Positions 1-64,000 of a DNA stretch of 64,000 nt are shown one piece after another (position 1 is the first letter of the stretch; each line of letters starts with the position of its first letter). The stretch lies in the NCBI RefSeq assembly GCF_026341125.1, contig NZ_JAPEOR010000003.1, positions 868,001-932,000 on the forward strand, written 5' to 3'. The translations under genes were made by a program, and so were the position numbers. Under the pieces are notes generated by a model that was not told the DNA's origin, did not search any database, and saw only the letters and a list, made by a program, of their open reading frames with translations. Source of the DNA: Streptomyces sp. NBC_01142 (GTDB lineage: Bacteria; Actinomycetota; Actinomycetes; Streptomycetales; Streptomycetaceae).

Positions 1-284
1 GGGCCGCCCCGCCAGTTGATGATCAGGGCGATGCACGAGCCGCTGAAGGCCGTCAGGACGCAATAGACGAGCGGAGCCGAGAAGTTGGTGACCCCCGTGA
101 GGTCGTTGACGGCGGCGATTGTGGGCGGCGCCGCCAGGAAGAGTACGGCGCACCCCACGAGAAGCAGGGCACACACGGACCGCATCACCGGATCGTGCCA
201 GGTACGCCGGAGCTCGGGGAGCTTGATCACCAAGGCAGCCATCAGCACGACGCCGGGGATGTAGAGGATGAGACCGTCGTTCAT
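1..284 (-). CDS. MAB_1171c-type integral membrane protein, N-terminal part (runs off window)
   Basis: The first 94 codons of a minus-strand gene are visible, starting at ATG 284; the rest lies outside the window. The visible part has three hydrophobic stretches and ends in the shared pattern ALIINWRGG. It closely parallels the N-terminus of the complete gene at 1832-3055 (shared LAAPPTI, NDLTGVTNFS, PLVYCVLTAFS-type blocks), so the two are paralogues. This layout fits the MAB_1171c-like membrane family often found near FAD enzymes in Streptomyces; its substrate is unknown. The start has only a weak ribosome site. Family assignment is inferred from the better-covered paralogue. Confidence 0.7.
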   Translation of the reverse strand, partial: MNDGLILYIPGVVLMAALVIKLPELRRTWHDPVMRSVCALLLVGCAVLFLAAPPTIAAVNDLTGVTNFSAPLVYCVLTAFSGSCIALIINWRGG

Positions 285-383
285 CGGCTGTGCTTCCGGC
301 CGCGCGGGCACAACGGGAACAGAGCTTGAGTGCCGCGATGGCGCGCCGCTTCGATGGACATGCTCTCGTGACCTGCCGGGCTG

Positions 384-1835
384 TCAGTGCGCGGAGGTCG
401 GCTGGATCTGTGTGGCCCCGCCTCCGCAGGCAGCCACCTTCAGTTCTTCCTCGGTCAGAGGCGGTCCGGTCGGGGCCTTCCTGCCCGGACCGCGCATGGC
501 TGCCACCACAGTGTCCGGGTGCAGCCACGACGTGACGGGCTCGGACATGGTGACAACGCCGAGGAAGGCTCGGGTGGCCTGGGCGCGGCCGGTTGCCGCG
601 TGGATGAGCCGGTTGACATAGGCGTTCGCGAGCGCGCTGCCCGGCCGTGGCTGCCGGCCTACGGCGCCCGGGTAGAGGATGTCCTGGGAGGTCGCCAGTT
701 CCCAGGCGAGACCGGCCGGTCCGGCGATGGCGCGCTGAACGCGGCGTGAGAGTCCTCGGGTACCGAGCGGGTTCTGGCGAAGGGCGTTCCGCAGTCCCAC
801 GAGTCCCTGTGCCGCCACGGTCATCCCCTGGCCGTAGAGCGGGTTGTACGTGGCCACTGAGTCGCCGACCACGATGAGTCCCTCGGGCCACGCCTCGGCC
901 TTCTCGAAGTAGCGGCGGCGGTTGACCGTGCTGCGGGAGAGGGTGACCTCGTCCGAGAGGGGTGTGGTCATCGCGAGCAGCTCACCGACGACGGGGTGCC
1001 GGATCGAGCGGGCGAAGGCCTCGAACTGGCTTGGATCGCGGGAGGGCTCACCTCCTCGAGTACCTGAGAGCGTCACCAGCCAGCGTCGTCCCTCGACGGG
1101 AACGATCGTTGCTGTCCGGCCCGGCACCGGGTCGCTCGGGTTGGACTGGACGTTGACTATGGGGAAGGCCTCGCTGCCTTCCGGCGCTCGGTAGAGGCGA
1201 CTGGCGTACACCAGGCCCGAGTCGACTTCCGCCTCCTCGATGCCGCCCACCCCCAGTGCCCGCAGCCACTCGGTCGCTCGGGACCCGCGACCGCCGGCGT
1301 CGATGACGAGATCTGCGCCAATGGTCAGATCCTCTCCGCCGGGAGTGCGTACGCGCACGCCTGTCACCCGGCGGTCATCGCCCTCCAACGCGTGGATTTC
1401 GTGCCCCTGGAGCAGGGAGACGGCCGGGAGTTCGAGGACGTTCTCGCGCACCACCCAGTCCAGCAGATCGCGGGTGCAAGCGATCATGTACTGCATCTCC
1501 GGCCAACGCGGGAGCCAGCCCTGTGCCGTCATCGACACCAGGCCCGTCGGCAGTGGGATACGCCGGGCTCCTGCGGCCAGCCAGCGGTCCGTGATACCGG
1601 GCAGCAGCTGCTCGAATGCGCGGGCGCCGCCGGACCACAGCACATGCACATGCCGTGCTTGGGGAAGCGACTTTCGTGGCTCGGGCCCCTCCGGCAGCGC
1701 ATCGCGCTCAATGACCGTGACCTCGTCGGCGAAGTCGGCCAGGACCGCCGCCGCGAGCATGCCGGCCATGCCGCCGCCGATGACCACGGCACGGCGAGGC
1801 CTGGGGGAGGGGGCAGTCTGGGTGGGGCGCGTCAT
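384..1835 (-). CDS. FAD-dependent oxidoreductase/monooxygenase-like protein
   Basis: A 483-residue flavoprotein. The N-terminal dinucleotide-binding fold is clear: the VVIGGGMAGMLAA motif at about residues 15-27 is followed by the ADEVTVIERD strand with the acidic residue that contacts the ribose. A second FAD signature, GDSVATYNPLYGQGM, lies near residue 330. The layout matches the PHBH/geranylgeranyl-reductase-like superfamily, which acts on lipids or secondary metabolites; the substrate cannot be read from sequence. The ATG at 1835 overlaps the stop of the upstream membrane-protein gene by four bases (ATGA), so the two are translationally coupled. A second copy of the membrane gene begins just downstream at 284, giving a membrane-FAD-membrane order. 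Confidence 0.85.
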   Translation of the reverse strand: MTRPTQTAPSPRPRRAVVIGGGMAGMLAAAVLADFADEVTVIERDALPEGPEPRKSLPQARHVHVLWSGGARAFEQLLPGITDRWLAAGARRIPLPTGLVSMTAQGWLPRWPEMQYMIACTRDLLDWVVRENVLELPAVSLLQGHEIHALEGDDRRVTGVRVRTPGGEDLTIGADLVIDAGGRGSRATEWLRALGVGGIEEAEVDSGLVYASRLYRAPEGSEAFPIVNVQSNPSDPVPGRTATIVPVEGRRWLVTLSGTRGGEPSRDPSQFEAFARSIRHPVVGELLAMTTPLSDEVTLSRSTVNRRRYFEKAEAWPEGLIVVGDSVATYNPLYGQGMTVAAQGLVGLRNALRQNPLGTRGLSRRVQRAIAGPAGLAWELATSQDILYPGAVGRQPRPGSALANAYVNRLIHAATGRAQATRAFLGVVTMSEPVTSWLHPDTVVAAMRGPGRKAPTGPPLTEEELKVAACGGGATQIQPTSAH

Positions 1836-3055
1836 CGCGAACCGCTCTCTGTACAGGTCGCCGCTTCTTTGCGGGCAGCGACGACGAAGGGGGAATGGAG
1901 GGCGCGCGAGAGCTGCACGAGCCGCTCGCGCCCTGGGCCGAGGGCCGCTGTCAGCGCGACTGCTCCGGCGAGGGTGCGGTCTTCGACCTCTGTCCTCCGC
2001 TCCGGCTCTGTCCCCGGCTCCGGTGTCCGGGATCTCGCTTCCACGGCGGCGACCACCATGGCGGCCGCCCCCACGACTTCCGCGTCGTCCGTCGACGCGT
2101 GGTCGTCGATCGCCGCGTCGTACGCGCTTTGCCGTACGCAATTGTCGAGGTGCGGCTGGAGTTTGAGCAGTTCGTCGTGGATCCCGGTCTCCCGCACGGT
2201 CAGGCGCATGTCGGGACCAGCCCACCAGGAGATCTGCGGCAACGGGCCCTGGCCCCCCGGGTTTGAGCGCAGCTGCCGCCACAGCGGGCCGAGACGAAGG
2301 TACGTGATCCAGGCGTGCCAGACATCGCTGATCTGCGGGCCCAGCAACGGCAGCAGAAACCCGGCGGTCACGATCAGGCCTCCCACGGCGACAATGGGCG
2401 GCGCGAGCGTGGTGCTGAGGGCGTCCCAGTCTCTGCCGGTCCACCGGGCGATGACCGCGGTCAGCTTGGCGAGGCCGAAAAGCAGGTTGAGGACAAATCC
2501 GATCACGAGGACGACCAGACCCACGCGAAGCCAGTCCCCAACCGCCCGCGCCCAGCGCACACACAGGGTCGTTGTCACGACGGCGGAGACCATGTGCGCG
2601 ACGAGGTAGGTGACGATCATCTCCCGTATGAACGGCGTGGTCGCGTAGTAGGTGTCCAAATCCCGGAGCCGCTCGACCGGAGCGTCCCCCAGGGTGAAGA
2701 AGACGGGCAGGGCGATGATGGCCGCGGCGTAGCCGGCGATCCACTTCCGAGAACTGCGCCGGACCGTTTCTTGTGCACCGCCGCGCCAGTTGACGATGAG
2801 CACAAGGCAGGCGCAGCTGAAAGCGCACATGACGCAGTAGACCAGCGGACCCGAGAAATTGGCGATGCCTGTGAGTTCGTTGACGGTACTGATGGTGGGC
2901 GGGGCCGCGAAGAAGAAGCAGTTGGCCGCCGCAAAGAGCAGAAAGCAGACCGAACGCACCAGGGGATTTCGCCAACCGCGCCACAGCGCAGGCAGTTTGG
3001 CAACAAAGGCGATGCCGAGCGCGATGGCAGGAAGGTAATAGTCAGAGTTGCGCAC
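1832..3055 (-). CDS. MAB_1171c family integral membrane protein
   Basis: A 407-residue protein with roughly seven to eight hydrophobic segments in the first 240 residues (for example AVVTTTLCVRWAR and VGLVVLVIGFVLNLLFGLA). A soluble C-terminal part of about 150 residues follows, rich in Arg, Glu and Ala. The family is described as putative transporters in actinomycetes, but no transport activity is evident from sequence. GTG 3055 is chosen because it gives a hydrophobic N-terminus aligned with the paralogue at 1-284. It lies three bases after the stop of a tiny upstream frame (3059-3160) and its own stop overlaps the FAD gene. The cluster is probably one transcript. Confidence 0.8.
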   Translation of the reverse strand: MRNSDYYLPAIALGIAFVAKLPALWRGWRNPLVRSVCFLLFAAANCFFFAAPPTISTVNELTGIANFSGPLVYCVMCAFSCACLVLIVNWRGGAQETVRRSSRKWIAGYAAAIIALPVFFTLGDAPVERLRDLDTYYATTPFIREMIVTYLVAHMVSAVVTTTLCVRWARAVGDWLRVGLVVLVIGFVLNLLFGLAKLTAVIARWTGRDWDALSTTLAPPIVAVGGLIVTAGFLLPLLGPQISDVWHAWITYLRLGPLWRQLRSNPGGQGPLPQISWWAGPDMRLTVRETGIHDELLKLQPHLDNCVRQSAYDAAIDDHASTDDAEVVGAAAMVVAAVEARSRTPEPGTEPERRTEVEDRTLAGAVALTAALGPGRERLVQLSRALHSPFVVAARKEAATCTESGSR

Positions 3056-3058
3056 GCA

Positions 3059-3160
3059 TCAGCCCTGGGGGTACTCGAGTGAGGCTTGGATCCGCTGGGC
3101 CGGCTCGAGAGCACCCGCCAGTTCGTCACAGAGCTCACGTATGGCGCCCTCTGTGCTCAC
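3059..3160 (-). CDS. Small ORF, 33 residues, upstream of the MAB_1171c-type gene
   Basis: A GTG at 3160 sits 6 bases after a good ribosome site (GGGGGGAG) and opens a 33-codon frame that stops three bases before the next gene's GTG. The product is acidic and helical-looking (AIRELCDELAGALEPAQRI). I recognise no family. It may be a real small protein, a translated leader that couples expression of the membrane protein, or the end of a decayed gene. The strong ribosome site and tight spacing are the only support. Confidence 0.4.
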   Translation of the reverse strand: MSTEGAIRELCDELAGALEPAQRIQASLEYPQG

Positions 3161-3793
3161 TTCGCTCCCCCCGGGTTGCCAACTGTCATCGGACTGCCGT
3201 CATGGGGCCGGACGGTGCTGCCCCACGGCACAGCATCCGCATCGACCTTGTGGGCCTGAGCAGGAGCACCGAAGAGCGACCCACCTCAGGACGGTACCGA
3301 TGGTCTCATTTCACGATGTCCCACTCTAGGCATCTACGGCGTCGGCAGGCCGCGGAGTGTAAGAGCCTGAGGGGGTGCAAATCGCACACAACTAACGAAG
3401 CGCGCAGACCGAGCCGCGTGCGGTGCTGCGCGTCGCATGCCCTGGCCGACCGGGCAGTCGACCCGGTAGGCGCCCGGTCGCTTCGCAGGGGCGGGGCATT
3501 CCCGCGCGGCGGAGAAGGCCGTTGGGGAACCTTCGCGCGGGTGGTCGCTCCGAGGTCTCAGAGCCGAGTTCAATGCAGTCTGCGCATTCCTGGGACTCTT
3601 GACGCATGAAATAGACGATGGTGGCGTTTGATGCCGTTGAAACCTGTCGTTGACGACGGCGGCGCTGTTGGAGGCCGCGGACGGTCGGTGGCTCCTGCAG
3701 TTGGGCAGGCCCGTCCCGGCGGCCGTCGGAGACAGTGACGGCCGTGACGCGGGCGAGAGGGTCCCGCTGCCTCCGTCAGGGCCGAGCGCCTGA
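3161..3793. other. Gene-poor intergenic stretch
   Basis: About 630 bases with no reading frame on either strand that shows normal Streptomyces codon bias, a ribosome site or a recognisable motif. The frames that are open here have unconvincing composition (Arg/Ser/Pro-rich, typical of antisense GC-rich DNA). I see no tRNA, hairpin terminator or inverted repeat that I would defend. Together with the broken frame that follows, this looks like a decayed locus. Confidence 0.5.
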
Positions 3794-4078
3794 TGGCCCG
3801 CCTGCACTTCCGGGCGAAGTCCGCACGTTCGCGAGGCTGCCCGCCAGGCCGGACCAGCCGTCACCGACCGCGCACTCAAGGCCTGGCTGAGCGGCGAGGG
3901 CCGCCTTGTCCGGCAAGGCCGCGAGCACATCGACATCCCCTTCCGCGCCGCCCGAATGTTTCTCGCGGGCGTAGCAGAAACAGAGCGCAGGCGGGACTTT
4001 CTGATCGAGCAGTGCGCCGCTGAGACAGTGAGCGTTTTCCGGCTTTCTCAAGGTGAAATGAGGTCGGCGGACGGGTGA
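3794..4078 (+). pseudogene. Remnant of a helix-turn-helix-like protein
   Basis: One frame is open from just after a TGA at 3791 to a TGA at 4076-4078 and reads like a real protein: REAARQAGPAVTDRALKAWL, then a basic/helical stretch with FLAGVAETERRRDFLIEQC. The TDRALKAWLSGEG segment resembles the recognition helix of small DNA-binding proteins from plasmids and integrative elements. There is no start codon with a ribosome site inside the frame, and the sequence before it is out of frame or closed, so this is probably the 3' end of a decayed gene. Both the family and the mobile-element origin are inferences. Confidence 0.35.
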
Positions 4079-4208
4079 GACGGGATGCTCAAACACGGCG
4101 TCGGCGCGGCGTACCTTCCAACGGGTGATTATCGTCAATATGTCACTCGAAGGGCTCATTCGGTGGCAGAAACACTGCTTTCTCGGCTGGTGCGGAGCCC
4201 GATTTCGG

Positions 4209-4237
4209 TTGACGGTGGATCACGTCGCACCTGCGAT
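4209..4237 (+). promoter_or_regulatory. Possible promoter of the surface-protein gene
   Basis: TTGACG (4209-4214), a 17-base spacer and TGCGAT (4232-4237) lie about 55 bases before the ATG at 4293. The -35 matches the vegetative consensus well, the -10 poorly. It is the best candidate in a stretch that is AT-richer than its surroundings. Confidence 0.3.
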
Positions 4238-4292
4238 CCGATGAGCCGACGATGTGTCAGCCTTCGCAGCGCGTCGAAAGGATTACGCTCTC

Positions 4293-5330
4293 ATGCGCAC
4301 TGCTCGCACCCTGCTTGCTTCAGCCGCCATCACTGCGGCGCTCACGATCTCCGCACCTGTCGCCATGGCCATGGCCACTGCCGAGGGCTGGGAGGACAAC
4401 GGCTCGTCCTCGAGCAGCCACGACAAGTCCGACAAGGGCGACTACGACAAGGGCGACAAGCACGACAAGGACGACTACGACAAGGGCGACAAGAAGGACG
4501 ACTACGACAAGAAGGACGAGAAGAAGGACGACTACGACAAGGACGACTACGACAAGGGTGACAAGCCGAAGGGTGGCGTGCACACCGGCGGTGGCGCTCT
4601 GGCCATGGCCGTAGTCGAGGACGACCACGAGAAGAAGGACGACTACGACAAGGGTGACAAGAAGGACGAGAAGAAGGACGACTACGACAAGAAGGACGAG
4701 AAGAAGGACGACTACGACAAGGGTGACTACGACAAGAAGGACGAGAAGAAGGACGACTACGACAAGGACGACTACGACAAGGGTGACAAGCCGAAGGGTG
4801 GCGTGCACACCGGCGGTGGCGCTCTGGCCATGGCCGTAGTCGAGGACGACCACGAGAAGAAGGACGAGAAGAAGGACGACTACGAGAAGAAGGACGAGAA
4901 GAAGGACGACTACGACAAGAAGGACGAGAAGAAGGACGACTACGACAAGGGTGACTACGACAAGAAGGACGAGAAGAAGGACGACTACGACAAGGACGAC
5001 TACGACAAGGGTGACAAGCCGAAGGGTGGCGTGCACACCGGCGGTGGCGCCCTTGCACTGAACACGACCGAGGGCTGGGAGGACAGCGGCTCCGGTGGCT
5101 ACGAGAAGGGCAAGTCCGAGGGCGGCTACGAGAAGGGCAAGTCCGAGAAGGGCGGCTACGACGACTCCTGGAAGAAGGACAAGCCGCACGGTGGTGTCCA
5201 CACCGGTGGTGGCGCCATGGCCCTGACGGGCAGCAGCCTGGCTGCCGGCTCGGTGCTGATGCTCGGTGGCCTCGGCGCCGCTGCGTACAAGCTTCGTCGC
5301 CGCAACGGGTCCGGTGCTGCGGCCGCCTGA
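4293..5330 (+). CDS. Lys/Asp-repeat surface protein, probable sortase substrate
   Basis: A 345-residue secreted protein. Residues 1-25 form a signal peptide (RTARTLLASAAITAAL...APVAMA). The body is built of DYDK, KKDEKKDD and GDYDK units, about two-thirds Lys, Asp and Glu, interrupted four times by a GGVHTGGGALA/MA element. EGWED occurs near both ends of the repeat region. The C-terminus reads MALTG, then a hydrophobic segment (LAAGSVLMLGGLGAAAYKL) and RRR, which is the layout of a sortase sorting signal; MALTG resembles the LAXTG motif of streptomycete substrates. The ATG at 4293 follows AAAGGA at proper spacing and gives the signal peptide; upstream in-frame starts do not. The class F sortase downstream is the obvious partner. 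Function is unknown; the charge pattern suggests a flexible hydrated wall polymer or metal binder. Confidence 0.85.
   Translation: MRTARTLLASAAITAALTISAPVAMAMATAEGWEDNGSSSSSHDKSDKGDYDKGDKHDKDDYDKGDKKDDYDKKDEKKDDYDKDDYDKGDKPKGGVHTGGGALAMAVVEDDHEKKDDYDKGDKKDEKKDDYDKKDEKKDDYDKGDYDKKDEKKDDYDKDDYDKGDKPKGGVHTGGGALAMAVVEDDHEKKDEKKDDYEKKDEKKDDYDKKDEKKDDYDKGDYDKKDEKKDDYDKDDYDKGDKPKGGVHTGGGALALNTTEGWEDSGSGGYEKGKSEGGYEKGKSEKGGYDDSWKKDKPHGGVHTGGGAMALTGSSLAAGSVLMLGGLGAAAYKLRRRNGSGAAAA
4500..5050 (+). repeat. Long tandem repeats inside the surface-protein gene
   Basis: The segment 4500-4642 recurs exactly at 4725-4867 (143 bases, offset 225). Most of it recurs again from 4953 to about 5049 before diverging at the ALA/ALN codons. 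Each copy encodes KKDEKKDDYDKDDYDKGDK followed by the GGVHTGGG element. Near-zero divergence at synonymous sites points to recent duplication or gene conversion, so copy number probably varies between strains. Confidence 0.9.
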
Positions 5331-5361
5331 CGGACGGAACCACGAGCAGGTCGCTCGCTGT

Positions 5362-5395
5362 CGCGGCCACCGTCCCTCTCGGGGCGGTGGCCGCG
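5362..5395 (+). terminator. Hairpin between surface protein and sortase genes
   Basis: CGCGGCCACCG (5362-5372) and CGGTGGCCGCG (5385-5395) form a perfect 11-bp stem with a 12-base loop, 32 bases after the surface-protein stop. No T-run follows. It may act as an intrinsic terminator or attenuator that lowers sortase expression relative to its abundant substrate. Confidence 0.5.
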
Positions 5396-5479
5396 GCGAT
5401 TGCGTTTTCTGCCGCCGCAGTCCCCTCCGCCGCCCGCTCACGCCCCACTGACACCCCGTACGACGAAAGGCACGCTCAC

Positions 5480-6160
5480 ATGGCCGCCCCGCAGCCGCCC
5501 GGTTCGACCCCCCCCGCCCCTGCCTCCAGTACCTTCGGCCGCGCCTTGCTCTGGCCCGTCGTGGCGGTGGCGCTGGGTTTCATCCTGATCTACAACTCCA
5601 TCGGCGCCCCGGCAGAAGGCATCCCCCAGGCCCGCCCCGTAGCTGCCGCTCCGGTGCCGTCCAGGGTTGTCACCCCTGCTCCTGACCTGGTGCTGCCCCG
5701 TTCGGCGCCGAAGAGGATCGCGATCACGGATATCGCTGTCGACGCACCGTTCACCGCGTTGTCCATCGGTGCTTCCGGAGAGCTGAATGCACCTCCGCCG
5801 GACGACAAGAATCTGGTCGGCTGGTTCCGGGGTGGTGCGACACCCGGCGAGCGCGGCACCTCGATCGTGGCGGGTCACGTCGACACCAAGACCGGCCCCG
5901 CAGTGTTCCTGCAGCTCAGCGAGCTGAAGCCCGGAAGCAAGGTCTACATCGCCCGCGAGGACGGCACTATCGCGAGGTTCGAGGTCGATTCCGTCGAAAC
6001 CTTCAGCAAGGCGCACTTCCCCAATGACCGGGTCTACGCCGACACTCCATCCCCGCAGCTGCGGCTGATCACCTGCGGAGGCAACTACGACAGGAAGGCC
6101 AAGGACTACGAAGACAACGTGGTGGTGTTCGCCCACCTCGACGCGGTCAAGCGGGCCTGA
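5480..6160 (+). CDS. Class F sortase
   Basis: A 226-residue membrane-anchored transpeptidase. One N-terminal membrane segment (residues 22-40) is followed by a Pro/Ala linker and the sortase beta-barrel. The catalytic triad is readable as His133 (in AGHVDTKTGP), Cys199 (in LITCGG) and Arg205 (in YDRKAKDY). Sortases cleave a sorting motif on exported proteins and join them to the peptidoglycan precursor; the adjacent repeat protein is the likely substrate. The ATG at 5480 follows GAAAGG at good spacing. The same frame stays open upstream to the previous gene's stop and encodes an Ala-rich hydrophobic run, so an extended N-terminus is not excluded. Confidence 0.9.
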   Translation: MAAPQPPGSTPPAPASSTFGRALLWPVVAVALGFILIYNSIGAPAEGIPQARPVAAAPVPSRVVTPAPDLVLPRSAPKRIAITDIAVDAPFTALSIGASGELNAPPPDDKNLVGWFRGGATPGERGTSIVAGHVDTKTGPAVFLQLSELKPGSKVYIAREDGTIARFEVDSVETFSKAHFPNDRVYADTPSPQLRLITCGGNYDRKAKDYEDNVVVFAHLDAVKRA

Positions 6161-6193
6161 ACGCTGCCCCGCAACGAAAGCGGGAACCTCGAC

Positions 6194-6236
6194 CGCCGAG
6201 GAGCCGGGCCCGCCAGTACGAACGGCTCCCTCGGCG
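6194..6236 (+). terminator. Probable terminator after the sortase gene
   Basis: CGCCGAGGAGCCG (6194-6206) pairs with CGGCTCCCTCGGCG (6223-6236) with a single bulged base and a 16-base loop, 33 bases after the sortase stop. No poly-T tail follows, as is usual for Streptomyces. Confidence 0.55.
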
Positions 6237-6453
6237 TCCGAAAGCCCGGCTGCATTGCCGACAGGTCTCATCGTGCTCTTCGTCGGTGACTTGACGGGTC
6301 ATGGCGTGCTCGGCTGCACTCGGCCACCACCGGCCGGGGTCCGGCGGCCCCGGCAGGACGGGGCAAGCCCCTGTTCCGGGCGTCGGACATCAAGATCAAA
6401 CTTCGTCTCACCGAGACCCGGACCTTCGGCAACGGGGTCGTTCTCCTCCGGTA

Positions 6454-7104
6454 TCAGCGTACTGAGGCTTCCTCGCCGGGATGATCCTCGCGCCGTCCGC
6501 CGGGCTGGTACTTCGCCGCTTCACCGGGGCCCGGCCTGATATACGGCCGCTCCTGTTTCGGAGACTGGCGGCCTGTCGTCGAAGTCCCTGAGGGCAGCAA
6601 CATGGCGAACTCGAGTACGCACCGGCCAGGGCCGACCGGGAGTCGTGGGAATCCGCAGCAGGCTCCGGGCGGGCAGCTGTCGGCCCTTCGGCGTCCTGTG
6701 GGAGGGGTCGTCACTCGGGGAACAGCCCGGTGCATCCGGAGGGCGTCGACCGACTCGGCGAGCAGCTCGTACTCGGTCACCTCGTCATGGACCGCGAATC
6801 GCACGAGCCGACCGTCCGCCAGCTGTTCGGCAATGCTGTTCTGACAAGCGTGGTCGTCACGCCAACTGCGGAGCAGGACCGGCACATCGGGGACGTGCGC
6901 CCCTATCGGGCAGAGTGCCTCGGCCGGGAAGTTCGGACTGTCAGGTCTGGGGTCGAGCCTCTCGGCGATCCACGTTGCGCGGTCGCGCAGCCACCACAGT
7001 GCGAGGGGCAGAGTGGGCGCACGATAGGTTCCCAGGGGGACACCGATACGCTGCCCTCCAGCCACTCCGTACGCGGTGACGTGACACAGGAATTCGTCAT
7101 GCAC
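6454..7104 (-). CDS. Hypothetical protein, about 216 residues
   Basis: GTG 7104 follows AAGGAG with an 8-base spacer, a strong start. The first 140 residues look like a folded protein with good codon bias (for example LPLALWWLRDRATWIAERLD and GAHVPDVPVLLRSWRDD). No family is recognised. The last 60 residues are Pro/Arg/Gly-rich and lose the codon bias, so the original C-terminus may have been lost by frameshift or deletion. No membrane segments or signal peptide. The gene is divergent from the DinB-like gene, across a comparatively AT-rich spacer. Confidence 0.55.
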   Translation of the reverse strand: MHDEFLCHVTAYGVAGGQRIGVPLGTYRAPTLPLALWWLRDRATWIAERLDPRPDSPNFPAEALCPIGAHVPDVPVLLRSWRDDHACQNSIAEQLADGRLVRFAVHDEVTEYELLAESVDALRMHRAVPRVTTPPTGRRRADSCPPGACCGFPRLPVGPGRCVLEFAMLLPSGTSTTGRQSPKQERPYIRPGPGEAAKYQPGGRREDHPGEEASVR

Positions 7105-7501
7105 GGTTGCTCTCCTTGCACCGTTTCGTCGCGAGGCGGCTACGGCCGCCAAATCGTTGCATCGATGTGGCGCGCGTGCAGTGAAGTGGGTCCCGGGAGA
7201 GCGATTTGTTCAATCTTGGATAGCCTTAATCAATGAGTATCCACACCCTCGCATTCTTGTCACCACAGGATTCCGGGCAGATGTGACGCATATTCAAGAC
7301 GTCTATTGGCCGAAACCATCTGTCTCGGTCCCTCGCCGCGCCCAGGCGCACGGTGACGTTGCCGCTCGCGAAGCGCACGGCGTTCAATTGTGCACGCCAC
7401 TCTGCGCGTGTCGAACGCATGGCCGGAACGGGAAGCGGTCCATGGTGGTTCCGAGGCACAACCACTCGCCGTCGGGATCGCCCAGTACCGAGGATCAGTG
7501 C
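7105..7501. other. AT-richer divergent spacer
   Basis: Nearly 400 bases between divergent genes. The part from about 7190 to 7330 is noticeably AT-richer than the rest of the window (for example TTAATCAATGAGTATCC) and probably holds promoters for one or both neighbours, but I cannot pick a convincing -35/-10 pair. The 7330-7500 part has coding-like composition on the minus strand without a start or motif. No gene is called. Confidence 0.4.
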
Positions 7502-8011
7502 ATGAACAGCGCAGACTTGCTGGCAGATGCGTTCGAGCGCGTCAGGGAGGAAGTACACGCCGCCGTCGAGGGGCTCGCGCCGGATGATCTCAACGCCCGG
7601 CTGGACACCGACGCGAATTCCATCACCTGGCTCGTGTGGCATCTGTCGCGCATCCAGGACCATCACGTTGCCGACGCGGCCGGCGTTGAGCAGGTGTGGC
7701 TCTCCCAGGACTGGGCGGCCCGTTTCGAGTTGCCCTTCCCCAAGAAGGCGACCGGCTTCGGCCACTCCAGCAAGCAGGTCGCCGCGCTGAGAGCCCAGTC
7801 CGCCGAACTGCTGCTCGGCTACTACGACGCCGTTCACGAGCAGACCTCGCGCTTCGTACGCGGACTCGACGACGCGGCGCTGGACCGCGTCGTGGACGAG
7901 TCCTGGTCCCCGCCGGTCACCCTGGGCGTCCGTCTGGTCAGCGTCATTGCCGACGAACTTCAGCACGTCGGGCAGGCGGCATTCATCCGCGGGTTCCTGG
8001 AGCGCCGGTAA
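7502..8011 (+). CDS. DinB/DUF664-family protein (mycothiol-transferase-like)
   Basis: A 169-residue protein with the four-helix-bundle layout of the DinB superfamily. The metal-ligand histidines are visible in the expected places: TWLVWHLSRIQDHHVAD (about residues 40-56) and DELQHVGQAAFIRG near the C-terminus. In actinobacteria this branch (DUF664) includes mycothiol-dependent transferases and detoxification enzymes, so a role in thiol-dependent modification is likely; substrate unknown. The ATG at 7502 aligns with the expected family N-terminus and follows a GAGGA-type site. It stands alone. Confidence 0.8.
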   Translation: MNSADLLADAFERVREEVHAAVEGLAPDDLNARLDTDANSITWLVWHLSRIQDHHVADAAGVEQVWLSQDWAARFELPFPKKATGFGHSSKQVAALRAQSAELLLGYYDAVHEQTSRFVRGLDDAALDRVVDESWSPPVTLGVRLVSVIADELQHVGQAAFIRGFLERR

Positions 8012-8199
8012 GAAGGCCGGCGGCCCGTACGGGGCGCGGGTTCGGCACGCCGCCCGCCCCCGCGCCGCTCGGGCCCTGGGCCGGATGCCGAGCGGGAACT
8101 CGACGCACCGCTGGTCGCGCGCCTGGTCCACGACCTCGGCCGTGCTCTCCAGGGACGTGGAGAGCACGGTGCCGGCCGGGTGCCTCTACGCTCTACCCC

Positions 8200-8679
8200 G
8201 TGGATGAGCACGGACAGGTGCGGGAACGATTGAGGACTGCACGGGCAACGCTGAGTCATGTCGACGCCCGGCAGCGGGACTTCTGTGCCGATGACCTCGG
8301 TGATCTGCTGGACTCGGCTTACCTGAGCCAGGCCGACGCCGAGCGGGTCGTCGGGTGGCTGGTCGAGCGGGCGGTGTCCGACGTGGACTACGCGGTACGG
8401 GAGTCGGCCCTGCACGCTGTCTCCAACGCCGGGGTTCGGTACAAGCTCCCTTACTCGTCGGTCGAGCCGCTGGCCGCCGGCATCGATGCCTTTGAACCTC
8501 TGCTGCTTGAGTACGTGCTGTTCAGCCTGTCCGCGACCCATGACCCCGCTGCACGGCCGATCATCGAGCCCTTTCTTGGCCATCCTGATGCTGCCGTGCG
8601 CGAGGAGGCAGCGCTCGCGATGGCCGAACTTCGTGGTGCAGGCGGCGGGGCGGGCGGGCCGGGCCGCGTGATCGCGTAG
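8200..8679 (+). CDS. Small HEAT-repeat protein
   Basis: A protein of about 159 residues with helical repeats. DYAVRESALHAVSNAG and DAAVREEAALAMAELRG are typical HEAT-repeat second helices with the D-x-x-V-R-x-x-A pattern, separated by about 60 residues. HEAT proteins of this size are usually protein-protein interaction scaffolds. No enzymatic motif. The start is uncertain: GTG 8200 has no clear ribosome site, and a downstream GTG in the same frame is possible. The C-terminus is Gly-rich. Convergent with the hydrolase gene 29 bases away. Confidence 0.65.
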   Translation: MDEHGQVRERLRTARATLSHVDARQRDFCADDLGDLLDSAYLSQADAERVVGWLVERAVSDVDYAVRESALHAVSNAGVRYKLPYSSVEPLAAGIDAFEPLLLEYVLFSLSATHDPAARPIIEPFLGHPDAAVREEAALAMAELRGAGGGAGGPGRVIA

Positions 8680-8708
8680 ACCTTCGGAGGGACACCCGGC
8701 GGTAGCGA

Positions 8709-9464
8709 CTACTGGTGCGGTGGTGCCCCACTCGCCGCACGGACCACCGAACGTGCCGTCAACCTGCCCGCCTGCAGAATGTGTTCCACGTCTGTGGGCC
8801 GGCAGCGCTGAAGTTCCGGGTCGTACTCGGTCATGACGACGCCGACATGATCGGCATCCGGCTCTTCCAGGTGAGCGGGCCACCCGTGTGCCCGCAAGCC
8901 TGCGTGGAAGGAGCGGGAGTGCTGCCCGTCCACGCGGGTGTCCTTGGCGCCGTGGATCAGCCAGACGGGGACGGGGGCAGGGTGCACGTCCGCCAGGTCC
9001 TCGCCCGGGATGGTTCCGGTGGTGCGGGCGGGCCAGTCGTAACGGCCTGCGATGCCTACGACGGCCGTCGGACGCCAGCCGTCGACGAGCTCCGGGTGGA
9101 GGGCGATGCCGATGGCCGCCGCGGCTGAGGCTGACCATCCGGCCACGGTGATGCGGGCGGGGTCCCCGCCGAATTCGGACGCGTGATCCCGGACAAAGCG
9201 CAGCGAGTCCAGAAGGTGGGAGCGGCCGAGGTCGGCGGAGTCGGCGCGCCAGTCGGGCACGAACACAACGACGCCGTTGTGTGCCACTTCCCGTGCCAGA
9301 GGAGCGAGAACGTCCCTCTCGTCGGGGCCCACGCCGTGCCAGAGCAGGACGCAGGCAGCTGATGGCAGATCATCCGCGGGGCGGTACACGTCGAGGAGTT
9401 TGCTCCCACCGCCCGGCTCGGGCTGATGTGCATAGGGCACGGTGTGCGTTTCCGTTGTCGGCAT
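8709..9464 (-). CDS. Alpha/beta-hydrolase (carboxylesterase/dienelactone-hydrolase-like)
   Basis: A 251-residue cytosolic alpha/beta-hydrolase. The oxyanion region LLWHGVGPDERD lies near residue 40. The nucleophile elbow is AGWSASAAAA (Ser about 110), the acid is in HGAKDTRVD and the base in DADHVGVV. The elbow is GWSAS rather than the more usual GxSxG, as in acetyl-esterase/BD-FAE-like enzymes that act on small acyl esters. No signal peptide. It stands between convergent and co-directional neighbours with no clear operon partner. Confidence 0.8.
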   Translation of the reverse strand: MPTTETHTVPYAHQPEPGGGSKLLDVYRPADDLPSAACVLLWHGVGPDERDVLAPLAREVAHNGVVVFVPDWRADSADLGRSHLLDSLRFVRDHASEFGGDPARITVAGWSASAAAAIGIALHPELVDGWRPTAVVGIAGRYDWPARTTGTIPGEDLADVHPAPVPVWLIHGAKDTRVDGQHSRSFHAGLRAHGWPAHLEEPDADHVGVVMTEYDPELQRCRPTDVEHILQAGRLTARSVVRAASGAPPHQ

Positions 9465-9554
9465 GAGCCCTCCGCGGGGTGGTCCTGGGCGCGTCCGTAC
9501 GATCCTGGCACGGTCGTCCTCGGTGCGGTGAGGCGCCGTTGCCGGGTGCGCTCG

Positions 9555-10664
9555 CTACCTCAGCGTCAGAGCGAGAACGGCCTGGTCGTCCTCCTCGAAC
9601 TCCGCCGACCAGTGCTCTGCGTCGGCCCGTACGAACGACACGACGTCCTCGGGGTCCGGGGCGCGCTCACCGCCGAAACGCTCCGTGAGCCGCTCGAGCA
9701 CCGGATAGAACACGCCGTCCGCGTTACGCGCCTCACTCACGCCGTCCGTGTGTACGACGAGCAGTTCGCCGGGCCCCAGCGGATGCACCGTGGTCTCCAC
9801 GGCCCCGCCGGGGGACAGCCCGCCGAGCCCCAGCGGAAGTGCGGGCGCGGTGTCCAGTCGCCGGGCGCCCTCGGGGCCGACGACGATGGGCGGCGGGTGG
9901 CCGCGGTCGACGACGCGTACCTCACCGCCCGCGAGCGGGAACTCCAGCACCAGCGCCGTCACGAAGAGTTCGGGGTCACCCTCGTCGCCGGCCGGGCTGT
10001 TGCGGGCGATGCTGAGTTCCAGTCGCTCGGCCAGACTGCTCAGGTTCTCCCACTCGTGCGCGGACACCCGGAAGCTGCCCAGGACCGCCGCGACCGTCTG
10101 CACCGCATCCAGCCCCTTGCCGCGTACGTCGCCGATGATGGCCCGTACTCCGAAGGGTGTGGTGCACACGTCGTACAGATCGCCGCCGACAAGGGTGCCG
10201 CCCTCACCGGCCGAGTAGAACCCGGCGGCACGTACCGGACCGAGCCGGCGCGGCACCGGGCGCAGCAGGGTCTTCTGCATCGCCTCCGCGACCGAATTCG
10301 CCCGGATCAGATGCTGCCTGGCGCGCTCCCGCTGCCAGGAGAGGGCCGTGCTGGCGATCCCGATGAGCAGCGTTGCGCAGTACAGGGCCACATGGTGCTG
10401 TTCGTCGAAGTGGCCGGGGCGGCGGGCCGCCAGGAGCATCTGCAACCCCAGACAGACGACGGCGGAGAACGCGGTGCCACGCGGGCCGCGCGTCGCCGCG
10501 GCGAGCGGAGGCACGCCCGTGAGCAGGAAGCTCACGGGCTCCCGTCCGTCGAGGGCCAGATCCACGATCAGATCGAGCACGACAGCGGCGAACGGCAGCC
10601 ACCAGAGCCACCCCTGACGCAGAAGCAGGGTGCGCCAATCCGGGGAAGGACTCCTACGAGGCAT
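9555..10664 (-). CDS. Membrane-anchored SpoIIE-type PP2C phosphatase
   Basis: A 369-residue protein. About four membrane segments in the first 110 residues (LWWLPFAAVVLDLIVDLAL, VALYCATLLIGIASTAL and others) are followed by a short coiled segment and a complete SpoIIE phosphatase domain (about residues 140-365). Its metal-binding aspartates are in GGDLYDV, GDVRGKG and HTDGVSE. Such phosphatases dephosphorylate anti-sigma-factor antagonists, so this one probably feeds a partner-switching stress pathway from a membrane signal. ATG 10664 is chosen for a GGG-type site and cytosolic Arg-rich start; GTG 10673 is also possible. No anti-sigma partner gene is adjacent. Confidence 0.85.
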   Translation of the reverse strand: MPRRSPSPDWRTLLLRQGWLWWLPFAAVVLDLIVDLALDGREPVSFLLTGVPPLAAATRGPRGTAFSAVVCLGLQMLLAARRPGHFDEQHHVALYCATLLIGIASTALSWQRERARQHLIRANSVAEAMQKTLLRPVPRRLGPVRAAGFYSAGEGGTLVGGDLYDVCTTPFGVRAIIGDVRGKGLDAVQTVAAVLGSFRVSAHEWENLSSLAERLELSIARNSPAGDEGDPELFVTALVLEFPLAGGEVRVVDRGHPPPIVVGPEGARRLDTAPALPLGLGGLSPGGAVETTVHPLGPGELLVVHTDGVSEARNADGVFYPVLERLTERFGGERAPDPEDVVSFVRADAEHWSAEFEEDDQAVLALTLR

Positions 10665-10867
10665 AAGGCGCACCCTAAGAGCCCCGCCCACCAGGACCGC
10701 TCACGCGGCGAGTCGTGTCGTGCACCACCCTCGATATCGGCGACGTCGGGTGGTGGGGGCTCCGGTCCGGGCGTTGGCACCCCATGCCCCAGCCGGATCT
10801 CACGGCCGGCACCTCACCACCGGGGAGGGCCGGGCATGCGGTGCGGTCGGGTCGCTCCGCGACAGGC

Positions 10868-11623
10868 TCAGCCGCTTCCGCTTCCGCTTCCGCACTCGCC
10901 GCGGTTGCTGCGCTCACTGCGCCGTGATGCGACGAGCTGGGCCGATGCGCTGTCCAGCAGCATCTCGAGCGCGGTGGGATACGCACTGTGGTTCATCCGG
11001 GCAACCAGCAGGTGCGCGGTCGCCGCGATGTGCGGATGGGTGGTTTCGGGCAGCCGGGCGTACGTGGCCTGCCAGACCTCCTCGTCCGCCTCCCGTGCCG
11101 CCGCCGGCAGCGCCAGGGAGGCCGCGTCCAGCGCGGCGAACGCGAGGCTCTGGTCGATGAACGCGTGATAGATCCGGACCGCGGCGGCGTCCGTGAAGCC
11201 GGCGGTGCGCAGCAGCCCCAGGATCGTTTCGTCGGCCGCCACCTCGTACGCCTTGCCGGTCACCCGGCTGGCGGTCAGCACCGCTGCCTGCGGATGTCCG
11301 AGATACGCGGCATGGATGCGCAGCCCCAGCTCCCGCAGGTCGGCGCGCCAGTCACCGGTGCCTTCCCACCCTGCCAGGGCGCGTCCTACGAGCACGTTCC
11401 CGATGGCGAGCGTCAGATCGTCGATGCCGCTGAAGTACCGGTACAGCGTGCTCGGGTCCGCACCCAGGGCGATACCGAGGCGGCGGACGGTCAGGCCCGA
11501 GCTCCCGTGCTCCTGCAGCATGCGCAGCGCGGTCTCCACGATCAGCTGCTCCGAGAGCACGGCACCGCTTTTCGTGGGACGACGTCGCCGCCGGGCCTCC
11601 TCAGGCACCACGGGCTTGGGCAC
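10868..11623 (-). CDS. TetR-family transcriptional regulator
   Basis: A 251-residue regulator. The N-terminal helix-turn-helix is clear at about residues 25-65 (LRMLQEHGSSGLTVRRLGIALG, then DPSTLYRYFSG). The larger C-terminal domain fits the TetR_C ligand-binding fold. GTG 11623 follows GGAGGGAG. The gene is divergent from the saccharopine-dehydrogenase-like gene across about 150 bases, so it probably controls that gene and itself. The extreme C-terminus has a Gly/Ser tail (GECGSGSGSG). Ligand unknown. Confidence 0.85.
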   Translation of the reverse strand: MPKPVVPEEARRRRRPTKSGAVLSEQLIVETALRMLQEHGSSGLTVRRLGIALGADPSTLYRYFSGIDDLTLAIGNVLVGRALAGWEGTGDWRADLRELGLRIHAAYLGHPQAAVLTASRVTGKAYEVAADETILGLLRTAGFTDAAAVRIYHAFIDQSLAFAALDAASLALPAAAREADEEVWQATYARLPETTHPHIAATAHLLVARMNHSAYPTALEMLLDSASAQLVASRRSERSNRGECGSGSGSG

Positions 11624-11775
11624 GACACGCTCCCTCCACAACCACCGCCATGATCCCCCGACCTTATGCCAACATCATTGACGTGAACAGAGGCGTGCGC
11701 GTTGGATCGGATTCCGACAGGCGCCGCGCACAGGCAGCGCCCCGCAGGCTGTTTTCCAGGAAACGGAGTTTGGCG

Positions 11776-12999
11776 ATGCGTGTTCTTCTCGTGGGAGCCG
11801 GCGGCGTAGGTACCGCCATCACCCGGATCGCGGCCCGCCGGTCCTTCTTCGACCACGTGGTCGTTGCCGACTACGACCTTTCCCGCGCCGAAGCCGCCGT
11901 TGCGGCCCTGGCGCCGGACGACCGCTTCAGCGCCGAACGGATCGACGCGAGCGATGAGGGGGCCGTCACCGCCCTGCTGCAGCGGCAGCGCTGCGACGTC
12001 CTGCTCAACGCGACCGATCCCCGGTTCGTGATGCCGCTGTTCCAGGCGGCCCTGGCCGCCGGGGCGCACTATCTCGACATGGCGATGTCGCTGTCCCGCC
12101 CGCACCCGGAGCACCCGTACGAACTCTGCGGCGTCAAGCTCGGCGACACCCAGTTCGAGCGGGCCGCGGACTGGGAGAAGGCCGGATCCCTCGCCCTCGT
12201 CGGCATCGGCGTCGAGCCGGGACTGTCCGACGTCTTCGCCCGGCACGCCGCCGAGGAACTCTTCGACGAGATCGAGGAGATCGGCATCCGCGACGGGGCG
12301 AACCTCACGGTCGACGGCTACGACTTCGCGCCCTCATTCAGCATCTGGACCACCATCGAGGAATGCCTCAATCCTCCGGTCGTCTACGAGGCCGACCGCG
12401 GCTGGTTCACCACCGCACCCTTCAGTGAGCCCGAGGTCTTCGACTTCCCCGAGGGGATCGGACCCGTCGAGTGCGTCAACGTCGAGCACGAGGAAGTCCT
12501 GCTCGTGCCGCGCTGGGTGGACGCGCGGCGCGTCACCTTCAAGTACGGCCTCGGTGAGGACTTCATCCGTACGCTGCAGACGCTGCATCTGCTGGGCCTC
12601 GACCGCACCGATCCGGTGCCGGTGCCCGCGGCGGACGGATCGGGCACGGTCCACGTCTCCCCGCGGGACGTGGTCGCTGCCTGCCTGCCGGACCCGGCGA
12701 CCCTGGGGGAGCGTATGCACGGCAAGACCTGCGCGGGCACCTGGGTCAAGGGCACCAAGGACGGCCGCCCGCGCGAGGTCTACCTGTACCACGTGGTCGA
12801 CAACCAGTGGTCCATGCGCGAATACGGCTGCCAGGCCGTCGTGTGGCAGACCGCGATCAACCCCGTTGTGGCCCTGGAACTGATCGCCGCCGGCACGTGG
12901 TCCGGCAGCGGCATCCTCGGCCCCGAGGCCCTGCCCGCCCGGCCGTTCCTGGACCTGCTGACCGAGTACGGTTCGCCCTGGGGCATGCGCGAGCAGTGA
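11776..12999 (+). CDS. Saccharopine dehydrogenase-family oxidoreductase
   Basis: A 407-residue NAD(P)-dependent enzyme. The N-terminal Rossmann motif VGAGGVGTAITRIAA (residues 6-20) and the DYDLSRAEAA ribose-binding region are clear. The C-terminal half matches the saccharopine-dehydrogenase catalytic domain (GVEPGLSDVFARHAAEE, GYDFAPSFS, NPPVVYE). The family includes lysine 6-dehydrogenase and saccharopine reductase-type enzymes, so a role in lysine or polyamine metabolism is plausible. ATG 11776 follows CGGAG and starts right at the nucleotide-binding strand. Regulation by the divergent TetR gene is likely. Confidence 0.85.
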   Translation: MRVLLVGAGGVGTAITRIAARRSFFDHVVVADYDLSRAEAAVAALAPDDRFSAERIDASDEGAVTALLQRQRCDVLLNATDPRFVMPLFQAALAAGAHYLDMAMSLSRPHPEHPYELCGVKLGDTQFERAADWEKAGSLALVGIGVEPGLSDVFARHAAEELFDEIEEIGIRDGANLTVDGYDFAPSFSIWTTIEECLNPPVVYEADRGWFTTAPFSEPEVFDFPEGIGPVECVNVEHEEVLLVPRWVDARRVTFKYGLGEDFIRTLQTLHLLGLDRTDPVPVPAADGSGTVHVSPRDVVAACLPDPATLGERMHGKTCAGTWVKGTKDGRPREVYLYHVVDNQWSMREYGCQAVVWQTAINPVVALELIAAGTWSGSGILGPEALPARPFLDLLTEYGSPWGMREQ

Positions 13000-13184
13000 C
13001 GGCCCACGCCGGAGAAGGGCGGCACTGCTGGGCCACGGAGCACCGGCGGCCGCCGCAGTCTGTTCCGCGGCGCACGGCGTCCGTCCGGCACCATTCGGGG
13101 GTGGCTATCCGCAGGCAGCCGGCAACCCGCCCTCCATGAGGTACGGAACCGCCGACTCGGCCCCAGCGTCGTAAGGCCGTGACC

Positions 13185-13544
13185 GTGAGAGCCGGACGAA
13201 TCATCTTCACTCTCGTGCTGGCTGCCGGGGTGCTCACCGGCTGTGCCAAGGACGACGAAGGCGCAGAGGCTGTCCGGGCGACGCCGTCCGGCCGGACGAT
13301 GCCCTTCGACCTCTCCACGCATTGCGGAATCGACGAGGCCCGTGTCGGCTCGACGTATTTCGAAGCGGAGACCCCTCTCTCCGACGGCTCGGGAAACCCG
13401 CCCGACGGGTGGGACAACCCCACCCAGAGCGGCACGATGACCGTGAAGTCCGACACGGAGGCCGTCTTCACCGACGACGCGGGGCACGAGGTGAAGTTCC
13501 GCGCCCGGCCGGGTGCGACGGCCTACAAGCTCATCTGCCGGTAG
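13185..13544 (+). CDS. Small lipoprotein, function unknown
   Basis: A 119-residue exported lipoprotein. The N-terminus (RAGRIIFTLVLAAGVLTGCAK) is a signal peptide with lipobox LTGC, so the mature protein starts at the Cys at about residue 21 and is membrane-tethered. The mature part is short and acidic with a beta-rich look (STYFEAETPL, GTMTVKSDTEAVFTDD, EVKFRARPG). No family recognised. GTG 13185 has an AAGG site 8 bases upstream; GTG 13179 is an in-frame alternative. A terminator hairpin follows, so it is monocistronic. Confidence 0.75.
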   Translation: MRAGRIIFTLVLAAGVLTGCAKDDEGAEAVRATPSGRTMPFDLSTHCGIDEARVGSTYFEAETPLSDGSGNPPDGWDNPTQSGTMTVKSDTEAVFTDDAGHEVKFRARPGATAYKLICR

Positions 13545-13604
13545 AGGTCGCCTCGTTCGGCGTTGCCCGCATGCCGCGGTCCCGGGGCAGGCCGCTTCCT
13601 CGAC

Positions 13605-13644
13605 GGCCGGGTCGCCGGGGCGTACGGACACCGGCGACCCGGCC
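13605..13644 (+). terminator. Terminator between lipoprotein and hydrogenase locus
   Basis: GGCCGGGTCGCCGG (13605-13618) and CCGGCGACCCGGCC (13631-13644) form a perfect 14-bp stem with a 12-base loop, 61 bases after the lipoprotein stop. It insulates the hydrogenase locus; the hypX promoter should lie between 13645 and 13797. Confidence 0.65.
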
Positions 13645-13797
13645 GGCGGAGACCCTCACCGCTGAGTGGCGGCTGAACGTTCGCTTTCGGGTGACCCTAC
13701 GGCTGGGTGTCGGCCCTGCTCGGCCGAGTGTGTCCGACGATCGCAGGCGGCCGGACCTCTCTCGGCCACGAGCCGCCAGGTCGCCGGGGAGGCTGCC

Positions 13798-15633
13798 ATG
13801 CACATCCTGCTTGTCGCGAGCGCGTTCAACAGCCTTACGCAGCGAGTCCACGCCGAATTGAGGGACCGCGGGCACAGCGTGGCAGTGGAGCTCGCACTGG
13901 ACGGCACCTCGATAGGGGATGCCGTCCGCCGGCACGAGCCCGACCTCGTTGTGGCCCCCATGCTGAAGACCGCCATCCCCCGCGAGGTGTGGGCGGCACA
14001 CACGTGTCTTGTCGTCCACCCCGGGCCCGTGGGGGACCGCGGACCGTCGTCCCTCGACTGGGCGATCCACGAGCGCGCGACACGGTGGGGCGTGACCGTC
14101 CTGCAGGCCAACGCGGACATGGACGCGGGAGACGTGTGGGCGTCGGTCGCCTGCCCGGTACCGCCGGTGGCCAAGAGCGACCTGTACCGGAACGAGGTGT
14201 CCGACGCCGCGCTGTCGGCGGTGCTGCTGGCCGTTGAGCGATTCGCTGCGGGTACGTACTCCCCCCGGCCGCAGACGGGCGGTCCCGCGGCGGGTGACGG
14301 CCGTGCCCGGCCGTACTTCCGCCAGGTGCTCCGCCGGATCGAGTGGGAGTCGGACTCGACCGAGACGGTTGTCCGCAAGCTGCGCGCCGCCGACTCGCAG
14401 CCGGGTGTGCTGGATGAACTGCTCGGTGAGGAGTGGTATCTCCACGGCGGCCATCCCGAGGACGGGCTGCGCGGCCGTCCGGGCGAGCTGCTGGCCACCA
14501 GGGCAGGCGCGATCTGCCGGGCGACCACCGACGGTGCCGTGTGGATTCCCGAGCTGAGGCCCCGCCGTAGGCCCGGGGAACCCGCCACCTTCAAACTGCC
14601 CGCCGTTCTCGCACTCGCCGGACGGCTGCCCGCCGTGCGTGAGCACCCCGCGCCCCTGCACGCGGACACGGACGCGGACACGGACACGGAAGCGGATACA
14701 CGCACGCACCTTCGCACCTGGTCCGACATCCGCTACCGGGAGGACGGACACGTCGGCTTCCTGTCGTTCTCCTTCCGCGGCGGCGCGATGAGCACGACGC
14801 AGTGCCGCCGACTGCTGGATGCCTACCGGACGGCATGCTCCCGGCCCACCGCGGTCCTGGTTCTGGGCGGCAGCCGGGACTTCTTCTCCAACGGCATCCA
14901 CCTCAACGTGATCGAGGCGGCCCTCGACCCGAGCGCGGAGTCCTGGGCCAACATCAACGCCATGGACGACCTGGTGGAAGCCGTCCTGACGACGACCGAC
15001 CGGCTGGTGGTCTGCGCCATCGGCGGTAACGCCGCCGCGGGCGGAGTAATGCTGGCTCTGGCCGCGGACGAGGTGTGGTGCAGGGCGGGCGCGGTGCTGA
15101 ACCCGCACTACCGCCTGATGGGTCTGTACGGCTCCGAGTACTGGACGTACACGCTGCCCCGCAGAGTGGGCACCGCCGTGGCCGACCGGCTCACCCGGCA
15201 GGCGCTGCCGGTGAGCGCGGTGGCCGGGCAGCGGCTCGGCCTGGTGGACCGGGTGGTGGAGTGCGCACCGCAGTACTTCACCGGCGAGGTCGCTCGGTCG
15301 GCCGCGCAACTGGCTTCCTCGCCCGCGGTGCAGTCACGGATCGCCGCGAAGAAGGCGGAACGGGACCGCCAGGAGGCCGTCAAGCCGCTGGCCGCCTACC
15401 GGGAGGAGGAACTGGCCCGGATGCTGCGTATCTTCTCCGACCCGGGCGAGCCCTACCACGCGCTGCGTCGCGCTTTCGTCCGCAAGGAACCCCCGTCCCG
15501 CACTCCGCAGCACCTCGCGGTGTCCGAGCCCGCAAGGCGGGCGGCGGATCTGCCCCGCCCGGACGGCAACGTCACCGGATTGGCCCTGTGTGACGCGTCA
15601 GAAGGACCCGGCGGCTGTTACCAAGAGAGCTGA
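13798..15633 (+). CDS. hypX: HypX-type CO-ligand synthase for [NiFe]-hydrogenase maturation
   Basis: A 611-residue two-domain protein. Residues 1-280 resemble an N10-formyl-tetrahydrofolate transferase/hydrolase (HILLVASAFNSLTQRV; VVHPGPVGDRGPSSLDWAI; ADMDAGDVWAS). Residues 320-600 resemble an enoyl-CoA hydratase/crotonase (FSFRGGAMST; GGSRDFFSNGIHLNVIEA; GGNAAAGGVMLALAADEV). Known HypX proteins convert the formyl group of formyl-THF, via formyl-CoA, into the active-site CO ligand under aerobic conditions, which suits a hydrogenase working in air. The domains are joined by an acidic DTDADTDTEADT linker encoded by a short repeat. ATG 13798 follows GGGGAGG. It precedes hhyS by 49 bases and is probably the first gene of the operon. 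Confidence 0.9.
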   Translation: MHILLVASAFNSLTQRVHAELRDRGHSVAVELALDGTSIGDAVRRHEPDLVVAPMLKTAIPREVWAAHTCLVVHPGPVGDRGPSSLDWAIHERATRWGVTVLQANADMDAGDVWASVACPVPPVAKSDLYRNEVSDAALSAVLLAVERFAAGTYSPRPQTGGPAAGDGRARPYFRQVLRRIEWESDSTETVVRKLRAADSQPGVLDELLGEEWYLHGGHPEDGLRGRPGELLATRAGAICRATTDGAVWIPELRPRRRPGEPATFKLPAVLALAGRLPAVREHPAPLHADTDADTDTEADTRTHLRTWSDIRYREDGHVGFLSFSFRGGAMSTTQCRRLLDAYRTACSRPTAVLVLGGSRDFFSNGIHLNVIEAALDPSAESWANINAMDDLVEAVLTTTDRLVVCAIGGNAAAGGVMLALAADEVWCRAGAVLNPHYRLMGLYGSEYWTYTLPRRVGTAVADRLTRQALPVSAVAGQRLGLVDRVVECAPQYFTGEVARSAAQLASSPAVQSRIAAKKAERDRQEAVKPLAAYREEELARMLRIFSDPGEPYHALRRAFVRKEPPSRTPQHLAVSEPARRAADLPRPDGNVTGLALCDASEGPGGCYQES

Positions 15634-15682
15634 AGGTTGAAATCCAGGCTTTCGTCGCATATCTCCCCGAGGAGACATCCCC

Positions 15683-16771
15683 ATGGATGCAGCAACGCCG
15701 ACCACGGCCGAAACGACGGGTGCCTCCGCCGCGGCCGACGAGGACAAGCCCCCGATCCACATCCTCTGGATCAACGCGGGACTGAGCTGCGACGGCGACT
15801 CGGTCGCGCTGACGGCCGCGATGCAGCCGAGCATCGAGGAAATCGTGCTCGGGGTGCTGCCCGGGCTGCCGAAGATCGCTGTCCACTGGCCGCTGATCGA
15901 TTTCGAATGTGGTCCCGTGGGCGGCGCCGACACGTTCATCGAATGGTTCTTCAAGGGGGAACGCGGCGAGATCGATCCCTTCGTCCTGGTCGTCGAGGGG
16001 TCCATCCCCAACGAGTCGATCAAGGCGGAAGGGTACTGGTGCGGCTTCGGCGACAATCCGGAGACCGGTCAGCCGATCACCACCAGCGAATGGATCGACC
16101 GGCTGGCGCCCAAGGCCCTGGCTGTCGTCGCCATCGGGACCTGCGCCACCTACGGCGGCATCCACGCGATGGCAGGAAACCCGACCGGCGCGATGGGTGT
16201 GCCCGACTACCTCGGGTGGGACTGGAAGTCCAAGGCCGGAATTCCCATCGTGTGCGTTCCCGGCTGCCCGATCCAGCCCGACAACTTCTCGGAGACCCTG
16301 ACCTACCTGCTCTATCAGGCAGCGGGGGCCGCCCCGATGATCCCGCTGGACGACAAGCTGCGGCCGACATGGCTGTTCGGCGCCACCGTCCACGAGGGGT
16401 GCGACCGGGCCGGCTACTACGAGCAGGGCCAGTTCGCCCTCACGTACGACTCGCCCAAGTGCTTGGTCAAACTCGGCTGCTGGGGCCCCGTCGTCAAATG
16501 CAATGTGCCCAAACGGGGCTGGATGAACGGCATCGGCGGCTGCCCGAACGTCGGCGGCATCTGCATCGCCTGCACCATGCCCGGCTTCCCCGACAAGTTC
16601 ATGCCGTTCATGGACGAACCGCCCGGCGGCAAGGTGTCCAGCGTGGCCAGCGGAGCGTACGGAGCCGTAGTGCGCACACTCCGGTCGATCACGGCCAGAA
16701 CCGTGGACAAGGAGCCGAAGTGGCGCCACACAGGAGAGCAGCTGACCACCGGATACCGGCCGCCGTGGTGA
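15683..16771 (+). CDS. hhyS: Group 1h (group 5) [NiFe]-hydrogenase small subunit
   Basis: A 362-residue iron-sulfur subunit that carries electrons away from the active site. The N-terminal proximal-cluster motif reads LSCDGDSVAL: Cys36 is present, but the usual second Cys is Asp39, the 3Cys-1Asp ligation known from oxygen-insensitive high-affinity actinobacterial-type enzymes. Further cluster ligands lie in IGTCATYGGI, CVPGCPIQPDN, HEGCDRAGYYEQG, LGCWGPVVKCNVP and the C-terminal GGCPNVGGICIACTMPG. There is no Tat signal or C-terminal anchor, so the enzyme is cytosolic or held to the membrane by partners. ATG 15683 follows GAGGAG. The large-subunit gene follows. Confidence 0.95.
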   Translation: MDAATPTTAETTGASAAADEDKPPIHILWINAGLSCDGDSVALTAAMQPSIEEIVLGVLPGLPKIAVHWPLIDFECGPVGGADTFIEWFFKGERGEIDPFVLVVEGSIPNESIKAEGYWCGFGDNPETGQPITTSEWIDRLAPKALAVVAIGTCATYGGIHAMAGNPTGAMGVPDYLGWDWKSKAGIPIVCVPGCPIQPDNFSETLTYLLYQAAGAAPMIPLDDKLRPTWLFGATVHEGCDRAGYYEQGQFALTYDSPKCLVKLGCWGPVVKCNVPKRGWMNGIGGCPNVGGICIACTMPGFPDKFMPFMDEPPGGKVSSVASGAYGAVVRTLRSITARTVDKEPKWRHTGEQLTTGYRPPW

Positions 16772-16853
16772 CCGCGTCCTCCTGGCAACACCCCCCTGCG
16801 GACCTCCCCGCGTGACGATCCGACCTCCTCATGAAGGGCACGGCACACACACG

Positions 16854-18638
16854 ATGGCACCGACGACGAAGGCGGCCGGCGACGGCAGCGGCCTGGTGGA
16901 GATGGCCTGGGATCCGATCACCCGGATCGTGGGCAGTCTCGGAATCCACACAAAAATCGACTTCAAGCAGAAGCGGGTCGCGGAGTGCTACAGCACCTCG
17001 TCGGTCTTCCGCGGCTACAGCGTCTTCATGCGCGGCAAGGACCCCCGCGACGCGCACTTCATCACCAGCCGTATCTGCGGTATCTGCGGCGACAACCACG
17101 CCACCTGCTCGGTGTACGCGCAGAACATGGCGTACGGCGTGAAGCCGCCCCATCTCGCGGAATGGATCATCAACCTCGGCGAATCCGCTGAGTACATGTT
17201 CGACCACAACATCTTCCAGGAGAACCTGGTAGGGGTCGACTACTGCGAAAAGATGGTCCGCGAGACCAACCCGGGCGTCCTGGAGCTGGCCGAGCGCACC
17301 GAAGCGCCGCACGCCGGAGACCACGGCTACCGCACGATCGCCGACATCATGCGGTCGCTGAACCCCATCGAGGGCGAGTTCTACCGCGAAGCCCTCCAAG
17401 TGAGCCGCTACACCCGGGAGATGTTCTGTCTGATGGAGGGCCGCCATGTGCACCCCTCCACTCTCTACCCGGGCGGCGTGGGCACCATCGCCTCCGTCCA
17501 GCTCTTCACGGACTACCTCAGCCGCCTCATGCGCTACGTGGAGTTCATGAAGCGCGTCGTTCCCCTGCACGACGACCTGTTCGACTTCTTCTACGAGGCC
17601 CTGCCCGGGTACGAGGAGGTCGGCCGCCGGCGTGTGCTGCTCGGCTGCTGGGGAGCGCTCAACGACCCCGAGTACTGCGACTTCACGTACGCCAACATGA
17701 CCGACTGGGGACGGCGGATGTTCGTCACCCCCGGCGTCATCGTCGACGGCAAGCTGGTCACCAACGACCTTACGGAGATCAACCTCGGCATCCGGATCCT
17801 GCTGGGCAGCTCGTACTACGACGACTGGGAGGGCCAGGAGCAGTTCGTCACCCGCGACCCGCTCGGCAACCCGGTCGATCCTCGGCATCCGTGGAACCAG
17901 CACACGATCCCCGCCCCCCAGAAGCGGGACTTCAACGGCAAGTACAGCTGGGTGATGTCTCCCCGCTGGTTCGACGGCAAGGACCACCTGGCGCTGGACA
18001 CCGGCGGCGGCCCCATCGCCCGCCTGTGGTCCACCGCGCTGTCCGGGCTCGTCGACGTCGGCTACGTCAAGGCCACCGGCCACAGCGTCGTCATCAACCT
18101 GCCGCGCACGATGACCAAGCCCGAGACCACCTTCGAGTGGAAGATCCCGCGCTGGAGCAACGCACTGGAGCGCAACCGGGCCCGCACCTACTTCCAGGCC
18201 TACACCGCCGCCGTAGCGCTGCACTTCGCGGAGAAGGGGCTGGCGGAGGTCCGTGCCGGACGCACCCAGACCTGGGAGAAGTTCGAGGTTCCGGACGAGA
18301 GCATCGGCGTCGGTTTCACGGAGGCCGTCCGCGGTGTGCTCTCGCACCACATGGTCATCCGCGACGGCAAGATCGCCAACTACCACCCCTACCCGCCGAC
18401 GCCGTGGAACGCCAGTACCCGCGACTCGTTCGGAACACCCGGCCCGTACGAGGACGCCGTACAGAACACGCCGATCTTCGAGGAGAACCCGCCGGAGAAC
18501 TTCAAGGGCATCGACATCATGCGCGCAGTGCGCAGCTTCGACCCCTGTCTGCCGTGCGGCGTCCACATGTACGTGGGCGGGGGCAAGACCGTGCAGAAGA
18601 TGCATGTGCCGACCGGCCTGAGCGGCCTGGCCGGATGA
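16854..18638 (+). CDS. hhyL: Group 1h (group 5) [NiFe]-hydrogenase large subunit
   Basis: A 594-residue catalytic subunit that holds the NiFe(CN)2CO centre and oxidises H2. Both nickel-ligand motifs are present: SRICGICGDNHATC (Cys75, Cys78) and DPCLPCGVH (Cys565, Cys568). A 23-residue tail follows the final His571, which would be the usual cleavage point for the maturation endopeptidase encoded at 22054. ATG 16854 is chosen because it begins the conserved region soon afterwards (EMAWDPITRIVG); GTG 16812 is an in-frame alternative, and neither has a strong ribosome site. The stop overlaps the next start by four bases. Group 1h enzymes scavenge atmospheric H2 during dormancy. Confidence 0.95.
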   Translation: MAPTTKAAGDGSGLVEMAWDPITRIVGSLGIHTKIDFKQKRVAECYSTSSVFRGYSVFMRGKDPRDAHFITSRICGICGDNHATCSVYAQNMAYGVKPPHLAEWIINLGESAEYMFDHNIFQENLVGVDYCEKMVRETNPGVLELAERTEAPHAGDHGYRTIADIMRSLNPIEGEFYREALQVSRYTREMFCLMEGRHVHPSTLYPGGVGTIASVQLFTDYLSRLMRYVEFMKRVVPLHDDLFDFFYEALPGYEEVGRRRVLLGCWGALNDPEYCDFTYANMTDWGRRMFVTPGVIVDGKLVTNDLTEINLGIRILLGSSYYDDWEGQEQFVTRDPLGNPVDPRHPWNQHTIPAPQKRDFNGKYSWVMSPRWFDGKDHLALDTGGGPIARLWSTALSGLVDVGYVKATGHSVVINLPRTMTKPETTFEWKIPRWSNALERNRARTYFQAYTAAVALHFAEKGLAEVRAGRTQTWEKFEVPDESIGVGFTEAVRGVLSHHMVIRDGKIANYHPYPPTPWNASTRDSFGTPGPYEDAVQNTPIFEENPPENFKGIDIMRAVRSFDPCLPCGVHMYVGGGKTVQKMHVPTGLSGLAG

Positions 18639-19258
18639 GCGCGGCAGCCGCCGCCACCGCTCCGCCCGTCGGCGGGGCGGCGAGGGCGGTCAACGCGGAG
18701 GAGGCCGGGCGCCGCGTCGAGGAGGTGCTCGACCGCCTGGCAGCCACTGGTGACCAAGAGGTGTGCGCGGCGGCCGAGGAACTGGTGCGGGTCCTGATGG
18801 ACTTCTACGGCGCCGGACTGGCCCGCATCGTCACCCTGCTGGACGCCCCCGCGGCCAAGCGGCCCGGGGGCGGAACCCTGGCGGGACTGCTCGGCGACGA
18901 ACTGGTGTCGAGCCTGCTGGTCCTGCACGACGTACACCCCGAGGACACCGCCACCCGCATCGCGCGCGCCCTGGACAGCGTGCGCAGCCACCCCGCCGAG
19001 GTGGTGGACTTCGACGACGCCACCGGCACGCTGCGCCTGCGGTCCTCCGGTGGCGAGGGCGAGGGCTGCGGCTGCCCGAGCACCGGCGCGACGGCCCAGC
19101 AGGCAGTCGAGGACGCCCTGTCCTGCTTCGCGCCGGAGGTGACCACAGTGGAACTGGAACCGGCCGCCACCTCCCGGGAGCCGGCTCTGCTCCAGATCGG
19201 AACCCGTCCGCCCACCGGCACCGCCGCCCCCGGACCGGCCTCGGCGAAGGCGCTGTGA
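18635..19258 (+). CDS. NifU-like C-terminal domain protein of the hydrogenase operon
   Basis: A 207-residue protein. The first 120 residues are helical and Ala/Glu-rich with no recognised fold. Residues 125-180 resemble the NifU/Nfu scaffold domain (DFDDATGTLRLRSSGGEGEGC, then PSTGATAQQAVEDALSCFAP and EVTTVELE). The usual Cys-x-x-Cys is replaced by Cys145-Gly-Cys147-Pro, so cluster binding may differ from normal Nfu. Its place after hhyL, with a 4-base ATGA overlap, suggests a dedicated role in loading or repairing iron-sulfur clusters in HhyS, or in electron transfer. This is inference from position and domain. Confidence 0.75.
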   Translation: MSAAAAATAPPVGGAARAVNAEEAGRRVEEVLDRLAATGDQEVCAAAEELVRVLMDFYGAGLARIVTLLDAPAAKRPGGGTLAGLLGDELVSSLLVLHDVHPEDTATRIARALDSVRSHPAEVVDFDDATGTLRLRSSGGEGEGCGCPSTGATAQQAVEDALSCFAPEVTTVELEPAATSREPALLQIGTRPPTGTAAPGPASAKAL

Positions 19259-19923
19259 GCGCGCCTCAGGCGTGGCCGCAGCGGCCGGGGCCCGCCCCGG
19301 AACTCCGGGGTCTGCGCCGGTTCACGGCACCCCGCCCGCCGCAACAGGAACGGTGCGAACTGTGCGGGGTGCCGGTGTCCGACGGCAGCCACCGGCATCT
19401 CGTGGACACCGAAAAGCGTTCGCTGGCGTGCGCCTGCACCCCGTGTGCCCTGCTGTTCGCGGAGCCGGGCGCCGCCGGCGGCCGCTTCCGGACGGTTCCG
19501 GACCGCTACCTGGCCGACCCCGGCCACCATCTCGAAGACAGCGCCTGGGAACTCCTGCAGATCCCGGTCAGCGTCGCCTTCTTCTTCCGCAACTCCGCGC
19601 AGGACCGGCTGGTCGCGCTCTACCCCAGCCCGGCCGGCGCGACCGAGAGCGAACTCGAGCCGTCCACCTGGCAGTCCGTACTCGGCGGCAGCCGCCTGGC
19701 AGGCCTGCTCGAACCCGACGTGGAGGCACTGCTGCTGCGCCGCTCGGACGGCCGGGCCGAGTGCTATCTGGTGCCCATCGACATCTGTTACGAGCTGGTG
19801 GGCCGAATGCGCCTGCTGTGGCAGGGATTTGACGGCGGGGCAGAGGCGCGGACCGATCTGCAGGCGTTCTTCGAGCACGTCGGGCGACGCGCCCAAGCAC
19901 CCGGGGAGGCGGGCCGGCCGTGA
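19255..19923 (+). CDS. DUF5947-type Cys-rich protein of the hydrogenase operon
   Basis: A 222-residue soluble protein. A cysteine/histidine cluster lies near the N-terminus: Cys34-x2-Cys37, His46 and His48, then Cys59, Cys61 and Cys64 (ERCELCGVPV, SHRHLVDTE, ACACTPCALLF). This could bind zinc or an iron-sulfur cluster. The rest has a mixed alpha/beta look (WELLQIPVSVAFFFRNS, YLVPIDICYELVGRMRLLW). I assign it to the DUF5947 family, known to me only as a conserved companion of actinobacterial group 1h hydrogenases. GTG 19255 overlaps the previous stop. Role unproven; an electron carrier or assembly factor is possible. Confidence 0.7.
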   Translation: MSAPQAWPQRPGPAPELRGLRRFTAPRPPQQERCELCGVPVSDGSHRHLVDTEKRSLACACTPCALLFAEPGAAGGRFRTVPDRYLADPGHHLEDSAWELLQIPVSVAFFFRNSAQDRLVALYPSPAGATESELEPSTWQSVLGGSRLAGLLEPDVEALLLRRSDGRAECYLVPIDICYELVGRMRLLWQGFDGGAEARTDLQAFFEHVGRRAQAPGEAGRP

Positions 19924-20621
19924 CAGAGTTCTCCTTCACCTGCACCGGTGTACGCGCCGACCGGTACGCCGCCGGACCCACCCTGGTCTTCCGGCTGCGC
20001 ATCACCGCGTCCCAAGACGTTCGGGTGCACGCCCTCGCCCTGCGCTGCCAGATCCGTATCGAACCGGCCCGGCGCAGCTACGACGCCCCGGAGGCCGAAC
20101 GGCTGGCGGATCTGTTCGGTGAGCGCTCACGCTGGGGCAGCACGCTCCAGCCGGTGCAGTTCGCACAGGTCTCGCTCATGGTCCCCAGCTTCACCGGAGA
20201 GACGGAGACCGATCTCGTGGTGCCCTGCACCTACGACATGGACGTCGCCGCGAGCCGGTACTTCGGCGCACTCTCGGACGGAGACGTGCCGCTGCTCATG
20301 CTCTTCTCCGGTACGGCGTTCACCGGAGCCGGCGGATTCCGTGTCGAGCCGGTGCCCTGGGACCGGGAGGCCTCCTACCGGATGCCGGTGGAGGTGTGGC
20401 AGGAGATGGTCGAGCAGCACTTTCCGGGCTGCGGCTGGATCCGGCTGCCCCGCGACACCATGGACTCGCTGCTCGCCTTCCGCTCACAAAGGGCGCTGCC
20501 GTCCTGGGAGGCGACCGTCCGCGCCCTCCTGGACGCGGCGGCCCCGCCGGACCCCCAGCCGCCGGCCCGCGCTCTGGCCGGTGCCCTGCGGCCGCGTGTC
20601 ACCGAGAGGACGGCGCCGTGA
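19920..20621 (+). CDS. DUF6084-type protein of the hydrogenase operon
   Basis: A 233-residue soluble protein starting at GTG 19920, overlapping the stop of the previous gene. The sequence has a beta-sandwich look: alternating hydrophobic strands (FSFTCTGVRAD, LVFRLRITASQDV, VHALALRCQIRIEPA, FAQVSLMVPSF, DLVVPCTYDMDV), then a helical C-terminal 60 residues. No catalytic motif, signal peptide or membrane segment. I recognise it as the DUF6084 type found with group 1h hydrogenases. Its position between the Cys-rich protein and the 479-residue unknown suggests the three act together, perhaps as a structural or docking complex. Confidence 0.65.
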   Translation: MTEFSFTCTGVRADRYAAGPTLVFRLRITASQDVRVHALALRCQIRIEPARRSYDAPEAERLADLFGERSRWGSTLQPVQFAQVSLMVPSFTGETETDLVVPCTYDMDVAASRYFGALSDGDVPLLMLFSGTAFTGAGGFRVEPVPWDREASYRMPVEVWQEMVEQHFPGCGWIRLPRDTMDSLLAFRSQRALPSWEATVRALLDAAAPPDPQPPARALAGALRPRVTERTAP

Positions 20622-22057
20622 CGACAGTCGCGTTCACTGCGGAGACGGAAGCCCGGTTCGCCACCGCCCGGCAGGTTGCCGACGCCGTCCTCTTCGAGGG
20701 CTACGTGCTGTACCCCTACCGGGCCTCGGCGGCCAAGAACCGGTTGCGCTGGCAGTTCGGGGTGCTCGTACCGCCTGCCTGGGGCGCCGAGTGCGAAGAA
20801 CACGACTTCCAGCACACCGAATGCCTGATGGAACCGAAGGCGGGCGCGACGCTGGCGGTCGAGCTGCGGTTTCTGCACGCCCGCCGGAAGACCGTGCAAC
20901 AGGCCCGCCAGGACGGCACCTTCGAAACCGTGCCCGAACTGCACCTCCACGACCGCGTCCTGGTTCCCTGGGACGAGGGCGCCGAAGAGCGCGTCGAGGT
21001 GTCCACCACCGTGGCCGGGCTGACCGGGGACGGTGTCAGCGTCCCCTTCACCCGCCCCGCCCGTGAGGAGACCGAGCCCGTCCTCGACGCGGACGGCCGG
21101 CTCGTGGGCCGCCTGGTCCGCCGCTGTGAGGAGATCAACGGCGTCGTACGGCTGTCCGCGCAGGAACTCGAAGGCCCCTACCGGGCGCTGCGGTTGACCG
21201 CGGTTGTGGAGAACACCAGCACCTGGACGCCGGACGGCGGCGGCGCCGACCGCGACGCGGCACTGCCGCACTCGCTGGTCGCCACCCACCTCCTGCTGTG
21301 CCTCAGCGCCGGCTCGTTTCTTTCGATGACCGACCCGCCCGAGTGGGCCAAGGTCTCGGTCGCCTCCTGCCGCAACCTGCACACCTGGCCGGTACTGGCC
21401 GGTGAACCCGGCCGCGCGGACCTGGTGCTGTCCTCCCCGATCATTCTGGAGGACCACCCGGCCATCGCCCCCGAGAGCCCGGGGGCGCTCTACGACGCCA
21501 CCGAGATCGACGAGATCCTCGCGCTGCGCACGGCGGCCCTCACCGACCAGGAGAAGCGCGAAGCGCGCGGGACCGACGCGAAGGCGGCCGCCGTGATCGA
21601 CCTGGCCGACTCGATGCCCCCCGAGGTACTGGAGCGCCTGCACGGAGCGGTGCGGGCCCTTCGGGAGGTCACCGAACCCGGCCCGTCGTCCCGTCAGGGC
21701 TCGCCGGACGACCTTGAGCTGTCCGACGGACACGATGTCGTCCGGCCGGACACCCCGTGGTGGGATCCGGCCGGTGACGCCACCGTGGACCCGGCCCGCG
21801 ACCAGGTCCTCGTCGACGGCCGGCAGGTGGGCCCGGGCAGCCGCGTGCTGCTGCAACCGGGCCTGCGCCGGAGCGACGCACAGGACCTGTTCCTGCGGGG
21901 CCGCAGCGCGCAGGTCGAAGCCGTACTGCACGATGTGGACGGGGGAGTGCACCTGGCGGTGACCGTCGAGGGTGACCCCGGGGCCGACATCCGCCGCGAG
22001 CAGGGACGCTTCCTTTACTTCCAGCCCGACGAAGTCGCACTCCTGGAGGACGTATGA
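20618..22057 (+). CDS. Conserved-context protein of unknown function in the hydrogenase operon
   Basis: A 479-residue soluble protein with no family I can name. GTG 20618 overlaps the previous stop and its own stop overlaps the endopeptidase start. The N-terminal 100 residues include YVLYPYRASAAKNRLRWQFG and a Cys/His patch (GAECEEHDFQHTECLME). The middle contains HSLVATHLLLCLSAGSFLSM and DPPEWAKVSVASCRNLHTWP. The C-terminus has a linker followed by a small beta-rich domain. No nucleotide-binding loop or redox motif is obvious. Its strict embedding in the operon argues for a dedicated hydrogenase role. Confidence 0.75.
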   Translation: MTTVAFTAETEARFATARQVADAVLFEGYVLYPYRASAAKNRLRWQFGVLVPPAWGAECEEHDFQHTECLMEPKAGATLAVELRFLHARRKTVQQARQDGTFETVPELHLHDRVLVPWDEGAEERVEVSTTVAGLTGDGVSVPFTRPAREETEPVLDADGRLVGRLVRRCEEINGVVRLSAQELEGPYRALRLTAVVENTSTWTPDGGGADRDAALPHSLVATHLLLCLSAGSFLSMTDPPEWAKVSVASCRNLHTWPVLAGEPGRADLVLSSPIILEDHPAIAPESPGALYDATEIDEILALRTAALTDQEKREARGTDAKAAAVIDLADSMPPEVLERLHGAVRALREVTEPGPSSRQGSPDDLELSDGHDVVRPDTPWWDPAGDATVDPARDQVLVDGRQVGPGSRVLLQPGLRRSDAQDLFLRGRSAQVEAVLHDVDGGVHLAVTVEGDPGADIRREQGRFLYFQPDEVALLEDV

Positions 22058-22602
22058 GCCTTCCCCCGCACGAGAGCGCGCGGACTCTGGTCGCCGGCGT
22101 GGGCAACATCTTTCTCGGCGACGACGGCTTCGGCGTCGAGACGGTGCGCCGGCTGGCCGAGGAACGGCTGCCCGAGCACGTCGAGGTCGTGGACATCGGC
22201 GTACGGGGCGTACACCTGGCGTACCAGCTACTGGACGGATACGACACGCTCGTCCTGGTCGACGCCACCGCACGCGGCGGCGAGCCCGGAACGCTGTATC
22301 TGATCGACGCCGGCACGCCCGGCGGAATCGAACCGCAGGACGCAGTGCTCGACGGCCACCGTATGTCCCCCGACGCGGTCCTGGCACTGCTGGACACCCT
22401 GTGCGCCGGCACCGGCGGGATCCCGCCCCGGCGCAGGCTGGTGGTGGGATGCGAACCCGCCTGTGTCGAGGAGGGAATCGGTATCAGCCCGCCGGTGGCC
22501 GCCGCAGTACCGGAAGCCGTACGACTGGTCCTGGGCATTGTGCGGGACGGCGAGCAGGAAGCGCCCGCGCAGCGGGCTGCGGCCGGACCGGCCGCGAAGT
22601 GA
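22054..22602 (+). CDS. [NiFe]-hydrogenase maturation endopeptidase (HyaD/HupD family)
   Basis: A 182-residue endopeptidase that trims the C-terminus of the large subunit once the active site is assembled. The family signature GVGNIFLGDDGFGVETVRRL (residues 15-34) supplies one nickel-sensing acidic residue. A second acidic site is in VVDIGVRGVHLAY and the conserved His in LDGHRMSPD. The substrate is presumably HhyL after His571 (inferred). ATG 22054 overlaps the previous stop by four bases. The last 25 residues are an Ala/Glu-rich extension without conservation clues. Confidence 0.9.
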   Translation: MSLPPHESARTLVAGVGNIFLGDDGFGVETVRRLAEERLPEHVEVVDIGVRGVHLAYQLLDGYDTLVLVDATARGGEPGTLYLIDAGTPGGIEPQDAVLDGHRMSPDAVLALLDTLCAGTGGIPPRRRLVVGCEPACVEEGIGISPPVAAAVPEAVRLVLGIVRDGEQEAPAQRAAAGPAAK

Positions 22603-22612
22603 GGAGAAGACC

Positions 22613-22723
22613 ATGAACAAGTCCGTCATCGGCGGCGCTGCCGCTGCTGCCGCCGCTCTCGCCGCCGTAGTGAAGCAGGTGCTGCCCGACCTCAGGCGCT
22701 ACCTGCGTATGCGGCGGATGTGA
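22613..22723 (+). CDS. DUF6893-type 36-residue small protein
   Basis: A 36-residue peptide with an excellent ribosome site (GAGGAG, then AAGACC, ATG 22613), 10 bases after the endopeptidase stop. It has an Ala/Val-rich hydrophobic half (GGAAAAAAALAAVVKQV) and a basic amphipathic end (LPDLRRYLRMRRM). This fits the DUF6893 small-protein type that I associate with actinobacterial hydrogenase loci. It is long enough for one short membrane-inserted helix, so it could tether the otherwise soluble hydrogenase to the membrane or bind the large complex. It is easily missed by gene callers. Confidence 0.75.
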   Translation: MNKSVIGGAAAAAAALAAVVKQVLPDLRRYLRMRRM

Positions 22724-22862
22724 TGCTGCCCCTGCCACGGGCCGCAGGGTTGTCCCCGCCGCGGGTCGCTTGGCTGCACCGAATGGCGTACGCGGGCCGG
22801 GGCGTCGGCGAGCCAGAACGGCTGCCCGCGTACCCCGCCGTGTAATGGAGCCGACCGGACAG

Positions 22863-22903
22863 GCCGCACCGCCCAGCGAGCCCCCCCACAGGGCGGGTGC
22901 GGC
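22863..22903 (+). terminator. Hairpin between the hydrogenase and hyp gene sets
   Basis: GCCGCACCGCCC (22863-22874) pairs with GGGCGGGTGCGGC (22891-22903) with one bulged base and a 16-base C-rich loop, in the only sizeable gap (235 bases) between hhyS and hypE. It may terminate or attenuate the structural transcript before hypA. No T-run follows. Confidence 0.4.
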
Positions 22904-22958
22904 GTCCACCGGTCCCATGGCGGTCGACGGCGATCGGCCTCTGCCAGAACGGAGACCG

Positions 22959-23348
22959 ATGCACGAGATGTCCATCGCGCTGGCTGTCGTCGGCCAGGTG
23001 GAGGAGGCGGCCGCACACGCCGGCGGCGTCACCGCGGTCACGTCCGTACGACTCCAGGTGGGCGAGCTGGCCGGAGTCGTCCCCGACGCACTGTCCTTCT
23101 GCTTCGAACTGGCCTGCGCCGGGACCGTGCTGGAAGGCGCCGAACTGGTCGCGGAACCTGTGCCGGGCCGTGCCCGCTGCGAGCCGTGCGCGGACGAATG
23201 GGCGGTCGGCATGCCCCCCCAACTGTGCTGCCCCCTGTGCGGGGAGGCGACTGCAGAGCTGCTCTCGGGCCGTGAGCTGCAGATCGTCAGCGTGCGCTGG
23301 GAAGACGGCCCGGCGCACACCCGCGAACCGATCTCCGAGGAGTGCTGA
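22959..23348 (+). CDS. hypA: HypA nickel metallochaperone
   Basis: A 129-residue protein that delivers nickel to the hydrogenase large subunit with HypB. The N-terminal MHEMSIA gives His2, the essential nickel ligand, which fixes the start at ATG 22959 (GGAG 4 bases upstream) against longer in-frame starts. The zinc site is formed by CEPC and CPLC (residues about 75-100) in the sequence CEPCADEW...CCPLCGEATAEL. An extended C-terminal tail (HTREPISEEC) makes it somewhat longer than the usual ~113 residues. It leads the hypABFCDE series, hypB starting 3 bases after its stop. Confidence 0.95.
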   Translation: MHEMSIALAVVGQVEEAAAHAGGVTAVTSVRLQVGELAGVVPDALSFCFELACAGTVLEGAELVAEPVPGRARCEPCADEWAVGMPPQLCCPLCGEATAELLSGRELQIVSVRWEDGPAHTREPISEEC

Positions 23349-23351
23349 ACC

Positions 23352-24251
23352 ATGTGCCGTGTGGTCGACCTGCAGCAGGCGGTACTCGCCAAGAACGATG
23401 AGACCGCGCAAACGCTGCGCGCCGAACTGGCAGCCCGCGGTACCACGGTGGTCAACCTCCTCTCCAGCCCCGGCAGCGGGAAGACAGCCCTGCTGGAACG
23501 CGAACTGCTCCTGGCACGTGAGAGGGGGGTGCCGGTCGCCGCCCTGACCGCCGACCTTGCCACCGAGAACGACGCCGTGCGACTGGCCCGCTCCGGGGTG
23601 CCGGTCAAGCAGGTGCTCACCGACGGGCTGTGCCACCTCGAGGCCGGGATGCTGGGCCGGCACCTGGCGGGGTGGCTGCCCGAAGGCACCCGACTGCTGT
23701 TCGTGGAGAACGTCGGCAACCTGGTCTGCCCGGCCTCCTACGACCTCGGCGAGGCCCTGAGGGTCGTGCTCGCGTCGGTGACCGAGGGGGAGGACAAGCC
23801 GCTGAAGTACCCCACTGCCTTCGGTCTGGCACATCTGGTGGTGGTCACCAAGACCGACATCGCGGGTGCCGTCGAGTTCGACGAAGCGGCGTTCCGGGCG
23901 AATGTCGCGCAGGTCAACCCCGGGGTGGAGGTGCTCCTGACCTCCGCGCGCGCAGGTCAGGGAGCGGGTGCGCTGCTCGAGCGGGCGATGGCGGTGGCGG
24001 ACGGCGGCGCGGTCCACGCGCCGGTCATGGCCCGGCAGCAGCACGATCACCACCACCACGGTCACCACCACCACGAGGACGGTCACCACGAGGACGGTCA
24101 CGACGAGGACGGTCACCACCGGGACCGTCACGACAGGGACGGTCACGACGGGGACGGTACGCACACTCACGTACATCCCCACCCGGACGAGTCCCGGTCC
24201 CGGACCTTCACGGCCACCGCCCCCGGCGCTGTGGCCCAGACTCGCTCGTGA
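23352..24251 (+). CDS. hypB: HypB GTPase with C-terminal histidine-rich tail
   Basis: A 299-residue GTPase for nickel insertion. The P-loop is SPGSGKT (residues 39-45), switch-region TADLATENDAVRL follows and the specificity motif VVTKTDIAG lies near residue 165. The metal site at the dimer interface is indicated by DGLCHLEAGML. From about residue 230 there is a run rich in His with Asp/Gly (HDHHHHGHHHH, then repeated HHEDG-type units) ending at about residue 277, probably a nickel store. In well-known HypB proteins this tract sits at the N-terminus, so its C-terminal position is unusual. The stop overlaps hypF. Confidence 0.95.
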   Translation: MCRVVDLQQAVLAKNDETAQTLRAELAARGTTVVNLLSSPGSGKTALLERELLLARERGVPVAALTADLATENDAVRLARSGVPVKQVLTDGLCHLEAGMLGRHLAGWLPEGTRLLFVENVGNLVCPASYDLGEALRVVLASVTEGEDKPLKYPTAFGLAHLVVVTKTDIAGAVEFDEAAFRANVAQVNPGVEVLLTSARAGQGAGALLERAMAVADGGAVHAPVMARQQHDHHHHGHHHHEDGHHEDGHDEDGHHRDRHDRDGHDGDGTHTHVHPHPDESRSRTFTATAPGAVAQTRS

Positions 24252-26650
24252 TCACACCGCAGTCGGACATCTCCGTCGCCGATGCGAATCAGCGCCGTCG
24301 GGTCACCGTCCGGGGTGTCGTACAAGGCGTCGGGTTCCGGCCGTTCCTGTACACCCTCGCCACGGGACTGGACCTGGCCGGGCATGTGACCAACACCGGA
24401 GACGGCGTCGTCGCGGAGGTCGAGGGAGCACCCACGGCCGTAGCCCGGTTCTGCGAACGGATCGCCACCGAGGCGCCCCCGCTGGCGTGGGTGGAGTCCG
24501 TCGACCAGCAGGAGGTCCCCGCCGCGGGCAGTGCCGGATTCGCCATCGTCGCCTCCCGCTCGGAGGGACCCGCGCGCACGCTGGTCTCCCCGGACATGGC
24601 CACCTGCGCCGACTGTCTGACCGAACTGGCCGACCCGGCCGACCGGCGTCACCGCCACCCCTTCATCACCTGCACACACTGCGGCCCGCGCTTCACCATC
24701 GTCACCGGCCTGCCGTACGACCGGGCCCACACGACCATGGCCGGCTTCCCGCTGTGTCCCGACTGCGCCCGCGAGTACGCCGATCCGGCCGACCGCCGCT
24801 TTCATGCGCAGCCGGTCGCCTGCCCCGCCTGCGGGCCCCGCCTGCGTCTGCTGCACGCGTCCCCCGGCGGGCCGCCCCTACCGGGATCAGCGGCGGACCC
24901 GGTCGCCGAAGCCCGCAGGCTGCTGTCCGGTGGCGCGATCCTCGCCGTCAAGGGCCTCGGCGGCTACCACCTCGCCTGCGACGCCTCCAACTCCCGGGCC
25001 GTGGCCCTGCTGCGTCGCCGCAAGGCCCGCGGCGACAAGCCCTTCGCCCTGATGGTCCGGGACGTCGCCGACATCGAGCCCCTCGTGCACCTGAGCGCCG
25101 GGGAGCACGCACTGCTGACCGGCGGCGTCCGGCCCATCGTTCTCCTGCGTCGCCGCGTCGGCGCCCTGCTGCGGCCCGGGGCTCCACGGTTGTCGGACGT
25201 CGTCGCGCCGGGGAGTCCCGACCTCGGCGTCATGCTCCCGTACACCCCCTTGCACCACTTGCTGCTCGGCCTGCCGGGCGACTCGCCGGGGCCGCGCCTG
25301 CTCGTCATGACCAGCGGGAATACGGCCGGCGAGCCGATCGTCACCGACGACGCCGAGGCATTGGACCGGCTGGCGCACCTGGCCGACGCCTGGCTCACCC
25401 ACGACCGCTCGATTCATGTGCCGTGCGACGACTCCGTGGTGCGTATCTGCGACGGCGAGCTGCTCACGGTGCGCCGCGCACGCGGTTACGCGCCCCTGCC
25501 GGTTGCCCTGCCCGTTCCCGTACGGCCGGCCCTCGCCGCCGGGGGCGACCTGAAGAACACGTTCTGTCTCGCCGAAGGGCGCAGAGCCTGGCTGTCCGCG
25601 CACATCGGGGACATGGACGACCTCGCCACGCTGCGGGCGTTCGGGCGCGCAGAACGGCAGTTGGAGTCGATCACGGGGGTGGCTCCCGAGGTCCTGGCGG
25701 CCGACCGGCATCCCGGCTACCGCTCCGCGCAGTGGGCCGAGCGTCATGCGGGTCGCCGTCGGGTCGTGCGTGTCCAGCATCATCACGCACATGTCGCGGC
25801 CGCGATGGCCGAGCACGGCCTGGACGGCAGCCGGCCGGTGATCGGCGTCGCGTTCGACGGGACCGGCTACGGCGACGACGGGGCGGTGTGGGGCGGGGAG
25901 ATCCTGCTGGCGGACTACGACGGGTTCACCCGGTTCGGGCATCTCGCGTACGTCCCACTGCCGGGCGGCGACGCTGCCGTGCGCCGGCCGTACCGCATGG
26001 CACTCGCGCATCTGCGCGCGGCAGGCATTGCCCGGACCGAGGACCTTCCCTGTGCGGCCGCCTGCCCTCCTGATGAACGCCGCCTGCTGGAGCGCCAGTT
26101 GGAGAGGAACCTCAACTGCGTCCCCACCTCGAGCATGGGTCGGCTGTTCGACGCAGTCTCCTCCCTCGCAGGGGTGTGCCACCTGGCCGGATACGAAGCG
26201 CAGGCCGCCATTGAACTGGAGGCCGCCGCGCTGACGGCAGCCGGAGAGGACGGCTCCGGCTACGCGTTCGCACTGCGCCCGGGGGTGGCGGCCGGTCAGG
26301 CCGCAATGACCGCCGACCCCGCCCCCGTACTGGCAGCGGTCGTCGACGACCTGCGCGCGGGTGCTGCGCCGGCCCTCATCGCGGCACGCTTCCACACAGC
26401 GGTCGCCGGTCTCGTGCACAGGACCTGCGTCATGGCCCGCGAGCAGCACGGACTGGACACCGTCGCCCTGACCGGCGGGGTGTTCGCCAACACCCTGCTC
26501 TCCACGGCCTGCGCGGGGGCGCTGCGGAAGGACGGGTTCACCGTCCTGCGCCACCACAAGATCCCCCCGAACGACGGAGGACTGGCACTCGGTCAGCTCG
26601 TGATCGCCGCCCGCACCGCGGCCGGGCACGGGCGCGCGGCCACCGACTGA
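24248..26650 (+). CDS. hypF: HypF carbamoyltransferase for cyanide-ligand synthesis
   Basis: An 800-residue enzyme that uses carbamoyl phosphate to carbamoylate the C-terminal Cys of HypE. Domains in order: acylphosphatase-like ([18 protein letters not shown], residues about 20-37); two zinc-finger pairs (CADC/CTHC, CPDC/CPAC, about 115-200); YrdC-like nucleotide-binding domain ([15 protein letters not shown] and [14 protein letters not shown]); and a Kae1-like C-terminal domain ([39 protein letters not shown]). GTG 24248 overlaps the hypB stop by four bases and removes a long antisense-like N-terminal extension. Length and order are normal for HypF. Confidence 0.95.
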
Positions 26651-26670
26651 TGCCACGCCCGGCAAGGCCG

Positions 26671-26709
26671 GGCAGACGCACCACCCACATGGCAGACGCA
26701 CCACCCACA
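26671..26709 (+). repeat. Two-copy 20-base tandem repeat before hypC
   Basis: GGCAGACGCACCACCCACA occurs at 26671-26689 and again at 26691-26709, between the hypF stop and the hypC ribosome site. It looks like a simple slippage duplication. It would also lengthen the hypC leader slightly; no function is evident. Confidence 0.8.
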
Positions 26710-26724
26710 GCGAGGAGAACCCCC

Positions 26725-27045
26725 ATGTGCCTGGCGGTACCCGGCAGAGTTCTGGACATCGAGGAACGGGACGGCACCCGGATGGCCACCGTCGACTTCG
26801 GCGGCGTGGTCAAAGAAGTGTGCCTGGAATACCTGCCGGACCTCCAGGTCGGCGAGTACGCCATCGTCCACGTGGGATTCGCCCTGCAGCGACTGGACGA
26901 GGAGTCGGCCAAGCAGACGCTCGAGCTGTTCGCGACCCTCGGGATGCTCCAGGAGGAGTTCGGCGACCCGTGGGAACTGGCCGCGGAAGCGAGCGGATCC
27001 CCGTCGCCCGGCGGCATCGAAGCATCGCAGGAGGTCCAGCAGTGA
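26725..27045 (+). CDS. hypC: HypC/HybG-family maturation chaperone
   Basis: A 106-residue chaperone that carries the Fe(CN)2CO unit with HypD to the large subunit. The diagnostic [14 protein letters not shown] start gives the essential Cys2. The conserved core [16 protein letters not shown] and [19 protein letters not shown] follows. The C-terminal 30 residues form an Ala/Ser/Gly/Glu-rich extension that makes the protein longer than typical HypC. ATG 26725 has GAGGAG 6-10 bases upstream. The stop overlaps the hypD GTG. Confidence 0.95.
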
Positions 27046-28166
27046 AGTACATCGACGAATTCCAGGACCCCGGCCTGGCCCGACGTCTGCTCGATGACAT
27101 CCACTCCACCGTGACCAGACCATGGGCGTTGATGGAAGTCTGCGGGGGACAGACGCACACCATCATCCGGCACGGCATCGACCAACTTCTGCCGGACCAG
27201 GTGGAACTGATCCACGGGCCCGGTTGCCCGGTGTGTGTCACCCCGCTGGAGGTCATCGACAAGGCACTGGAGATCGCCTCCCGGCCCGGGGTGATCTTCT
27301 GTTCGTTCGGCGACATGCTCCGCGTCCCCGGTACCGGCCGAGACCTGTTCCAGGTCCGCAGCGAGGGCGGCGACGTGCGGGTGGTCTACTCCCCGCTCGA
27401 CGCCCTGCGGGTTGCCCAGCAGAACCCGGAACGTGAGGTGGTGTTCTTCGGTATCGGCTTCGAAACCACGGCGCCCCCGAACGCGATGACGGTGTACCAG
27501 GCGCGCAAGCTCGGCATCCCGAACTTCAGCCTGCTGGTGTCGCACGTGCGCGTCCCCCCGGCGATCGAGGCGATCATGCAGTCCCCGAACTGCCGGGTGC
27601 AGGCCTTCCTCGCAGCCGGACATGTGTGCAGCGTGATGGGCATCGGGGAGTATCCGGAACTGGCCGAACGATTCCGCGTCCCGATCGTCGTGACCGGATT
27701 CGAGCCACTGGACATCCTTGAAGGCGTACGCCGGACGGTCCTCCAGCTCGAACGCGGCGAGCACACGGTCGACAACGCCTACCCTCGCGCCGTCAGACCC
27801 GAGGGAAACCGCGCCGCCCAGGCCATGCTGGAGGACGTGTTCGAGGTCACCGACCGCGCCTGGCGGGGCATCGGTGTCATTCCCGCCAGCGGCTGGCGGC
27901 TGTCCTCGCGTTACCGGGACTACGACGCCGAGCACCGTTTCTCGGTGACCGGCATCGACACCCGGGAACCGGCCGAGTGCCGCAGCGGTGAGGTTCTGCA
28001 GGGCCTGCTCAAGCCCCATGAGTGCGAGGCGTTCGGCACCACCTGCACCCCTCGCAATCCGCTCGGAGCCACGATGGTCTCCAGCGAGGGTGCGTGCGCC
28101 GCCTACTACCTCTACCGACGGCTGGACATCACGACCGCATCTCTGGAGGCGAGCCCCGTTGTCTGA
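27042..28166 (+). CDS. hypD: HypD iron-sulfur maturation protein
   Basis: A 374-residue scaffold on which the Fe(CN)2CO moiety is built. Signature motifs are intact: [16 protein letters not shown] (about residues 31-46), [12 protein letters not shown] (active-site CxxC pair, about 61-72) and [11 protein letters not shown]. The second block is [18 protein letters not shown] and the C-terminal [4Fe-4S] cysteines in [14 protein letters not shown] and [15 protein letters not shown] 27042 overlaps the hypC stop. The 3' end overlaps hypE by eight bases, so translation is probably coupled. Confidence 0.95.
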
Positions 28167-29232
28167 GACCACCGAGCTCCGTGCACCGGACCTCACGGCG
28201 TGGACCTGCCCGGCCCCCTTGCGTGACCAGCCCCGGGTGGTGATGGGCCACGGCGGTGGCGGGGCCATGTCCGCCGAACTGGTCCAGCACGTCTTCGCGC
28301 CCGCCTTCGGCGGAGAGGTGCTGTCGCAACTGGGCGATTCCGCGGCGGTTTCGCTCGGGGGTGTCCGGCTGGCCTTCTCCACCGACTCCTTCGTGGTGCG
28401 GCCGCTCTTCTTCCCCGGCGGCAGCATCGGCGACCTCGCGGTCAACGGCACCGTCAACGACCTGGCCATGAGCGGCGCCCGGGCCGCCTATCTGTCCTGC
28501 GGGTTCATTCTGGAGGAGGGCGTCGAGATCGCGGTTGTGGCACGCGTGGCCGAGCTGATGGGCGCGGCCGCACGCGCCGCGGGCGTCGAAGTGGCCACCG
28601 GCGACACCAAGGTCGTCGAAGCAGGCCACGGAGACGGGATCTTCGTCAACACCGCGGGGATCGGCCTCATCCCGGCAGGCGTCGACATGCGTCCCCAGCG
28701 CGTCGTCCCCGGCGACGTCGTCATCGTCAGCGGTGCGATCGGCGTGCACGGCGTGGCGATCATGAGTGTCCGCGAGGGCCTGGAGTTCGGCGTGGAGATC
28801 GAGAGCGACTGCGCGGCCCTGGGCGGGCTGGTGGAGGCCATGCTCGCGGTGACCCCGGACCTGCACGTACTGCGCGATCCCACCCGCGGTGGGCTGGCCG
28901 CCGCACTCAACGAGATCGCGGCGGCCTCCGGCACCGGGGTCGTCATCCAGGAGCGCAGCGTCCCTGTCCCGCCGCCGGTGGCCAATGCCTGCGCCATCCT
29001 GGGCCTCGACCCGATGTACGTGGCCAATGAGGGCAAGCTGGTCGCGTTCGTCCCCCGTGAGCACGCCGAGGCGGTTCTGGGCGCGATGCGGGCGCATCCC
29101 CTGGGCGCGGACGCGACGGTGATCGGCGAGGCGGTGGAGGCACACCCCGGCATGGTGGTGGCCCGGACCGGACTGGGTGGCACACGGGTGGTCGACCTGC
29201 CGATCGGGGAGCAGCTGCCCCGAATCTGCTGA
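28159..29232 (+). CDS. hypE: HypE cyanide-ligand synthase
   Basis: A 357-residue PurM-like ATPase that dehydrates the thiocarbamate received from HypF to thiocyanate. Motifs: [17 protein letters not shown] at about residues 31-47, [31 protein letters not shown] and [16 protein letters not shown]. The protein ends PRIC, with the essential Cys357 as the last residue. The best start is TTG 28159, eight bases inside hypD and 9 bases after GGAGG; no ATG or GTG gives the full N-terminus at a sensible place. It is the last gene of the locus and is followed by a long hairpin. Confidence 0.95.
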
Positions 29233-29242
29233 CCGGGCCCCT

Positions 29243-29305
29243 GCCGGGCGGCACTGGTGGCGGCTGCTCCACGGAGCAGCCGCCACTACGCAGTGGCCGC
29301 CCGGC
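29243..29305 (+). terminator. Long nested terminator hairpin closing the hydrogenase locus
   Basis: An inner perfect stem, GTGGCGGCTGCTCC (29257-29270) with GGAGCAGCCGCCAC (29273-29286), is enclosed by outer arms GCCGGGCGGCACTG (29243-29256) and CAGTGGCCGCCCGGC (29291-29305) with one bulge. The whole structure can fold into a stem of about 28 base pairs starting 10 bases after the hypE stop. No T-run is present. This is the strongest hairpin in the window. Confidence 0.85.
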
Positions 29306-29349
29306 ACCCCTTGGGCGGCCCCTGGCCCCGGACTCCACCGGGCCCGCCG

Positions 29350-29749
29350 AAGGGCGAAACCGCGAGGTCTGGGCGGAGCGGGTGAGTACGGCGGCGGGCG
29401 AAGCCTTCCTCGTCCAGCGCGCGTATGTGGGCCCTGAGCCAGTCGTTCCCGCCGAGTGGGGAGAACCTGCCGTTTCCCACCCTCACCGTGACGGGCCATG
29501 ACGATGCGGCCGGGGAGTTGCCGACGCTGTACGCCGACGGCCGCGGCGTCGCACGCGCGTACGGCACGAGCCGGGCACGAGCCTGAGTGACGGCGTGTGG
29601 AAGCAGTGGCGTGTGGCTCCAGGCATCCATCAGCGATTCACCGGCGCCTTCACCAACGGGGCGACACGATCACGGGCGGCTGGGTGTGGTCGACCGACGG
29701 TGAGGTCTGGGCGCCGGACTTCGACGTGACGTACACCCGGGTCGAGTGA
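29350..29749 (+). pseudogene. Frameshifted remnant of a DUF1579-like protein
   Basis: Pieces of one protein family appear in successive frames: EAFLVQRAYVGPE, then LPTLYADGRGVARAYGTS in a second frame, then RVAPGIHQRFTGAF, and finally WSTDGEVWAPDFDVTYTRVE ending at TGA 29747-29749. Together they match the order of the C-terminal two-thirds of small beta-barrel (DUF1579-like) proteins common in Streptomyces, which have a YYDSRGV...RFTGTF...W pattern. At least three frame changes and a missing N-terminus make it non-functional. Family assignment is from memory of the pattern. Confidence 0.5.
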
Positions 29750-29950
29750 GGGCAGCCGACGCAGGAACCAGCGCCCGCAAAACTGGCCTTTGAACCGCAC
29801 CTCACTGCGGGTGACTCCGGGGCGTCGCCCTGAAGTCATACAGCTGCATGAGTCCGGCCGTGGCCGGATGCGCTTGCCCCGAGATCGTTTCGCAGGTCGA
29901 CGCCCCTATGAAGGCGAGCTCCGGCGACATCGGCGGCAGTGCGCGGATAT

Positions 29951-30340
29951 CTAGCCGTTCCTCCGCTTGCCGGGCGGGTCCTGCGGGTCCACGCCGGTGA
30001 AGGCCGAGGCGTCCTTCGTGCCGCTGGAGCGCTGTGAGCGGCCCCTGGAACCGGTGTCGTGCATGCCTTCCTCGTCGGCCCTCTTGGCTTGCTCCTCGCC
30101 CCGGCGGCCGGTGCTCTTGGCGGTGTCTCCCGGGACTGACTTCGCCTCCTCCCGGGAGACCTTTCTGCCCTTGCCCTTCTCGGGGGCGTGCTCCTCGGGA
30201 TGGAATGAGCGATGGGCGCTCGGGTTGTCCTGCTGGCGGGTCTCGTCCACGTCCGGTGACCAGCCGTGCTGCTGGCTGCCCTGGTGTCGGCTCGGTCCCT
30301 CGCCTTGCGACGGCTGGGATGACTTCGGCTTCTTCGCCAT
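29951..30340 (-). CDS. Small hydrophilic, probably disordered protein
   Basis: A 129-residue protein starting at ATG 30340 (MAKKPKSSQPSQGEGPSRHQ). The composition is dominated by Lys, Arg, Glu, Gly, Ser and Pro with almost no hydrophobic residues. There is no domain, signal peptide or Cys. A TAG stop at 29951-29953 ends it after KRRNG. Such low-complexity hydrophilic proteins occur in many streptomycetes and resemble desiccation or stress hydrophilins in composition, but function is unknown. Codon bias on this strand is better than on the opposite one. Confidence 0.6.
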   Translation of the reverse strand: MAKKPKSSQPSQGEGPSRHQGSQQHGWSPDVDETRQQDNPSAHRSFHPEEHAPEKGKGRKVSREEAKSVPGDTAKSTGRRGEEQAKRADEEGMHDTGSRGRSQRSSGTKDASAFTGVDPQDPPGKRRNG

Positions 30341-30779
30341 GACCTGGCCTGCCTGTCCTGTGTCTGTGATGGCGCACGGCTGCGCACGCCACCCCGCGGG
30401 TGATCGGATCTTCCCATTTACGAGTAAACCACCCATATCGGTCACCGGTCGGGTCGGCGATGACGAGGGGCGGGCGGGGCGCCCGATGAGCGGCCGGGGC
30501 ATGACCGGCCGGTTTTCTGCGGGATGCGCCGCCGAGGGCGCCCACGGTCGTCCGGGACGAGCAGCGCGGCAGTGGCGGCGCCCTCCTGCTTCCCGGTGCA
30601 GCCGACCGTGTGTTCCTTGTGTGCGGGAGCGCGGGCGGGCAAGAGGGGCTCCCGGCGCACAGTGACGTACGCGCGGAAGGCCGGAGTGCCACGCTCATGG
30701 CCCTTGCCGGCCTGGTAGCACGGATGCTCGGGGGCCACCCGTCGGCGAGGGCCGCCGCGGGTGGGGGCGCAGGGACGGG
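30341..30779. other. Intergenic stretch without a supported gene
   Basis: About 440 bases upstream of the hydrophilic-protein gene and downstream of the RNase HI gene. Short frames are open on both strands, but none has a ribosome site, a recognisable motif or clean codon bias. An AT-richer patch at about 30410-30440 just before the hydrophilic-protein gene probably contains its promoter. Confidence 0.4.
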
Positions 30780-31484
30780 TCAGCCGGCCGTTTCGGCCTC
30801 GGGGCGGCGGCAGTCAGGGTGTCCCCAGCCCCGCTGGCTCTTCGCGATCAGGTCCTTGGCGGCGTACGGCTGACCGCAGTGGCACCGCCCGGCGAACTTT
30901 GCGCGGATGGTCCCCGTAGGGCGCGCCGGGTGGGATTTCGCGGAGGTCTTTTTCGTCGCCCTGGACCGTGGGCCCGTCGTGGCTTCAACGGGAGCAGGGA
31001 TGGGCATCTCCTGCGCGCCTCGTGAGGTGCCGGCGGCTTTCTGTGTCACCGCGGCCTCGCCGGCCGCCTGGTCGGCGATCGCGTTCAGGTGGTCGCCGCC
31101 GACCTGGTGAGCCGGTACGTACAGGAAGTCCACGGTGCGGCCGGTCAGCAACGAATCGATACGCGTGACGAGGTCGCGGTTGGCGACCGGCTGCCCCGCA
31201 GCGGTCCTCCAGCCGTTGCGCTTCCAGCCGGCAATCCACTTCGTCACCGCGTTCATCGCGTACTGCGAGTCCATCCGCACCTCGATCGGTACGGCCGGGT
31301 CGGTGGACTCCAGCAGCTTCTCCAGGGCGGTCAGTTCGGCGACGTTGTTGGTGGCCTTGCCCAGTGGTCCGGCCTCCCAGCGCTCGGGCCGGCCCTGGGC
31401 GTCGGCGACGACCCAGGCCCAGGCGGCAGGCCCCGGATTTCCCTTGGATGCCCCGTCGCAGGCGGCGATGATGCGCTCAGACAT
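30780..31484 (-). CDS. Ribonuclease HI-like protein with Cys-rich C-terminal tail
   Basis: A 234-residue protein. Residues 1-145 form an RNase H fold. The acidic residues are in AACDGASKGNPGPAAWAWVV (Asp9-type), NNVAELTALEKLLE (Glu), RMDSQYAMNAV (Asp) and the C-terminal DHLNAIADQAAG (Asp). These cut the RNA strand of RNA-DNA hybrids. A Lys/Ala/Pro-rich linker leads to a final 35-residue Cys/His segment (FAGRCHCGQPYAAKDL, GHPDCR) that looks like a zinc ribbon or treble-clef nucleic-acid-binding tail. This domain combination differs from housekeeping RNase HI. ATG 31484 is about 100 bases from the divergent sensor gene. Confidence 0.85.
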   Translation of the reverse strand: MSERIIAACDGASKGNPGPAAWAWVVADAQGRPERWEAGPLGKATNNVAELTALEKLLESTDPAVPIEVRMDSQYAMNAVTKWIAGWKRNGWRTAAGQPVANRDLVTRIDSLLTGRTVDFLYVPAHQVGGDHLNAIADQAAGEAAVTQKAAGTSRGAQEMPIPAPVEATTGPRSRATKKTSAKSHPARPTGTIRAKFAGRCHCGQPYAAKDLIAKSQRGWGHPDCRRPEAETAG

Positions 31485-31583
31485 CTCTCGATCATGCCAG
31501 TACCGGCGGGGAGGGCCGACCGAGGGCCGGTGTCAGCGTTCCGTAGACCGTTGCGCAAAGGTATCCAGTGCTAGAAATGAGGC

Positions 31584-34394
31584 ATGAAGGGACGTTCCTG
31601 GCGATCCAGGCTTACGTCAGGCCGCCCACGCGTCGGCCCGCCCCTCCGGGATCGGCCGGGGCGTCCGGATTCGGGACGCGAGCCGAACACTCTGCACGGG
31701 AGCCGCCCCGGGAAGGGCCCCGGAGCGGCACGGCGCCCGCCGCGGCGAGGAGTGCGTTCCCTGATGGGTGTGCGCAGCGCCGCCGGTCAGGTGCTCTTCC
31801 TGCAGATCGTGGTCGCGGTGCTGCTGATCAGCGCCACGGTGGTGGCTCTCACGCTCCAGACGCGGCACGACAGCGAGCGGAATGCCCAGGACCGGTCCCT
31901 CGCCGCCGCCGCGTCCTTCGCGGACGCTCCGGGCATCGTCGCGGCACTGGGATCCCCCGATCCGACCGCCGCGCTGCAACCCCAGGCGGAAAGGGCTCGG
32001 CGCGGATCGCGCGTGGACTTCCTCGCCGTGATGACACCGGACGGGATCCGCTACGCCGACACCGATTCCGCGCTGATCGGCCGGCGCGCCGACGGGGTCG
32101 AACGTGCCGCGGCCGGACAATCCTTCACGGAGATCTTCGAAGGAGCCCCGACTGACGCGGCGCGGGCCGTCGTCCCCGTGATCGATGCCAGCGGTTCCGT
32201 TGTCGGCCTGGTGAGTGCCGGTGTCCGGATCGAGAACGTCGGGGCCGCGGTGGACCGCCAGCTGCCGGTGCTCCTCGCCTGCGCCGCCGCCGCGCTGGCC
32301 CTGGCCGCAGGCAGCTCCGCGCTGGTGAGCAAGCGGCTGCGGCGGCAGACGCACGGCCTGGGCCCTACCGAGATGACCCGGATGTACGAACATCATGACG
32401 CGGTTCTGCACGCCGTGCGCGAAGGGGTACTCATCTTCGGCAGCGACGACCGGCTGATGCTGGCCAACGATGAGGCGCGCAGGCTCCTCGAGCTGCCTCC
32501 TGCGGCGGAAGGACGCCACGTCGCCGATCTCGGGCTCGACGCGGACACCACCGAGCTGCTGGCGTCGGGCCGTACCGTCACCGATGAAGTACACCTGGCC
32601 GGGGACAGTCTGCTGGCCGTCAACACGCGGCCCACGACACTGGACGGCGGGCCTTCCGGCACTGTCGTGACACTCCGGGACACCACCGAGCTGCGTGCAC
32701 TGTCCGGCATGGCCGAGGTGGCCCGAGAGCGCCTGAAGATGCTGTACGAGGCCGGAGTGCGGATCGGCACGACGCTGGACGTGGTGCGCACGACCGAGGA
32801 GTTGTCGGAGGTGGTGGTCCCGCGGTTCGCGGACTTCGTCACCGTCGAGCTGCTGGACCCTGTACTGCGCGGCGAGGAGCCGTCGGGCGAACACACGAAG
32901 ATGCGCCGCACTGCGGTGAGCGGAATCCGCGAGGACGGCCCCTTCCAGCCGATGGGCGACCTGATCAGATTCGTCGTCCCCACGACGCCGATGGCAGCGG
33001 CTCTGGCAAGCGGCCATGCGGTGCTCGAGGCCGATCTGACCGTTGCCCACGGCTGGCGGGAGCAGGATCCCGCAGGGGCGGACCGAGCCCTCGCCTTTGG
33101 CGTCCACTCGCTGATTGCCGTGCCGTTGCAGGCTCGCGGTGTCGTCCTGGGCATGGCCAACTTCTGGCGTTCGGAGCGTCCCGAACGCTTCGAGGAGGAC
33201 GATCTGTCCTTCGTCGAGGAACTCGCCGCCCGCGCCGCTGTCGCCATCGACAACGCGCGCCGTTTCACCCGCGAACACGCCATGGCCCTCACTCTCCAGC
33301 GCAGCCTGCTGCCACGTGTCCTGCCCGAGCAGAACGCCCTGGATGTCGCCTATCGCTATCTGCCCGCGCAGGCCGGGGTGGGCGGCGACTGGTTCGATGT
33401 CATCCCCCTGCCCGGCGCGCGGGTAGCCCTGGTCGTCGGCGACGTCGTCGGCCACGGCCTGCACGCCGCCGCCACCATGGGCCGGCTGCGCACGGCGGTC
33501 CACAACTTCTCCACCCTCGACCTGCCGCCGGACGAGATCCTGGGGCATCTCGACGAGCTGGTCTCCCGTATCGATCAGGAAGAGGGCGACAGCGAGGGCG
33601 GCGGCATCACGGGAGCCACGTGCCTGTACGCCATCTACGATCCGGTTTCAGGCCTCTGCAATATCGCAAGGGCCGGGCACCTCGCCCCCGTACTGATCCG
33701 CCCCGACGGAGCCGTGGACTTTCCCGAGGTGCCCGTCAACCCACCCCTGGGCCTGGGCGCTCTGCCCTTCGAGACCGCCGAACTGCGGCTCCCCGAGGAC
33801 AGTCGGCTCGTCCTGTACACCGACGGCCTCATCGAGCACCGCGACCGCGACATCGATGCCGGCCTCGGCCTCCTGCGCGACACGCTGGCCGACGACGCGA
33901 ACCGGACGCCGGAGCAGACGTGCCAGGCCGTGTTCAACGCCATGGTGCCCTCGCACCGCAGAGACGACATCGCGCTGCTGGTGGCCCGCACTCGCCTGCT
34001 GGACCCCGCCAGGGTTGCCGAATGGGACGTACCCTTCGACCCCGCGGCCGTTGCCCCTGTCCGCGCCGCGTGCGGCCGTCAGCTGGAGATGTGGGGTCTG
34101 GCCGAGATCGGGTTCACCGTCGAGCTGATGCTGAGCGAGCTGATCACCAACGCGATCCGCTACGGCTCCGAGCCGATCCACGTGAGGCTGGTCCACGAGC
34201 GCAGTCTGATCTGCGAGGTGTCCGACGGCAGCAGCACCTCCCCGCATCTGCGTCGGGCGGCGACCATGGACGAGGGCGGGCGCGGCCTGTTCCTTGTCTC
34301 CCAGCTCGCCGGACGGTGGGGCACCAGGTACACGCTCACCGGGAAGGTCATGTGGACCGAACAGTCCCTGGCCGACGGGCAGCAGGCACCCTGA
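31584..34394 (+). CDS. Multidomain membrane sensor with PAS, GAF, SpoIIE phosphatase and ATPase domains
   Basis: A 936-residue signalling protein. Order: Arg-rich N-terminus; membrane segment at about 68-92; extracytoplasmic sensor (Cache-like) to about 225; membrane segment 226-248; PAS-like domain (HDAVLHAVREGVLIFGSDDR) to about 370; GAF domain 385-555; SpoIIE PP2C phosphatase about 565-785 (GGDWFDVIPL, GDVVGHGLHAAATMG, YTDGLIEHR); C-terminal HATPase kinase domain about 815-930 (ELITNAIRYG, DEGGRGLFLV). It combines the kinase and phosphatase arms of anti-sigma partner switching and so could tune a sigma factor in response to an external ligand. ATG 31584 is the longest sensible start; an internal ATG at about 31764 (MGVRSAAG) would still keep both membrane segments. 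Confidence 0.88.
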   Translation: MKGRSWRSRLTSGRPRVGPPLRDRPGRPDSGREPNTLHGSRPGKGPGAARRPPRRGVRSLMGVRSAAGQVLFLQIVVAVLLISATVVALTLQTRHDSERNAQDRSLAAAASFADAPGIVAALGSPDPTAALQPQAERARRGSRVDFLAVMTPDGIRYADTDSALIGRRADGVERAAAGQSFTEIFEGAPTDAARAVVPVIDASGSVVGLVSAGVRIENVGAAVDRQLPVLLACAAAALALAAGSSALVSKRLRRQTHGLGPTEMTRMYEHHDAVLHAVREGVLIFGSDDRLMLANDEARRLLELPPAAEGRHVADLGLDADTTELLASGRTVTDEVHLAGDSLLAVNTRPTTLDGGPSGTVVTLRDTTELRALSGMAEVARERLKMLYEAGVRIGTTLDVVRTTEELSEVVVPRFADFVTVELLDPVLRGEEPSGEHTKMRRTAVSGIREDGPFQPMGDLIRFVVPTTPMAAALASGHAVLEADLTVAHGWREQDPAGADRALAFGVHSLIAVPLQARGVVLGMANFWRSERPERFEEDDLSFVEELAARAAVAIDNARRFTREHAMALTLQRSLLPRVLPEQNALDVAYRYLPAQAGVGGDWFDVIPLPGARVALVVGDVVGHGLHAAATMGRLRTAVHNFSTLDLPPDEILGHLDELVSRIDQEEGDSEGGGITGATCLYAIYDPVSGLCNIARAGHLAPVLIRPDGAVDFPEVPVNPPLGLGALPFETAELRLPEDSRLVLYTDGLIEHRDRDIDAGLGLLRDTLADDANRTPEQTCQAVFNAMVPSHRRDDIALLVARTRLLDPARVAEWDVPFDPAAVAPVRAACGRQLEMWGLAEIGFTVELMLSELITNAIRYGSEPIHVRLVHERSLICEVSDGSSTSPHLRRAATMDEGGRGLFLVSQLAGRWGTRYTLTGKVMWTEQSLADGQQAP

Positions 34395-34433
34395 AGGACA
34401 AAGAGCCACCGCACTGAGCCGGCTCGGGAGCGT

Positions 34434-35174
34434 TCACCGGCCGCCGGAGACCCTCACGATCGTGCCCGTGGCGTACGAGGCGTCCGCCGACAGCAGCCAC
34501 GCGACGGCGGCGGCGATCTCGGCCGGCTCGCCAGGTCGTCCGAGCGGGATCTGAGCGGCTGCCTTCGCCGGCCGCTCCGGGTCCCCCATCGCGGCATGCA
34601 TGTCCGTGTTGATGGTGCCGGGGGCGACCGCGTTGACCCTGATGCCGTCCCGGCCGAGTTCCTTGGCCAGGCCGACCGTCAGGGCGTCGGTGGCTGCCTT
34701 GGTCGCTGCGTAGTGGACATACTCGCCGGGGCTGCCGAGGGTGGCGGCTGCGGAGGAGATGTTGACGATGGCGCCGCCTCCGAGCGCGGCCATGTCCCGG
34801 GCGGCCCGCCGACAGCACAGCAGGTAGCCCAGGAGGTTCACCTCGACCACCCGTCGCAGGTCCCCGGTGCGGGCGTCGGCGAGCCTGCCGAGCGGGCCGG
34901 TCACTCCGGCGTTGTTGACCAGGCCGGTGACCTGGCCCAGTTCCGTCACGGCGGTGTCGAACAGCCGCTCCACGTCCGCCTCGTCGGAAGTGTCCACCTG
35001 CACCGTGACGCATCGTGCCCCCACCGCACGCACGGCGGCAGCCACTTCCGCGGCGGCCGCGCTGTTGCTGACGTACCCCAGGGCCAGGTCGTGCCCGTCG
35101 GCCGCCAGCCGGACGCATGTTGCTGCGCCGATGCCTCGACTGCCGCCTGTGACGATGGTGATCGGGCGTGACAC
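34434..35174 (-). CDS. Short-chain dehydrogenase/reductase
   Basis: A 246-residue classical SDR. The cofactor motif TGGSRGIG (residues 10-17) and NNAG (about 86-89) are present. The catalytic Ser lies in NISSAA and the Tyr-x-x-x-Lys in YVHYAATKAA (about 150-160). The C-terminus has the usual LGRPGEPAEIAAAVAWLLS pattern. It fits 3-oxoacyl-ACP-reductase/glucose-dehydrogenase-like members; substrate unknown. GTG 35174 follows AGGAGG at 7 bases. Stand-alone, with the terminator of the lysyl-oxidase-like gene just upstream. Confidence 0.9.
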   Translation of the reverse strand: MSRPITIVTGGSRGIGAATCVRLAADGHDLALGYVSNSAAAAEVAAAVRAVGARCVTVQVDTSDEADVERLFDTAVTELGQVTGLVNNAGVTGPLGRLADARTGDLRRVVEVNLLGYLLCCRRAARDMAALGGGAIVNISSAAATLGSPGEYVHYAATKAATDALTVGLAKELGRDGIRVNAVAPGTINTDMHAAMGDPERPAKAAAQIPLGRPGEPAEIAAAVAWLLSADASYATGTIVRVSGGR

Positions 35175-35308
35175 GTGCTGCCTCCTGCGATAGCTGGTAT
35201 GCGCATGTTTCGACAGCAAGTTCTACCTGACCACGAGGTGCCGCAGGTTCGACGGGCATGTGCCGGTTCGAATGACGCCACCAGCCACCAGCCACCAGCC
35301 ACCCGCCG

Positions 35309-35338
35309 GGCCCGGTCACGCAACAGCGTGACCGGGCC
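35309..35338 (-). terminator. Terminator of the lysyl-oxidase-like gene
   Basis: GGCCCGGTCACGC (35309-35321), loop AACA, GCGTGACCGGGCC (35326-35338): a perfect 13-bp stem 39 bases after the minus-strand stop at 35377. Short tandem repeats flank it (ACCAGCC units at about 35278-35303 and TGCCTGTC units at about 35350-35370). These are probably slippage products. Confidence 0.75.
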
Positions 35339-35376
35339 TACGCCTTCAGGTTGCCTGTCTGCCTGTCTGCCTGCTG

Positions 35377-37056
35377 TCAGGGGGCCTTGATCAGGTCATG
35401 AGGAGGCACGGTCACCTTACGGGCGCCCGTCTTGCCGCTCAGGACGACCTTGCGGAGCGCGACGTTGTTCTTGAGGTTGCTCTCCTGGAGCCGCTTCTCG
35501 GGGTTGGCGATCACCTGGATGTAGTAGGTGCCGTTCGGCAGGTCGGTGACGTCGAAGGACTGGCCGGGACGGTACTGCGTGTACGTGTCGCCGGAGCCGA
35601 CATCGAGTACTTCCCGCACAGAGATCGAGCTCTCCTGGCCACACGCGGTGGACAGGTCGGTGTTGTTCGGGTGCCAGTTGGCGTTCTTCACCGTGTAGTC
35701 GACCGCGTCGGTGTTGGCCAGGCAGAAGGCTTCCTTGCCGCTGCGCACGATCTCCTTCTGGTTGGCGCTGAGCAGGCGATAGCTGGCGAAGTCGGTGAAG
35801 TGCCAGTGTTCGTGGCCCACGCGCGCGTCCCACTCCATGGTGCCTGTGGGTGTGTAGCCGACCTGCTTTCCGGCGGCGTCGTAGAAGTACTGGTAGGCGT
35901 CCATCAGGGCCTTGCCCGGACTGCGGAAGCCGTCCACGACCAGCGGCGCAGGGCCCGCGTTCCAGACGTTGGCGCTGAAGACCATGTAGTCCTTGCCCGG
36001 GACGTCCCCGTCCTCTCCGTCAGAGATGCCGATGTCCCAGGCCGGCAGCGAACGGAGGTCGGGCTTGGGTACGTTCTTCGGTACGTTTGCCCGGCCGGTG
36101 GGGCGCTTCGCGCTCGGCTTCAGCGCGGGCGCGATCCGGGAGCCGTCGGTGTGCCCGGGCCCGTCGCCCAGGTGCGGCGCCGTGCGGCCGGCCTTGAGCG
36201 CGTACGGCAGTGCGGGCGGTGCGGGGGCGTCGGCTCCGCGGCCCTCCTGGTACGCATGGCCCGTGCCGCTCGTCGCCGCCCCGTGGCCCGAGTGTCCGGC
36301 CGCCGCGGACGAGTGTGAGCCGGGGGCCGCCCCGCGCCCACCGCCCTCTTCGGGGCTGCGCTCGCGCACCGTCACGTTGAGCGTCTGCGGCTTGTCCGGG
36401 ATGCCGAACAGATCGCGGTAGCGCTTCGTCACGGACAGCTTGGCGGTGTACTTGCCGACCGCCAGATTGACCGGCTCGGAGTAGTAGCCGGCGTAGGTGT
36501 TGGACGCCCAGCCGTTCTCGACGCCCCACACGGAGCCGAGAGTGAAGGGGTTCGTGGGACAGCTCTCGGGATACTGGGACTTGGCCGGGGCGTCGGGACG
36601 GATCCGTCCCGACGCGTTGTTCGGACAGAAGGTCTCCGTCTTGTTCACCACCGTCTTGCCGGCCGCGTCGGTGAGGGTGACCTGGAGGAAGCCCGACAGA
36701 CCCGAGAAGTCCTTCACCAGGCCCGCCGGGAGGGTCTTGGTCCGCGTCTTCTTCCCCTCGCGGATGATCTGCTTGGCGACGACGGGGTCCTTGTAGGACT
36801 TGCGCGTCACGTTGAACTCAAGCGGCCCGCCCTCGGCGGTGATGTACGTACCGAGGTCCAGGTAGACCCCGGAATCGCCTTCCCACCGGTCGAGAGTCAC
36901 CGAGGTGGAGGCGGCGATCATGCGGAGCTTGGGCGTCGGTGCCGGTGTCGGCGCTTTGGTGACGGGCGCGGCGGCGGCCAGGCCGGCGACGACGGTGAAC
37001 GCTGCGGAGGCGGCGAGCGCCGAACGCCATAGACGATTGCGATGGTGTCTGATCAT
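35377..37056 (-). CDS. Secreted lysyl-oxidase-like protein
   Basis: A 559-residue exported protein. An N-terminal signal (RHHRNRLWRSALAASAAFTVVAGLAAAAPV) precedes a 200-residue beta-rich N-terminal domain, then a low-complexity His/Gly/Ala linker (about 235-310). The C-terminal part from about residue 325 resembles lysyl oxidase: GTMEWDARVGHEHWHFTDFA carries the copper-binding His-x-His-x-His-like cluster, and SISVREVLDVGSGDTYTQY follows. Lysyl oxidases deaminate lysines with copper and a Tyr-derived quinone, and bacterial versions may cross-link surface proteins. ATG 37056 follows GAGGA. A Lys-rich surface protein is encoded elsewhere in the window, but a link is speculative. Confidence 0.8.
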   Translation of the reverse strand: MIRHHRNRLWRSALAASAAFTVVAGLAAAAPVTKAPTPAPTPKLRMIAASTSVTLDRWEGDSGVYLDLGTYITAEGGPLEFNVTRKSYKDPVVAKQIIREGKKTRTKTLPAGLVKDFSGLSGFLQVTLTDAAGKTVVNKTETFCPNNASGRIRPDAPAKSQYPESCPTNPFTLGSVWGVENGWASNTYAGYYSEPVNLAVGKYTAKLSVTKRYRDLFGIPDKPQTLNVTVRERSPEEGGGRGAAPGSHSSAAAGHSGHGAATSGTGHAYQEGRGADAPAPPALPYALKAGRTAPHLGDGPGHTDGSRIAPALKPSAKRPTGRANVPKNVPKPDLRSLPAWDIGISDGEDGDVPGKDYMVFSANVWNAGPAPLVVDGFRSPGKALMDAYQYFYDAAGKQVGYTPTGTMEWDARVGHEHWHFTDFASYRLLSANQKEIVRSGKEAFCLANTDAVDYTVKNANWHPNNTDLSTACGQESSISVREVLDVGSGDTYTQYRPGQSFDVTDLPNGTYYIQVIANPEKRLQESNLKNNVALRKVVLSGKTGARKVTVPPHDLIKAP

Positions 37057-37358
37057 CGATCCTCGATTACGAGAGCCACTGGGACATGGGGCTGAACAGA
37101 CGGCGCACGGCAAGCCGGACGAGGCGGGTAGGACCCGACAGGCTCCGATCGGAACCGTGGCCTACCCGTGAGATCAGGTGGACGCCACCACAGGTTGTCT
37201 GCCGACCCAGAAGTCACGGATCGTTGTCCGAAAATGCATCACAGATCGTAGTTCAAGCCGTCGCAGCACAGTTTGCACCCTGAAGGCCCATCAGTTGTGG
37301 TATGGCAGGGCGCTGACGACCTACCGGGGCGCGAGGGGCGGGGACCCCGTCAGCCCGG
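37057..37358. other. Intergenic region upstream of the lysyl-oxidase-like gene
   Basis: About 300 bases with no gene. The middle part (about 37200-37270) is AT-richer and should hold the minus-strand promoter for the lysyl-oxidase-like gene; I cannot choose a convincing hexamer pair. It also contains the end of the kinase transcript, without a strong hairpin. Confidence 0.4.
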
Positions 37359-38777
37359 TCAGGGCTGCGTGCGGATACGGTTGAGCGCGCCCCGCACCTC
37401 GGCCGTCTCCGGAGCATCCTTCCCGACGGTTTCCACCAGGAGCGGGTACAGGTCCGCCAGTTCCTCGACGGCGTCGCGGATCCGTCCGGCGGAGTGCAGC
37501 AGCAGCCCGATGTGACGGCGTACTTCCAGGAGCAGCACATCGGTGCTCGGCCGGACGGCCCGGAGCTGTTCCGAGAGGGCTTGGAACTCCTTGAGTGCCC
37601 CTGTGCCGTCCCCGAGCCGCATTCGGCAGTACGCGGCCTTGCTGCGACACTCGATCGCCCCGTCCGCATGATCTGACCCCGCCGCCTCGAGCTCATCGGC
37701 GAGCGCGACATACGCGGGGAGGGCATGTCCGTACCTTCCGTCGTCGAACAGCGCGAGCGCCTGGACGATACGCAGGCGCACGGGCAGAGGCTCCGACGCC
37801 GGGACGTCGGTGTCGGTGTGGGTGTCAGTGTCGGTGTCGGTGTCGGTGTCGGTGTCGCGGATGGTGGGCGTGCAGGGTACGCATCTGTTCCGCTGCTGCG
37901 GCGGGGACACCTCTTCCGAGTTGTCGATGAATGGCCTGAGCCTGTCGTACACGTCGCGGGCGGAGGCCGGTCGGTCGTCCGGCCTTTTGGCCAGCAGCTC
38001 GAGCACGAGAGCATCCAGGACGCTGTCGAGCTCGGGCCGTAACCACCGCAGAGGTACCGGCGGGCGATCATGGTGATCGCGCATGAGCTGAAGCGGCGAT
38101 TCGGCCGTGAAAGGCGGTTCGCCGGCCAGGAGGTGATAGAGCACGCACCCGAGCGAGTAGAGATCGCAGCGCGGCGTGACGAGGCTGCCGGCATCGAACT
38201 GTTCCGGTGCCATGTACGAGACGGTGCCCAGCACGCGCTTGCTGGAGGTCAGCTTCCTGTGGGCGGAGCCGAAGACCGCGGCCACCCCGAAGTCGAGCAG
38301 CTTCACCATGCCGTTGCCGGCCAGCATGATGTTGCCGGGCTTGAGATCGCGATGGACCACAGGGTCGGCATGGGTATGGGCGAGGATGTCGCAGATCTGC
38401 GCACCGATGGACACCACTTGGCCCGTCGGCAACCGTCCGTTGCGTGTGATGACCTGCGTCAGATCCTCGCCGAGTACCAGCTCCATGACCATGTAGAGCG
38501 TTCCGGCGTCACGGTTGAGCTTGGCGTCGTACAGCACCGGTATGCCCGGGTGATGGAACCGGGCGATGATCCTGGCCTCGCGCCGGAAGCGCTCGACCAG
38601 TTCCTCCAGTTCCGCCACGTTCGTGCCCGGAGCCACGCGGTGGGGGTGGATGAGTTTGAGTGCCACAGAACGCCGCAGCTCACGGTCGTAGCTCTGCCAG
38701 ACCTGGCCCATCCCGCCCTCGCCCAGGCGGGTCCGAAGCTCGTAGCGGCCCTCGATGATCCGTACGTCAGACGGCAC
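37359..38777 (-). CDS. Soluble Ser/Thr protein kinase with TPR-like C-terminus
   Basis: A 472-residue Hanks-type kinase. GEGGMGQVW (residues 19-27), Lys41 in VALKLI, HRDLKPGN with Asp144, DFGVA with Asp162 and the APEQF substrate loop are all intact, so it should be active. There is no membrane segment or extracellular sensor, unlike PknB types. After the kinase comes an Asp-Thr linker (about residues 300-320) and a helical region with TPR-like pairs (RIVQALALFDDGRYGHALPA, CRMRLGDGTGALKEFQALS). GTG 38777 lies inside the 3' end of the AIPR-family gene (11-base overlap), so the two are translationally coupled. It may report on or activate that partner. Confidence 0.88.
   Translation of the reverse strand: MPSDVRIIEGRYELRTRLGEGGMGQVWQSYDRELRRSVALKLIHPHRVAPGTNVAELEELVERFRREARIIARFHHPGIPVLYDAKLNRDAGTLYMVMELVLGEDLTQVITRNGRLPTGQVVSIGAQICDILAHTHADPVVHRDLKPGNIMLAGNGMVKLLDFGVAAVFGSAHRKLTSSKRVLGTVSYMAPEQFDAGSLVTPRCDLYSLGCVLYHLLAGEPPFTAESPLQLMRDHHDRPPVPLRWLRPELDSVLDALVLELLAKRPDDRPASARDVYDRLRPFIDNSEEVSPPQQRNRCVPCTPTIRDTDTDTDTDTDTHTDTDVPASEPLPVRLRIVQALALFDDGRYGHALPAYVALADELEAAGSDHADGAIECRSKAAYCRMRLGDGTGALKEFQALSEQLRAVRPSTDVLLLEVRRHIGLLLHSAGRIRDAVEELADLYPLLVETVGKDAPETAEVRGALNRIRTQP
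37803..37860. repeat. Hexanucleotide microsatellite in the kinase gene
   Basis: Near-perfect units of GTGTCG (plus strand) fill 37803-37857 and encode a DTDTDTDTDTDTHTDTD-like linker in the kinase. The length is a multiple of three, so unit gain or loss would change linker length without breaking the frame. Confidence 0.85.
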
Positions 38778-40920
38778 CGGTGCTGTCGCCCATCCGCATC
38801 GTCCGCCAGATCTCTTCGGCGAGCTCCACCAGCGTGCCCTCGTCCGGCAGCGCCCAGTACCGCACCCCCTGTACGGCGACCGGCGCCTCATCCCATTCGG
38901 CGCTGCGCCAGATGTGCATGACCAGGCTGCTCGGCGAGTAGCGCTGCCTGTCGGCCGCCCAGATCAGAGGCCGACGGGGATCGTTGACCCAGGTGGCGAG
39001 GAAGCGGCTGGGGTCCGCGTTGAGCCACTCTCCGACCGCACGCTCCTCGGCAGCGCTCGGGCGGTACATCAGCCGGGTCCCGTCGGCGATGCGACCGTGC
39101 TCGACCAGGAGCTTGACGCTGCTGGGGCGCCGTTGCGGCCGGGGTGCCTCCACCTGCACATGCTGCCGCTGCGGGGCGAGCTCCAGGGCGTCTGCCACCC
39201 CGGCGAGCCCGCGCATCACGCCTTCGACCAGCTCGCGGCACTTTCGTTCGTCGGTGAACGTGCTGGACACGAAGATATGGGGGCCGTAGAGCCGGTCCAC
39301 GAGAGAGATGAGCAGGGAGAGGATTTCCCCGACCCGCTCCAGGACGGTGCCCAGCCCGGCCTCCCAGTCCGAGTCCGGCTCCTCGATGCCTTCGTTGCCG
39401 ACGGTCTGGAAGAGGATGTGTGCGACCAGGAGACTGCCGCTGTCGGCGATCGCACGGGCGCGTCCGGGAAGGCTGGCGGCCATTTCGTGCAGCGCCTCGC
39501 TGACTGTCCTCAGCAACTGGACGGATCGCCAGATCTGACAGGCACCGGGACGCCGGGCGAAGAGCTGGGTGTACGCCCCGTAGGGCGCTTCGTGCCAGAG
39601 GAATTCCTTGTCCCCTCTCACCCGTACGACGAGTGAGGCGTCCGGGTGGGCGCACGCCAGCGCGGTGGCCGCTTCCACCACCGAGCATCCCACCGCCGGG
39701 GACGGTACGAGCTCTCCTCGCTTGTACACGTACCGCTTGCCGAGTGACAGCGCGAAGTCCTCGCGAATGAGTGCCTGGTTGGCGTCGAGGGCGATGAAGT
39801 CCCGGGCCTCCATGTGGTTCTGCGTGTTGGTCGTCTCGGTGATTCGCGCGGCGAGACCCTCCGGGGCGTCCTCCACGGAAATGACGCGGACGGGTACGTA
39901 CGCCTCGGCGACGGCGTCAGGATTCTGCTCGAAGGCGCGGTACGCGGAGGTGACGGTCTGCGCGCCATTGACGACTCGGGCGTTGGAGAGCTGGAGTCGC
40001 ACGGGTTGGCCCTCGGCCCGGCGGGCGAAGAACTCGGTGCGGATCGAGTCGCAGAGCACGGTGATGCCGTTGTTGTAGTACCAGAACTCCTGAGGGTTCT
40101 TGAGCAGGCTGGTGACGAGGGCTTGATTGACTTTCGTCAGGCCCAGGGAACGGCGCACATTGCGTTCGTACAGCGCCTCGCCGTGCTCCTGGTACCAGCG
40201 GGCCAGCTCGTCGGCGGTCACCGCGCCGTCGAACGCCGGGTAGGGGGTGCTGAAGGAGTGCCAGCCCGCGGCCATGGTGGCGCTGACCGAGATCGGTGTC
40301 GGAGCCATGTCCTGCCGCACTGCGGAGTGAAAGTCGGCGGTGTTGAGGAAGCGGACGTCGACCACGTCGCCCATGGCCCCGAACTCAGCCATTCCGTCCA
40401 GCAGGAGCGACTCGGCCTCCCGTGAGGCCCGGCCGTCTCCCATGACTGCCACGACCAGATGCATCTTGCAGCGGGGTGAGGTGAGAACGTCGTCGACCCG
40501 GTTGGCCAGGCGCTGGAACCGGACGTTGAACCGGTCGAACTCCCGCTCGGCGAGCTTTCGCATGCCTTCGACGAGACGGCGCGCGCCGTCGGGGGTGAGC
40601 TGCGCAGTGCCCTGGTGACTCCACTTGGCCTGGATCAACCACAGCTCCGGTACGGCGAGCGAGAAAGCGACGGCGTCGATGCCCAGGTCGTCGCGGCCGT
40701 CGATGACGGCTTCGGCGGCCTCTTCCGGCCCGCAGCCCGTCAGTATCCGCACGGTCTTGGCCGCGGTGGCCCGGGAGAGGAAGGCCGTGTCCAGGGCCGT
40801 CGGCTCGCGATGCGCGTGGTCGCTCATGTCGATGAGGTCGGTGAACTCCCGTGCCAGAGCGTCACGAATGTGTCGAACCTCCAGGGGAGTGCTCTTCTCC
40901 GCCCGCATGTCACTGCCCAT
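38767..40920 (-). CDS. AIPR-family nuclease-like protein with C-terminal RAMA-like domain
   Basis: A 717-residue protein. Residues 70-105 contain a PD-(D/E)xK-type pattern (DLGIDAVAFSL with Asp82, then LIQAKWS with Gln97-x-Lys99). The AIPR core follows: EFWYYNNGITVLCDS (about 278-292), NARVVNGAQTVTSAY (about 313-327) and ETTNTQNHMEARDF (about 355-368). AIPR proteins are linked to abortive phage resistance. The last 90 residues (VKLLVEHGRIADGTRLMYRP...RYSPSSLVMHIW) resemble a RAMA domain, found in restriction-linked proteins. The kinase gene overlaps its 3' end, and a SAVMC3_10250-type gene lies 69 bases upstream. A phage-defence role is plausible but not shown. Confidence 0.78.
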   Translation of the reverse strand: MGSDMRAEKSTPLEVRHIRDALAREFTDLIDMSDHAHREPTALDTAFLSRATAAKTVRILTGCGPEEAAEAVIDGRDDLGIDAVAFSLAVPELWLIQAKWSHQGTAQLTPDGARRLVEGMRKLAEREFDRFNVRFQRLANRVDDVLTSPRCKMHLVVAVMGDGRASREAESLLLDGMAEFGAMGDVVDVRFLNTADFHSAVRQDMAPTPISVSATMAAGWHSFSTPYPAFDGAVTADELARWYQEHGEALYERNVRRSLGLTKVNQALVTSLLKNPQEFWYYNNGITVLCDSIRTEFFARRAEGQPVRLQLSNARVVNGAQTVTSAYRAFEQNPDAVAEAYVPVRVISVEDAPEGLAARITETTNTQNHMEARDFIALDANQALIREDFALSLGKRYVYKRGELVPSPAVGCSVVEAATALACAHPDASLVVRVRGDKEFLWHEAPYGAYTQLFARRPGACQIWRSVQLLRTVSEALHEMAASLPGRARAIADSGSLLVAHILFQTVGNEGIEEPDSDWEAGLGTVLERVGEILSLLISLVDRLYGPHIFVSSTFTDERKCRELVEGVMRGLAGVADALELAPQRQHVQVEAPRPQRRPSSVKLLVEHGRIADGTRLMYRPSAAEERAVGEWLNADPSRFLATWVNDPRRPLIWAADRQRYSPSSLVMHIWRSAEWDEAPVAVQGVRYWALPDEGTLVELAEEIWRTMRMGDSTGAV

Positions 40921-40989
40921 GGATGCCTCCCTGCTCAGCAGCCGTCCGTACGCCTGCCCCCGGCAACGGAACCGTGCCGATCGCGTACC

Positions 40990-41763
40990 TCAGCACTGCT
41001 GGAACCGGTCGTGCGCGTACTCCACGGAAAGAGGGCTCGCCACCAGGCAAGGAGAGCGCCGGAACCCGGCCCCGGAGGCGGCGGCGCCCGGAGCGAACTG
41101 CGCCGACACCCGGGCGTACCCCCGCATCCACGCGGCAGTGCGCATCGGGCCGGGGCCGGCATGGAGTGCGCTGAGCAGGGCACGCACGCCCTCCGAGGCG
41201 GTGAACGCCGGCGCGTGGGGGAGAACCCCGTCCGGGGACTCGTCGGCCGTTGGATCGCGCTCGACGGCGAGTGCGCGCACCACGTGCCCGGCGTCGGTGA
41301 CAAAGGTCTCGCCGTAACTCGCCCCGCCGCCGAAGCTCTCCAGGTCCGGCCCCTCGACCGACTGCGGTGTGTGACCGATCAAGTGGCGGATCGAGCCGTG
41401 CATCAGCAGCCGGAAGCCGGCTTCACGGTCGTACCCGGGCTCGTCGTCCGCGAACGGGTCGGCGAACAGCACCATGTGCTGGTACTCGCCTTTGAGGGTG
41501 ACGCAGCGCAGGGGCGCCTCGAAGCGAACCCACTGACCGGGGCGCAGGTCGGGCTCGGTGAACCAACGCGCCGCCCGGTCCAGATGTTTGACCACACGCC
41601 GCAGGTGTCGCAGTCGGGCGTGATCGCTGTCCGCGGCGGGCGGTTCGACGTCGAGACCGCCCAGCGGGGTGGTCACCCGTAACGCGCCCGGCCGGGCGAA
41701 GCGGTGCGGCTTGGGCACGAACTGGCCCAATTTGCTGTCCGATAAGTAGATGAACTCGCGCAA
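40990..41763 (-). CDS. SAVMC3_10250-type conserved protein
   Basis: A protein of about 257 residues conserved in Streptomyces and recognised by its N-terminus (LREFIYLSDSKLGQFVP). It is soluble, with no catalytic motif that I can name; blocks such as GQWVRFEAPLRCVTLKGEYQ and MVLFADPF look beta-rich. TTG 41763 is preferred because the family begins at this point and GCGAGG lies 7 bases upstream. GTG 41799 is an in-frame alternative with no ribosome site. Its stop is 69 bases before the AIPR-family gene on the same strand, so the three genes may form one unit. Confidence 0.65.
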   Translation of the reverse strand: MREFIYLSDSKLGQFVPKPHRFARPGALRVTTPLGGLDVEPPAADSDHARLRHLRRVVKHLDRAARWFTEPDLRPGQWVRFEAPLRCVTLKGEYQHMVLFADPFADDEPGYDREAGFRLLMHGSIRHLIGHTPQSVEGPDLESFGGGASYGETFVTDAGHVVRALAVERDPTADESPDGVLPHAPAFTASEGVRALLSALHAGPGPMRTAAWMRGYARVSAQFAPGAAASGAGFRRSPCLVASPLSVEYAHDRFQQC

Positions 41764-41938
41764 CGTCGCCCTCGCCCCGTAGACGTTCCTTCCCGCCACA
41801 TAATGTCACCGGACAGAAGGTGGCATCTGACGCTTCGGCACACTCGTACGGTCCGGGGGCGCAGGGAACCGGTGAGGACTTGGGTGGCCAGGGCCGCAGT
41901 CACAATCCCCCGGCCACCCACTCGAGTCGGGGCTCGCT

Positions 41939-43294
41939 TCAGAGCGGAGGCAGGTGCCGGGCGAAGAACGAGCGCACGTGGCTGCGCACCATGGGAACCG
42001 ACTCTTCCGGGGCGACGGGGCCGACCAGCGTGATCCGGTTGTCAGCGGTCATCAGCGCGGCGGCCTGCAACTGAGGCGCTATGGCCGCGTAGTCGGTGAA
42101 CACCCCGTGCGCGGCGCCGTCGAGCTGCCGTCGGCGGGTGCATCCGTGCGAGTGGGCGAGCGCGGCCGACCAGGAACGCTCCAGCACCTTCCTGTGGGGG
42201 AAGCCATCGGTTCCCAGCAGGAGCAGCGGCCGGTCCACCCCGTACCGGGCGATCGGGAGCAGCATCCCTTCCTCGCCGGGCTTGTTCGGCGGGTAGTCCA
42301 GGTAACCCTCCAGATTGACCGCCGCGCCGACGCGTCGGTCGTCGTACATCGTCTCGGCCGCGGTGGTGCCGCCCGCCGAGTGGCCGTAGACACCCACCCG
42401 CCGCAGATCCAGTGCACGCCCGAGGTGCTCCGGCAACGCGTGTCCCTCGACATCCGGGTTCGGCCCTGCCGCCGCCAGCACTTCCAACTGATCCAGCACG
42501 AACCGGGTATCCGCAATCCGGGTTGCGATCATGGTGCGGGAGAGCTTCGGATCCAGCCGGGGATCTCCCCGGAAAACGGTCGGACGGACCTTGTCCCTCC
42601 CCGTCATCACATGGGGAAACTCGACGGCACTGGCGTCACCGGGGTGATCGATGCTCACCACCACGTAGCCGTGGCTCGCCAGCTCTTCGGCGATCCCGGT
42701 GCCCATGGCGCGTGGGTCGCCGCCTCCCGGGCTGTACAGCAGCACCGGTCGACGCACGGCCTGGGCGGGTGCGTCCGCGTGCGAATGCGTCATGGTGGCC
42801 GCCCAGTTCACACCCGCCCGCGGCAACTCCGGGTGGCCCATGGGGCCGAGCGTCGTGAACAGCTCCGCGGCACCCTCGGACATGTGTGGTGCGACGGGAC
42901 AGCCGCGGACGGTGCGGGCCGGATAGAACACCGAAACCATCACTTCCCGCACGGGGATCTCCGGCTCCCACGGGTCGCGCCTGGAGCGATCGACCAGATG
43001 CAACGTGGTCACCCCGATCCGGTGCGGGCCGGTCGGCGCCGGCAACCGTACGGTGACGTCGTCCGCGGCCTCTGCCTGCGCGGCCTCTGCCTGCGCGGCC
43101 TCTGCCTGCGCGGGCCGTGCCTGCGCGACGCCGCCGCCCGCGAGCAGTGCCGCGGCGGCCGGCACGGCCGACTTGGTGACGGTCCGCCGGTCCACTGCGA
43201 TGGCGCCCTCACCCTCGGGGACGACATCGAGGCCTCGCTCGAGCCCACAGGCTCGGCCCACCCGCTCATCGTCGCCGAACTTCTTGCGGAACAT
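41939..43294 (-). CDS. Exported alpha/beta-hydrolase (PAF-acetylhydrolase/lipase-like)
   Basis: A 451-residue secreted hydrolase. A twin-arginine-type signal (DRRTVTKSAVPAAAALLAGG) starts near residue 36, preceded by a long charged region; a later GTG start would give a more usual Tat leader. An AQAEA linker follows. Catalytic elements: PVLLYSPGGGDPR oxyanion region, YGHSAGGTTAAE nucleophile elbow (Ser about 290), DGFPHRK and DGAAHGVFTDYA near the C-terminus. The layout matches the chlorophyllase/PAF-acetylhydrolase-like family that cleaves acyl esters. ATG 43294 has AAGGGGAG close upstream. It stands alone. Confidence 0.82.
   Translation of the reverse strand: MFRKKFGDDERVGRACGLERGLDVVPEGEGAIAVDRRTVTKSAVPAAAALLAGGGVAQARPAQAEAAQAEAAQAEAADDVTVRLPAPTGPHRIGVTTLHLVDRSRRDPWEPEIPVREVMVSVFYPARTVRGCPVAPHMSEGAAELFTTLGPMGHPELPRAGVNWAATMTHSHADAPAQAVRRPVLLYSPGGGDPRAMGTGIAEELASHGYVVVSIDHPGDASAVEFPHVMTGRDKVRPTVFRGDPRLDPKLSRTMIATRIADTRFVLDQLEVLAAAGPNPDVEGHALPEHLGRALDLRRVGVYGHSAGGTTAAETMYDDRRVGAAVNLEGYLDYPPNKPGEEGMLLPIARYGVDRPLLLLGTDGFPHRKVLERSWSAALAHSHGCTRRRQLDGAAHGVFTDYAAIAPQLQAAALMTADNRITLVGPVAPEESVPMVRSHVRSFFARHLPPL
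43066..43125. repeat. 15-base tandem repeat in the hydrolase gene
   Basis: CGGCCTCTGCCTGCG occurs three times exactly (43066, 43081, 43096) with a degenerate fourth copy at 43111. It encodes the AQAEA linker right after the signal peptide of the hydrolase, a place that tolerates length change. Confidence 0.9.
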
Positions 43295-43460
43295 GGCTCC
43301 CCTTATGTGTCTGTGACTTCAGTCCTTGCGCCTTCCGGCGGCCCCCGGGTGAATGAAGGGGCATGACCTGAATGCTGGCGCCCAACGGGGAACGCGGGCG
43401 ATGGTTGAGGCCCTGGCCGAAACGATGGCGCAGGGCTGCCGACGAGAGTCAGGGAAAGTA

Positions 43461-44453
43461 GTGATCCGGATCCATTTGACGGCCGCGGACTTCGCGCGGG
43501 TCCGGTTCGCGTCCGGGGCGGCCCCGTTGCAGGAGCTGAACGCGGCCCTCCTGAAAATGTGCCGTCCGGACGACGGACTGCTCTTCGGCCGCTGGAGACG
43601 ACGGTTGCTCCAGTCCTTGCCGGCCGCCGTCGGGCCGCTGAGGGACCTGGTCCCCGCGGACGTGGCCCCCAACTTCATCGACGTGATCAGCGACAGTCTC
43701 AAGGAGGGACTGGACACCGTCCGGGCTTCGCCCCCGGACCTGGTCCGCTCCGAAATCGAGCGAGTGTACGCCCAGCGCACGCCCCCGGTTCCGCCGTGGA
43801 TCCGCGACCTGCACCGAGGTGACGCCGACGCCTGGTAGCTCCTCCGCCGGGCACAGCACGCGGCCTTCGAAACAGTGCTGCGCCCTGTATGGCCCCTCGT
43901 GCAGGACCTGCACCAGACGGAGTTCACCCGCCATGCCCTGGCCGTGGCTGAGCACGGTGTCGGCGCCGCACTCGCCGCACTCCTCCCCAGCACCCGACTG
44001 CACGAAGGGGTCTGGCAGTTCGAGGCGTCGGGTGAGCGGGACATCAAACTGCGCGGCCACGGCGTGGTGCTACTGCCCACCTTCCACTGGACCGGCCATC
44101 CCCTCATCTCCCACCTGCCCGACCGCCCCCTGGTCCTGACCTACCCGGCGGGTCCGGGCCTGCCCCTTTCGCTTCCGCCGACCGGGACCGGTGGAACGGA
44201 CGATGCGCTGGCCGGGGTGCTCGGGCGAACCCGCGTCGGCATACTGCTCCTGCTCGCGGAGGAACACACCACCAGCGAGCTCGCACGGCGGCTGGGCGTC
44301 AGCAATGCCACCGTTTCCGCCCACACCGCCGCGCTGCGCGGCGCAGGCATGATCACCACGGTCCGCGCGGGACGGGCGGTTCTGCACCGGCGCACTGCTC
44401 TGGGGAGCCTGCTGGTTCGGCGACGCAGTGGAACGCGGAGCGCGAACGGCTGA
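43461..44453 (+). pseudogene. ArsR-like winged-helix regulator interrupted by one in-frame amber codon
   Basis: A 331-codon frame (GTG 43461, AGGGAAA upstream) is open and conserved-looking throughout except for TAG at 43836-43838, between RGDADAW and LLRRAQHAAFETVLRP. The frame continues without shift on both sides. The N-terminal part is the DUF5937-like helical domain of streptomycete ArsR-type regulators. The C-terminal part holds the DNA-binding wing (LLLLAEEHTTSELARRLGVS, NATVSAHTAALRGAGMITT). In paralogues I recall, the interrupted position is Glu (GAG), so a single G-to-T change explains it. Either a recent pseudogene, a sequencing error, or a readthrough product. Confidence 0.75.
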
Positions 44454-44521
44454 CAGCCCACGGCCATGGTCCGCCTCAACCGGTACGGGCTGCACACCTG
44501 GTCGGCCGATGGCGCGCCGGC

Positions 44522-44875
44522 TCAGTTCCGCTCGTCACTCCCGGCGCCCGACAGCAGTTTCTCGTGGGACCGCTGTCCGCGGGCGGCGCTCGTGAGGGGG
44601 CCGGGGCCCGCGTTCGCCGCCGAGTGCAGAGCACGCAGGGCCAGCAGCAGCACACCGATGTCATCGAGGTAGACGGGGTCGGGAATCAGGTCGACAGGGC
44701 AGATGGCATAGACGAGCGCACCCCAGAAGACCGCCTTGTTCTTCAGTGGCACTCCGGCCTCGCGCAGTACCGCACGGGCCCGTGCCACCTTGACGACCAG
44801 CACGAGGGTCACCGCCAGCATCGCCAGGACCGCGATCGCGGCGACGATCAGAGCGACCGTCAGTTCGGTACTCAT
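44522..44875 (-). CDS. DUF1232/YkvA-family membrane protein
   Basis: A 117-residue protein. One N-terminal membrane helix (TVALIVAAIAVLAMLAVTLVLVV) is followed by the YkvA signature: LKNKAVFWGALVYAICPVDLIPDP and YLDDIGVLLLALRALHS. The second hydrophobic block with CPVDLIPD is the family hallmark. Function is unknown in any species. Starts at ATG 44875. A hydrophilic tail ends the protein. Convergent with the broken ArsR-like gene. Confidence 0.88.
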   Translation of the reverse strand: MSTELTVALIVAAIAVLAMLAVTLVLVVKVARARAVLREAGVPLKNKAVFWGALVYAICPVDLIPDPVYLDDIGVLLLALRALHSAANAGPGPLTSAARGQRSHEKLLSGAGSDERN

Positions 44876-45107
44876 GGTGCGGTCTCCTCGGAGCGACGGT
44901 CTGGGCTGTCTTTATCTGTGTTCCCCCCGGGGCGTCGTCCAACGGCGGGCGGCGCCTGCATCTGCGACATGCCGACCGCGTCACCTCTCACCGAGGCCTG
45001 CCGGAGTGGCGGTACTCGTGCAGCCCGCAACCGGCCACCCCGCCATGGGGACATCCGTCCCACCAGCGGTATATGTGGCCGGCAGCGTGCGGAAGTACGA
45101 GTACGGC

Positions 45108-45599
45108 CTACTGGGTGCCGGCGAGCTGCTCCGAGAGCTCCTGCTCGTCCTGCTCCGTGAGTGAGGTCTTGAGGAGGGTTCCGCCGTAGCGCTGCATCTC
45201 AGCAGCGAACTTGTCTTCGGTGATCTTCGACGCCATGATCACGACGGCTGAGGAGCCGGGCTTGAGGAGGTTCTGGACCTTCGCCCGGAATTTGTCGTCG
45301 ACCCCCATCTGGCTCAGCTTGCCGATGAGCCCCCCGACAGCGGCGCCCACCACGCCGATTCCGGGGAGGAGTACGAGGATCCCGAAGACCATGCCCCACA
45401 GGGCGCCGGCGGTGGCCGACACGGCCACTTTCTCGCTCCTGCCGGGGGTGTCGACGTGGATCTCGCCGTTTTTGTCCACCGAGACGACGGCGAGTCCGGT
45501 GAGGTCGACCACGTGGCCCTTCTGCAGCTCCTGAACCGCCTTGAAGGCGTCGCTCGCGACTGATGGGTCGTCGTAGCCGATGACGATGAGTTCGGACAT
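45108..45599 (-). CDS. DUF1269-family protein
   Basis: A 163-residue protein with the DUF1269 layout. An N-terminal alpha/beta domain (ELIVIGYDDPSVASDAFKAV, VDLTGLAVVSVDKNGEI) is followed by a Gly-rich hydrophobic hairpin (GALWGMVFGILVLLPGIGVV and GAAVGGLIGKL) and a C-terminal SSAVVIMASKITEDKF domain. Members are membrane-associated and of unknown role; in actinomycetes they are often stress-linked. ATG 45599 follows AAGGAGG at ideal spacing. Monocistronic. Confidence 0.88.
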   Translation of the reverse strand: MSELIVIGYDDPSVASDAFKAVQELQKGHVVDLTGLAVVSVDKNGEIHVDTPGRSEKVAVSATAGALWGMVFGILVLLPGIGVVGAAVGGLIGKLSQMGVDDKFRAKVQNLLKPGSSAVVIMASKITEDKFAAEMQRYGGTLLKTSLTEQDEQELSEQLAGTQ

Positions 45600-45755
45600 C
45601 AATGCCTCCTTGGTCGCCAGATCGGCACTACGAACCATATGTCTGATTTTCCGATGGGGCAGAAGATGTGTGGGGCGCGCTGCGGCGGGCCGTGGCGGCG
45701 CCGGGGTCGACGATGGGCTGCCGTGATCGACCGCCCTCCGCGATGTTAAGAATCT

Positions 45756-45784
45756 TTGACACGATGTCTGAGTTGCTTTACATT
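45756..45784 (+). promoter_or_regulatory. Strong vegetative-type promoter, probably leaderless
   Basis: TTGACA (45756-45761), an exact 17-base spacer, and TACATT (45779-45784). The next gene's ATG is at 45791, six bases after the -10, which is where transcription should begin. No ribosome site precedes that ATG, so the mRNA is probably leaderless. This is the best consensus promoter in the window. Confidence 0.75.
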
Positions 45785-45790
45785 CGTGGA

Positions 45791-46213
45791 ATGCCATTCG
45801 AAGAGAAGAGCGCATGGGTCATGGGGGTGCTCGCGGTCGGTACGTATGCGGGCTACCTCCTCGTCATTCTTGGGCGCGCGGGAGACGCCCCTCTCGCCGA
45901 GGTGCCGTACGTGGCGGCGCTGCTGTGGGCACTGGGCATCTCGATCGCAGCGTCGATCGTGCTCCATATGCTCATCGCGATGTTCTGGCCGAAGGACAAG
46001 AAGGATCAGCGCGACCGGGAGATCAATCGGTTCGGCGAATACATCGGCCAGTCATTCGTCGTCATCGGGGGGGTGGCGGCGCTCGGCATGTCGATGGCCG
46101 AGCTGGACTACTTCTGGATCGCCAACGCGGTCTACCTGGCGTTCGTGCTGTCGGCGATCCTCGGTTCCACGGCCAAGATCGTCGCGTATCGCCGGGGCTT
46201 TCAGCCATGGTGA
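45791..46213 (+). CDS. Four-helix integral membrane protein paired with an XRE regulator
   Basis: A 140-residue membrane protein with four hydrophobic segments (WVMGVLAVGTYAGYLLVIL; VAALLWALGISIAASIVLHML; FVVIGGVAALGMSM; AVYLAFVLSAILGSTAKI) separated by a charged loop (WPKDKKDQRDREINRFG). No transporter or enzyme motif. ATG 45791 is chosen because it coincides with the predicted transcription start; an upstream ATG (45764) lies inside the promoter. The stop overlaps the XRE regulator start. Membrane protein plus small XRE regulator pairs are widespread and are thought to couple a membrane signal to transcription. Confidence 0.8.
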   Translation: MPFEEKSAWVMGVLAVGTYAGYLLVILGRAGDAPLAEVPYVAALLWALGISIAASIVLHMLIAMFWPKDKKDQRDREINRFGEYIGQSFVVIGGVAALGMSMAELDYFWIANAVYLAFVLSAILGSTAKIVAYRRGFQPW

Positions 46214-46440
46214 AGCCCACCAGGGTCACGAACGCGATCCGGGCACTCCGGTTCACGCACGGAGAGATGACACAAGCGGATCTGGCCGAGCGAATCGGCG
46301 TATCACGTCAGACCGTCATTGCCATCGAGCAAGGCAGGTATTCGCCTTCCCTCGAAATGGCATTTCAGATCGCCAAGGTGTTCAAGGTCCCGCTCGACAC
46401 TGTGTTCCAGTACCCGGACAGCGAAGGAAAGACACCATGA
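46207..46440 (+). CDS. Small XRE-type helix-turn-helix regulator
   Basis: A 77-residue DNA-binding protein that is almost entirely one HTH_3 domain: MTQADLAERIGVSRQTVIAI, then EQGRYSPSLEMAFQIAKVF. It resembles the YozG-like regulators that accompany a small membrane protein. ATG 46207 overlaps the membrane-protein stop by seven bases, and its own stop overlaps the oxidoreductase start by four, so all three genes are one translationally coupled operon. It probably regulates its own promoter at 45756. Confidence 0.88.
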   Translation: MVKPTRVTNAIRALRFTHGEMTQADLAERIGVSRQTVIAIEQGRYSPSLEMAFQIAKVFKVPLDTVFQYPDSEGKTP

Positions 46441-47408
46441 AGGCAATAGTCCAGGAGAAGTACGGGTCGCCCGATGACCTGGAACTCAAGGAGATCGACA
46501 AGCCGGTGGTCGGCGATGACGACGTGCTCGTACGCGTTCACGCCGCCGGCCTCGACCAGGGCGTCTGGCACCTCGTCACCGGCCTGCCGTACCTGCTTCG
46601 CATCATGGGGTTCGGGCTGCGCAGACCCAAAACCCGCGTTCCGGGTCTGGACGTCGCAGGGCGCGTCGAGGCAGTGGGCCGGAACGTGACCCGGTTCCAG
46701 CCCGGTGACGAGGTGTTCGGCACCTGCGCGGGCTCCTACGCCGAGTACGCCTGCGCGCGCCAGGACAAGTTCGCGCCCAAGCCGACGAACGTCACCTTCG
46801 AGCAGGCGGCGGCAGTCCCCAGCTCCGCTTTCGCCGCCCTCCAGGGTCTTCGCCGCAGCGCACAGGTCCAGGCAGGGCAGAAGGTGCTGGTCATCGGTGC
46901 GGGCGGAGGCGTCGGGACGTTCGCGGTGCAGCTGGCCAAGGAGTTCGGAGCGAACGTCACCGGTGTGTGCAGCACGAAGAAGACGGAACTGGTCCGCTCG
47001 ATCGGCGCCGACGACGTCATCGACTACACACGCGAGGACTTCGCGAACAGGCCGCACCGCTACGACCTGATCCTCGACGCCGCGGGTGGTCGTTCGCTGT
47101 CACACCTCCGGCGTGCTCTCGAACCCCGGGGAACTCTCGTCATCGTGGGATCCGAAACGGGAGGACGGTGGATGCGGGGCGTGGACCGCGCGCTCCGGGC
47201 GGCGATGCTGTCACCGTTCGTGAATCACACACTGCGGATGCTGGTGTCCACGGAGCGCACGGAGGACCTCCAGTTGCTGGGGGAACTGATCGAGGCCGGC
47301 AAGCTCACTCCGATCGTCGACAGGACCTTCTCGCTGAGTGAGGTTCCCAAGGCCATTCAGTACCTGACGGACGGCCACGCCCGCGGCAAGGTCGTCATCA
47401 CGCTGTGA
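46437..47408 (+). CDS. Zinc-independent MDR-type NAD(P)-dependent oxidoreductase (quinone-oxidoreductase-like)
   Basis: A 323-residue medium-chain reductase. The GroES-like N-terminal half (DDVLVRVHAAGLDQGVW, PGLDVAGRVEAVG, FQPGDEVFGTC) lacks the zinc-ligand cysteines of alcohol dehydrogenases. The Rossmann motif VIGAGGGVGTFAVQLAK lies near residue 155, and SIGADDVIDY follows. This is the quinone-reductase/RTN4IP1-like branch. ATG 46437 follows GAAGGA and overlaps the XRE stop. It is the last gene of the three-gene operon; a role in redox detoxification is likely. Confidence 0.9.
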   Translation: MKAIVQEKYGSPDDLELKEIDKPVVGDDDVLVRVHAAGLDQGVWHLVTGLPYLLRIMGFGLRRPKTRVPGLDVAGRVEAVGRNVTRFQPGDEVFGTCAGSYAEYACARQDKFAPKPTNVTFEQAAAVPSSAFAALQGLRRSAQVQAGQKVLVIGAGGGVGTFAVQLAKEFGANVTGVCSTKKTELVRSIGADDVIDYTREDFANRPHRYDLILDAAGGRSLSHLRRALEPRGTLVIVGSETGGRWMRGVDRALRAAMLSPFVNHTLRMLVSTERTEDLQLLGELIEAGKLTPIVDRTFSLSEVPKAIQYLTDGHARGKVVITL

Positions 47409-47454
47409 GGTGAGACGTGACCGGCGGCCGGCGGGTGGATGAGGCCCCGTGGGC

Positions 47455-47474
47455 GGGGGCGAGCGCCCGCCCCC
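47455..47474. terminator. GC hairpin between convergent genes
   Basis: GGGGGCG (47455-47461), loop AGCGCC, CGCCCCC (47468-47474): a 7-bp all-GC stem 46 bases after the oxidoreductase stop and in the gap before the convergent gene at 47550. It may serve both directions. Confidence 0.5.
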
Positions 47475-47549
47475 AAGCCCGGTCGCGGCGGCGGGTCGAC
47501 GGCATGAAGGTCTGGCCGTACCGGGCGAAGGGGCGCCGGGGCGTTCGGG

Positions 47550-48287
47550 TCAGGTGGTGGGGGACTGGTAGAGGCCGCGGCCGGCTCGGTGTGCCCTGGA
47601 GGTGGCGACGAGGCGGTCGAGGGTACTGCGGACGGCGTTGATGCTGCCTGTGGTGTCGTCACGGCCGAGAGCTTGGGCGACGTCGCGGGCACGGACGGGG
47701 CTGCCGTCGGTCGTGGCCAGGAACTCCACGATCTGCTCGGTGAGGCCGCTGCTGTCCTTGGGCGTTGTGACGGGCGCGGTCTTCTTTGCTGTGGTGGAGG
47801 CGGTGCGCCTTGCCGCGGTCGTCTTCTTCGCCGGGCGGGACTTCTGCTTTTCCTTCTTGGAGGCCTGTGTGGGCTGCTTCCGGCCGGTGGCGGCAGGCGC
47901 CTTGCGGGTCCTGCGGCGGGTGGGGGCCGGGGGAGTGGCCGCTGCCTCCTCCTCCGGTGCTTGGGGGGTGTCTGTCTCGTGGGTAACGGGGGCAGACTCT
48001 GTCTGCGCTGTGGACTTGGGGCCTGTGGCGAGTTCGGCCTCGGTGCTGGCAGAGGGCGCGGGCTTGGTTTCGGGGGCGTTGTCGGGAGCGGCCGGCTCCT
48101 GAACCTGGGGGGCTGCGGTCAGTGCCTGCAGGGCGGTGAGGGCGTTGCGTACCGATTCCAGACGCTCGGTGACATGAGCGAGCTCCTTCTCCAGGGTCTG
48201 CTGGTGTTCTTCCAGTCGGGGAAGTTCCGCCTGCAGGAGTGCAGTTGTCGCTGCGACGCTTCCCGGTGTGCCGGCTGTGGAGGTCAT
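47550..48287 (-). CDS. Lys/Ala-rich histone-like protein with coiled coil and winged-helix-like end
   Basis: A 245-residue protein in three parts. Residues 10-60 form a coiled coil (ELPRLEEHQQTLEKELAHV, TERLESVRNALTALQAL). Residues 65-185 are a Pro/Ala/Glu then Lys/Arg/Ala-rich disordered tract (TRRRTRKAPAATGRK, KKEKQKSRPAKKTT, STTAKKTAPV) like the tails of H1-type bacterial chromatin proteins. The last 55 residues (LTEQIVEFLATTDGSPVRAR, DVAQALGRDD, SINAVRSTLDRLVATSR) look like a winged helix. This suggests a DNA-binding architectural or regulatory protein; no exact family is known to me. ATG 48287 follows AAAGG at 8 bases. Confidence 0.7.
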   Translation of the reverse strand: MTSTAGTPGSVAATTALLQAELPRLEEHQQTLEKELAHVTERLESVRNALTALQALTAAPQVQEPAAPDNAPETKPAPSASTEAELATGPKSTAQTESAPVTHETDTPQAPEEEAAATPPAPTRRRTRKAPAATGRKQPTQASKKEKQKSRPAKKTTAARRTASTTAKKTAPVTTPKDSSGLTEQIVEFLATTDGSPVRARDVAQALGRDDTTGSINAVRSTLDRLVATSRAHRAGRGLYQSPTT

Positions 48288-48807
48288 AGTTCTGCCTTTC
48301 CATCCGGCCCACCATTGCTGGACGCTGTCGGTGGGCACTGGGGGAGCAGCCTAGGGGGTGTTGCTGTGTTGTTGTGAGGGCCGGGAGCGATAATGCGACG
48401 GCAGCGGGTCGTGCTGGTCGCCGGACCGGTGCTGAGATCGTCCGCGTACGGCGCCTGAGCGAGGTCGTAGTGCGCTCCAACGGCATCGACCACCTGGCCG
48501 ACTTCGGGGTCGCATGCGGACAGGTCGACGCCCTGTAGTCGGTGGCGTTTCGCCGCCGGCGCAGTCGACCGCCGCGGCACACCACGCCGCCGCCGGACAC
48601 AGCAGCGACGCCCCGGCCATGGCGGTCCATGGCCGTCCATGCGGGCGTGCTGCACGTGCCCGGGCCGCCCGGATCGGTCGGGTCGTGTTTGGTGTTACTG
48701 ATGGCGGTACTGGTCGTTGTCATCCATCGCCGCTCGCGTACACGGCTTCCCCTTTGAGCGCATGAGCGCAACCTCATGAACGCGCCGTAGGTGTCGGTGT
48801 CGAACGT
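48288..48807. other. Intergenic stretch without a supported gene
   Basis: About 520 bases upstream of the histone-like gene and downstream of the ABM-monooxygenase gene. A plus-strand frame ending with TAG at about 48537 reads plausibly for 35 codons (LSEVVVRSNGIDHLADFGVA) but has no start or ribosome site and could be a remnant. The AT-richer part near 48350-48390 probably holds the promoter of the histone-like gene. Confidence 0.4.
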
Positions 48808-48843
48808 CACTGGCTTCCTCCCGGGCACGGGAGGAAGCCAGTG
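48808..48843 (-). terminator. Perfect terminator hairpin of the ABM-monooxygenase gene
   Basis: CACTGGCTTCCTCCCG (48808-48823) and CGGGAGGAAGCCAGTG (48828-48843) form a perfect 16-bp stem with a four-base loop, beginning two bases after the minus-strand stop at 48845. Confidence 0.85.
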
Positions 48844-48844
48844 G

Positions 48845-49207
48845 TCAGCCGGCGGGCTGCTGCGGTCCCGGGCCGACTTCGCGTACGACCGTGTAGGTGG
48901 GGACTCCGCTCATGCGTGGCTCGGCCCTGCCGGCCAGCCCGTCAACCGCCTTCTGGATGGCGGCCATCCGCCCCTCGGTGTCGGACGTCTCGACGAAGTT
49001 GCGATAGTCCGCCTCGTCCGCCCAGTGGACGATGTTGTACACCCGGGTCCCATCGGTGCTCACATGGAAGCGGGCCGATCGGTAGCCGGGATAGAAACGC
49101 ACCCACTGTTCCTGGAGGTTGGCGAACACGTCCACGAGCTCGGCCTGGGTGGCGGGACCGTCGACGGTGTAGTCGATGATCGAGTAGAAGCCGGTGTCGG
49201 TGCTCAT
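48845..49207 (-). CDS. ABM-type (antibiotic biosynthesis monooxygenase) protein, probable SoxR target
   Basis: A 120-residue protein of the dimeric alpha-beta barrel type. The order of elements fits an ABM monooxygenase: YSIIDYTVDGPATQAELVD, NLQEQWVRFYPGYRSARFHV, YNIVHWADEADYRNFVE. ABM proteins oxidise quinols or polyaromatic metabolites without cofactors. ATG 49207 has AGGAG upstream. A SoxR-type palindrome with 19-base promoter spacing lies 65-87 bases upstream, and an ABM-domain monooxygenase is one of the few SoxR-regulon genes of S. coelicolor (SCO1909, from memory), so this is probably its orthologue, induced by redox-active antibiotics. Confidence 0.85.
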   Translation of the reverse strand: MSTDTGFYSIIDYTVDGPATQAELVDVFANLQEQWVRFYPGYRSARFHVSTDGTRVYNIVHWADEADYRNFVETSDTEGRMAAIQKAVDGLAGRAEPRMSGVPTYTVVREVGPGPQQPAG

Positions 49208-49263
49208 GAGTCTGCTCTCCTGGTGTGTCGGCAATGCGCGTGGACGGCTGTCCGCTGAGGAAG

Positions 49264-49294
49264 ATCTTTCAACCTCAACCAGACTTGAGGTCAA
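49264..49294 (-). promoter_or_regulatory. SoxR-type operator and MerR-style promoter
   Basis: The 18-base palindrome CCTCAACCAGACTTGAGG (49273-49290) matches the SoxR box pattern CCTCAA-N6-TTGAGG. On the minus strand it lies between TTGACC (-35, 49289-49294) and AAAGAT (-10, 49264-49269) with a 19-base spacer, the over-long spacing that MerR-family activators such as SoxR compensate. It points at the ABM-monooxygenase gene. Confidence 0.8.
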
Positions 49295-49417
49295 GCGCGA
49301 TCCCTCGCCCCGTACGAGACACACTGCGACGACCCTCGCCCTGCGCCCCGCAGGCCACCTGCCCACGGCATGCCACCGAAGTGGAGCTGCGCCGGGCCCG
49401 TGACGCGCGCCCGCGCG

Positions 49418-50299
49418 TCAGCAGAGCATGGTGAGTGCCCCAGGCTGCACCCTTACCGTTACGGGGAGGGTCGCCTCGATCTCGCCGTCCGCGCCGTAGG
49501 GGATATCGCGATCGGCCTCGATGCGAACCTCCTTTCCCCGCAGGATCTCCACTTCCGGTCGCCCCAGGTGCGCCCCTGTTTTGAGCTCGTTCATGATCGC
49601 GAAAAACAGCCGCTTGGGGGCGTGCCGGATGACGACCACGTCCAGCAGGCCGTCGTCGAGCTCTGCGCCGGGGGCGATTTGACGGCCGAACCCGTAGAAG
49701 CGGGAGTTGGCGGCCACGACCGTGTAGCCGCGCCGTTCGTGCTGCACTCCGTCCACGGTGATGCGGTAGTCGACCGGCCGCCAGGTCAGCACCGCGCGGG
49801 CGCCGCCCGCGTAGTACGAGGCGGCACCCCTCAGAAACCGGGCCGTGTTGGCGTACTGGTTGGCCACCGCGTCGACGCCCGCGTACACACTGCCGAGCAC
49901 ACACGTCCGGTCGTGCACAGCGGATTCGACCTGGATGGTGTCGATCGCCCGCGGCGAGCCGTTGAGCAGCACTTCGGCCAGCGCCGGTGCCTCGGCCGGC
50001 AGCCCGAGCGCGCGGGCGAAGTCGTTGCCGCGGCCGGCCGGGACGATGCCGAACACGGTGTCGGTGCCGCTCAGCGCCCCGCCGACACAGCCGGCGATCC
50101 CGTCGCCGCCCACGGCGAGCACGACGTGTCCGCGCTCACCGGCCTGCTGCGCCAGCTCCCGCGCGTGCTCCAGGCTGCGGCTGTACTGGGTGTCGAGCTG
50201 TGCCCCGGCCTCCCGTAGGAGGCGGGCCAGCGGAAGCAGGGCCGCCGTACCGCTGGAACCCCCTGCGGTGGGGTTGACGATGGCGGTGAAATCTCGCAT
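49418..50299 (-). CDS. Diacylglycerol/lipid kinase (DgkB/YegS-type)
   Basis: A 293-residue lipid kinase. FTAIVNPTAGG (residues 4-14) is the N-terminal nucleotide-binding motif and LAVGGDGIAGCVGGAL (about 61-76) carries the catalytic GGDG. The C-terminal beta-sandwich has GFGRQIAPGAELDDGLLDVV and RGKEVRIEAD. Enzymes of this family phosphorylate diacylglycerol, sphingoid bases or related lipids. ATG 50299 follows GGAGG. It starts 30 bases after the alkyl-DHAP-synthase-like gene on the same strand, and the context suggests action on glycerolipid or ether-lipid intermediates. Confidence 0.9.
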   Translation of the reverse strand: MRDFTAIVNPTAGGSSGTAALLPLARLLREAGAQLDTQYSRSLEHARELAQQAGERGHVVLAVGGDGIAGCVGGALSGTDTVFGIVPAGRGNDFARALGLPAEAPALAEVLLNGSPRAIDTIQVESAVHDRTCVLGSVYAGVDAVANQYANTARFLRGAASYYAGGARAVLTWRPVDYRITVDGVQHERRGYTVVAANSRFYGFGRQIAPGAELDDGLLDVVVIRHAPKRLFFAIMNELKTGAHLGRPEVEILRGKEVRIEADRDIPYGADGEIEATLPVTVRVQPGALTMLC

Positions 50300-50328
50300 G
50301 AATGCGCCTCCGGTCGGCACGGGGCAAG

Positions 50329-51924
50329 TCAGCGGACGGGGATGAGAACGCCGGGGTTGAGTACCCCGGCCGGGTCGATTTCGTTCTTGACGGCCTGCAG
50401 GATACGGACGCCGACAGGGCCGATCTCCCGCGTGTACCAGTCGCGGTGGTCGGTGCCCACACCGTGATGGTGGCTGATGGTGCCGCCGGCCGAAAGGATC
50501 GCGTCGTTGGCGGCGCGCTTTGCCGGGGCCCAGTGGGCGAGCGGATCGTCTCCCTGTGCCGAGACCACGGTGAAGTACAGGGACGCGCCGTTCTCGTACA
50601 CGTGGGAGATGTGGCACATCACCAGGGGTGGAGTGCCTGCGTCGGCCAGGGTCGTGGTGAGTGCCTGGCGCACGGCGTCGTACAGAGCCGGCAGGCCGGA
50701 CCAGAAGGTCGCGGTCTCCAGGGTCTCGGCGAACGCTCCGGCGTCCAGCAGCGCGTCGCGCAGATACGGGGCGTTGTAGCGGCCGTGGGCCCACCGGGTG
50801 CCCGGTTCTTCGCCGAGGAATTCACCGCCGCAGGCAAGCAGCACCTCCCGGGCACGGGCTCGCCGGTCCGCAGTGTCCTCGGCGGTGCCCTCATAGCCCG
50901 CAATGGCCATGCAGCCGGCCTCCTGCGGGGCGTCGGGCCCTCCGATGGCGTCCGGCTGCGCGAGGCCGACGAAGGTCTCCGTCTCGTCCGACAGCCGTAG
51001 CACGGTCGGCTGCGGACCGTCCTGGGCGAGCTTGCGCAGTGCCAGCGCGCCCGCCTCGAAGGACGAGAAACGCCAGCCCTCGTAGACCCTGGTCTGCGGC
51101 ATGGGCCGGAGCCGCACGGTCACCGATGTGATGACACCCAGCGCGCCCTCGGAGCCGAGGACCAGCTGGCGAAGATCCGGGCCGGCCGCGGACCGGGGCG
51201 CGCGCCCCAGTTCCAGGGTGCCCTCGGGGGTGGCCACGGTGAGGCCCAGCACCATCTCGTCGAATCGGCCGTATCCCGCCGATGCCTGGCCGCTGGAACG
51301 CGCGGCGGCGAACCCACCGATCGAGGCCCACTCGTACGACTGCGGGAAATGGCCCAGGGTGAACCCCTGCTCGTTGAGGAGCGCCTCGCACTCGGGTGCG
51401 CGCAGCCCGGGTTGCACCACAGCGGTGCGGGAGACCTCGTCGAGGGCGATGAGGCTGTCCATCCGGCGCAGGTCCAGCGCGATGAAGCAGCGCTTCGACT
51501 CAGGGGTCAGTCCGCCGACGACGGAGGTCCCGCCTCCGAACGGTACGGCGGACACGCCGTGTTCGGCACAGACTCGCAGGACCGCCAGGACCTCGTCGTG
51601 GCTGCCCGGCAGCGCGACGGCTGCCGGGATGTCGTCGACCTCGCCGGCGCGGATGCGCAGCAGGTCGGGGGTGGACTTGCCCCGGGTGTGCCGGATACGT
51701 GCCTCGGCGTCGATGCGCACGTGCGCAGCGTCACCCAGGCAGTCGATCAGCGCCTGACGGGCCTCGCCGGTGAGGGGCGAGTCCGGGGCGGCGATGCTGT
51801 CGATGTGCGCGGGGCCGCTCTCGTTCGGAGTGACGCCGAGCAGGTCACGCAGCAGGCCGATCACTGTGTCGGGCAGCGGGGCTGCCTTGGCCGGGTCTCC
51901 CCAGCCGCTCCACAACATGTCCAC
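50329..51924 (-). CDS. FAD-binding oxidase of the alkyldihydroxyacetonephosphate-synthase type
   Basis: A 531-residue flavoenzyme of the vanillyl-alcohol-oxidase/FAD-linked oxidase family. The FAD-binding half contains VALPGSHDEVLAVLRVCAEH, VPFGGGTSVVGG and SIGGFAAARSSGQASAGYGR. The C-terminal cap has HISHVYENGASLYFTVV and ISHHHGVGTDH, the His-rich loop typical of alkyl-DHAP synthase, which makes ether lipids; the bacterial substrate could instead be a D-2-hydroxy acid. GTG 51924 follows GAGG at 6 bases; ATG 51918 is possible. Operon with the lipid kinase; divergent from the TetR-GlpD pair. Confidence 0.85.
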   Translation of the reverse strand: MDMLWSGWGDPAKAAPLPDTVIGLLRDLLGVTPNESGPAHIDSIAAPDSPLTGEARQALIDCLGDAAHVRIDAEARIRHTRGKSTPDLLRIRAGEVDDIPAAVALPGSHDEVLAVLRVCAEHGVSAVPFGGGTSVVGGLTPESKRCFIALDLRRMDSLIALDEVSRTAVVQPGLRAPECEALLNEQGFTLGHFPQSYEWASIGGFAAARSSGQASAGYGRFDEMVLGLTVATPEGTLELGRAPRSAAGPDLRQLVLGSEGALGVITSVTVRLRPMPQTRVYEGWRFSSFEAGALALRKLAQDGPQPTVLRLSDETETFVGLAQPDAIGGPDAPQEAGCMAIAGYEGTAEDTADRRARAREVLLACGGEFLGEEPGTRWAHGRYNAPYLRDALLDAGAFAETLETATFWSGLPALYDAVRQALTTTLADAGTPPLVMCHISHVYENGASLYFTVVSAQGDDPLAHWAPAKRAANDAILSAGGTISHHHGVGTDHRDWYTREIGPVGVRILQAVKNEIDPAGVLNPGVLIPVR

Positions 51925-51957
51925 TTGGATCCTCACCCTCGGTTTTGCGGGTCGTCC

Positions 51958-51986
51958 TGTTGCACGTCCTGCTCTGGCATTACACT
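51958..51986 (+). promoter_or_regulatory. Probable promoter of the TetR-glpD operon
   Basis: TGTTGC (51958-51963), a 17-base spacer and TACACT (51981-51986). The -10 ends seven bases before ATG 51994, so the transcript would be leaderless or nearly so; no ribosome site precedes the ATG. The -35 is a weak match. Confidence 0.5.
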
Positions 51987-51993
51987 GTGACAG

Positions 51994-52593
51994 ATGACGC
52001 CCATTCGTCACAACCGTTCGGACGGAGATGCCGTCCTTGATGCGGCACGCGACTGTGTCCTGGCTGTCGGCGTACGCCGCACCACCCTGACCGACGTGGC
52101 CCGGCGCGCCGGCGTGTCCCGCATGACGCTCTACCGCCGATGGCCGGACGTACGGACCCTGGTCGGCGACGTGATGACCCGGGAATGGATCGCGCTCGCT
52201 GTCAGCACGATGCCCGGCGAGGAGCCGGGTGTCTCCACGCTGGCCCGGCTCGTCAACGGAATGGTCGCCGGAGTCACCGCCTTCCGCGCCCATCCCCTCT
52301 TCCGCAAGATCATCGACGTGGACCCCGAGCTGCTTCTGCCCTACGTGCTCGACCACCGGGGCACCAGTCAGGACGCGCTGCTGGGCCTCATCACCGGTGC
52401 CCTGCGGGAGGGCCACGCCGACGGGTCCGTCCGCCGGATGAACCCCGACCTTCAGGCCCGCTCGCTGCTGCTCGTCGCGCAGTCCTTCACGCTCTCGCTG
52501 CGCACGATGACCGACGAAACCGACCCTGAACTCAACGAAGCGGCCTTCCTCGAAGAGCTGCGGAACCTTCTGGAGAGGACCCTTACGCCATGA
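51994..52593 (+). CDS. TetR-family regulator of the glycerol-phosphate/lipid island
   Basis: A 199-residue TetR regulator. The HTH is at residues 14-60 (AARDCVLAVGVRRTTLTDVA, RRAGVSRMTLYRRWPDVRTL). A helical C-terminal ligand domain follows. ATG 51994 lies next to a predicted -10, so translation may be leaderless. The stop overlaps the glpD-like start (ATGA), and the alkyl-DHAP-synthase-like gene starts 70 bases away on the other strand. It probably controls both arms of the island; the ligand may be a glycerolipid or acyl compound. Confidence 0.88.
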   Translation: MTPIRHNRSDGDAVLDAARDCVLAVGVRRTTLTDVARRAGVSRMTLYRRWPDVRTLVGDVMTREWIALAVSTMPGEEPGVSTLARLVNGMVAGVTAFRAHPLFRKIIDVDPELLLPYVLDHRGTSQDALLGLITGALREGHADGSVRRMNPDLQARSLLLVAQSFTLSLRTMTDETDPELNEAAFLEELRNLLERTLTP

Positions 52594-54146
52594 GCCGCTC
52601 GAGTGGACGCGCTCCTGCCCCCTCCTCGCTCAACGCGGCACGCCGACGCCGCGAACTCGCCGAACTCGCCGACGGTGCCCAGGTCGACGTGCTTGTCATC
52701 GGCCTCGGCGCAACGGGTGCCGGAGCCGCGCTCGACGCCGCCTCACGCGGACTGACCGTCGCCGCCATCGACGCCCATGACCTTGCTTTCGGGACCTCGC
52801 GGTGGAGCTCGAAGCTCATCCACGGCGGACTGCGCTACCTCGCCACAGGCCAGCTCGACGTCGCCCACGAAAGCGCCGTCGAACGTGGCGTCCTGATGGA
52901 ACGCACCGCCCCCCACCTGGTACGCGCCCAGCCTTTCGTCCTGCCGCTCACCCCACTGGTCTCCCGCGGCCAGGCCGCGCTTGCCTGGGCCGGCTTCAAG
53001 GCCGGCGACCTCCTGCGTGCCTCCGCCCGCACCTCACGAGCCACCCTGCCCGCCCCCCGCACCCTTTCCGCGGTGGAGACCCAGCACATGGCCCCCGCGC
53101 TGCGGTCGACAGGCCTGCGCGGGGGACTGCTGTCCTGGGACGGTCAACTCACCGACGACGCCCGCCTGGTGACCGCGATAGCCCGCACAGCGGCCGCGCA
53201 CGGCGCCCGCATCCTCACCCGCACGCGCGCGCTGTCACTCACCGGTTCCGGCGCAACCGTCCGCGACGAACTGACCGGAGACGAACTGGACATCCGTGCC
53301 CGTACGGTCATCAACGCCACGGGAGTGTGGGCGGGCAGCCTCGTCGACGACATACGGCTGCGCCCCTCTCGCGGTACGCATCTGGTCCTGCGCTCCGAGG
53401 AGATCGGCAGCCTCGCCGCCGGTATGCACATCCCGATACCGGGGGAGCCCAACCGGTTCGTGCTCGTTCTGCCGCAGGGCGACGGCCGGGTGTACGTGGG
53501 GCTGACCGACGAGCCGATCGACGGCAGCATCCCGGACGTACCGGAGGTGCCCGAGACGGACATCGGCTTTCTCCTCGACGTGCTGGGATCGGCCCTCGAC
53601 GTATCCCTCAGCCGCGATTCAGTGGTGGGAGCATTCGCCGGCCTGCGTCCGCTCCTGGACACCACGGCTTCGGACACCGGCCGCACCGCCGACATCTCCC
53701 GCAAGCACGCCGTGCTGACCTCACCCCAGGGTGTTGTCACAGTCGTCGGCGGCAAGCTCACCACGTACCGGCGGATGGCCCAGGACGCCGTCGATGCCGC
53801 CGTCACCGCGAGTGCTCTCACCGCCGGCCGATGCCGCACGACCTCCATCCCGCTCGTCGGCGCCGCCCGGCCCCGTACGCTTGCCACGCTCGCCGTGCCC
53901 CGACGTCTGGTCCGCCGCTACGGCTCCGAAGCCCTCGCCGTCCACGCACTCGGCCTCGCCGACCCCTCCCTGGCCCTTCCGGTGGTTCCCGGACACCCGG
54001 TCACCAAAGCGGAACTGCTGTGGGCGGTCCGCCACGAGGGAGCCCTCGACGAGTCGGACATCCTCGATCGCCGCACCCGCATCGGCCTGGTCCCGCACGA
54101 CCGCCGAACGGCGGGCGAAGCAGCACGGGACGCACTTGCTCGCTGA
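52590..54146 (+). CDS. Glycerol-3-phosphate dehydrogenase (GlpD-type, FAD-dependent)
   Basis: A 518-residue flavoenzyme that oxidises sn-glycerol 3-phosphate to dihydroxyacetone phosphate and feeds electrons to quinones. DVLVIGLGATGAGAALDAAS (about 33-52) is the FAD motif. The family signatures FGTSRWSSKLIHGGLRYLA (about 67-85) and VVGGKLTTYRRMAQDA (about 383-398) are intact, and a C-terminal domain GSEALAVHALGL...LLWAVRHEGALDESDIL completes it. ATG 52590 overlaps the TetR stop. DHAP made here is the precursor for the divergently encoded alkyl-DHAP-synthase-like enzyme, a coherent pathway. Confidence 0.92.
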   Translation: MSRSSGRAPAPSSLNAARRRRELAELADGAQVDVLVIGLGATGAGAALDAASRGLTVAAIDAHDLAFGTSRWSSKLIHGGLRYLATGQLDVAHESAVERGVLMERTAPHLVRAQPFVLPLTPLVSRGQAALAWAGFKAGDLLRASARTSRATLPAPRTLSAVETQHMAPALRSTGLRGGLLSWDGQLTDDARLVTAIARTAAAHGARILTRTRALSLTGSGATVRDELTGDELDIRARTVINATGVWAGSLVDDIRLRPSRGTHLVLRSEEIGSLAAGMHIPIPGEPNRFVLVLPQGDGRVYVGLTDEPIDGSIPDVPEVPETDIGFLLDVLGSALDVSLSRDSVVGAFAGLRPLLDTTASDTGRTADISRKHAVLTSPQGVVTVVGGKLTTYRRMAQDAVDAAVTASALTAGRCRTTSIPLVGAARPRTLATLAVPRRLVRRYGSEALAVHALGLADPSLALPVVPGHPVTKAELLWAVRHEGALDESDILDRRTRIGLVPHDRRTAGEAARDALAR

Positions 54147-54625
54147 GCTCACACCCGGGCGTCGGGGAAGGACAGCTCTGCGAGGTCGGGGAGCGACTCG
54201 GCGGGAGGGCAGTCACCGAATACCCCTGGAACACGGACGACCCGGGCTGCGGCAACAGGGAAGAGGCGGCATCCACTCCTCCCAGTGAGCAGCCCGGGGT
54301 AGGCCGTACGCGCACTCGAGCGAGACCCAACTCGTCGACAACAGGTTCGCGAAACGCGTACGCAGCGACCGGGGGACCACTCCCCACGTGGGACGAAGCT
54401 GCACAGCAGGCCGCGTACAGTGCCTCCTGTCGGAGCGTTTCCTCCCCATGGCCGCTGATCCGGATCCGTCCATGCGCGGCAGAACACTTCCCTCCCATCG
54501 AACGGTCGTATGATTCGCTGGAGTTCTCTCCTTGCATCACCTCTCCACGGGGCGACCAGGTGGGACAGTCACCCATACGTCGGCGGGACGACCACGCCGA
54601 CGCACCTCAGTTTCGAGAGGCATAC
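54147..54625. other. Intergenic stretch upstream of a small peptide gene
   Basis: About 480 bases. Open frames exist on both strands but show no ribosome site, motif or clear codon bias. TATGAT at about 54507-54512 is a good -10 sequence and lies about 115 bases before ATG 54626, without an obvious -35. I call no gene here. Confidence 0.4.
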
Positions 54626-54811
54626 ATGACTACCGATGCAACCCGGCGCGATGGTGGCAACGAGCCGCCTCGGGCCACCACACCTGCTGCGGCCTATGTC
54701 GGGCTGTTTCGCGAACCGCACTTCACCGTCGACCTTCCGCCCCTGGACGACGAGGACGCAGCTCCCGCCCACATCCCGGCCCCGGCCCGGCACCCGCGCG
54801 CTCGCGGCTGA
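54626..54811 (+). CDS. Small orphan protein, 61 residues
   Basis: ATG 54626 follows GAGAGG at 6 bases and opens a 61-codon frame. The start is polar (TTDATRRDGGNEPPRATTPA), the middle hydrophobic with AAYVGLFREPHFTVDL, then an acidic and Pro/Ala-rich end. I recognise no family. The size and polar leader are reminiscent of modified-peptide precursors, but no modification genes are adjacent. The frame +1 relative to the last codons continues with ALAAELLGAVTGHP, so a frameshift that truncated a longer protein is also possible. Confidence 0.45.
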   Translation: MTTDATRRDGGNEPPRATTPAAAYVGLFREPHFTVDLPPLDDEDAAPAHIPAPARHPRARG

Positions 54812-54921
54812 ACTGCTGGGTGCTGTGACCGGGCACCCGATGGGCGGGAGGCCGTCCCCGCAGTCTCTGCGTCAGGGCTCATCGTCCCTCGTCGGTCTCC
54901 CACTGCGAGAGCCGGAGCGGG

Positions 54922-57900
54922 TCACAGCGGTGTGCGGGCGCTGTGCTCGATGAGTGCGGCGACGGTGGTGCGACAGCCGGGCAGCAGCCAGTGGATGTCG
55001 CGCCCGGTCATCGCGGCGAAAAGGCGCTGCCAGGCCTGTTCGCCGGTGCCGAGCAGCTTCGCGGCGAGGTCGGCGACCTCCTCGGTCGCCTCCTGGACGG
55101 CGGTACGGACGGGGGCGGAGAGCTCACGTCGCAGGGCGGCCTCGGCGAGATAGTGCAGTACGCCATTGGCACCGGCCGCGTGGTGGATGAGATCCGAGCC
55201 GGTGAGCAGACCACGCTCGACAAGAAAGTCGAAATTGTCCGCCCTCCTGACGCGGTTCTCCTCGCGGTCGCGAACGGCCACCGCCGCGCGGGCACAGCGG
55301 GGGCTGCGGCCGATGAGGGCGCGCTCGCGCAGGTGGAACCAGCGATTGAGGCCCGCGGCCGCCACCTCGTCGGGAGCGTCGGGCAGCCCGCCCAGTGCGG
55401 TCCACACCGCCGGTGGGAACGGTTCCCGGTCATGCGCCGCGATCAGTACGTCCCAGTCGCGGGCGTAGGGGAGTTCGAGGACGCGAAGCTCGTCCTCGTA
55501 CTCCTTGCACGCCCGGAGCTTCGCCACCAGGCGGTCCGTGCCGAGCTCGCGGTCGAGGCGGGCGGTGAGCACCGCGTCCGGATCGTCCGTGTCCAGAGCC
55601 TTGGCCGCGACTTTGGCAGCGCCGGAGCTCAGCAGGTTCCGGTCGATCAGTGAGCGGAGCCGGCCGGGCCCGCCGTGACGGAGCGAGCCGCGTGCGGCGA
55701 GCAGATGGTCGAGCAGCGGACGGCGCTTGCCCCAGGAGGAGAGTGCGTGCTCGACGAGGTCGGGGTCGGCCGCTTCGAGCTGGACGCGCCGGCAGTGTGC
55801 ATAGTCCTTGGAGTAGTACGTCGACTCCGTGAGCCGTTCGCGCAGTTCGGGGGCGAGCGGCACGAGGTCGTCAGGGCCTTGGGGCGTACGGCTGCGGGGG
55901 CGGCGGGACAGGATGATCCGGCGTATCTCGACGGAGGCGCCGGTGTAGATGCTGCCGTACAGGGCGGCATTGATCGTCGGGTCGTCCAGGTCGAGGAGGC
56001 GCAGCTGCAGCTCGCGGTCGCGACGCGTGCCGTACGACGACCGGATCAGGGCGAGCAGCGCGGCCCGGTCGTCGGAGGCGAACAGGTGGTCGAGCAGAGC
56101 GTCCGGAAGGTAGCCGCTCGCGCAGGCGTGCTCGGTCAGCGCGACCGCCGCTCCGGCTCCCAGGCGGGGGAGTACGGCGGTCAGAGCGGCGACGTCTGCG
56201 TGCAGCAGGAGCCGCGCTCCGAGCGGTGTGAAGACAGTGGCGTCGCTGCCCACGTCGCCCTGGTCGAGAACCTCGGCGAAGTCACGTTCGGCCCAGCCGT
56301 TGTTCATCGCGGCGAGCGCGCGCAGCCAGCGCCCGGTGTCGGTGCCGAGCCGGTCGGCGACCAGGTCACGGGCGGCTCGCAGTTGGGGTTCGGCCGAACT
56401 GTGTGCACGCCATCCCTTGGGCAGCGGGTTCATCTCCCGCGCGGGCTGACGGGCGACCATCTCGCTGGGGGCGACGTTCCCGTGCCGGTAGGTGTCCATG
56501 CCGGAGAGCGGCTTGCGGTCCTCGCTGCGGGCGGTGAGCCTTTCGACGGTGCCGGACGATCCATGCGCAGCGCAGGCGTCGGCCAGCCATTCGGGGTGGG
56601 TCAGGCCGGGGACGAAGACAGCGTGAGTGCGCGCGAGGACGTCGAGGACACCGGGGTCGGTGGGCACCGGTGCGCCGGGTGCGAGCGAACGCAGCAGGTG
56701 GGCCGCGGCCAGGGCCGCGGTCGACTCCAGCTCCTTGTGCACACGGCGCTCCTCGCCCGGGGTGAGCGCGGGAGCGGGCGCCGGGGCCTCGACGGCGTCC
56801 GACTGCGGTTCCAGGCGGGCCAGTTCCCGTGCGTCCTGGCGGGCCAGCTCATCGGCGCCGGGCCCAGGGCCCGCCACCTGGGCGGCCACCACGATCAGTT
56901 CGGCGAGCGTGCCGGCGAAGGTGTCCAGGAGGCGCAGCGCGACGGCCCACGCCTCCGGGTGACCGGCGAGGTGTTCCCGTACGAGGCCGACGGCGTGGCT
57001 GCGTGCCGCCGCGGCGGTGTCCTCGTCGAGGTTGCGCAGGCCCGCGAGGACTTCGCGGGCGGGGTGGGCGGTGTCGACGAGCCGCTCGGGGGCGATCAGA
57101 CCGTTCCCGGCCGCGCGGGCGAACCAACGGCACTGCTCCCTGACATACGGCGCGGCGCGCAGCAGCTCGACCGGCTCGGCGCTGAGGTCCTCGGTTCCGG
57201 ACGGGAGCGACAGGTTGACTTCGGCCAGAGTGAGCGCGTGCCGGACCGCCTCGTCGACGTCCTCGTGGCGCAGCAGTTCGGCCACGGGCTCGGGCTGGAA
57301 GGGCGTCTGGCGATGGGCGGCGACCAGACGCGCGAAGTCGTATGCGTAGGGCTCGTGGACGATGGTGTACATCAGACGGCGGGTGGCGTTGCGCCCGCGC
57401 GACTCCGCGAAGATCCGGGGGAGGGTGTCCGGGTCGTCGAACGGCTCGAGGCCCTCCCGGAGTTGGTCCGGACCGTCGGGGTGCTCGAGTGCGGCCGCCG
57501 CGCGCACGAGAACGGGGAGCGCATGGGCGTGGGGGAGCAGGTCAAGGAGGCGGCGTACTGCCTGGGGGCCGCGGCGCTCCCAGATCCGGACCACGGCGTA
57601 GTGCCGGGCGTTCTCACTCAGGAACTGCCAGGCGTGCTGGACGAGTTCGGGGTCGCCGCTCGTGACGAGGGGCGTGCGCAGGTGCTGGTACGTGTCGCCG
57701 AGGAGTTCGGCGCGCAGTCCGGCGTCGAGCGGCAGGGGCTCGATGCGGCCCGGAGTGCGCGGGATGCCGGACACGATGGCGCGGCGCAGCGACAGCGTGG
57801 CCTTCTGGTTGCGGAGCACGGCAGCGTTGACGGCCGGTTCGTCGAGCTCCGTCAGGCGCCGCAGATCGCGTATGCCGAGCGCGACGTTGCCGGCGACGGC

Positions 57901-59289
57901 GGCTGCCACCCGTGGATCGGCTGCCGCGAGGGCGGTGCCCAGAGCATGCGGAGGCAGCGCGCCCTTGCCGAGGAGCGCCTTCAGCAACTCGTCGGGCAGA
58001 TGGGGCAGCAGCCCGCTGAGATCGGCGGGCTTGGCGGCGTACAGCAGGAACCGGTACGGCTTGGTCAGGGCGGGCGGCTTGGCCGGGCCCGCGGGCGCGG
58101 TGCCGTCGGCGATGGCGGCCAGGAGAGCGGCGAGCGTGCCCTTGTACCGGGACAGGGAGGCGCGCAGCGCGGCCCAGCGCCCGGGATCGGCGCCCAGGCG
58201 GAGATGGAGGAGGGCGCGCAGGGGCTCGGCGGGGCCGAGTTCCACGAGTGTCGCGGCGGCGATGCGTGCAGGGGCGACGGAGTCGAGCACGAGGGCGCAG
58301 AGGGCGTCCTCGACGGGGCCCGACGCCGAGGCGATGCGGATCAGTTCGGGATGGCCCGGAGTCTCGACTGCGGCCCGCAGCAGGGCCGGGCAGGGCCGGG
58401 AGACATCGGCGACGGCCCCGGGGTGGGTGCGGTACAGCTCCGCAAGCACCGGCCCAGGGCAGTCCGGGCGTGCGGCGAGGGCACGTACGGCCGGTTCGGG
58501 CAGCGGCTCCGCGCGGTGTGCCGCAAGCAGGGCGTCCCAGTCCGGGGTCCGGCGCCAGACAGGTTCCGCCTCGCCCGCGCGTACCCCCGCCACCAGGCCG
58601 TCGGCGCCCTCCGCCGTGGCGACGGCGGCGCGCAAGGCCTCTCGGTCGTTGTCGTTGCCGTCGAGTGCGGCGCGGGCGAGTTCCGCCACGGCGGGGCGCA
58701 GCGGCGTCGGTCCGCCTGCGCCGTCGAGCAGGGCGCGCAGCCGCTCGGGGTGGGCGAACAGGCCGAGGACGCCACGCAGTTGCTCGGCGGAGGTCAGTGC
58801 GGAGCCGCAGGTGCGCAAGGCATGCTCGACCACTTCGGGTACGCCGCTGACCACACCGGCGCCGATGAACCGGTCGAGGCCGGGCGGCTCCGCCTGCGAC
58901 GCGTGTATCCGCTCGAGCAGGGGTGCCAGTGCGCCGGGCTCCGTGTGCCGGCCGGGGACGAGGATGAGGCGGCGCATCCAGGGGCGGGCTTCCGCGTGCG
59001 CATACACGCGTTGGTCCACGACCGGGTCCGACGGTTCGAGGAGCGCGGCCAGGTCGTCGGCGGTCAGCCCGTCGGCCGCGGCAAGGGGACGCCGTACGAA
59101 CGGGTCGGGGTCGCGGGCCGCGTTCGCGCGTGCCTCGGCGGACAGCGGCACCCAGGTGAGATAGGCGGGTTCCTTCTCGCCGAGCCGACGCCGGATGCGT
59201 CCGCCATCGCCGGGGGCGCCCCCGGCCAGGAGCAGTGCGAGCAGATGCGCCCCGCGGTGGTCGTAGCCGGTCGTCGAGCCCGCCGTCAC
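54922..59289 (-). CDS. Giant repeat protein of unknown function (1455 residues)
   Basis: A 1455-residue, soluble, Leu/Ala-rich, almost entirely helical protein. Many segments have the character of degenerate HEAT/leucine-rich-variant repeats (ARDPDPFVRRPLAAADGLTA, LAAADPRVAAAVAGNVALG, RRLTELDEPAVNAAVLRNQ, LDLDDPTINAALYGSIYTG). One pattern, roughly RLxxLDxPxxNAAxxx followed by xLRRxIxSxxPR, occurs in both halves, suggesting an internal duplication. No enzyme motif, signal or membrane segment. GTG 59289 is preferred over ATG 59310 because AGGGGGA lies upstream of it. Likely a large scaffold; function unknown to me. Confidence 0.8.
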   Translation of the reverse strand: MTAGSTTGYDHRGAHLLALLLAGGAPGDGGRIRRRLGEKEPAYLTWVPLSAEARANAARDPDPFVRRPLAAADGLTADDLAALLEPSDPVVDQRVYAHAEARPWMRRLILVPGRHTEPGALAPLLERIHASQAEPPGLDRFIGAGVVSGVPEVVEHALRTCGSALTSAEQLRGVLGLFAHPERLRALLDGAGGPTPLRPAVAELARAALDGNDNDREALRAAVATAEGADGLVAGVRAGEAEPVWRRTPDWDALLAAHRAEPLPEPAVRALAARPDCPGPVLAELYRTHPGAVADVSRPCPALLRAAVETPGHPELIRIASASGPVEDALCALVLDSVAPARIAAATLVELGPAEPLRALLHLRLGADPGRWAALRASLSRYKGTLAALLAAIADGTAPAGPAKPPALTKPYRFLLYAAKPADLSGLLPHLPDELLKALLGKGALPPHALGTALAAADPRVAAAVAGNVALGIRDLRRLTELDEPAVNAAVLRNQKATLSLRRAIVSGIPRTPGRIEPLPLDAGLRAELLGDTYQHLRTPLVTSGDPELVQHAWQFLSENARHYAVVRIWERRGPQAVRRLLDLLPHAHALPVLVRAAAALEHPDGPDQLREGLEPFDDPDTLPRIFAESRGRNATRRLMYTIVHEPYAYDFARLVAAHRQTPFQPEPVAELLRHEDVDEAVRHALTLAEVNLSLPSGTEDLSAEPVELLRAAPYVREQCRWFARAAGNGLIAPERLVDTAHPAREVLAGLRNLDEDTAAAARSHAVGLVREHLAGHPEAWAVALRLLDTFAGTLAELIVVAAQVAGPGPGADELARQDARELARLEPQSDAVEAPAPAPALTPGEERRVHKELESTAALAAAHLLRSLAPGAPVPTDPGVLDVLARTHAVFVPGLTHPEWLADACAAHGSSGTVERLTARSEDRKPLSGMDTYRHGNVAPSEMVARQPAREMNPLPKGWRAHSSAEPQLRAARDLVADRLGTDTGRWLRALAAMNNGWAERDFAEVLDQGDVGSDATVFTPLGARLLLHADVAALTAVLPRLGAGAAVALTEHACASGYLPDALLDHLFASDDRAALLALIRSSYGTRRDRELQLRLLDLDDPTINAALYGSIYTGASVEIRRIILSRRPRSRTPQGPDDLVPLAPELRERLTESTYYSKDYAHCRRVQLEAADPDLVEHALSSWGKRRPLLDHLLAARGSLRHGGPGRLRSLIDRNLLSSGAAKVAAKALDTDDPDAVLTARLDRELGTDRLVAKLRACKEYEDELRVLELPYARDWDVLIAAHDREPFPPAVWTALGGLPDAPDEVAAAGLNRWFHLRERALIGRSPRCARAAVAVRDREENRVRRADNFDFLVERGLLTGSDLIHHAAGANGVLHYLAEAALRRELSAPVRTAVQEATEEVADLAAKLLGTGEQAWQRLFAAMTGRDIHWLLPGCRTTVAALIEHSARTPL

Positions 59290-59517
59290 GGAAGATCCCC
59301 CTGCACACATCGTCTGCGTACGTCACCGCCTTCACGGCAACGTGCTGGCGTGCACACTTCATCACATGAGAGGGAACCTCTCCGCGGGAGGGCGAGAGTC
59401 CCCGGTTGCAGTTCTTGCGAAGGCGCAGGGGCCGCAACTTCGATTCCTGCGCGGGCGACAGCCCCACCCGATGACTACGCAACTGGCACAACCCGCACCG
59501 AGCGGAAGGAGTTCCAG

Positions 59518-59604
59518 ATGACACGGCGGAACGTGTTGCGCACCGAGCCCGACGGCAGCCCTCATCGTTGGTTTTGCGCTGAAGGCTACCGGGAGGCTGT
59601 TAGG
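59518..59604 (+). pseudogene. 5' end of a small gene, apparently cut off by the STAND-ATPase gene
   Basis: An excellent ribosome site (GGAAGGAG, TTCCAG, ATG 59518) starts a frame reading RRNVLRTEPDGSPHRWFCAE, GYREAVR. It looks like a real small protein with normal codon use until about 59604, where the convergent STAND-ATPase gene ends. Beyond that point the frame is only antisense of that gene. The likely explanation is a deletion or insertion junction near 59600 that removed the 3' part. Family unknown. Confidence 0.35.
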
Positions 59605-61822
59605 GACTCTCCGAACGGAGCACCTCACCCTGTTCCCGCTCCTGTTCCCGCTCCTGCTCAGCGAGGCCGGCAAGCTGACGTTGGACGTGCTCTGCCTCCC
59701 CCAGCCGGTTCTGGGCTTGGTACAGCTCCCACGCCTGCTGCCAGGCGTCACGGGCCTCACCGTGCCGGCCCAGGGCGGCGTAAGCCTGCCCAAGGCCGTC
59801 CAGGAGGATGGCCTCGTAGTAGGTGTTGCCGATGTCGCGGAACAGGGCAAGGGCTCGATGGCCGTAGTCCAGGACCTGGGTGTGCCTGCCGGTAAACAGG
59901 CCCACATAGGCATGGACGCTCAGCGAGAGGGCCTCGCCGTTGCAGTTGTGGTGACGGCGGTGCAGGAGCAGGGCCCCCTCGCAGTACGTTCGGGCCTGCT
60001 CGTAGTGGCCCAGCTGTGCGGAGTACCAGGCTGCCTGGTTGAGCCCACGAGCCTCCCATTCCTGGTCGTCGAGCGACTGGAACAGGCCCAGGGAGTGGGT
60101 GGCATGGTCCAACGCCGACTGGATCTCTCCCTGCTGTCCCCAGGTCCATGCGAGAACGCGGTGAGTGTGGGCCTGGCTGGGGAGGTCGCTGCTGCGTTCG
60201 GCCAAGGTGAGAGCCTGGTGGAGATGATCCAGGGCCTCGGCGTGCCGGCCCACCAGGGCGCACGCTTCAGCGAGAAGGCGATGTGCTGGCGCCTGGGTGG
60301 CCGAGTCGCCAAGATGCTGGGCGGCAGCCAGCCCGGCCCGTGCGACGGCGACCTGGTCGGACAGAAGTCCCCGTCGCCAGTGGTAGGTGTGCAGTGTCGG
60401 GGCCAGCTGCCACACCCGTGTGTGCCACCCCCGATCGATGGCGAGGTGTTGGGCGGCCAGCAGACAGCGATGTTCGACGTCCAACCACGCCAACGCCCTC
60501 GTCTCGTCCTGCAGAGGGTGGGGATGACAGCCGGGCACGGGCGGGTCGAGCTCGACCGACTCGCGGTGCGGATCCAGCAACTGGTCGCCGGTATAGGCCG
60601 TGTGCAGGTAGAAATCCACCAGTCGCCGCAACGCGATATCGCAGCTGTTCCGGGTTTGGTGGTGGTGAGCCTGGTCGGAGGCGTAGAGGCGGATCAGGTC
60701 GTGCAGCCGGTAGCGTCCAGGCACCGGTTGGGCCACCAGGTGCGCGGTTTCCAACTCCCGCAGCAGCCCGCGTACCCGAGCCACCGACAGTCCGGCAAGA
60801 GAGGCAGCGGCGGGCAGACTGATATCCGAACCCGGTGTCAGGCCCAGCAGCTCGAGCAGAAGAGCCGCCTCGGGGCTCAGGGCATGGTGGGAGGACGAGA
60901 AAGCCGCCCGCAGGTTCAACGGAATCTCACCAGCATCCAACCCATCCAGCCGGGTTGCATGATCACGGAGTTCCTCGGCCAGCAGACTCAAGGGAAAGTC
61001 GGGGTGGGTGGTGGCACGGGCGGCCACAATGCTCAACGCCAACGGCAACCCCGCACAGCATGCCAGGAATTCGATCACCGCGTCGGGTTCGGCGGCCACC
61101 CGCTCGGGACCCAGATGATCGACCAGCAACTGGCGAGCCTCCGCGGCGGGGAGCACATCCAGGTCCAGCGATTGAGCACCGTGGGTGGTGACCAAGCCGG
61201 CCAGGTAGCGGCGGCTGGTCACCAGCACCGTACAGGCCGAACTGCCCGGCAACAACGGGGCTACGTGCGTGGTGTCGCGAGCATTGTCCAACACGATCAG
61301 CATTCGCCGGTCGGCGACCAGACTGCGGTACAGCCCCACTTGAGCATCCAGATCCGCCGGGATTCCGGCCGACTCCACGCCGAGGGCGTTCAGAAAGCCT
61401 CGCACCGCCTCCCCCGCCGGCATCGGCTCCCCACGTGGGGTGAAGCCCCGTAGATCCACAAACAACTGTCCATCGGGGAAACGATCGGCATGCTGATGCG
61501 CCCAGTACAGAGCCAGCCAGGTCTTACCGATGCCCCCGGCTCCGCCGATCGCCGAAATCATCACCGTAGCGCCGGTCTCCACCGCCCCGTCCAGTGCAGC
61601 GGTGAGTGCAGCCAGTTCTTCGGCCCGACCGGCAAACCACCGCGGTGCAGCCGGCAGCTGCTGCGGCACCACCACGCGATCACGAACAGAGTGAAGGTGA
61701 ACGTCGCCGTGGATGGCTCCGGCCTGCACCACATGACCGTCAACCGACGCGCGCACCTCGTTGCGGACTCCCGACTTCAGCGGGCCCGAGTCGTGATTGC
61801 GCGGCTTGTGTTCCGTCGTCAT
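59600..61822 (-). CDS. STAND-type (NB-ARC) ATPase with TPR repeats
   Basis: A 740-residue protein. The N-terminus has the NEVRASVDGHVVQAGAIHGD motif (residues 21-40) often seen ahead of streptomycete NB-ARC proteins. The P-loop is GGAGGIGKT (93-101), Walker B is MLIVLDNARD (about 155), and VLVTSRRYLAGL and GLPLALSIVAAR are the sensor motifs. A winged-helix segment (LLELLGLTPGSDISLPAAAS) leads to about six TPR units (LAEACALVGRHAEALDHLHQ, GLGQAYAALGRHGEARDAWQ). It ends in an EREQEREQ coil. It lacks the SARP DNA-binding domain. A signal-transducing switch is likely; related STAND proteins act in regulation or phage defence. ATG 61822 follows GGAG/GGAGG. Confidence 0.85.
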   Translation of the reverse strand: MTTEHKPRNHDSGPLKSGVRNEVRASVDGHVVQAGAIHGDVHLHSVRDRVVVPQQLPAAPRWFAGRAEELAALTAALDGAVETGATVMISAIGGAGGIGKTWLALYWAHQHADRFPDGQLFVDLRGFTPRGEPMPAGEAVRGFLNALGVESAGIPADLDAQVGLYRSLVADRRMLIVLDNARDTTHVAPLLPGSSACTVLVTSRRYLAGLVTTHGAQSLDLDVLPAAEARQLLVDHLGPERVAAEPDAVIEFLACCAGLPLALSIVAARATTHPDFPLSLLAEELRDHATRLDGLDAGEIPLNLRAAFSSSHHALSPEAALLLELLGLTPGSDISLPAAASLAGLSVARVRGLLRELETAHLVAQPVPGRYRLHDLIRLYASDQAHHHQTRNSCDIALRRLVDFYLHTAYTGDQLLDPHRESVELDPPVPGCHPHPLQDETRALAWLDVEHRCLLAAQHLAIDRGWHTRVWQLAPTLHTYHWRRGLLSDQVAVARAGLAAAQHLGDSATQAPAHRLLAEACALVGRHAEALDHLHQALTLAERSSDLPSQAHTHRVLAWTWGQQGEIQSALDHATHSLGLFQSLDDQEWEARGLNQAAWYSAQLGHYEQARTYCEGALLLHRRHHNCNGEALSLSVHAYVGLFTGRHTQVLDYGHRALALFRDIGNTYYEAILLDGLGQAYAALGRHGEARDAWQQAWELYQAQNRLGEAEHVQRQLAGLAEQEREQEREQGEVLRSESP

Positions 61823-62306
61823 CGCCTCCAACTCCCGTCACAGCAGTCGGGTTCGTCAACCCCACCCCGTGCCGTGTCCAACGACCCGGCAGCCCGCCAG
61901 TCACACGATCCGCCGGACAGAACGGCGTCGAGGATTTCGGCTCCCTGCTGGGTGGACCGATCCAGTCACCCGCCGCACCGCGCCCGCCTCCGAGGGCTCT
62001 GCTGCCGGACAGCGCGGCCTGCGTCGAGATCGGCGAATCGTGGCGACACCGGGAGACCGTCGGGGTGCTGGGGGCCCGGGCCGTGCTCGGTCTCGTCGTG
62101 GCGCCGATCGTCCTGGGCCGGATGGCGCGGCGGGAGTCGTGCGGACTGCGCCGCGACGAGCGCCGTACCCCGGCCGGCCGCCGGACGGTCCACGCCGAAT
62201 CCGCACCTGGGCCGATGGACACGCCTGAGCCGGTCTGGTCCAGCTCCTGCCCGAGGGTGCCGGGTACGGCTGCCGCGTTCGCGATGTCGGGGATGCGGCT
62301 TCCGTG
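61823..62306. other. Intergenic stretch without a supported gene
   Basis: About 480 bases between the STAND-ATPase start and the decarboxylase stop. A plus-strand frame has a hydrophobic run (VLGARAVLGLVVAPIVLG at about 62060-62110) but no start, ribosome site or conserved motif, and the remaining frames are Arg/Pro-rich. I treat it as non-coding or decayed. Confidence 0.4.
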
Positions 62307-63674
62307 TCAGGCGCTGGTGGATGCGCGCCGGATCGCGTCGAGCGTACGAGTCACGTCGTCGTCGGTCGTCGACCAGTTGCTCACCGAGATCCGCATGACA
62401 CGACGGCCGTGCCAGGTGGAGCCACTGATCCACGCCGTGCCGTCGTCGAGCAGCCGGGTGAGTATCTGTTCCGTGCGTTCGTCGTTGCCGAACTCGGCGC
62501 AGACCTGGGTGAACACCACGTCGTTGAGGATTGTTGCCCCGTCGATCCCGGCAATACCGGTGGCGAACGAGGAGGCATGTCGGCACAGCCGCTCGACGAG
62601 GTCGGCCACCCCCGATCGCCCGAGGGACCGGAGTGCGGCCCACACCGGGAAGGCTCTGCCGCGCCGGGAGAGCTCGGGCACCTTGTCGAACGGGTCGCCC
62701 TGTTCGTCCTGGATGAGGTAGTCGCCGCGCAGGCCCATCGCTGCCCGGACCGCGAACGGGTCGCGCACGATGGCGAGCCCGCAGTCATAGGGAACGTTCA
62801 GGGTCTTGTGGGCATCCGTCGCCCAGGAATCGGCGTGTGCGCAGCCCGCCGTCAGGTGTGCGTATGTCGGTGAGGCGGCCGCCCACAGTCCGAAGGCGCC
62901 GTCGATGTGGACCCATGCGTCAGCCTCGCGAGCGGCGCCGATCGTCTCGACGAAGGGGTCGAAGGCACCGGAGTGGATGTCTCCCGCCTGGAGGATCACG
63001 ATCCTGGGTCGCTCACCGCCGGCCGCCAGGGCGTGCCGCAGTGCCTCGGGCTCGATGCGTCCCTGATCGTCTGACGTCACCACTTCGGGTTCGCCGAGCC
63101 CCAGGTAGCGCAGCGCCAGGTCGATGGCCATGTGGCGGTCCTCGCCGACGATCACGTGTACGGGTGGCCCACCCGCGAGCCCGTCGCGGGCGACGTTCCA
63201 GCCCGCGCGCCGCAGCACCGCGTCGCGCCCGGCGGCGAGGCAGGTGAAGTTCGCCATCGTGGCACCGGTGGTGAAGCCAACGGCGCTGTCGGTCGGCAGG
63301 CCCAGCAGATCGAGCAGCCACGCACTGGCGATGTCTTCCGCTGCCGTGTGCGCGGGCGTGACGGCGCGCATCACGCAGTTCTGGTCCCAGGCACTGACCA
63401 GCCAGTCAGCGGCCAGTGCGGCCGGTTCAGTGCCCCCGATCACGAACCCGTAGAAGCGGCCACCGGGAAACGCGGTGAGCCCCGGCTCGCAGGCGGATAC
63501 CAGCAGCTCGACGACGTCGGCGGGCGTGCTCGGACCGTCCGGCAGCCCGACACCGAGCGCGTGCACGATCTCGTCGACCGAGGCGCGGGCCGGGACCCGG
63601 CGATCGGACAGGCTCGCCAGCCAGCGGACGGCATGGTCGTGTGCCTGTTGAAGCGCTGCCTCGCGCGCGTCCAT
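62307..63674 (-). CDS. PLP-dependent decarboxylase (group II, aromatic-amino-acid-decarboxylase-like)
   Basis: A 455-residue fold-type I PLP enzyme. The cofactor Lys290 lies in SWATDAHKTLNVPYDCG; the PLP-ring Asp is in VHIDGAFGLW, and TTGATMANFTCLAAGRDAVL is the phosphate-binding region. The length is typical for the glutamate/tyrosine/DOPA decarboxylase family, which releases CO2 from amino acids to give amines. Substrate cannot be assigned. ATG 63674 gives the family-like N-terminus; its ribosome site (AAGG) is too close, so the start is tentative. Stands alone. Confidence 0.88.
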   Translation of the reverse strand: MDAREAALQQAHDHAVRWLASLSDRRVPARASVDEIVHALGVGLPDGPSTPADVVELLVSACEPGLTAFPGGRFYGFVIGGTEPAALAADWLVSAWDQNCVMRAVTPAHTAAEDIASAWLLDLLGLPTDSAVGFTTGATMANFTCLAAGRDAVLRRAGWNVARDGLAGGPPVHVIVGEDRHMAIDLALRYLGLGEPEVVTSDDQGRIEPEALRHALAAGGERPRIVILQAGDIHSGAFDPFVETIGAAREADAWVHIDGAFGLWAAASPTYAHLTAGCAHADSWATDAHKTLNVPYDCGLAIVRDPFAVRAAMGLRGDYLIQDEQGDPFDKVPELSRRGRAFPVWAALRSLGRSGVADLVERLCRHASSFATGIAGIDGATILNDVVFTQVCAEFGNDERTEQILTRLLDDGTAWISGSTWHGRRVMRISVSNWSTTDDDVTRTLDAIRRASTSA

Positions 63675-64000
63675 GCCTTGGACTATGAGACAGTCGCCGC
63701 TGCTGCGCAAGCCACAGGTCTTCCGGCTCGATCATGGCCTGCGGCCGTGGTTCGACCACCACCGCCGAATGCCGGCACGAGCGGCGGCACGATCTCGCCG
63801 ACACTCGTGCACCCGCGTGCTTCATGCCGGACGACAGCCCCCAGGGTTGACGCATCTGCGTGCGGCCCCGCCGAGGGCCCCGCCGAGCGGGGTGGCGACA
63901 CGCTGCCGAGCGGTGTCCCTCGGCGCGTCGGGCGGGGCCGGGAACCGCATCGCTCTGATGGCCGCGACCGCGGCCGGACAGGGCTGATTCCGCCAGTCCG
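63675..64000. other. Window end without a supported gene
   Basis: About 325 bases upstream of the decarboxylase gene. Overlapping inverted motifs built on CCGCCGAG/CGGGG occur at about 63865-63925 but form no clean stem. No gene start or motif is visible before the window ends. Confidence 0.4.

Follow-up and report, generated by a model that had tools for sequence, protein, structure and literature searches.

Accessory genes inherited with group 1h [NiFe]-hydrogenases, including a DUF6893 microprotein as candidate membrane anchor, in a Streptomyces operon

The four genes directly downstream of the large-subunit gene hhyL in Streptomyces sp. NBC_01142 belong to an accessory set shown here to be the ordinary one of group 1h [NiFe]-hydrogenases, inherited with these enzymes across phyla. 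From sequence comparison we give even odds (a probability of about 0.5) to the reading that the four proteins help to make the enzyme and put it in place and do not carry its electrons, with a DUF6893 microprotein, encoded behind them, anchoring HhySL at the membrane. The window analysed is a stretch of 64,000 nucleotides (contig NZ_JAPEOR010000003.1, positions 868,001 to 932,000), in whose numbering the operon and its neighbours read as follows.

13798..15633, + strand: ORF of 611 aa found with our own simple gene caller, which we take to be hypX-like
15683..16771, + strand: hhyS, group 1h small subunit (matches 5aa5_A, HofK, E 1e-163)
16854..18638, + strand: hhyL, group 1h large subunit (matches 5aa5_C, HofG, 1098 bits)
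18635..19258, + strand: NifU-like protein of the truncated HhyE type, 207 aa (Pfam NifU sub-threshold)
19255..19923, + strand: DUF5947 protein, 222 aa (Pfam E 2e-73)
19920..20621, + strand: DUF6084 protein, 233 aa (Pfam E 5e-98)
20618..22057, + strand: U479, 479 aa, without Pfam family
22054..22602, + strand: hydrogenase maturation protease of the HycI/HupD type, 182 aa (family search)
22613..22723, + strand: DUF6893 microprotein, 36 aa (PF21833), one hydrophobic segment and a basic tail, PDLRRYLRMRRM
22959..23348, + strand: hypA-like (own gene call), named, like the next four, after the gene order in an annotated S. fungicidicus plasmid
23352..24251, + strand: hypB-like, His-rich C-terminus
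24248..26650, + strand: hypF-like
26725..27045, + strand: hypC-like
27042..28166, + strand: hypD-like
28237..29232, + strand: ORF (own gene call), presumably hypE-like by sequence and order

The locus is a Streptomyces group 1h (Hhy) [NiFe]-hydrogenase operon: HhyL is 77% identical to HofG, and its L1 (TSRICGICGDNH) and L2 (SFDPCLPCGVH) motifs are those given for group 1h in PMC5364354. The hypX gene adjoining the hydrogenase operon of S. avermitilis is reported to be monocistronic (PMC4767420). The original prediction that the small subunit has no membrane anchor holds for HhyS, since it contains no strong hydrophobic stretch (highest 19-residue hydropathy mean 1.55), and no cytochrome b gene was found among the genes between hhyS and hypE. 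Equally confirmed are the 4-base overlaps claimed for the gene junctions, all five of which, from hhyL through the protease gene, are ATGA or GTGA (4 nt each); the microprotein gene, absent from that prediction, begins 10 nt past the protease stop. The exact 4-nt U479/protease overlap recurs in 72 of the 92 relatives with the protease gene directly after U479, 4-nt overlaps being less frequent at the remaining junctions (from 26 to 73 among 85 to 101 relatives), and conservation of the overlaps across relatives is more than chance.

Genes in the comparison loci were called with the same simple caller. One set of these loci comprised the 80 best-ranked of 575 confirmed candidates, ordered by resemblance to C. 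necator HofG, a non-random sample; 32 of 114 loci were left out of the count for too little flank, and the 82 full group 1h loci come from Actinomycetota, Pseudomonadota, Acidobacteriota, Verrucomicrobiota, Chloroflexota and Planctomycetota. U479 was found in all 82, the NifU-like protein and DUF5947 in 80 each, the protease in 79, the microprotein in 75 and DUF6084 in 70, and U479 thus ranks as the most constant partner of the group 1h enzyme among the loci compared. A group 1h hhyL occurs in 47 of 246 Actinomycetes genomes, all of which also encode DUF5947 (plus 1 other genome), U479 (plus 6 others) and the NifU-like protein (plus 10 others: one orphan adjoining DUF5947 in G199 and nine weaker matches, one being HucE of a Huc operon), while DUF6084 is present in 35 genomes, all among the 47, and adjoins hhyL in 32. 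Co-occurrence with hhyL, proposed earlier as a check, is therefore observed, the families being rare in the hhyL-free genomes among the 246 Actinomycetes. Across 72,556 plasmid records, hhyL, DUF5947 and U479 are co-present in the same 12, which represent 9 distinct strains or names (three occur twice).

Known systems show the same block with some differences. C. necator H16 (hofK hofG PHG066-PHG070) shares the gene order of the window at similar sizes, namely small subunit, large subunit, NifU-like, DUF5947, DUF6084, a 476-aa U479 homologue, protease and microprotein, but the only Cys of its NifU-like protein falls outside the NifU motif, whereas the window protein has CxC. Proteins under the name of S. 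avermitilis, which has a high-affinity hydrogenase and whose spores oxidise tropospheric H2 (PMC4767420), include close homologues of U479 (82%) and of the NifU-like protein (68%, with CxC), found in searches of which one scored only candidates sharing most words. The block is complete in a mycobacterial plasmid locus (L073) and in two loci taken for mycobacteria (L038, L039); there HhyE is a long form that carries CxxC as well as a 4-Cys domain at its C-terminus, whereas the window form is short with CxC. Two Methylacidiphilum-like loci (L162, L163) combine hhyS-hhyL with DUF6084, U479, protease and microprotein, as in the window, but with the accessory genes encoded on the opposite strand and with no HhyE-type or DUF5947 match in their genomes. 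The HhyE-type profile that found nothing in these two genomes (G291, G401) did match in three control genomes.

The four proteins had been called uncharacterised, which does not hold for the NifU-like one: by position and domain, with related loci compared, it corresponds to HhyE (MSMEG_2718) of the M. smegmatis hhy operon, to which MSMEG_2717 also belongs; HhyE is likewise encoded downstream of hhyL and needed for activity. For U479, DUF5947, DUF6084 and the microprotein, the functions proposed below are inferred. The gene of the window directly follows hhyL, and its helical and NifU-like domains are homologous to those of HhyE; its Pfam NifU match is weak (E 5e-4, 20.5 bits, under the 27-bit cut-off) and the HhyE-type family profile matches NifU-like PDB entries. 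The CxxC of the NifU domain is replaced by CGC (CxC), a motif kept in 120/120 nearest relatives among the matches listed, and the C-terminal domain with two CxxC (4 Cys) is absent; truncated HhyE-type forms are mentioned in PMC6883350. In a count that omits four of 113 rows (L037, L062, L069, L125), the NifU CxxC is present in 21/21 long forms, which also carry four C-terminal Cys, versus 9/88 short forms, and 17 of 109 HhyE-type proteins have zero Cys, seven of which, on re-reading, are complete frames that end before DUF5947. The Fe-S motif state changes at least 10 times on an hhyL tree. The comparison shows that evolution can dispense with the Fe-S ligands of this protein, the favoured electron acceptor; the window lineage keeps CxC in its listed relatives, and a metal role there may therefore persist.

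DUF5947 carries the cluster of five Cys and two His first noticed in the window (C34, C37, H46, H48, C59, C61, C64), invariant in 45 aligned homologues. The pattern, C-x2-C..HxH..C-x-C-x2-C, recurs with fixed spacing in 101/103 DUF5947 genes, the other two showing these ligands around a longer spacer, as judged by eye, and residues 31-81 possibly form a treble-clef-like metal site. A rubredoxin-type carrier binds its metal through two CxxC knuckles, four Cys in all, without any His in the site, an arrangement that DUF5947 does not show. Foldseek returned no match for DUF5947 at E 0.001, which does not prove a new fold, and its profile gave three matches to PDB sequences at E 0.25-0.84, which we do not trust. 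We rejected the idea that DUF5947 is the detached C-terminal half of HhyE, because in several loci a separate DUF5947 gene accompanies a long HhyE that already has a 4-Cys domain; also rejected, at profile comparison probabilities under 1%, were DUF6084 as a paralogue of U479 and of DUF5947. For DUF6084 there was nothing at E 1 among PDB sequences and no PADLOC match. Our literature search turned up no publication on DUF5947 and one in which DUF6084 surfaces, in connection with the aurodox cluster.

In 92/104 loci the protease gene comes next after U479, the pair being kept also where it lies upstream of hhyS, and one locus (L148, a metagenome assembly) has an open-frame U479::HycI fusion; of the 12 loci without this adjacency, eight are explained by neither a contig end nor a fusion. 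Abutting the protease gene and once fused to it, U479 is suggested by its genomic context to act in assembly or maturation. Neither an NCBIfam model nor a Pfam family covers it, its profile matched no PDB sequence at E 1, and PADLOC gave no match. In Foldseek most rows were long chance alignments and only the DrmA, PetP and SH3-like rows were used, by which the modelled N-terminal part would be a DrmA-like beta domain and the C-terminal part PetP/SH3-like; unlike DrmA of DISARM, U479 as modelled has no helicase parts in its 479 residues.

The microprotein scores 49.7 bits against PF21833 (DUF6893; gathering cut-off 24.6). Its highest 19-residue hydropathy is 1.74, a value lower than that of two Hyp proteins in the window, hydropathy being the sole membrane criterion used, and it ends in a basic RYLRIRxM-type tail. 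Values above 1.6 occur in 91/102 microprotein family matches versus 250/11,515 other small ORFs, and 99/102 versus 150/11,515 end in Met without selection for it. Among Met-terminal rows, thus selected, R stands at -8 in 92/93 and Y at -7 in 91/93, with variable third codon positions. Raw, uncorrected codon differences (111 synonymous/99 non-synonymous in seven Burkholderiales loci; 65/32 in Methylocystis) indicate purifying, not extreme, selection. No microprotein was found at E 1e-3 in 7/82 full loci, nor in L110 and L141, which lie outside the 82 and have U479 and protease; in L087 and L104 the match is several kb upstream of hhyS. Profile E-values are optimistic because the profile was trained on the same loci, and the Pfam model does not score the L162 copy (entered minus its first four residues). 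NCBIfam has no model for the three microproteins tried, the gene is not listed in four annotated plasmid records whose tables are self-described as incomplete, and our literature search found no publication on DUF6893 and no title or abstract start naming a microprotein anchor of group 1h. CydX and CcoQ are single-helix small subunits of respiratory enzymes, 30-40 residues long and encoded beside large subunits, and the microprotein resembles them in size, single hydrophobic segment and gene placement. It is probably membrane-bound and, as far as sequence can tell, the best candidate for a group 1h membrane anchor.

Group 1h subunits are described as lacking a TM helix in an enzyme that is nevertheless membrane-associated, which matters for affinity (PMC7174314). 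The membrane docking originally proposed for the four genes is plausible as a function, but its natural candidate is the microprotein, not these genes. Against an anchor count the C. necator enzyme, which is described as cytoplasmic and low-affinity (PMC7174314, PMC4377017) and whose operon has the microprotein, and the two other membrane-protein genes in the SolV hydrogenase cluster (PMC7174314). We hold it improbable that the microprotein is a hitchhiker, a small and unrelated membrane peptide: some group 1h loci have none that we could find and one copy (G085:C27) is far from hydrogenase genes, with response-regulator-like genes as neighbours, but the Pfam DUF6893 model, which is independent of our profile, finds it in 38/47 group 1h genomes versus one convincing match in the other 199 (G082), itself adjoining a hydrogenase protease gene, and its position in the operon differs between phyla, yet it stays in or near the operon. 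The likeness of the U479 C-terminal domain to PetP, a cytochrome b6f subunit, makes docking to a membrane complex conceivable and counts against a maturation role; that U479 is the adaptor tying the hydrogenase to a respiratory complex, the microprotein having another job, seems to us quite unlikely.

The electron-transfer module of the original proposal, in which HhyE and/or DUF5947 would take electrons from HhyS to menaquinone, has been hypothesised in print for HhyE and for PHG067 as well. According to PMC6883350, deletion of HhyE in M. smegmatis abolishes Hhy activity, and HhyE is reported in its Discussion to run together with HhyL and HhyS in native gels; such co-migration suits a subunit and counts against an assembly factor. 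PMC6883350 names PHG067 as the proposed acceptor of R. eutropha, second-hand from Schafer 2013; with hofK and hofG being PHG064-065 and PHG066-069 unknown genes (PMC4377017), the gene order makes PHG067 the DUF5947 gene. The seven never-varying DUF5947 ligands would likewise suit a redox carrier, against the assembly view, as would the Cys motifs of long HhyE. Nonetheless, the artificial acceptor NBT does not rescue the M. smegmatis deletion (PMC6883350), and a pure electron-transfer role is further weakened because HhyE Fe-S motifs are lost repeatedly and two genomes do without HhyE and DUF5947; the role is disfavoured, and we regard it as unlikely. Far less credible still is an oxygen-protection or regulatory module: the genes are specific to group 1h enzymes, for which oxygen insensitivity has been described, but 5AA5, the structure of the C. 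necator enzyme that a review describes as oxygen-insensitive, is matched by hhyS and hhyL and by 0/4 accessory profiles, and searches of the four proteins with Pfam and NCBIfam reveal neither a redox-enzyme nor a regulator domain. The oxygen protection once suggested finds no support here.

Under the build-and-position reading, U479 would work with the protease to assemble or mature the subunits, the HhyE-type protein would use its conserved helical N-terminal domain as an assembly factor, many lineages being able to do without its Fe-S sites, DUF5947 would be a metal-stabilised partner, and DUF6084 would be helpful yet dispensable. The hydrophobic segment of the microprotein would sit in the bilayer and hold assembled HhySL at the membrane, its basic RYLRIRxM tail being cytosolic and binding the enzyme, and the anchored HhySL might pass electrons directly into the quinone pool. 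Only tentatively do we propose the fuller version, with the DUF6893 protein as the missing membrane-anchor (possibly quinone-docking) subunit in at least six phyla, HhyE and DUF5947 as assembly factors and direct transfer from HhyS to quinone. Soil bacteria oxidising H2 are the main atmospheric H2 sink (PMC6883350), and PMC6883350, PMC7174314 and PMC13332983, in the parts that concern it, leave open the electron route and how the enzyme attaches to the membrane without a membrane helix. The comparison ranks the partners of the enzyme and adds an anchor candidate which, if true, would address the attachment of a hydrogenase that lacks such a helix.

The operon in the window lies entirely on the plus strand, in the order hypX-like, hhyS, hhyL, NifU-like, DUF5947, DUF6084, U479 (encoding a 479-residue protein), protease, DUF6893 microprotein, hypA, B, F, C, D and E-like. 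Each of the five junctions from hhyL through the protease gene overlaps by exactly 4 nt, and the original prediction was right in observing four overlapping genes after hhyL. In Pfam, DUF5947 and DUF6084 score very strongly, the NifU match is sub-threshold and U479 matches no family. The genome measures 10.1 Mb, 21 further compared genomes carry the same genus code, and the nearest named relatives of the window's proteins are from Streptomyces. At its C-terminal end the HypB-like protein carries a long tail rich in His and Asp (window 24020–24190), judging by sequence a possible nickel store.

The claimed linkage of the four genes to hhyL was borne out by a co-occurrence search in 246 Actinomycetes genomes. 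Group 1h hhyL was counted where a match covered roughly 390 residues or longer with an identity of 71% or above; 47 genomes have the gene, and two more hold short fragments only. DUF5947 occurs in 48 genomes, namely all 47 and G199, where it forms an orphan pair with a NifU-like gene. NifU-like proteins are matched in 57 genomes: these 48 and nine with weaker matches, among them the HucE of a Huc operon. U479 is found in all 47 and six others (53 in total), adjoining hyp genes in G141, G016 and G161 and with no hyp genes alongside, within the stretch fetched, in G109, G122 and G224. DUF6084 occurs in 35 genomes, every one among the 47, but is a neighbor of hhyL in just 32 of them. Where hhyL is more distant (71–73% identity, 15 genomes), DUF6084 is missing from the locus, and three of these genomes carry a copy elsewhere. 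A search of 72,556 plasmid records gave 12 with hhyL (E 1e-60), 12 with DUF5947 and 12 with U479; they are the identical 12 records, in which three strains are present twice. Within the window's genus code two hhyL lineages with different operon order are found (90–97% versus 71–73% identity to the window; G000, the window's genome, versus G057, G089, G153 and G163), which suggests horizontal transfer. The genus also has apparently decaying loci: L032 (G101; stop within U479, no protease), G039:C7 (an hhyL fragment) and L037 (G199; the orphan pair).

The block extends to other phyla, with the gene order of the window, at similar gene sizes, in C. necator H16, and the same order in Methylocystis parvus and a mycobacterial plasmid. 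A scan with an hhyL alignment yielded named loci from several phyla, the best 80 of 575 confirmed candidates, ranked by likeness to C. necator HofG. Among 114 loci, a set including these best 80, 82 are full, hhyL being flanked by 4.5 kb or more on the upstream side and 6 kb or more on the downstream side; they carry U479 in 82 cases, NifU-like in 80, DUF5947 in 80, protease in 79, the microprotein in 75 and DUF6084 in 70, all 12 without DUF6084 being Actinomycetota. Because they recur across these full loci and in the three named systems, the four accessory genes are a normal part of the group 1h hydrogenase class. Their novelty is smaller than was claimed; the block is standard for the class and was already in the literature. 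In C. necator, PHG066–069 had been described as four reading frames to which no function was assigned (PMC4377017), and a cluster that includes hypothetical proteins had been noted as conserved among R. equi, M. smegmatis and C. necator (PMC13332983).

Several further features of these loci deserve mention. In many Acidobacteriota and Chloroflexota loci (L087, L093, L097, L106, L115 and others), our own gene calls make U479 shorter or divide it into pieces of about 350 and 105 residues, consistent with its two-domain structure model. U479-like proteins also lie outside hydrogenase loci, near a Sir2 and a GNAT gene, in L045 (both Pfam-tested), L051 (Sir2 only tested) and L046 (identified by similarity); L045 and L046 have a DUF6084 gene there as well. 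A conserved protein of 68–72 residues follows DUF5947 in several loci, mostly ones without DUF6084 (L044 11394–11600, L033, L058, L074); the L044 copy matches no Pfam family. Acidobacterial group 1h loci have a second, stand-alone HhyS-like protein (L098; by gene order L088–L090, L092, L093, L096, L099 and L104), and in L098 (4193–7574) genes for a PAS histidine kinase and a LuxR-type response regulator come after it, directly upstream of hhyS. This may be a system for sensing H2 that has no large subunit.

The NifU-like gene had been called uncharacterised, wrongly: by position and domain it corresponds to M. smegmatis HhyE, whose deletion cuts H2 oxidation as hhyL deletion does and removes the Hhy band in NBT staining (PMC6883350). 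The authors of that study prefer electron transfer as the role, but also consider that HhyE may be a scaffold or an assembly factor (PMC6883350). The purified related Huc enzyme contains HucL, HucS and HucM, and a search for HucE in the paper's main text gave no mention of it (PMC10017518). CxxC is present in 21/21 long HhyE forms (>270 residues, with an extra four-Cys domain) and 9/88 short forms, and 17 of 109 HhyE-type proteins, for example from Paraburkholderia, Methylocystis and Marinobacter, have no cysteine whatever. Seven of these 17 were re-read, and each is a complete frame with a DUF5947 frame close behind; in L043 (no Cys) and its neighbor L042 (one Cys) the NifU part is missing and only the helical part is left. 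On the hhyL tree (FastTree; good support for 47 of its 111 branches) no fewer than 10 changes are needed to explain the CxxC state and 11 to explain the long/short state, the two being paired in about five of eight independent pairs and never opposite (sign test p 0.03–0.13). Highest conservation across 20 diverse forms falls on L95, H101, P102 and R108, in the helical part, and P167. As judged from these sequences, the HhyE metal sites are expendable in evolution; against overreading this loss counts the constancy of CxC in the window's own lineage (120/120 nearest relatives among the matches listed, including one named S. avermitilis).

Among 240 Verrucomicrobiota genomes three have hhyL. 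Two of these, G291 (L162) and G401 (L163), of 2.48 and 2.20 Mb with a locus G+C of 39%, have hypB and a gene read as a nickel transporter downstream of hhyL, as reported for strain SolV (PMC5364354), and look like Methylacidiphilum. Both keep hhyS, hhyL, protease, U479, DUF6084 and the microprotein; DUF5947 was not found in a whole-genome search, and the HhyE-family profile gave no match, the controls G000, G003 and G246 matching in the same search. Strain SolV oxidizes sub-atmospheric H2 (PMC7174314). If the identification as Methylacidiphilum is right, HhyE and DUF5947 would not be required for hydrogenase chemistry.

The original prediction overlooked one gene of the operon:

22613–22723, plus strand, microprotein of 36 residues, ATG 10 nt after the protease stop, GGAG upstream

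The product is a DUF6893 member (49.7 bits, Pfam model), and a profile search finds homologues in 95 of 115 hhyL-like loci, again including the best 80 of 575 candidates. The 20 others comprise two that are not group 1h (L062, L069), 13 cut by contig ends or the stretch fetched, in two of which (L059, L160) the gene lies on another contig, and five in which the region is present and it was not found (L032, L033, L035, L110, L141). A stricter six-frame test finds it in 75 of the 82 full loci. Four of the seven misses (L034, L036, L074, L088) matched in the profile search with E-values from 3e-4 to 8e-3, inspection by eye shows a look-alike in L033, L032 is the decayed operon, and L035 has none by any of these searches. 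Family members have one hydrophobic segment (hydropathy >1.6 in 91/102, median 2.14) and a tail whose net charge has a median of +3. RY stands at −8/−7 in 96/102, versus 23/11,515 among other small ORFs, and 99/102 end in Met. As R and Y are kept while their third codon positions vary, this is a selected protein. Its position varies. In the window and in Burkholderiales it follows the protease gene; in L073 it separates U479 from the protease gene, and in several Verrucomicrobiota loci it separates the protease gene from hhyS. L162 has it directly before hhyS, and L087 and L104 have it several kb ahead of that gene. The Pfam model matches 41 of 246 genomes, namely 38 of the 47 with hhyL, two in which the match is doubtful, and G082, which lacks hhyL and has the gene next to that of a hydrogenase protease. 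G085, one of the 47, has a second copy by response-regulator-like genes, away from hydrogenase genes (G085:C27 = L158 6323–6442), with additional residues beyond the usual terminal Met.

The clearest membrane-peptide candidate in the window's operon is DUF6893, with a hydropathy of 1.74; HypX (1.94) and HypE (1.83) are numerically higher but are soluble enzymes. The microprotein may be a membrane anchor of the hydrogenase. The SolV hydrogenase is reported to be membrane-associated, yet its subunits have no transmembrane helix, and the isolated enzyme has lower affinity; the authors consider a redox partner of unknown identity and also point to a pair of hypothetical membrane proteins encoded in the cluster (PMC7174314). 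Against an anchor role counts the C. necator group 1h enzyme, called cytoplasmic (PMC7174314, PMC4377017) although its operon carries the microprotein gene.

The electron-transfer role proposed for the four genes is weakened, the Fe-S motifs of HhyE being often lost and G291 and G401 lacking both HhyE and DUF5947. The absence of HhyE-profile matches, with its controls, strengthens the case and the microprotein misses in L110 and L141 weaken it about equally. An assembly reading of the accessory genes is favored, and the most interesting item is the microprotein.
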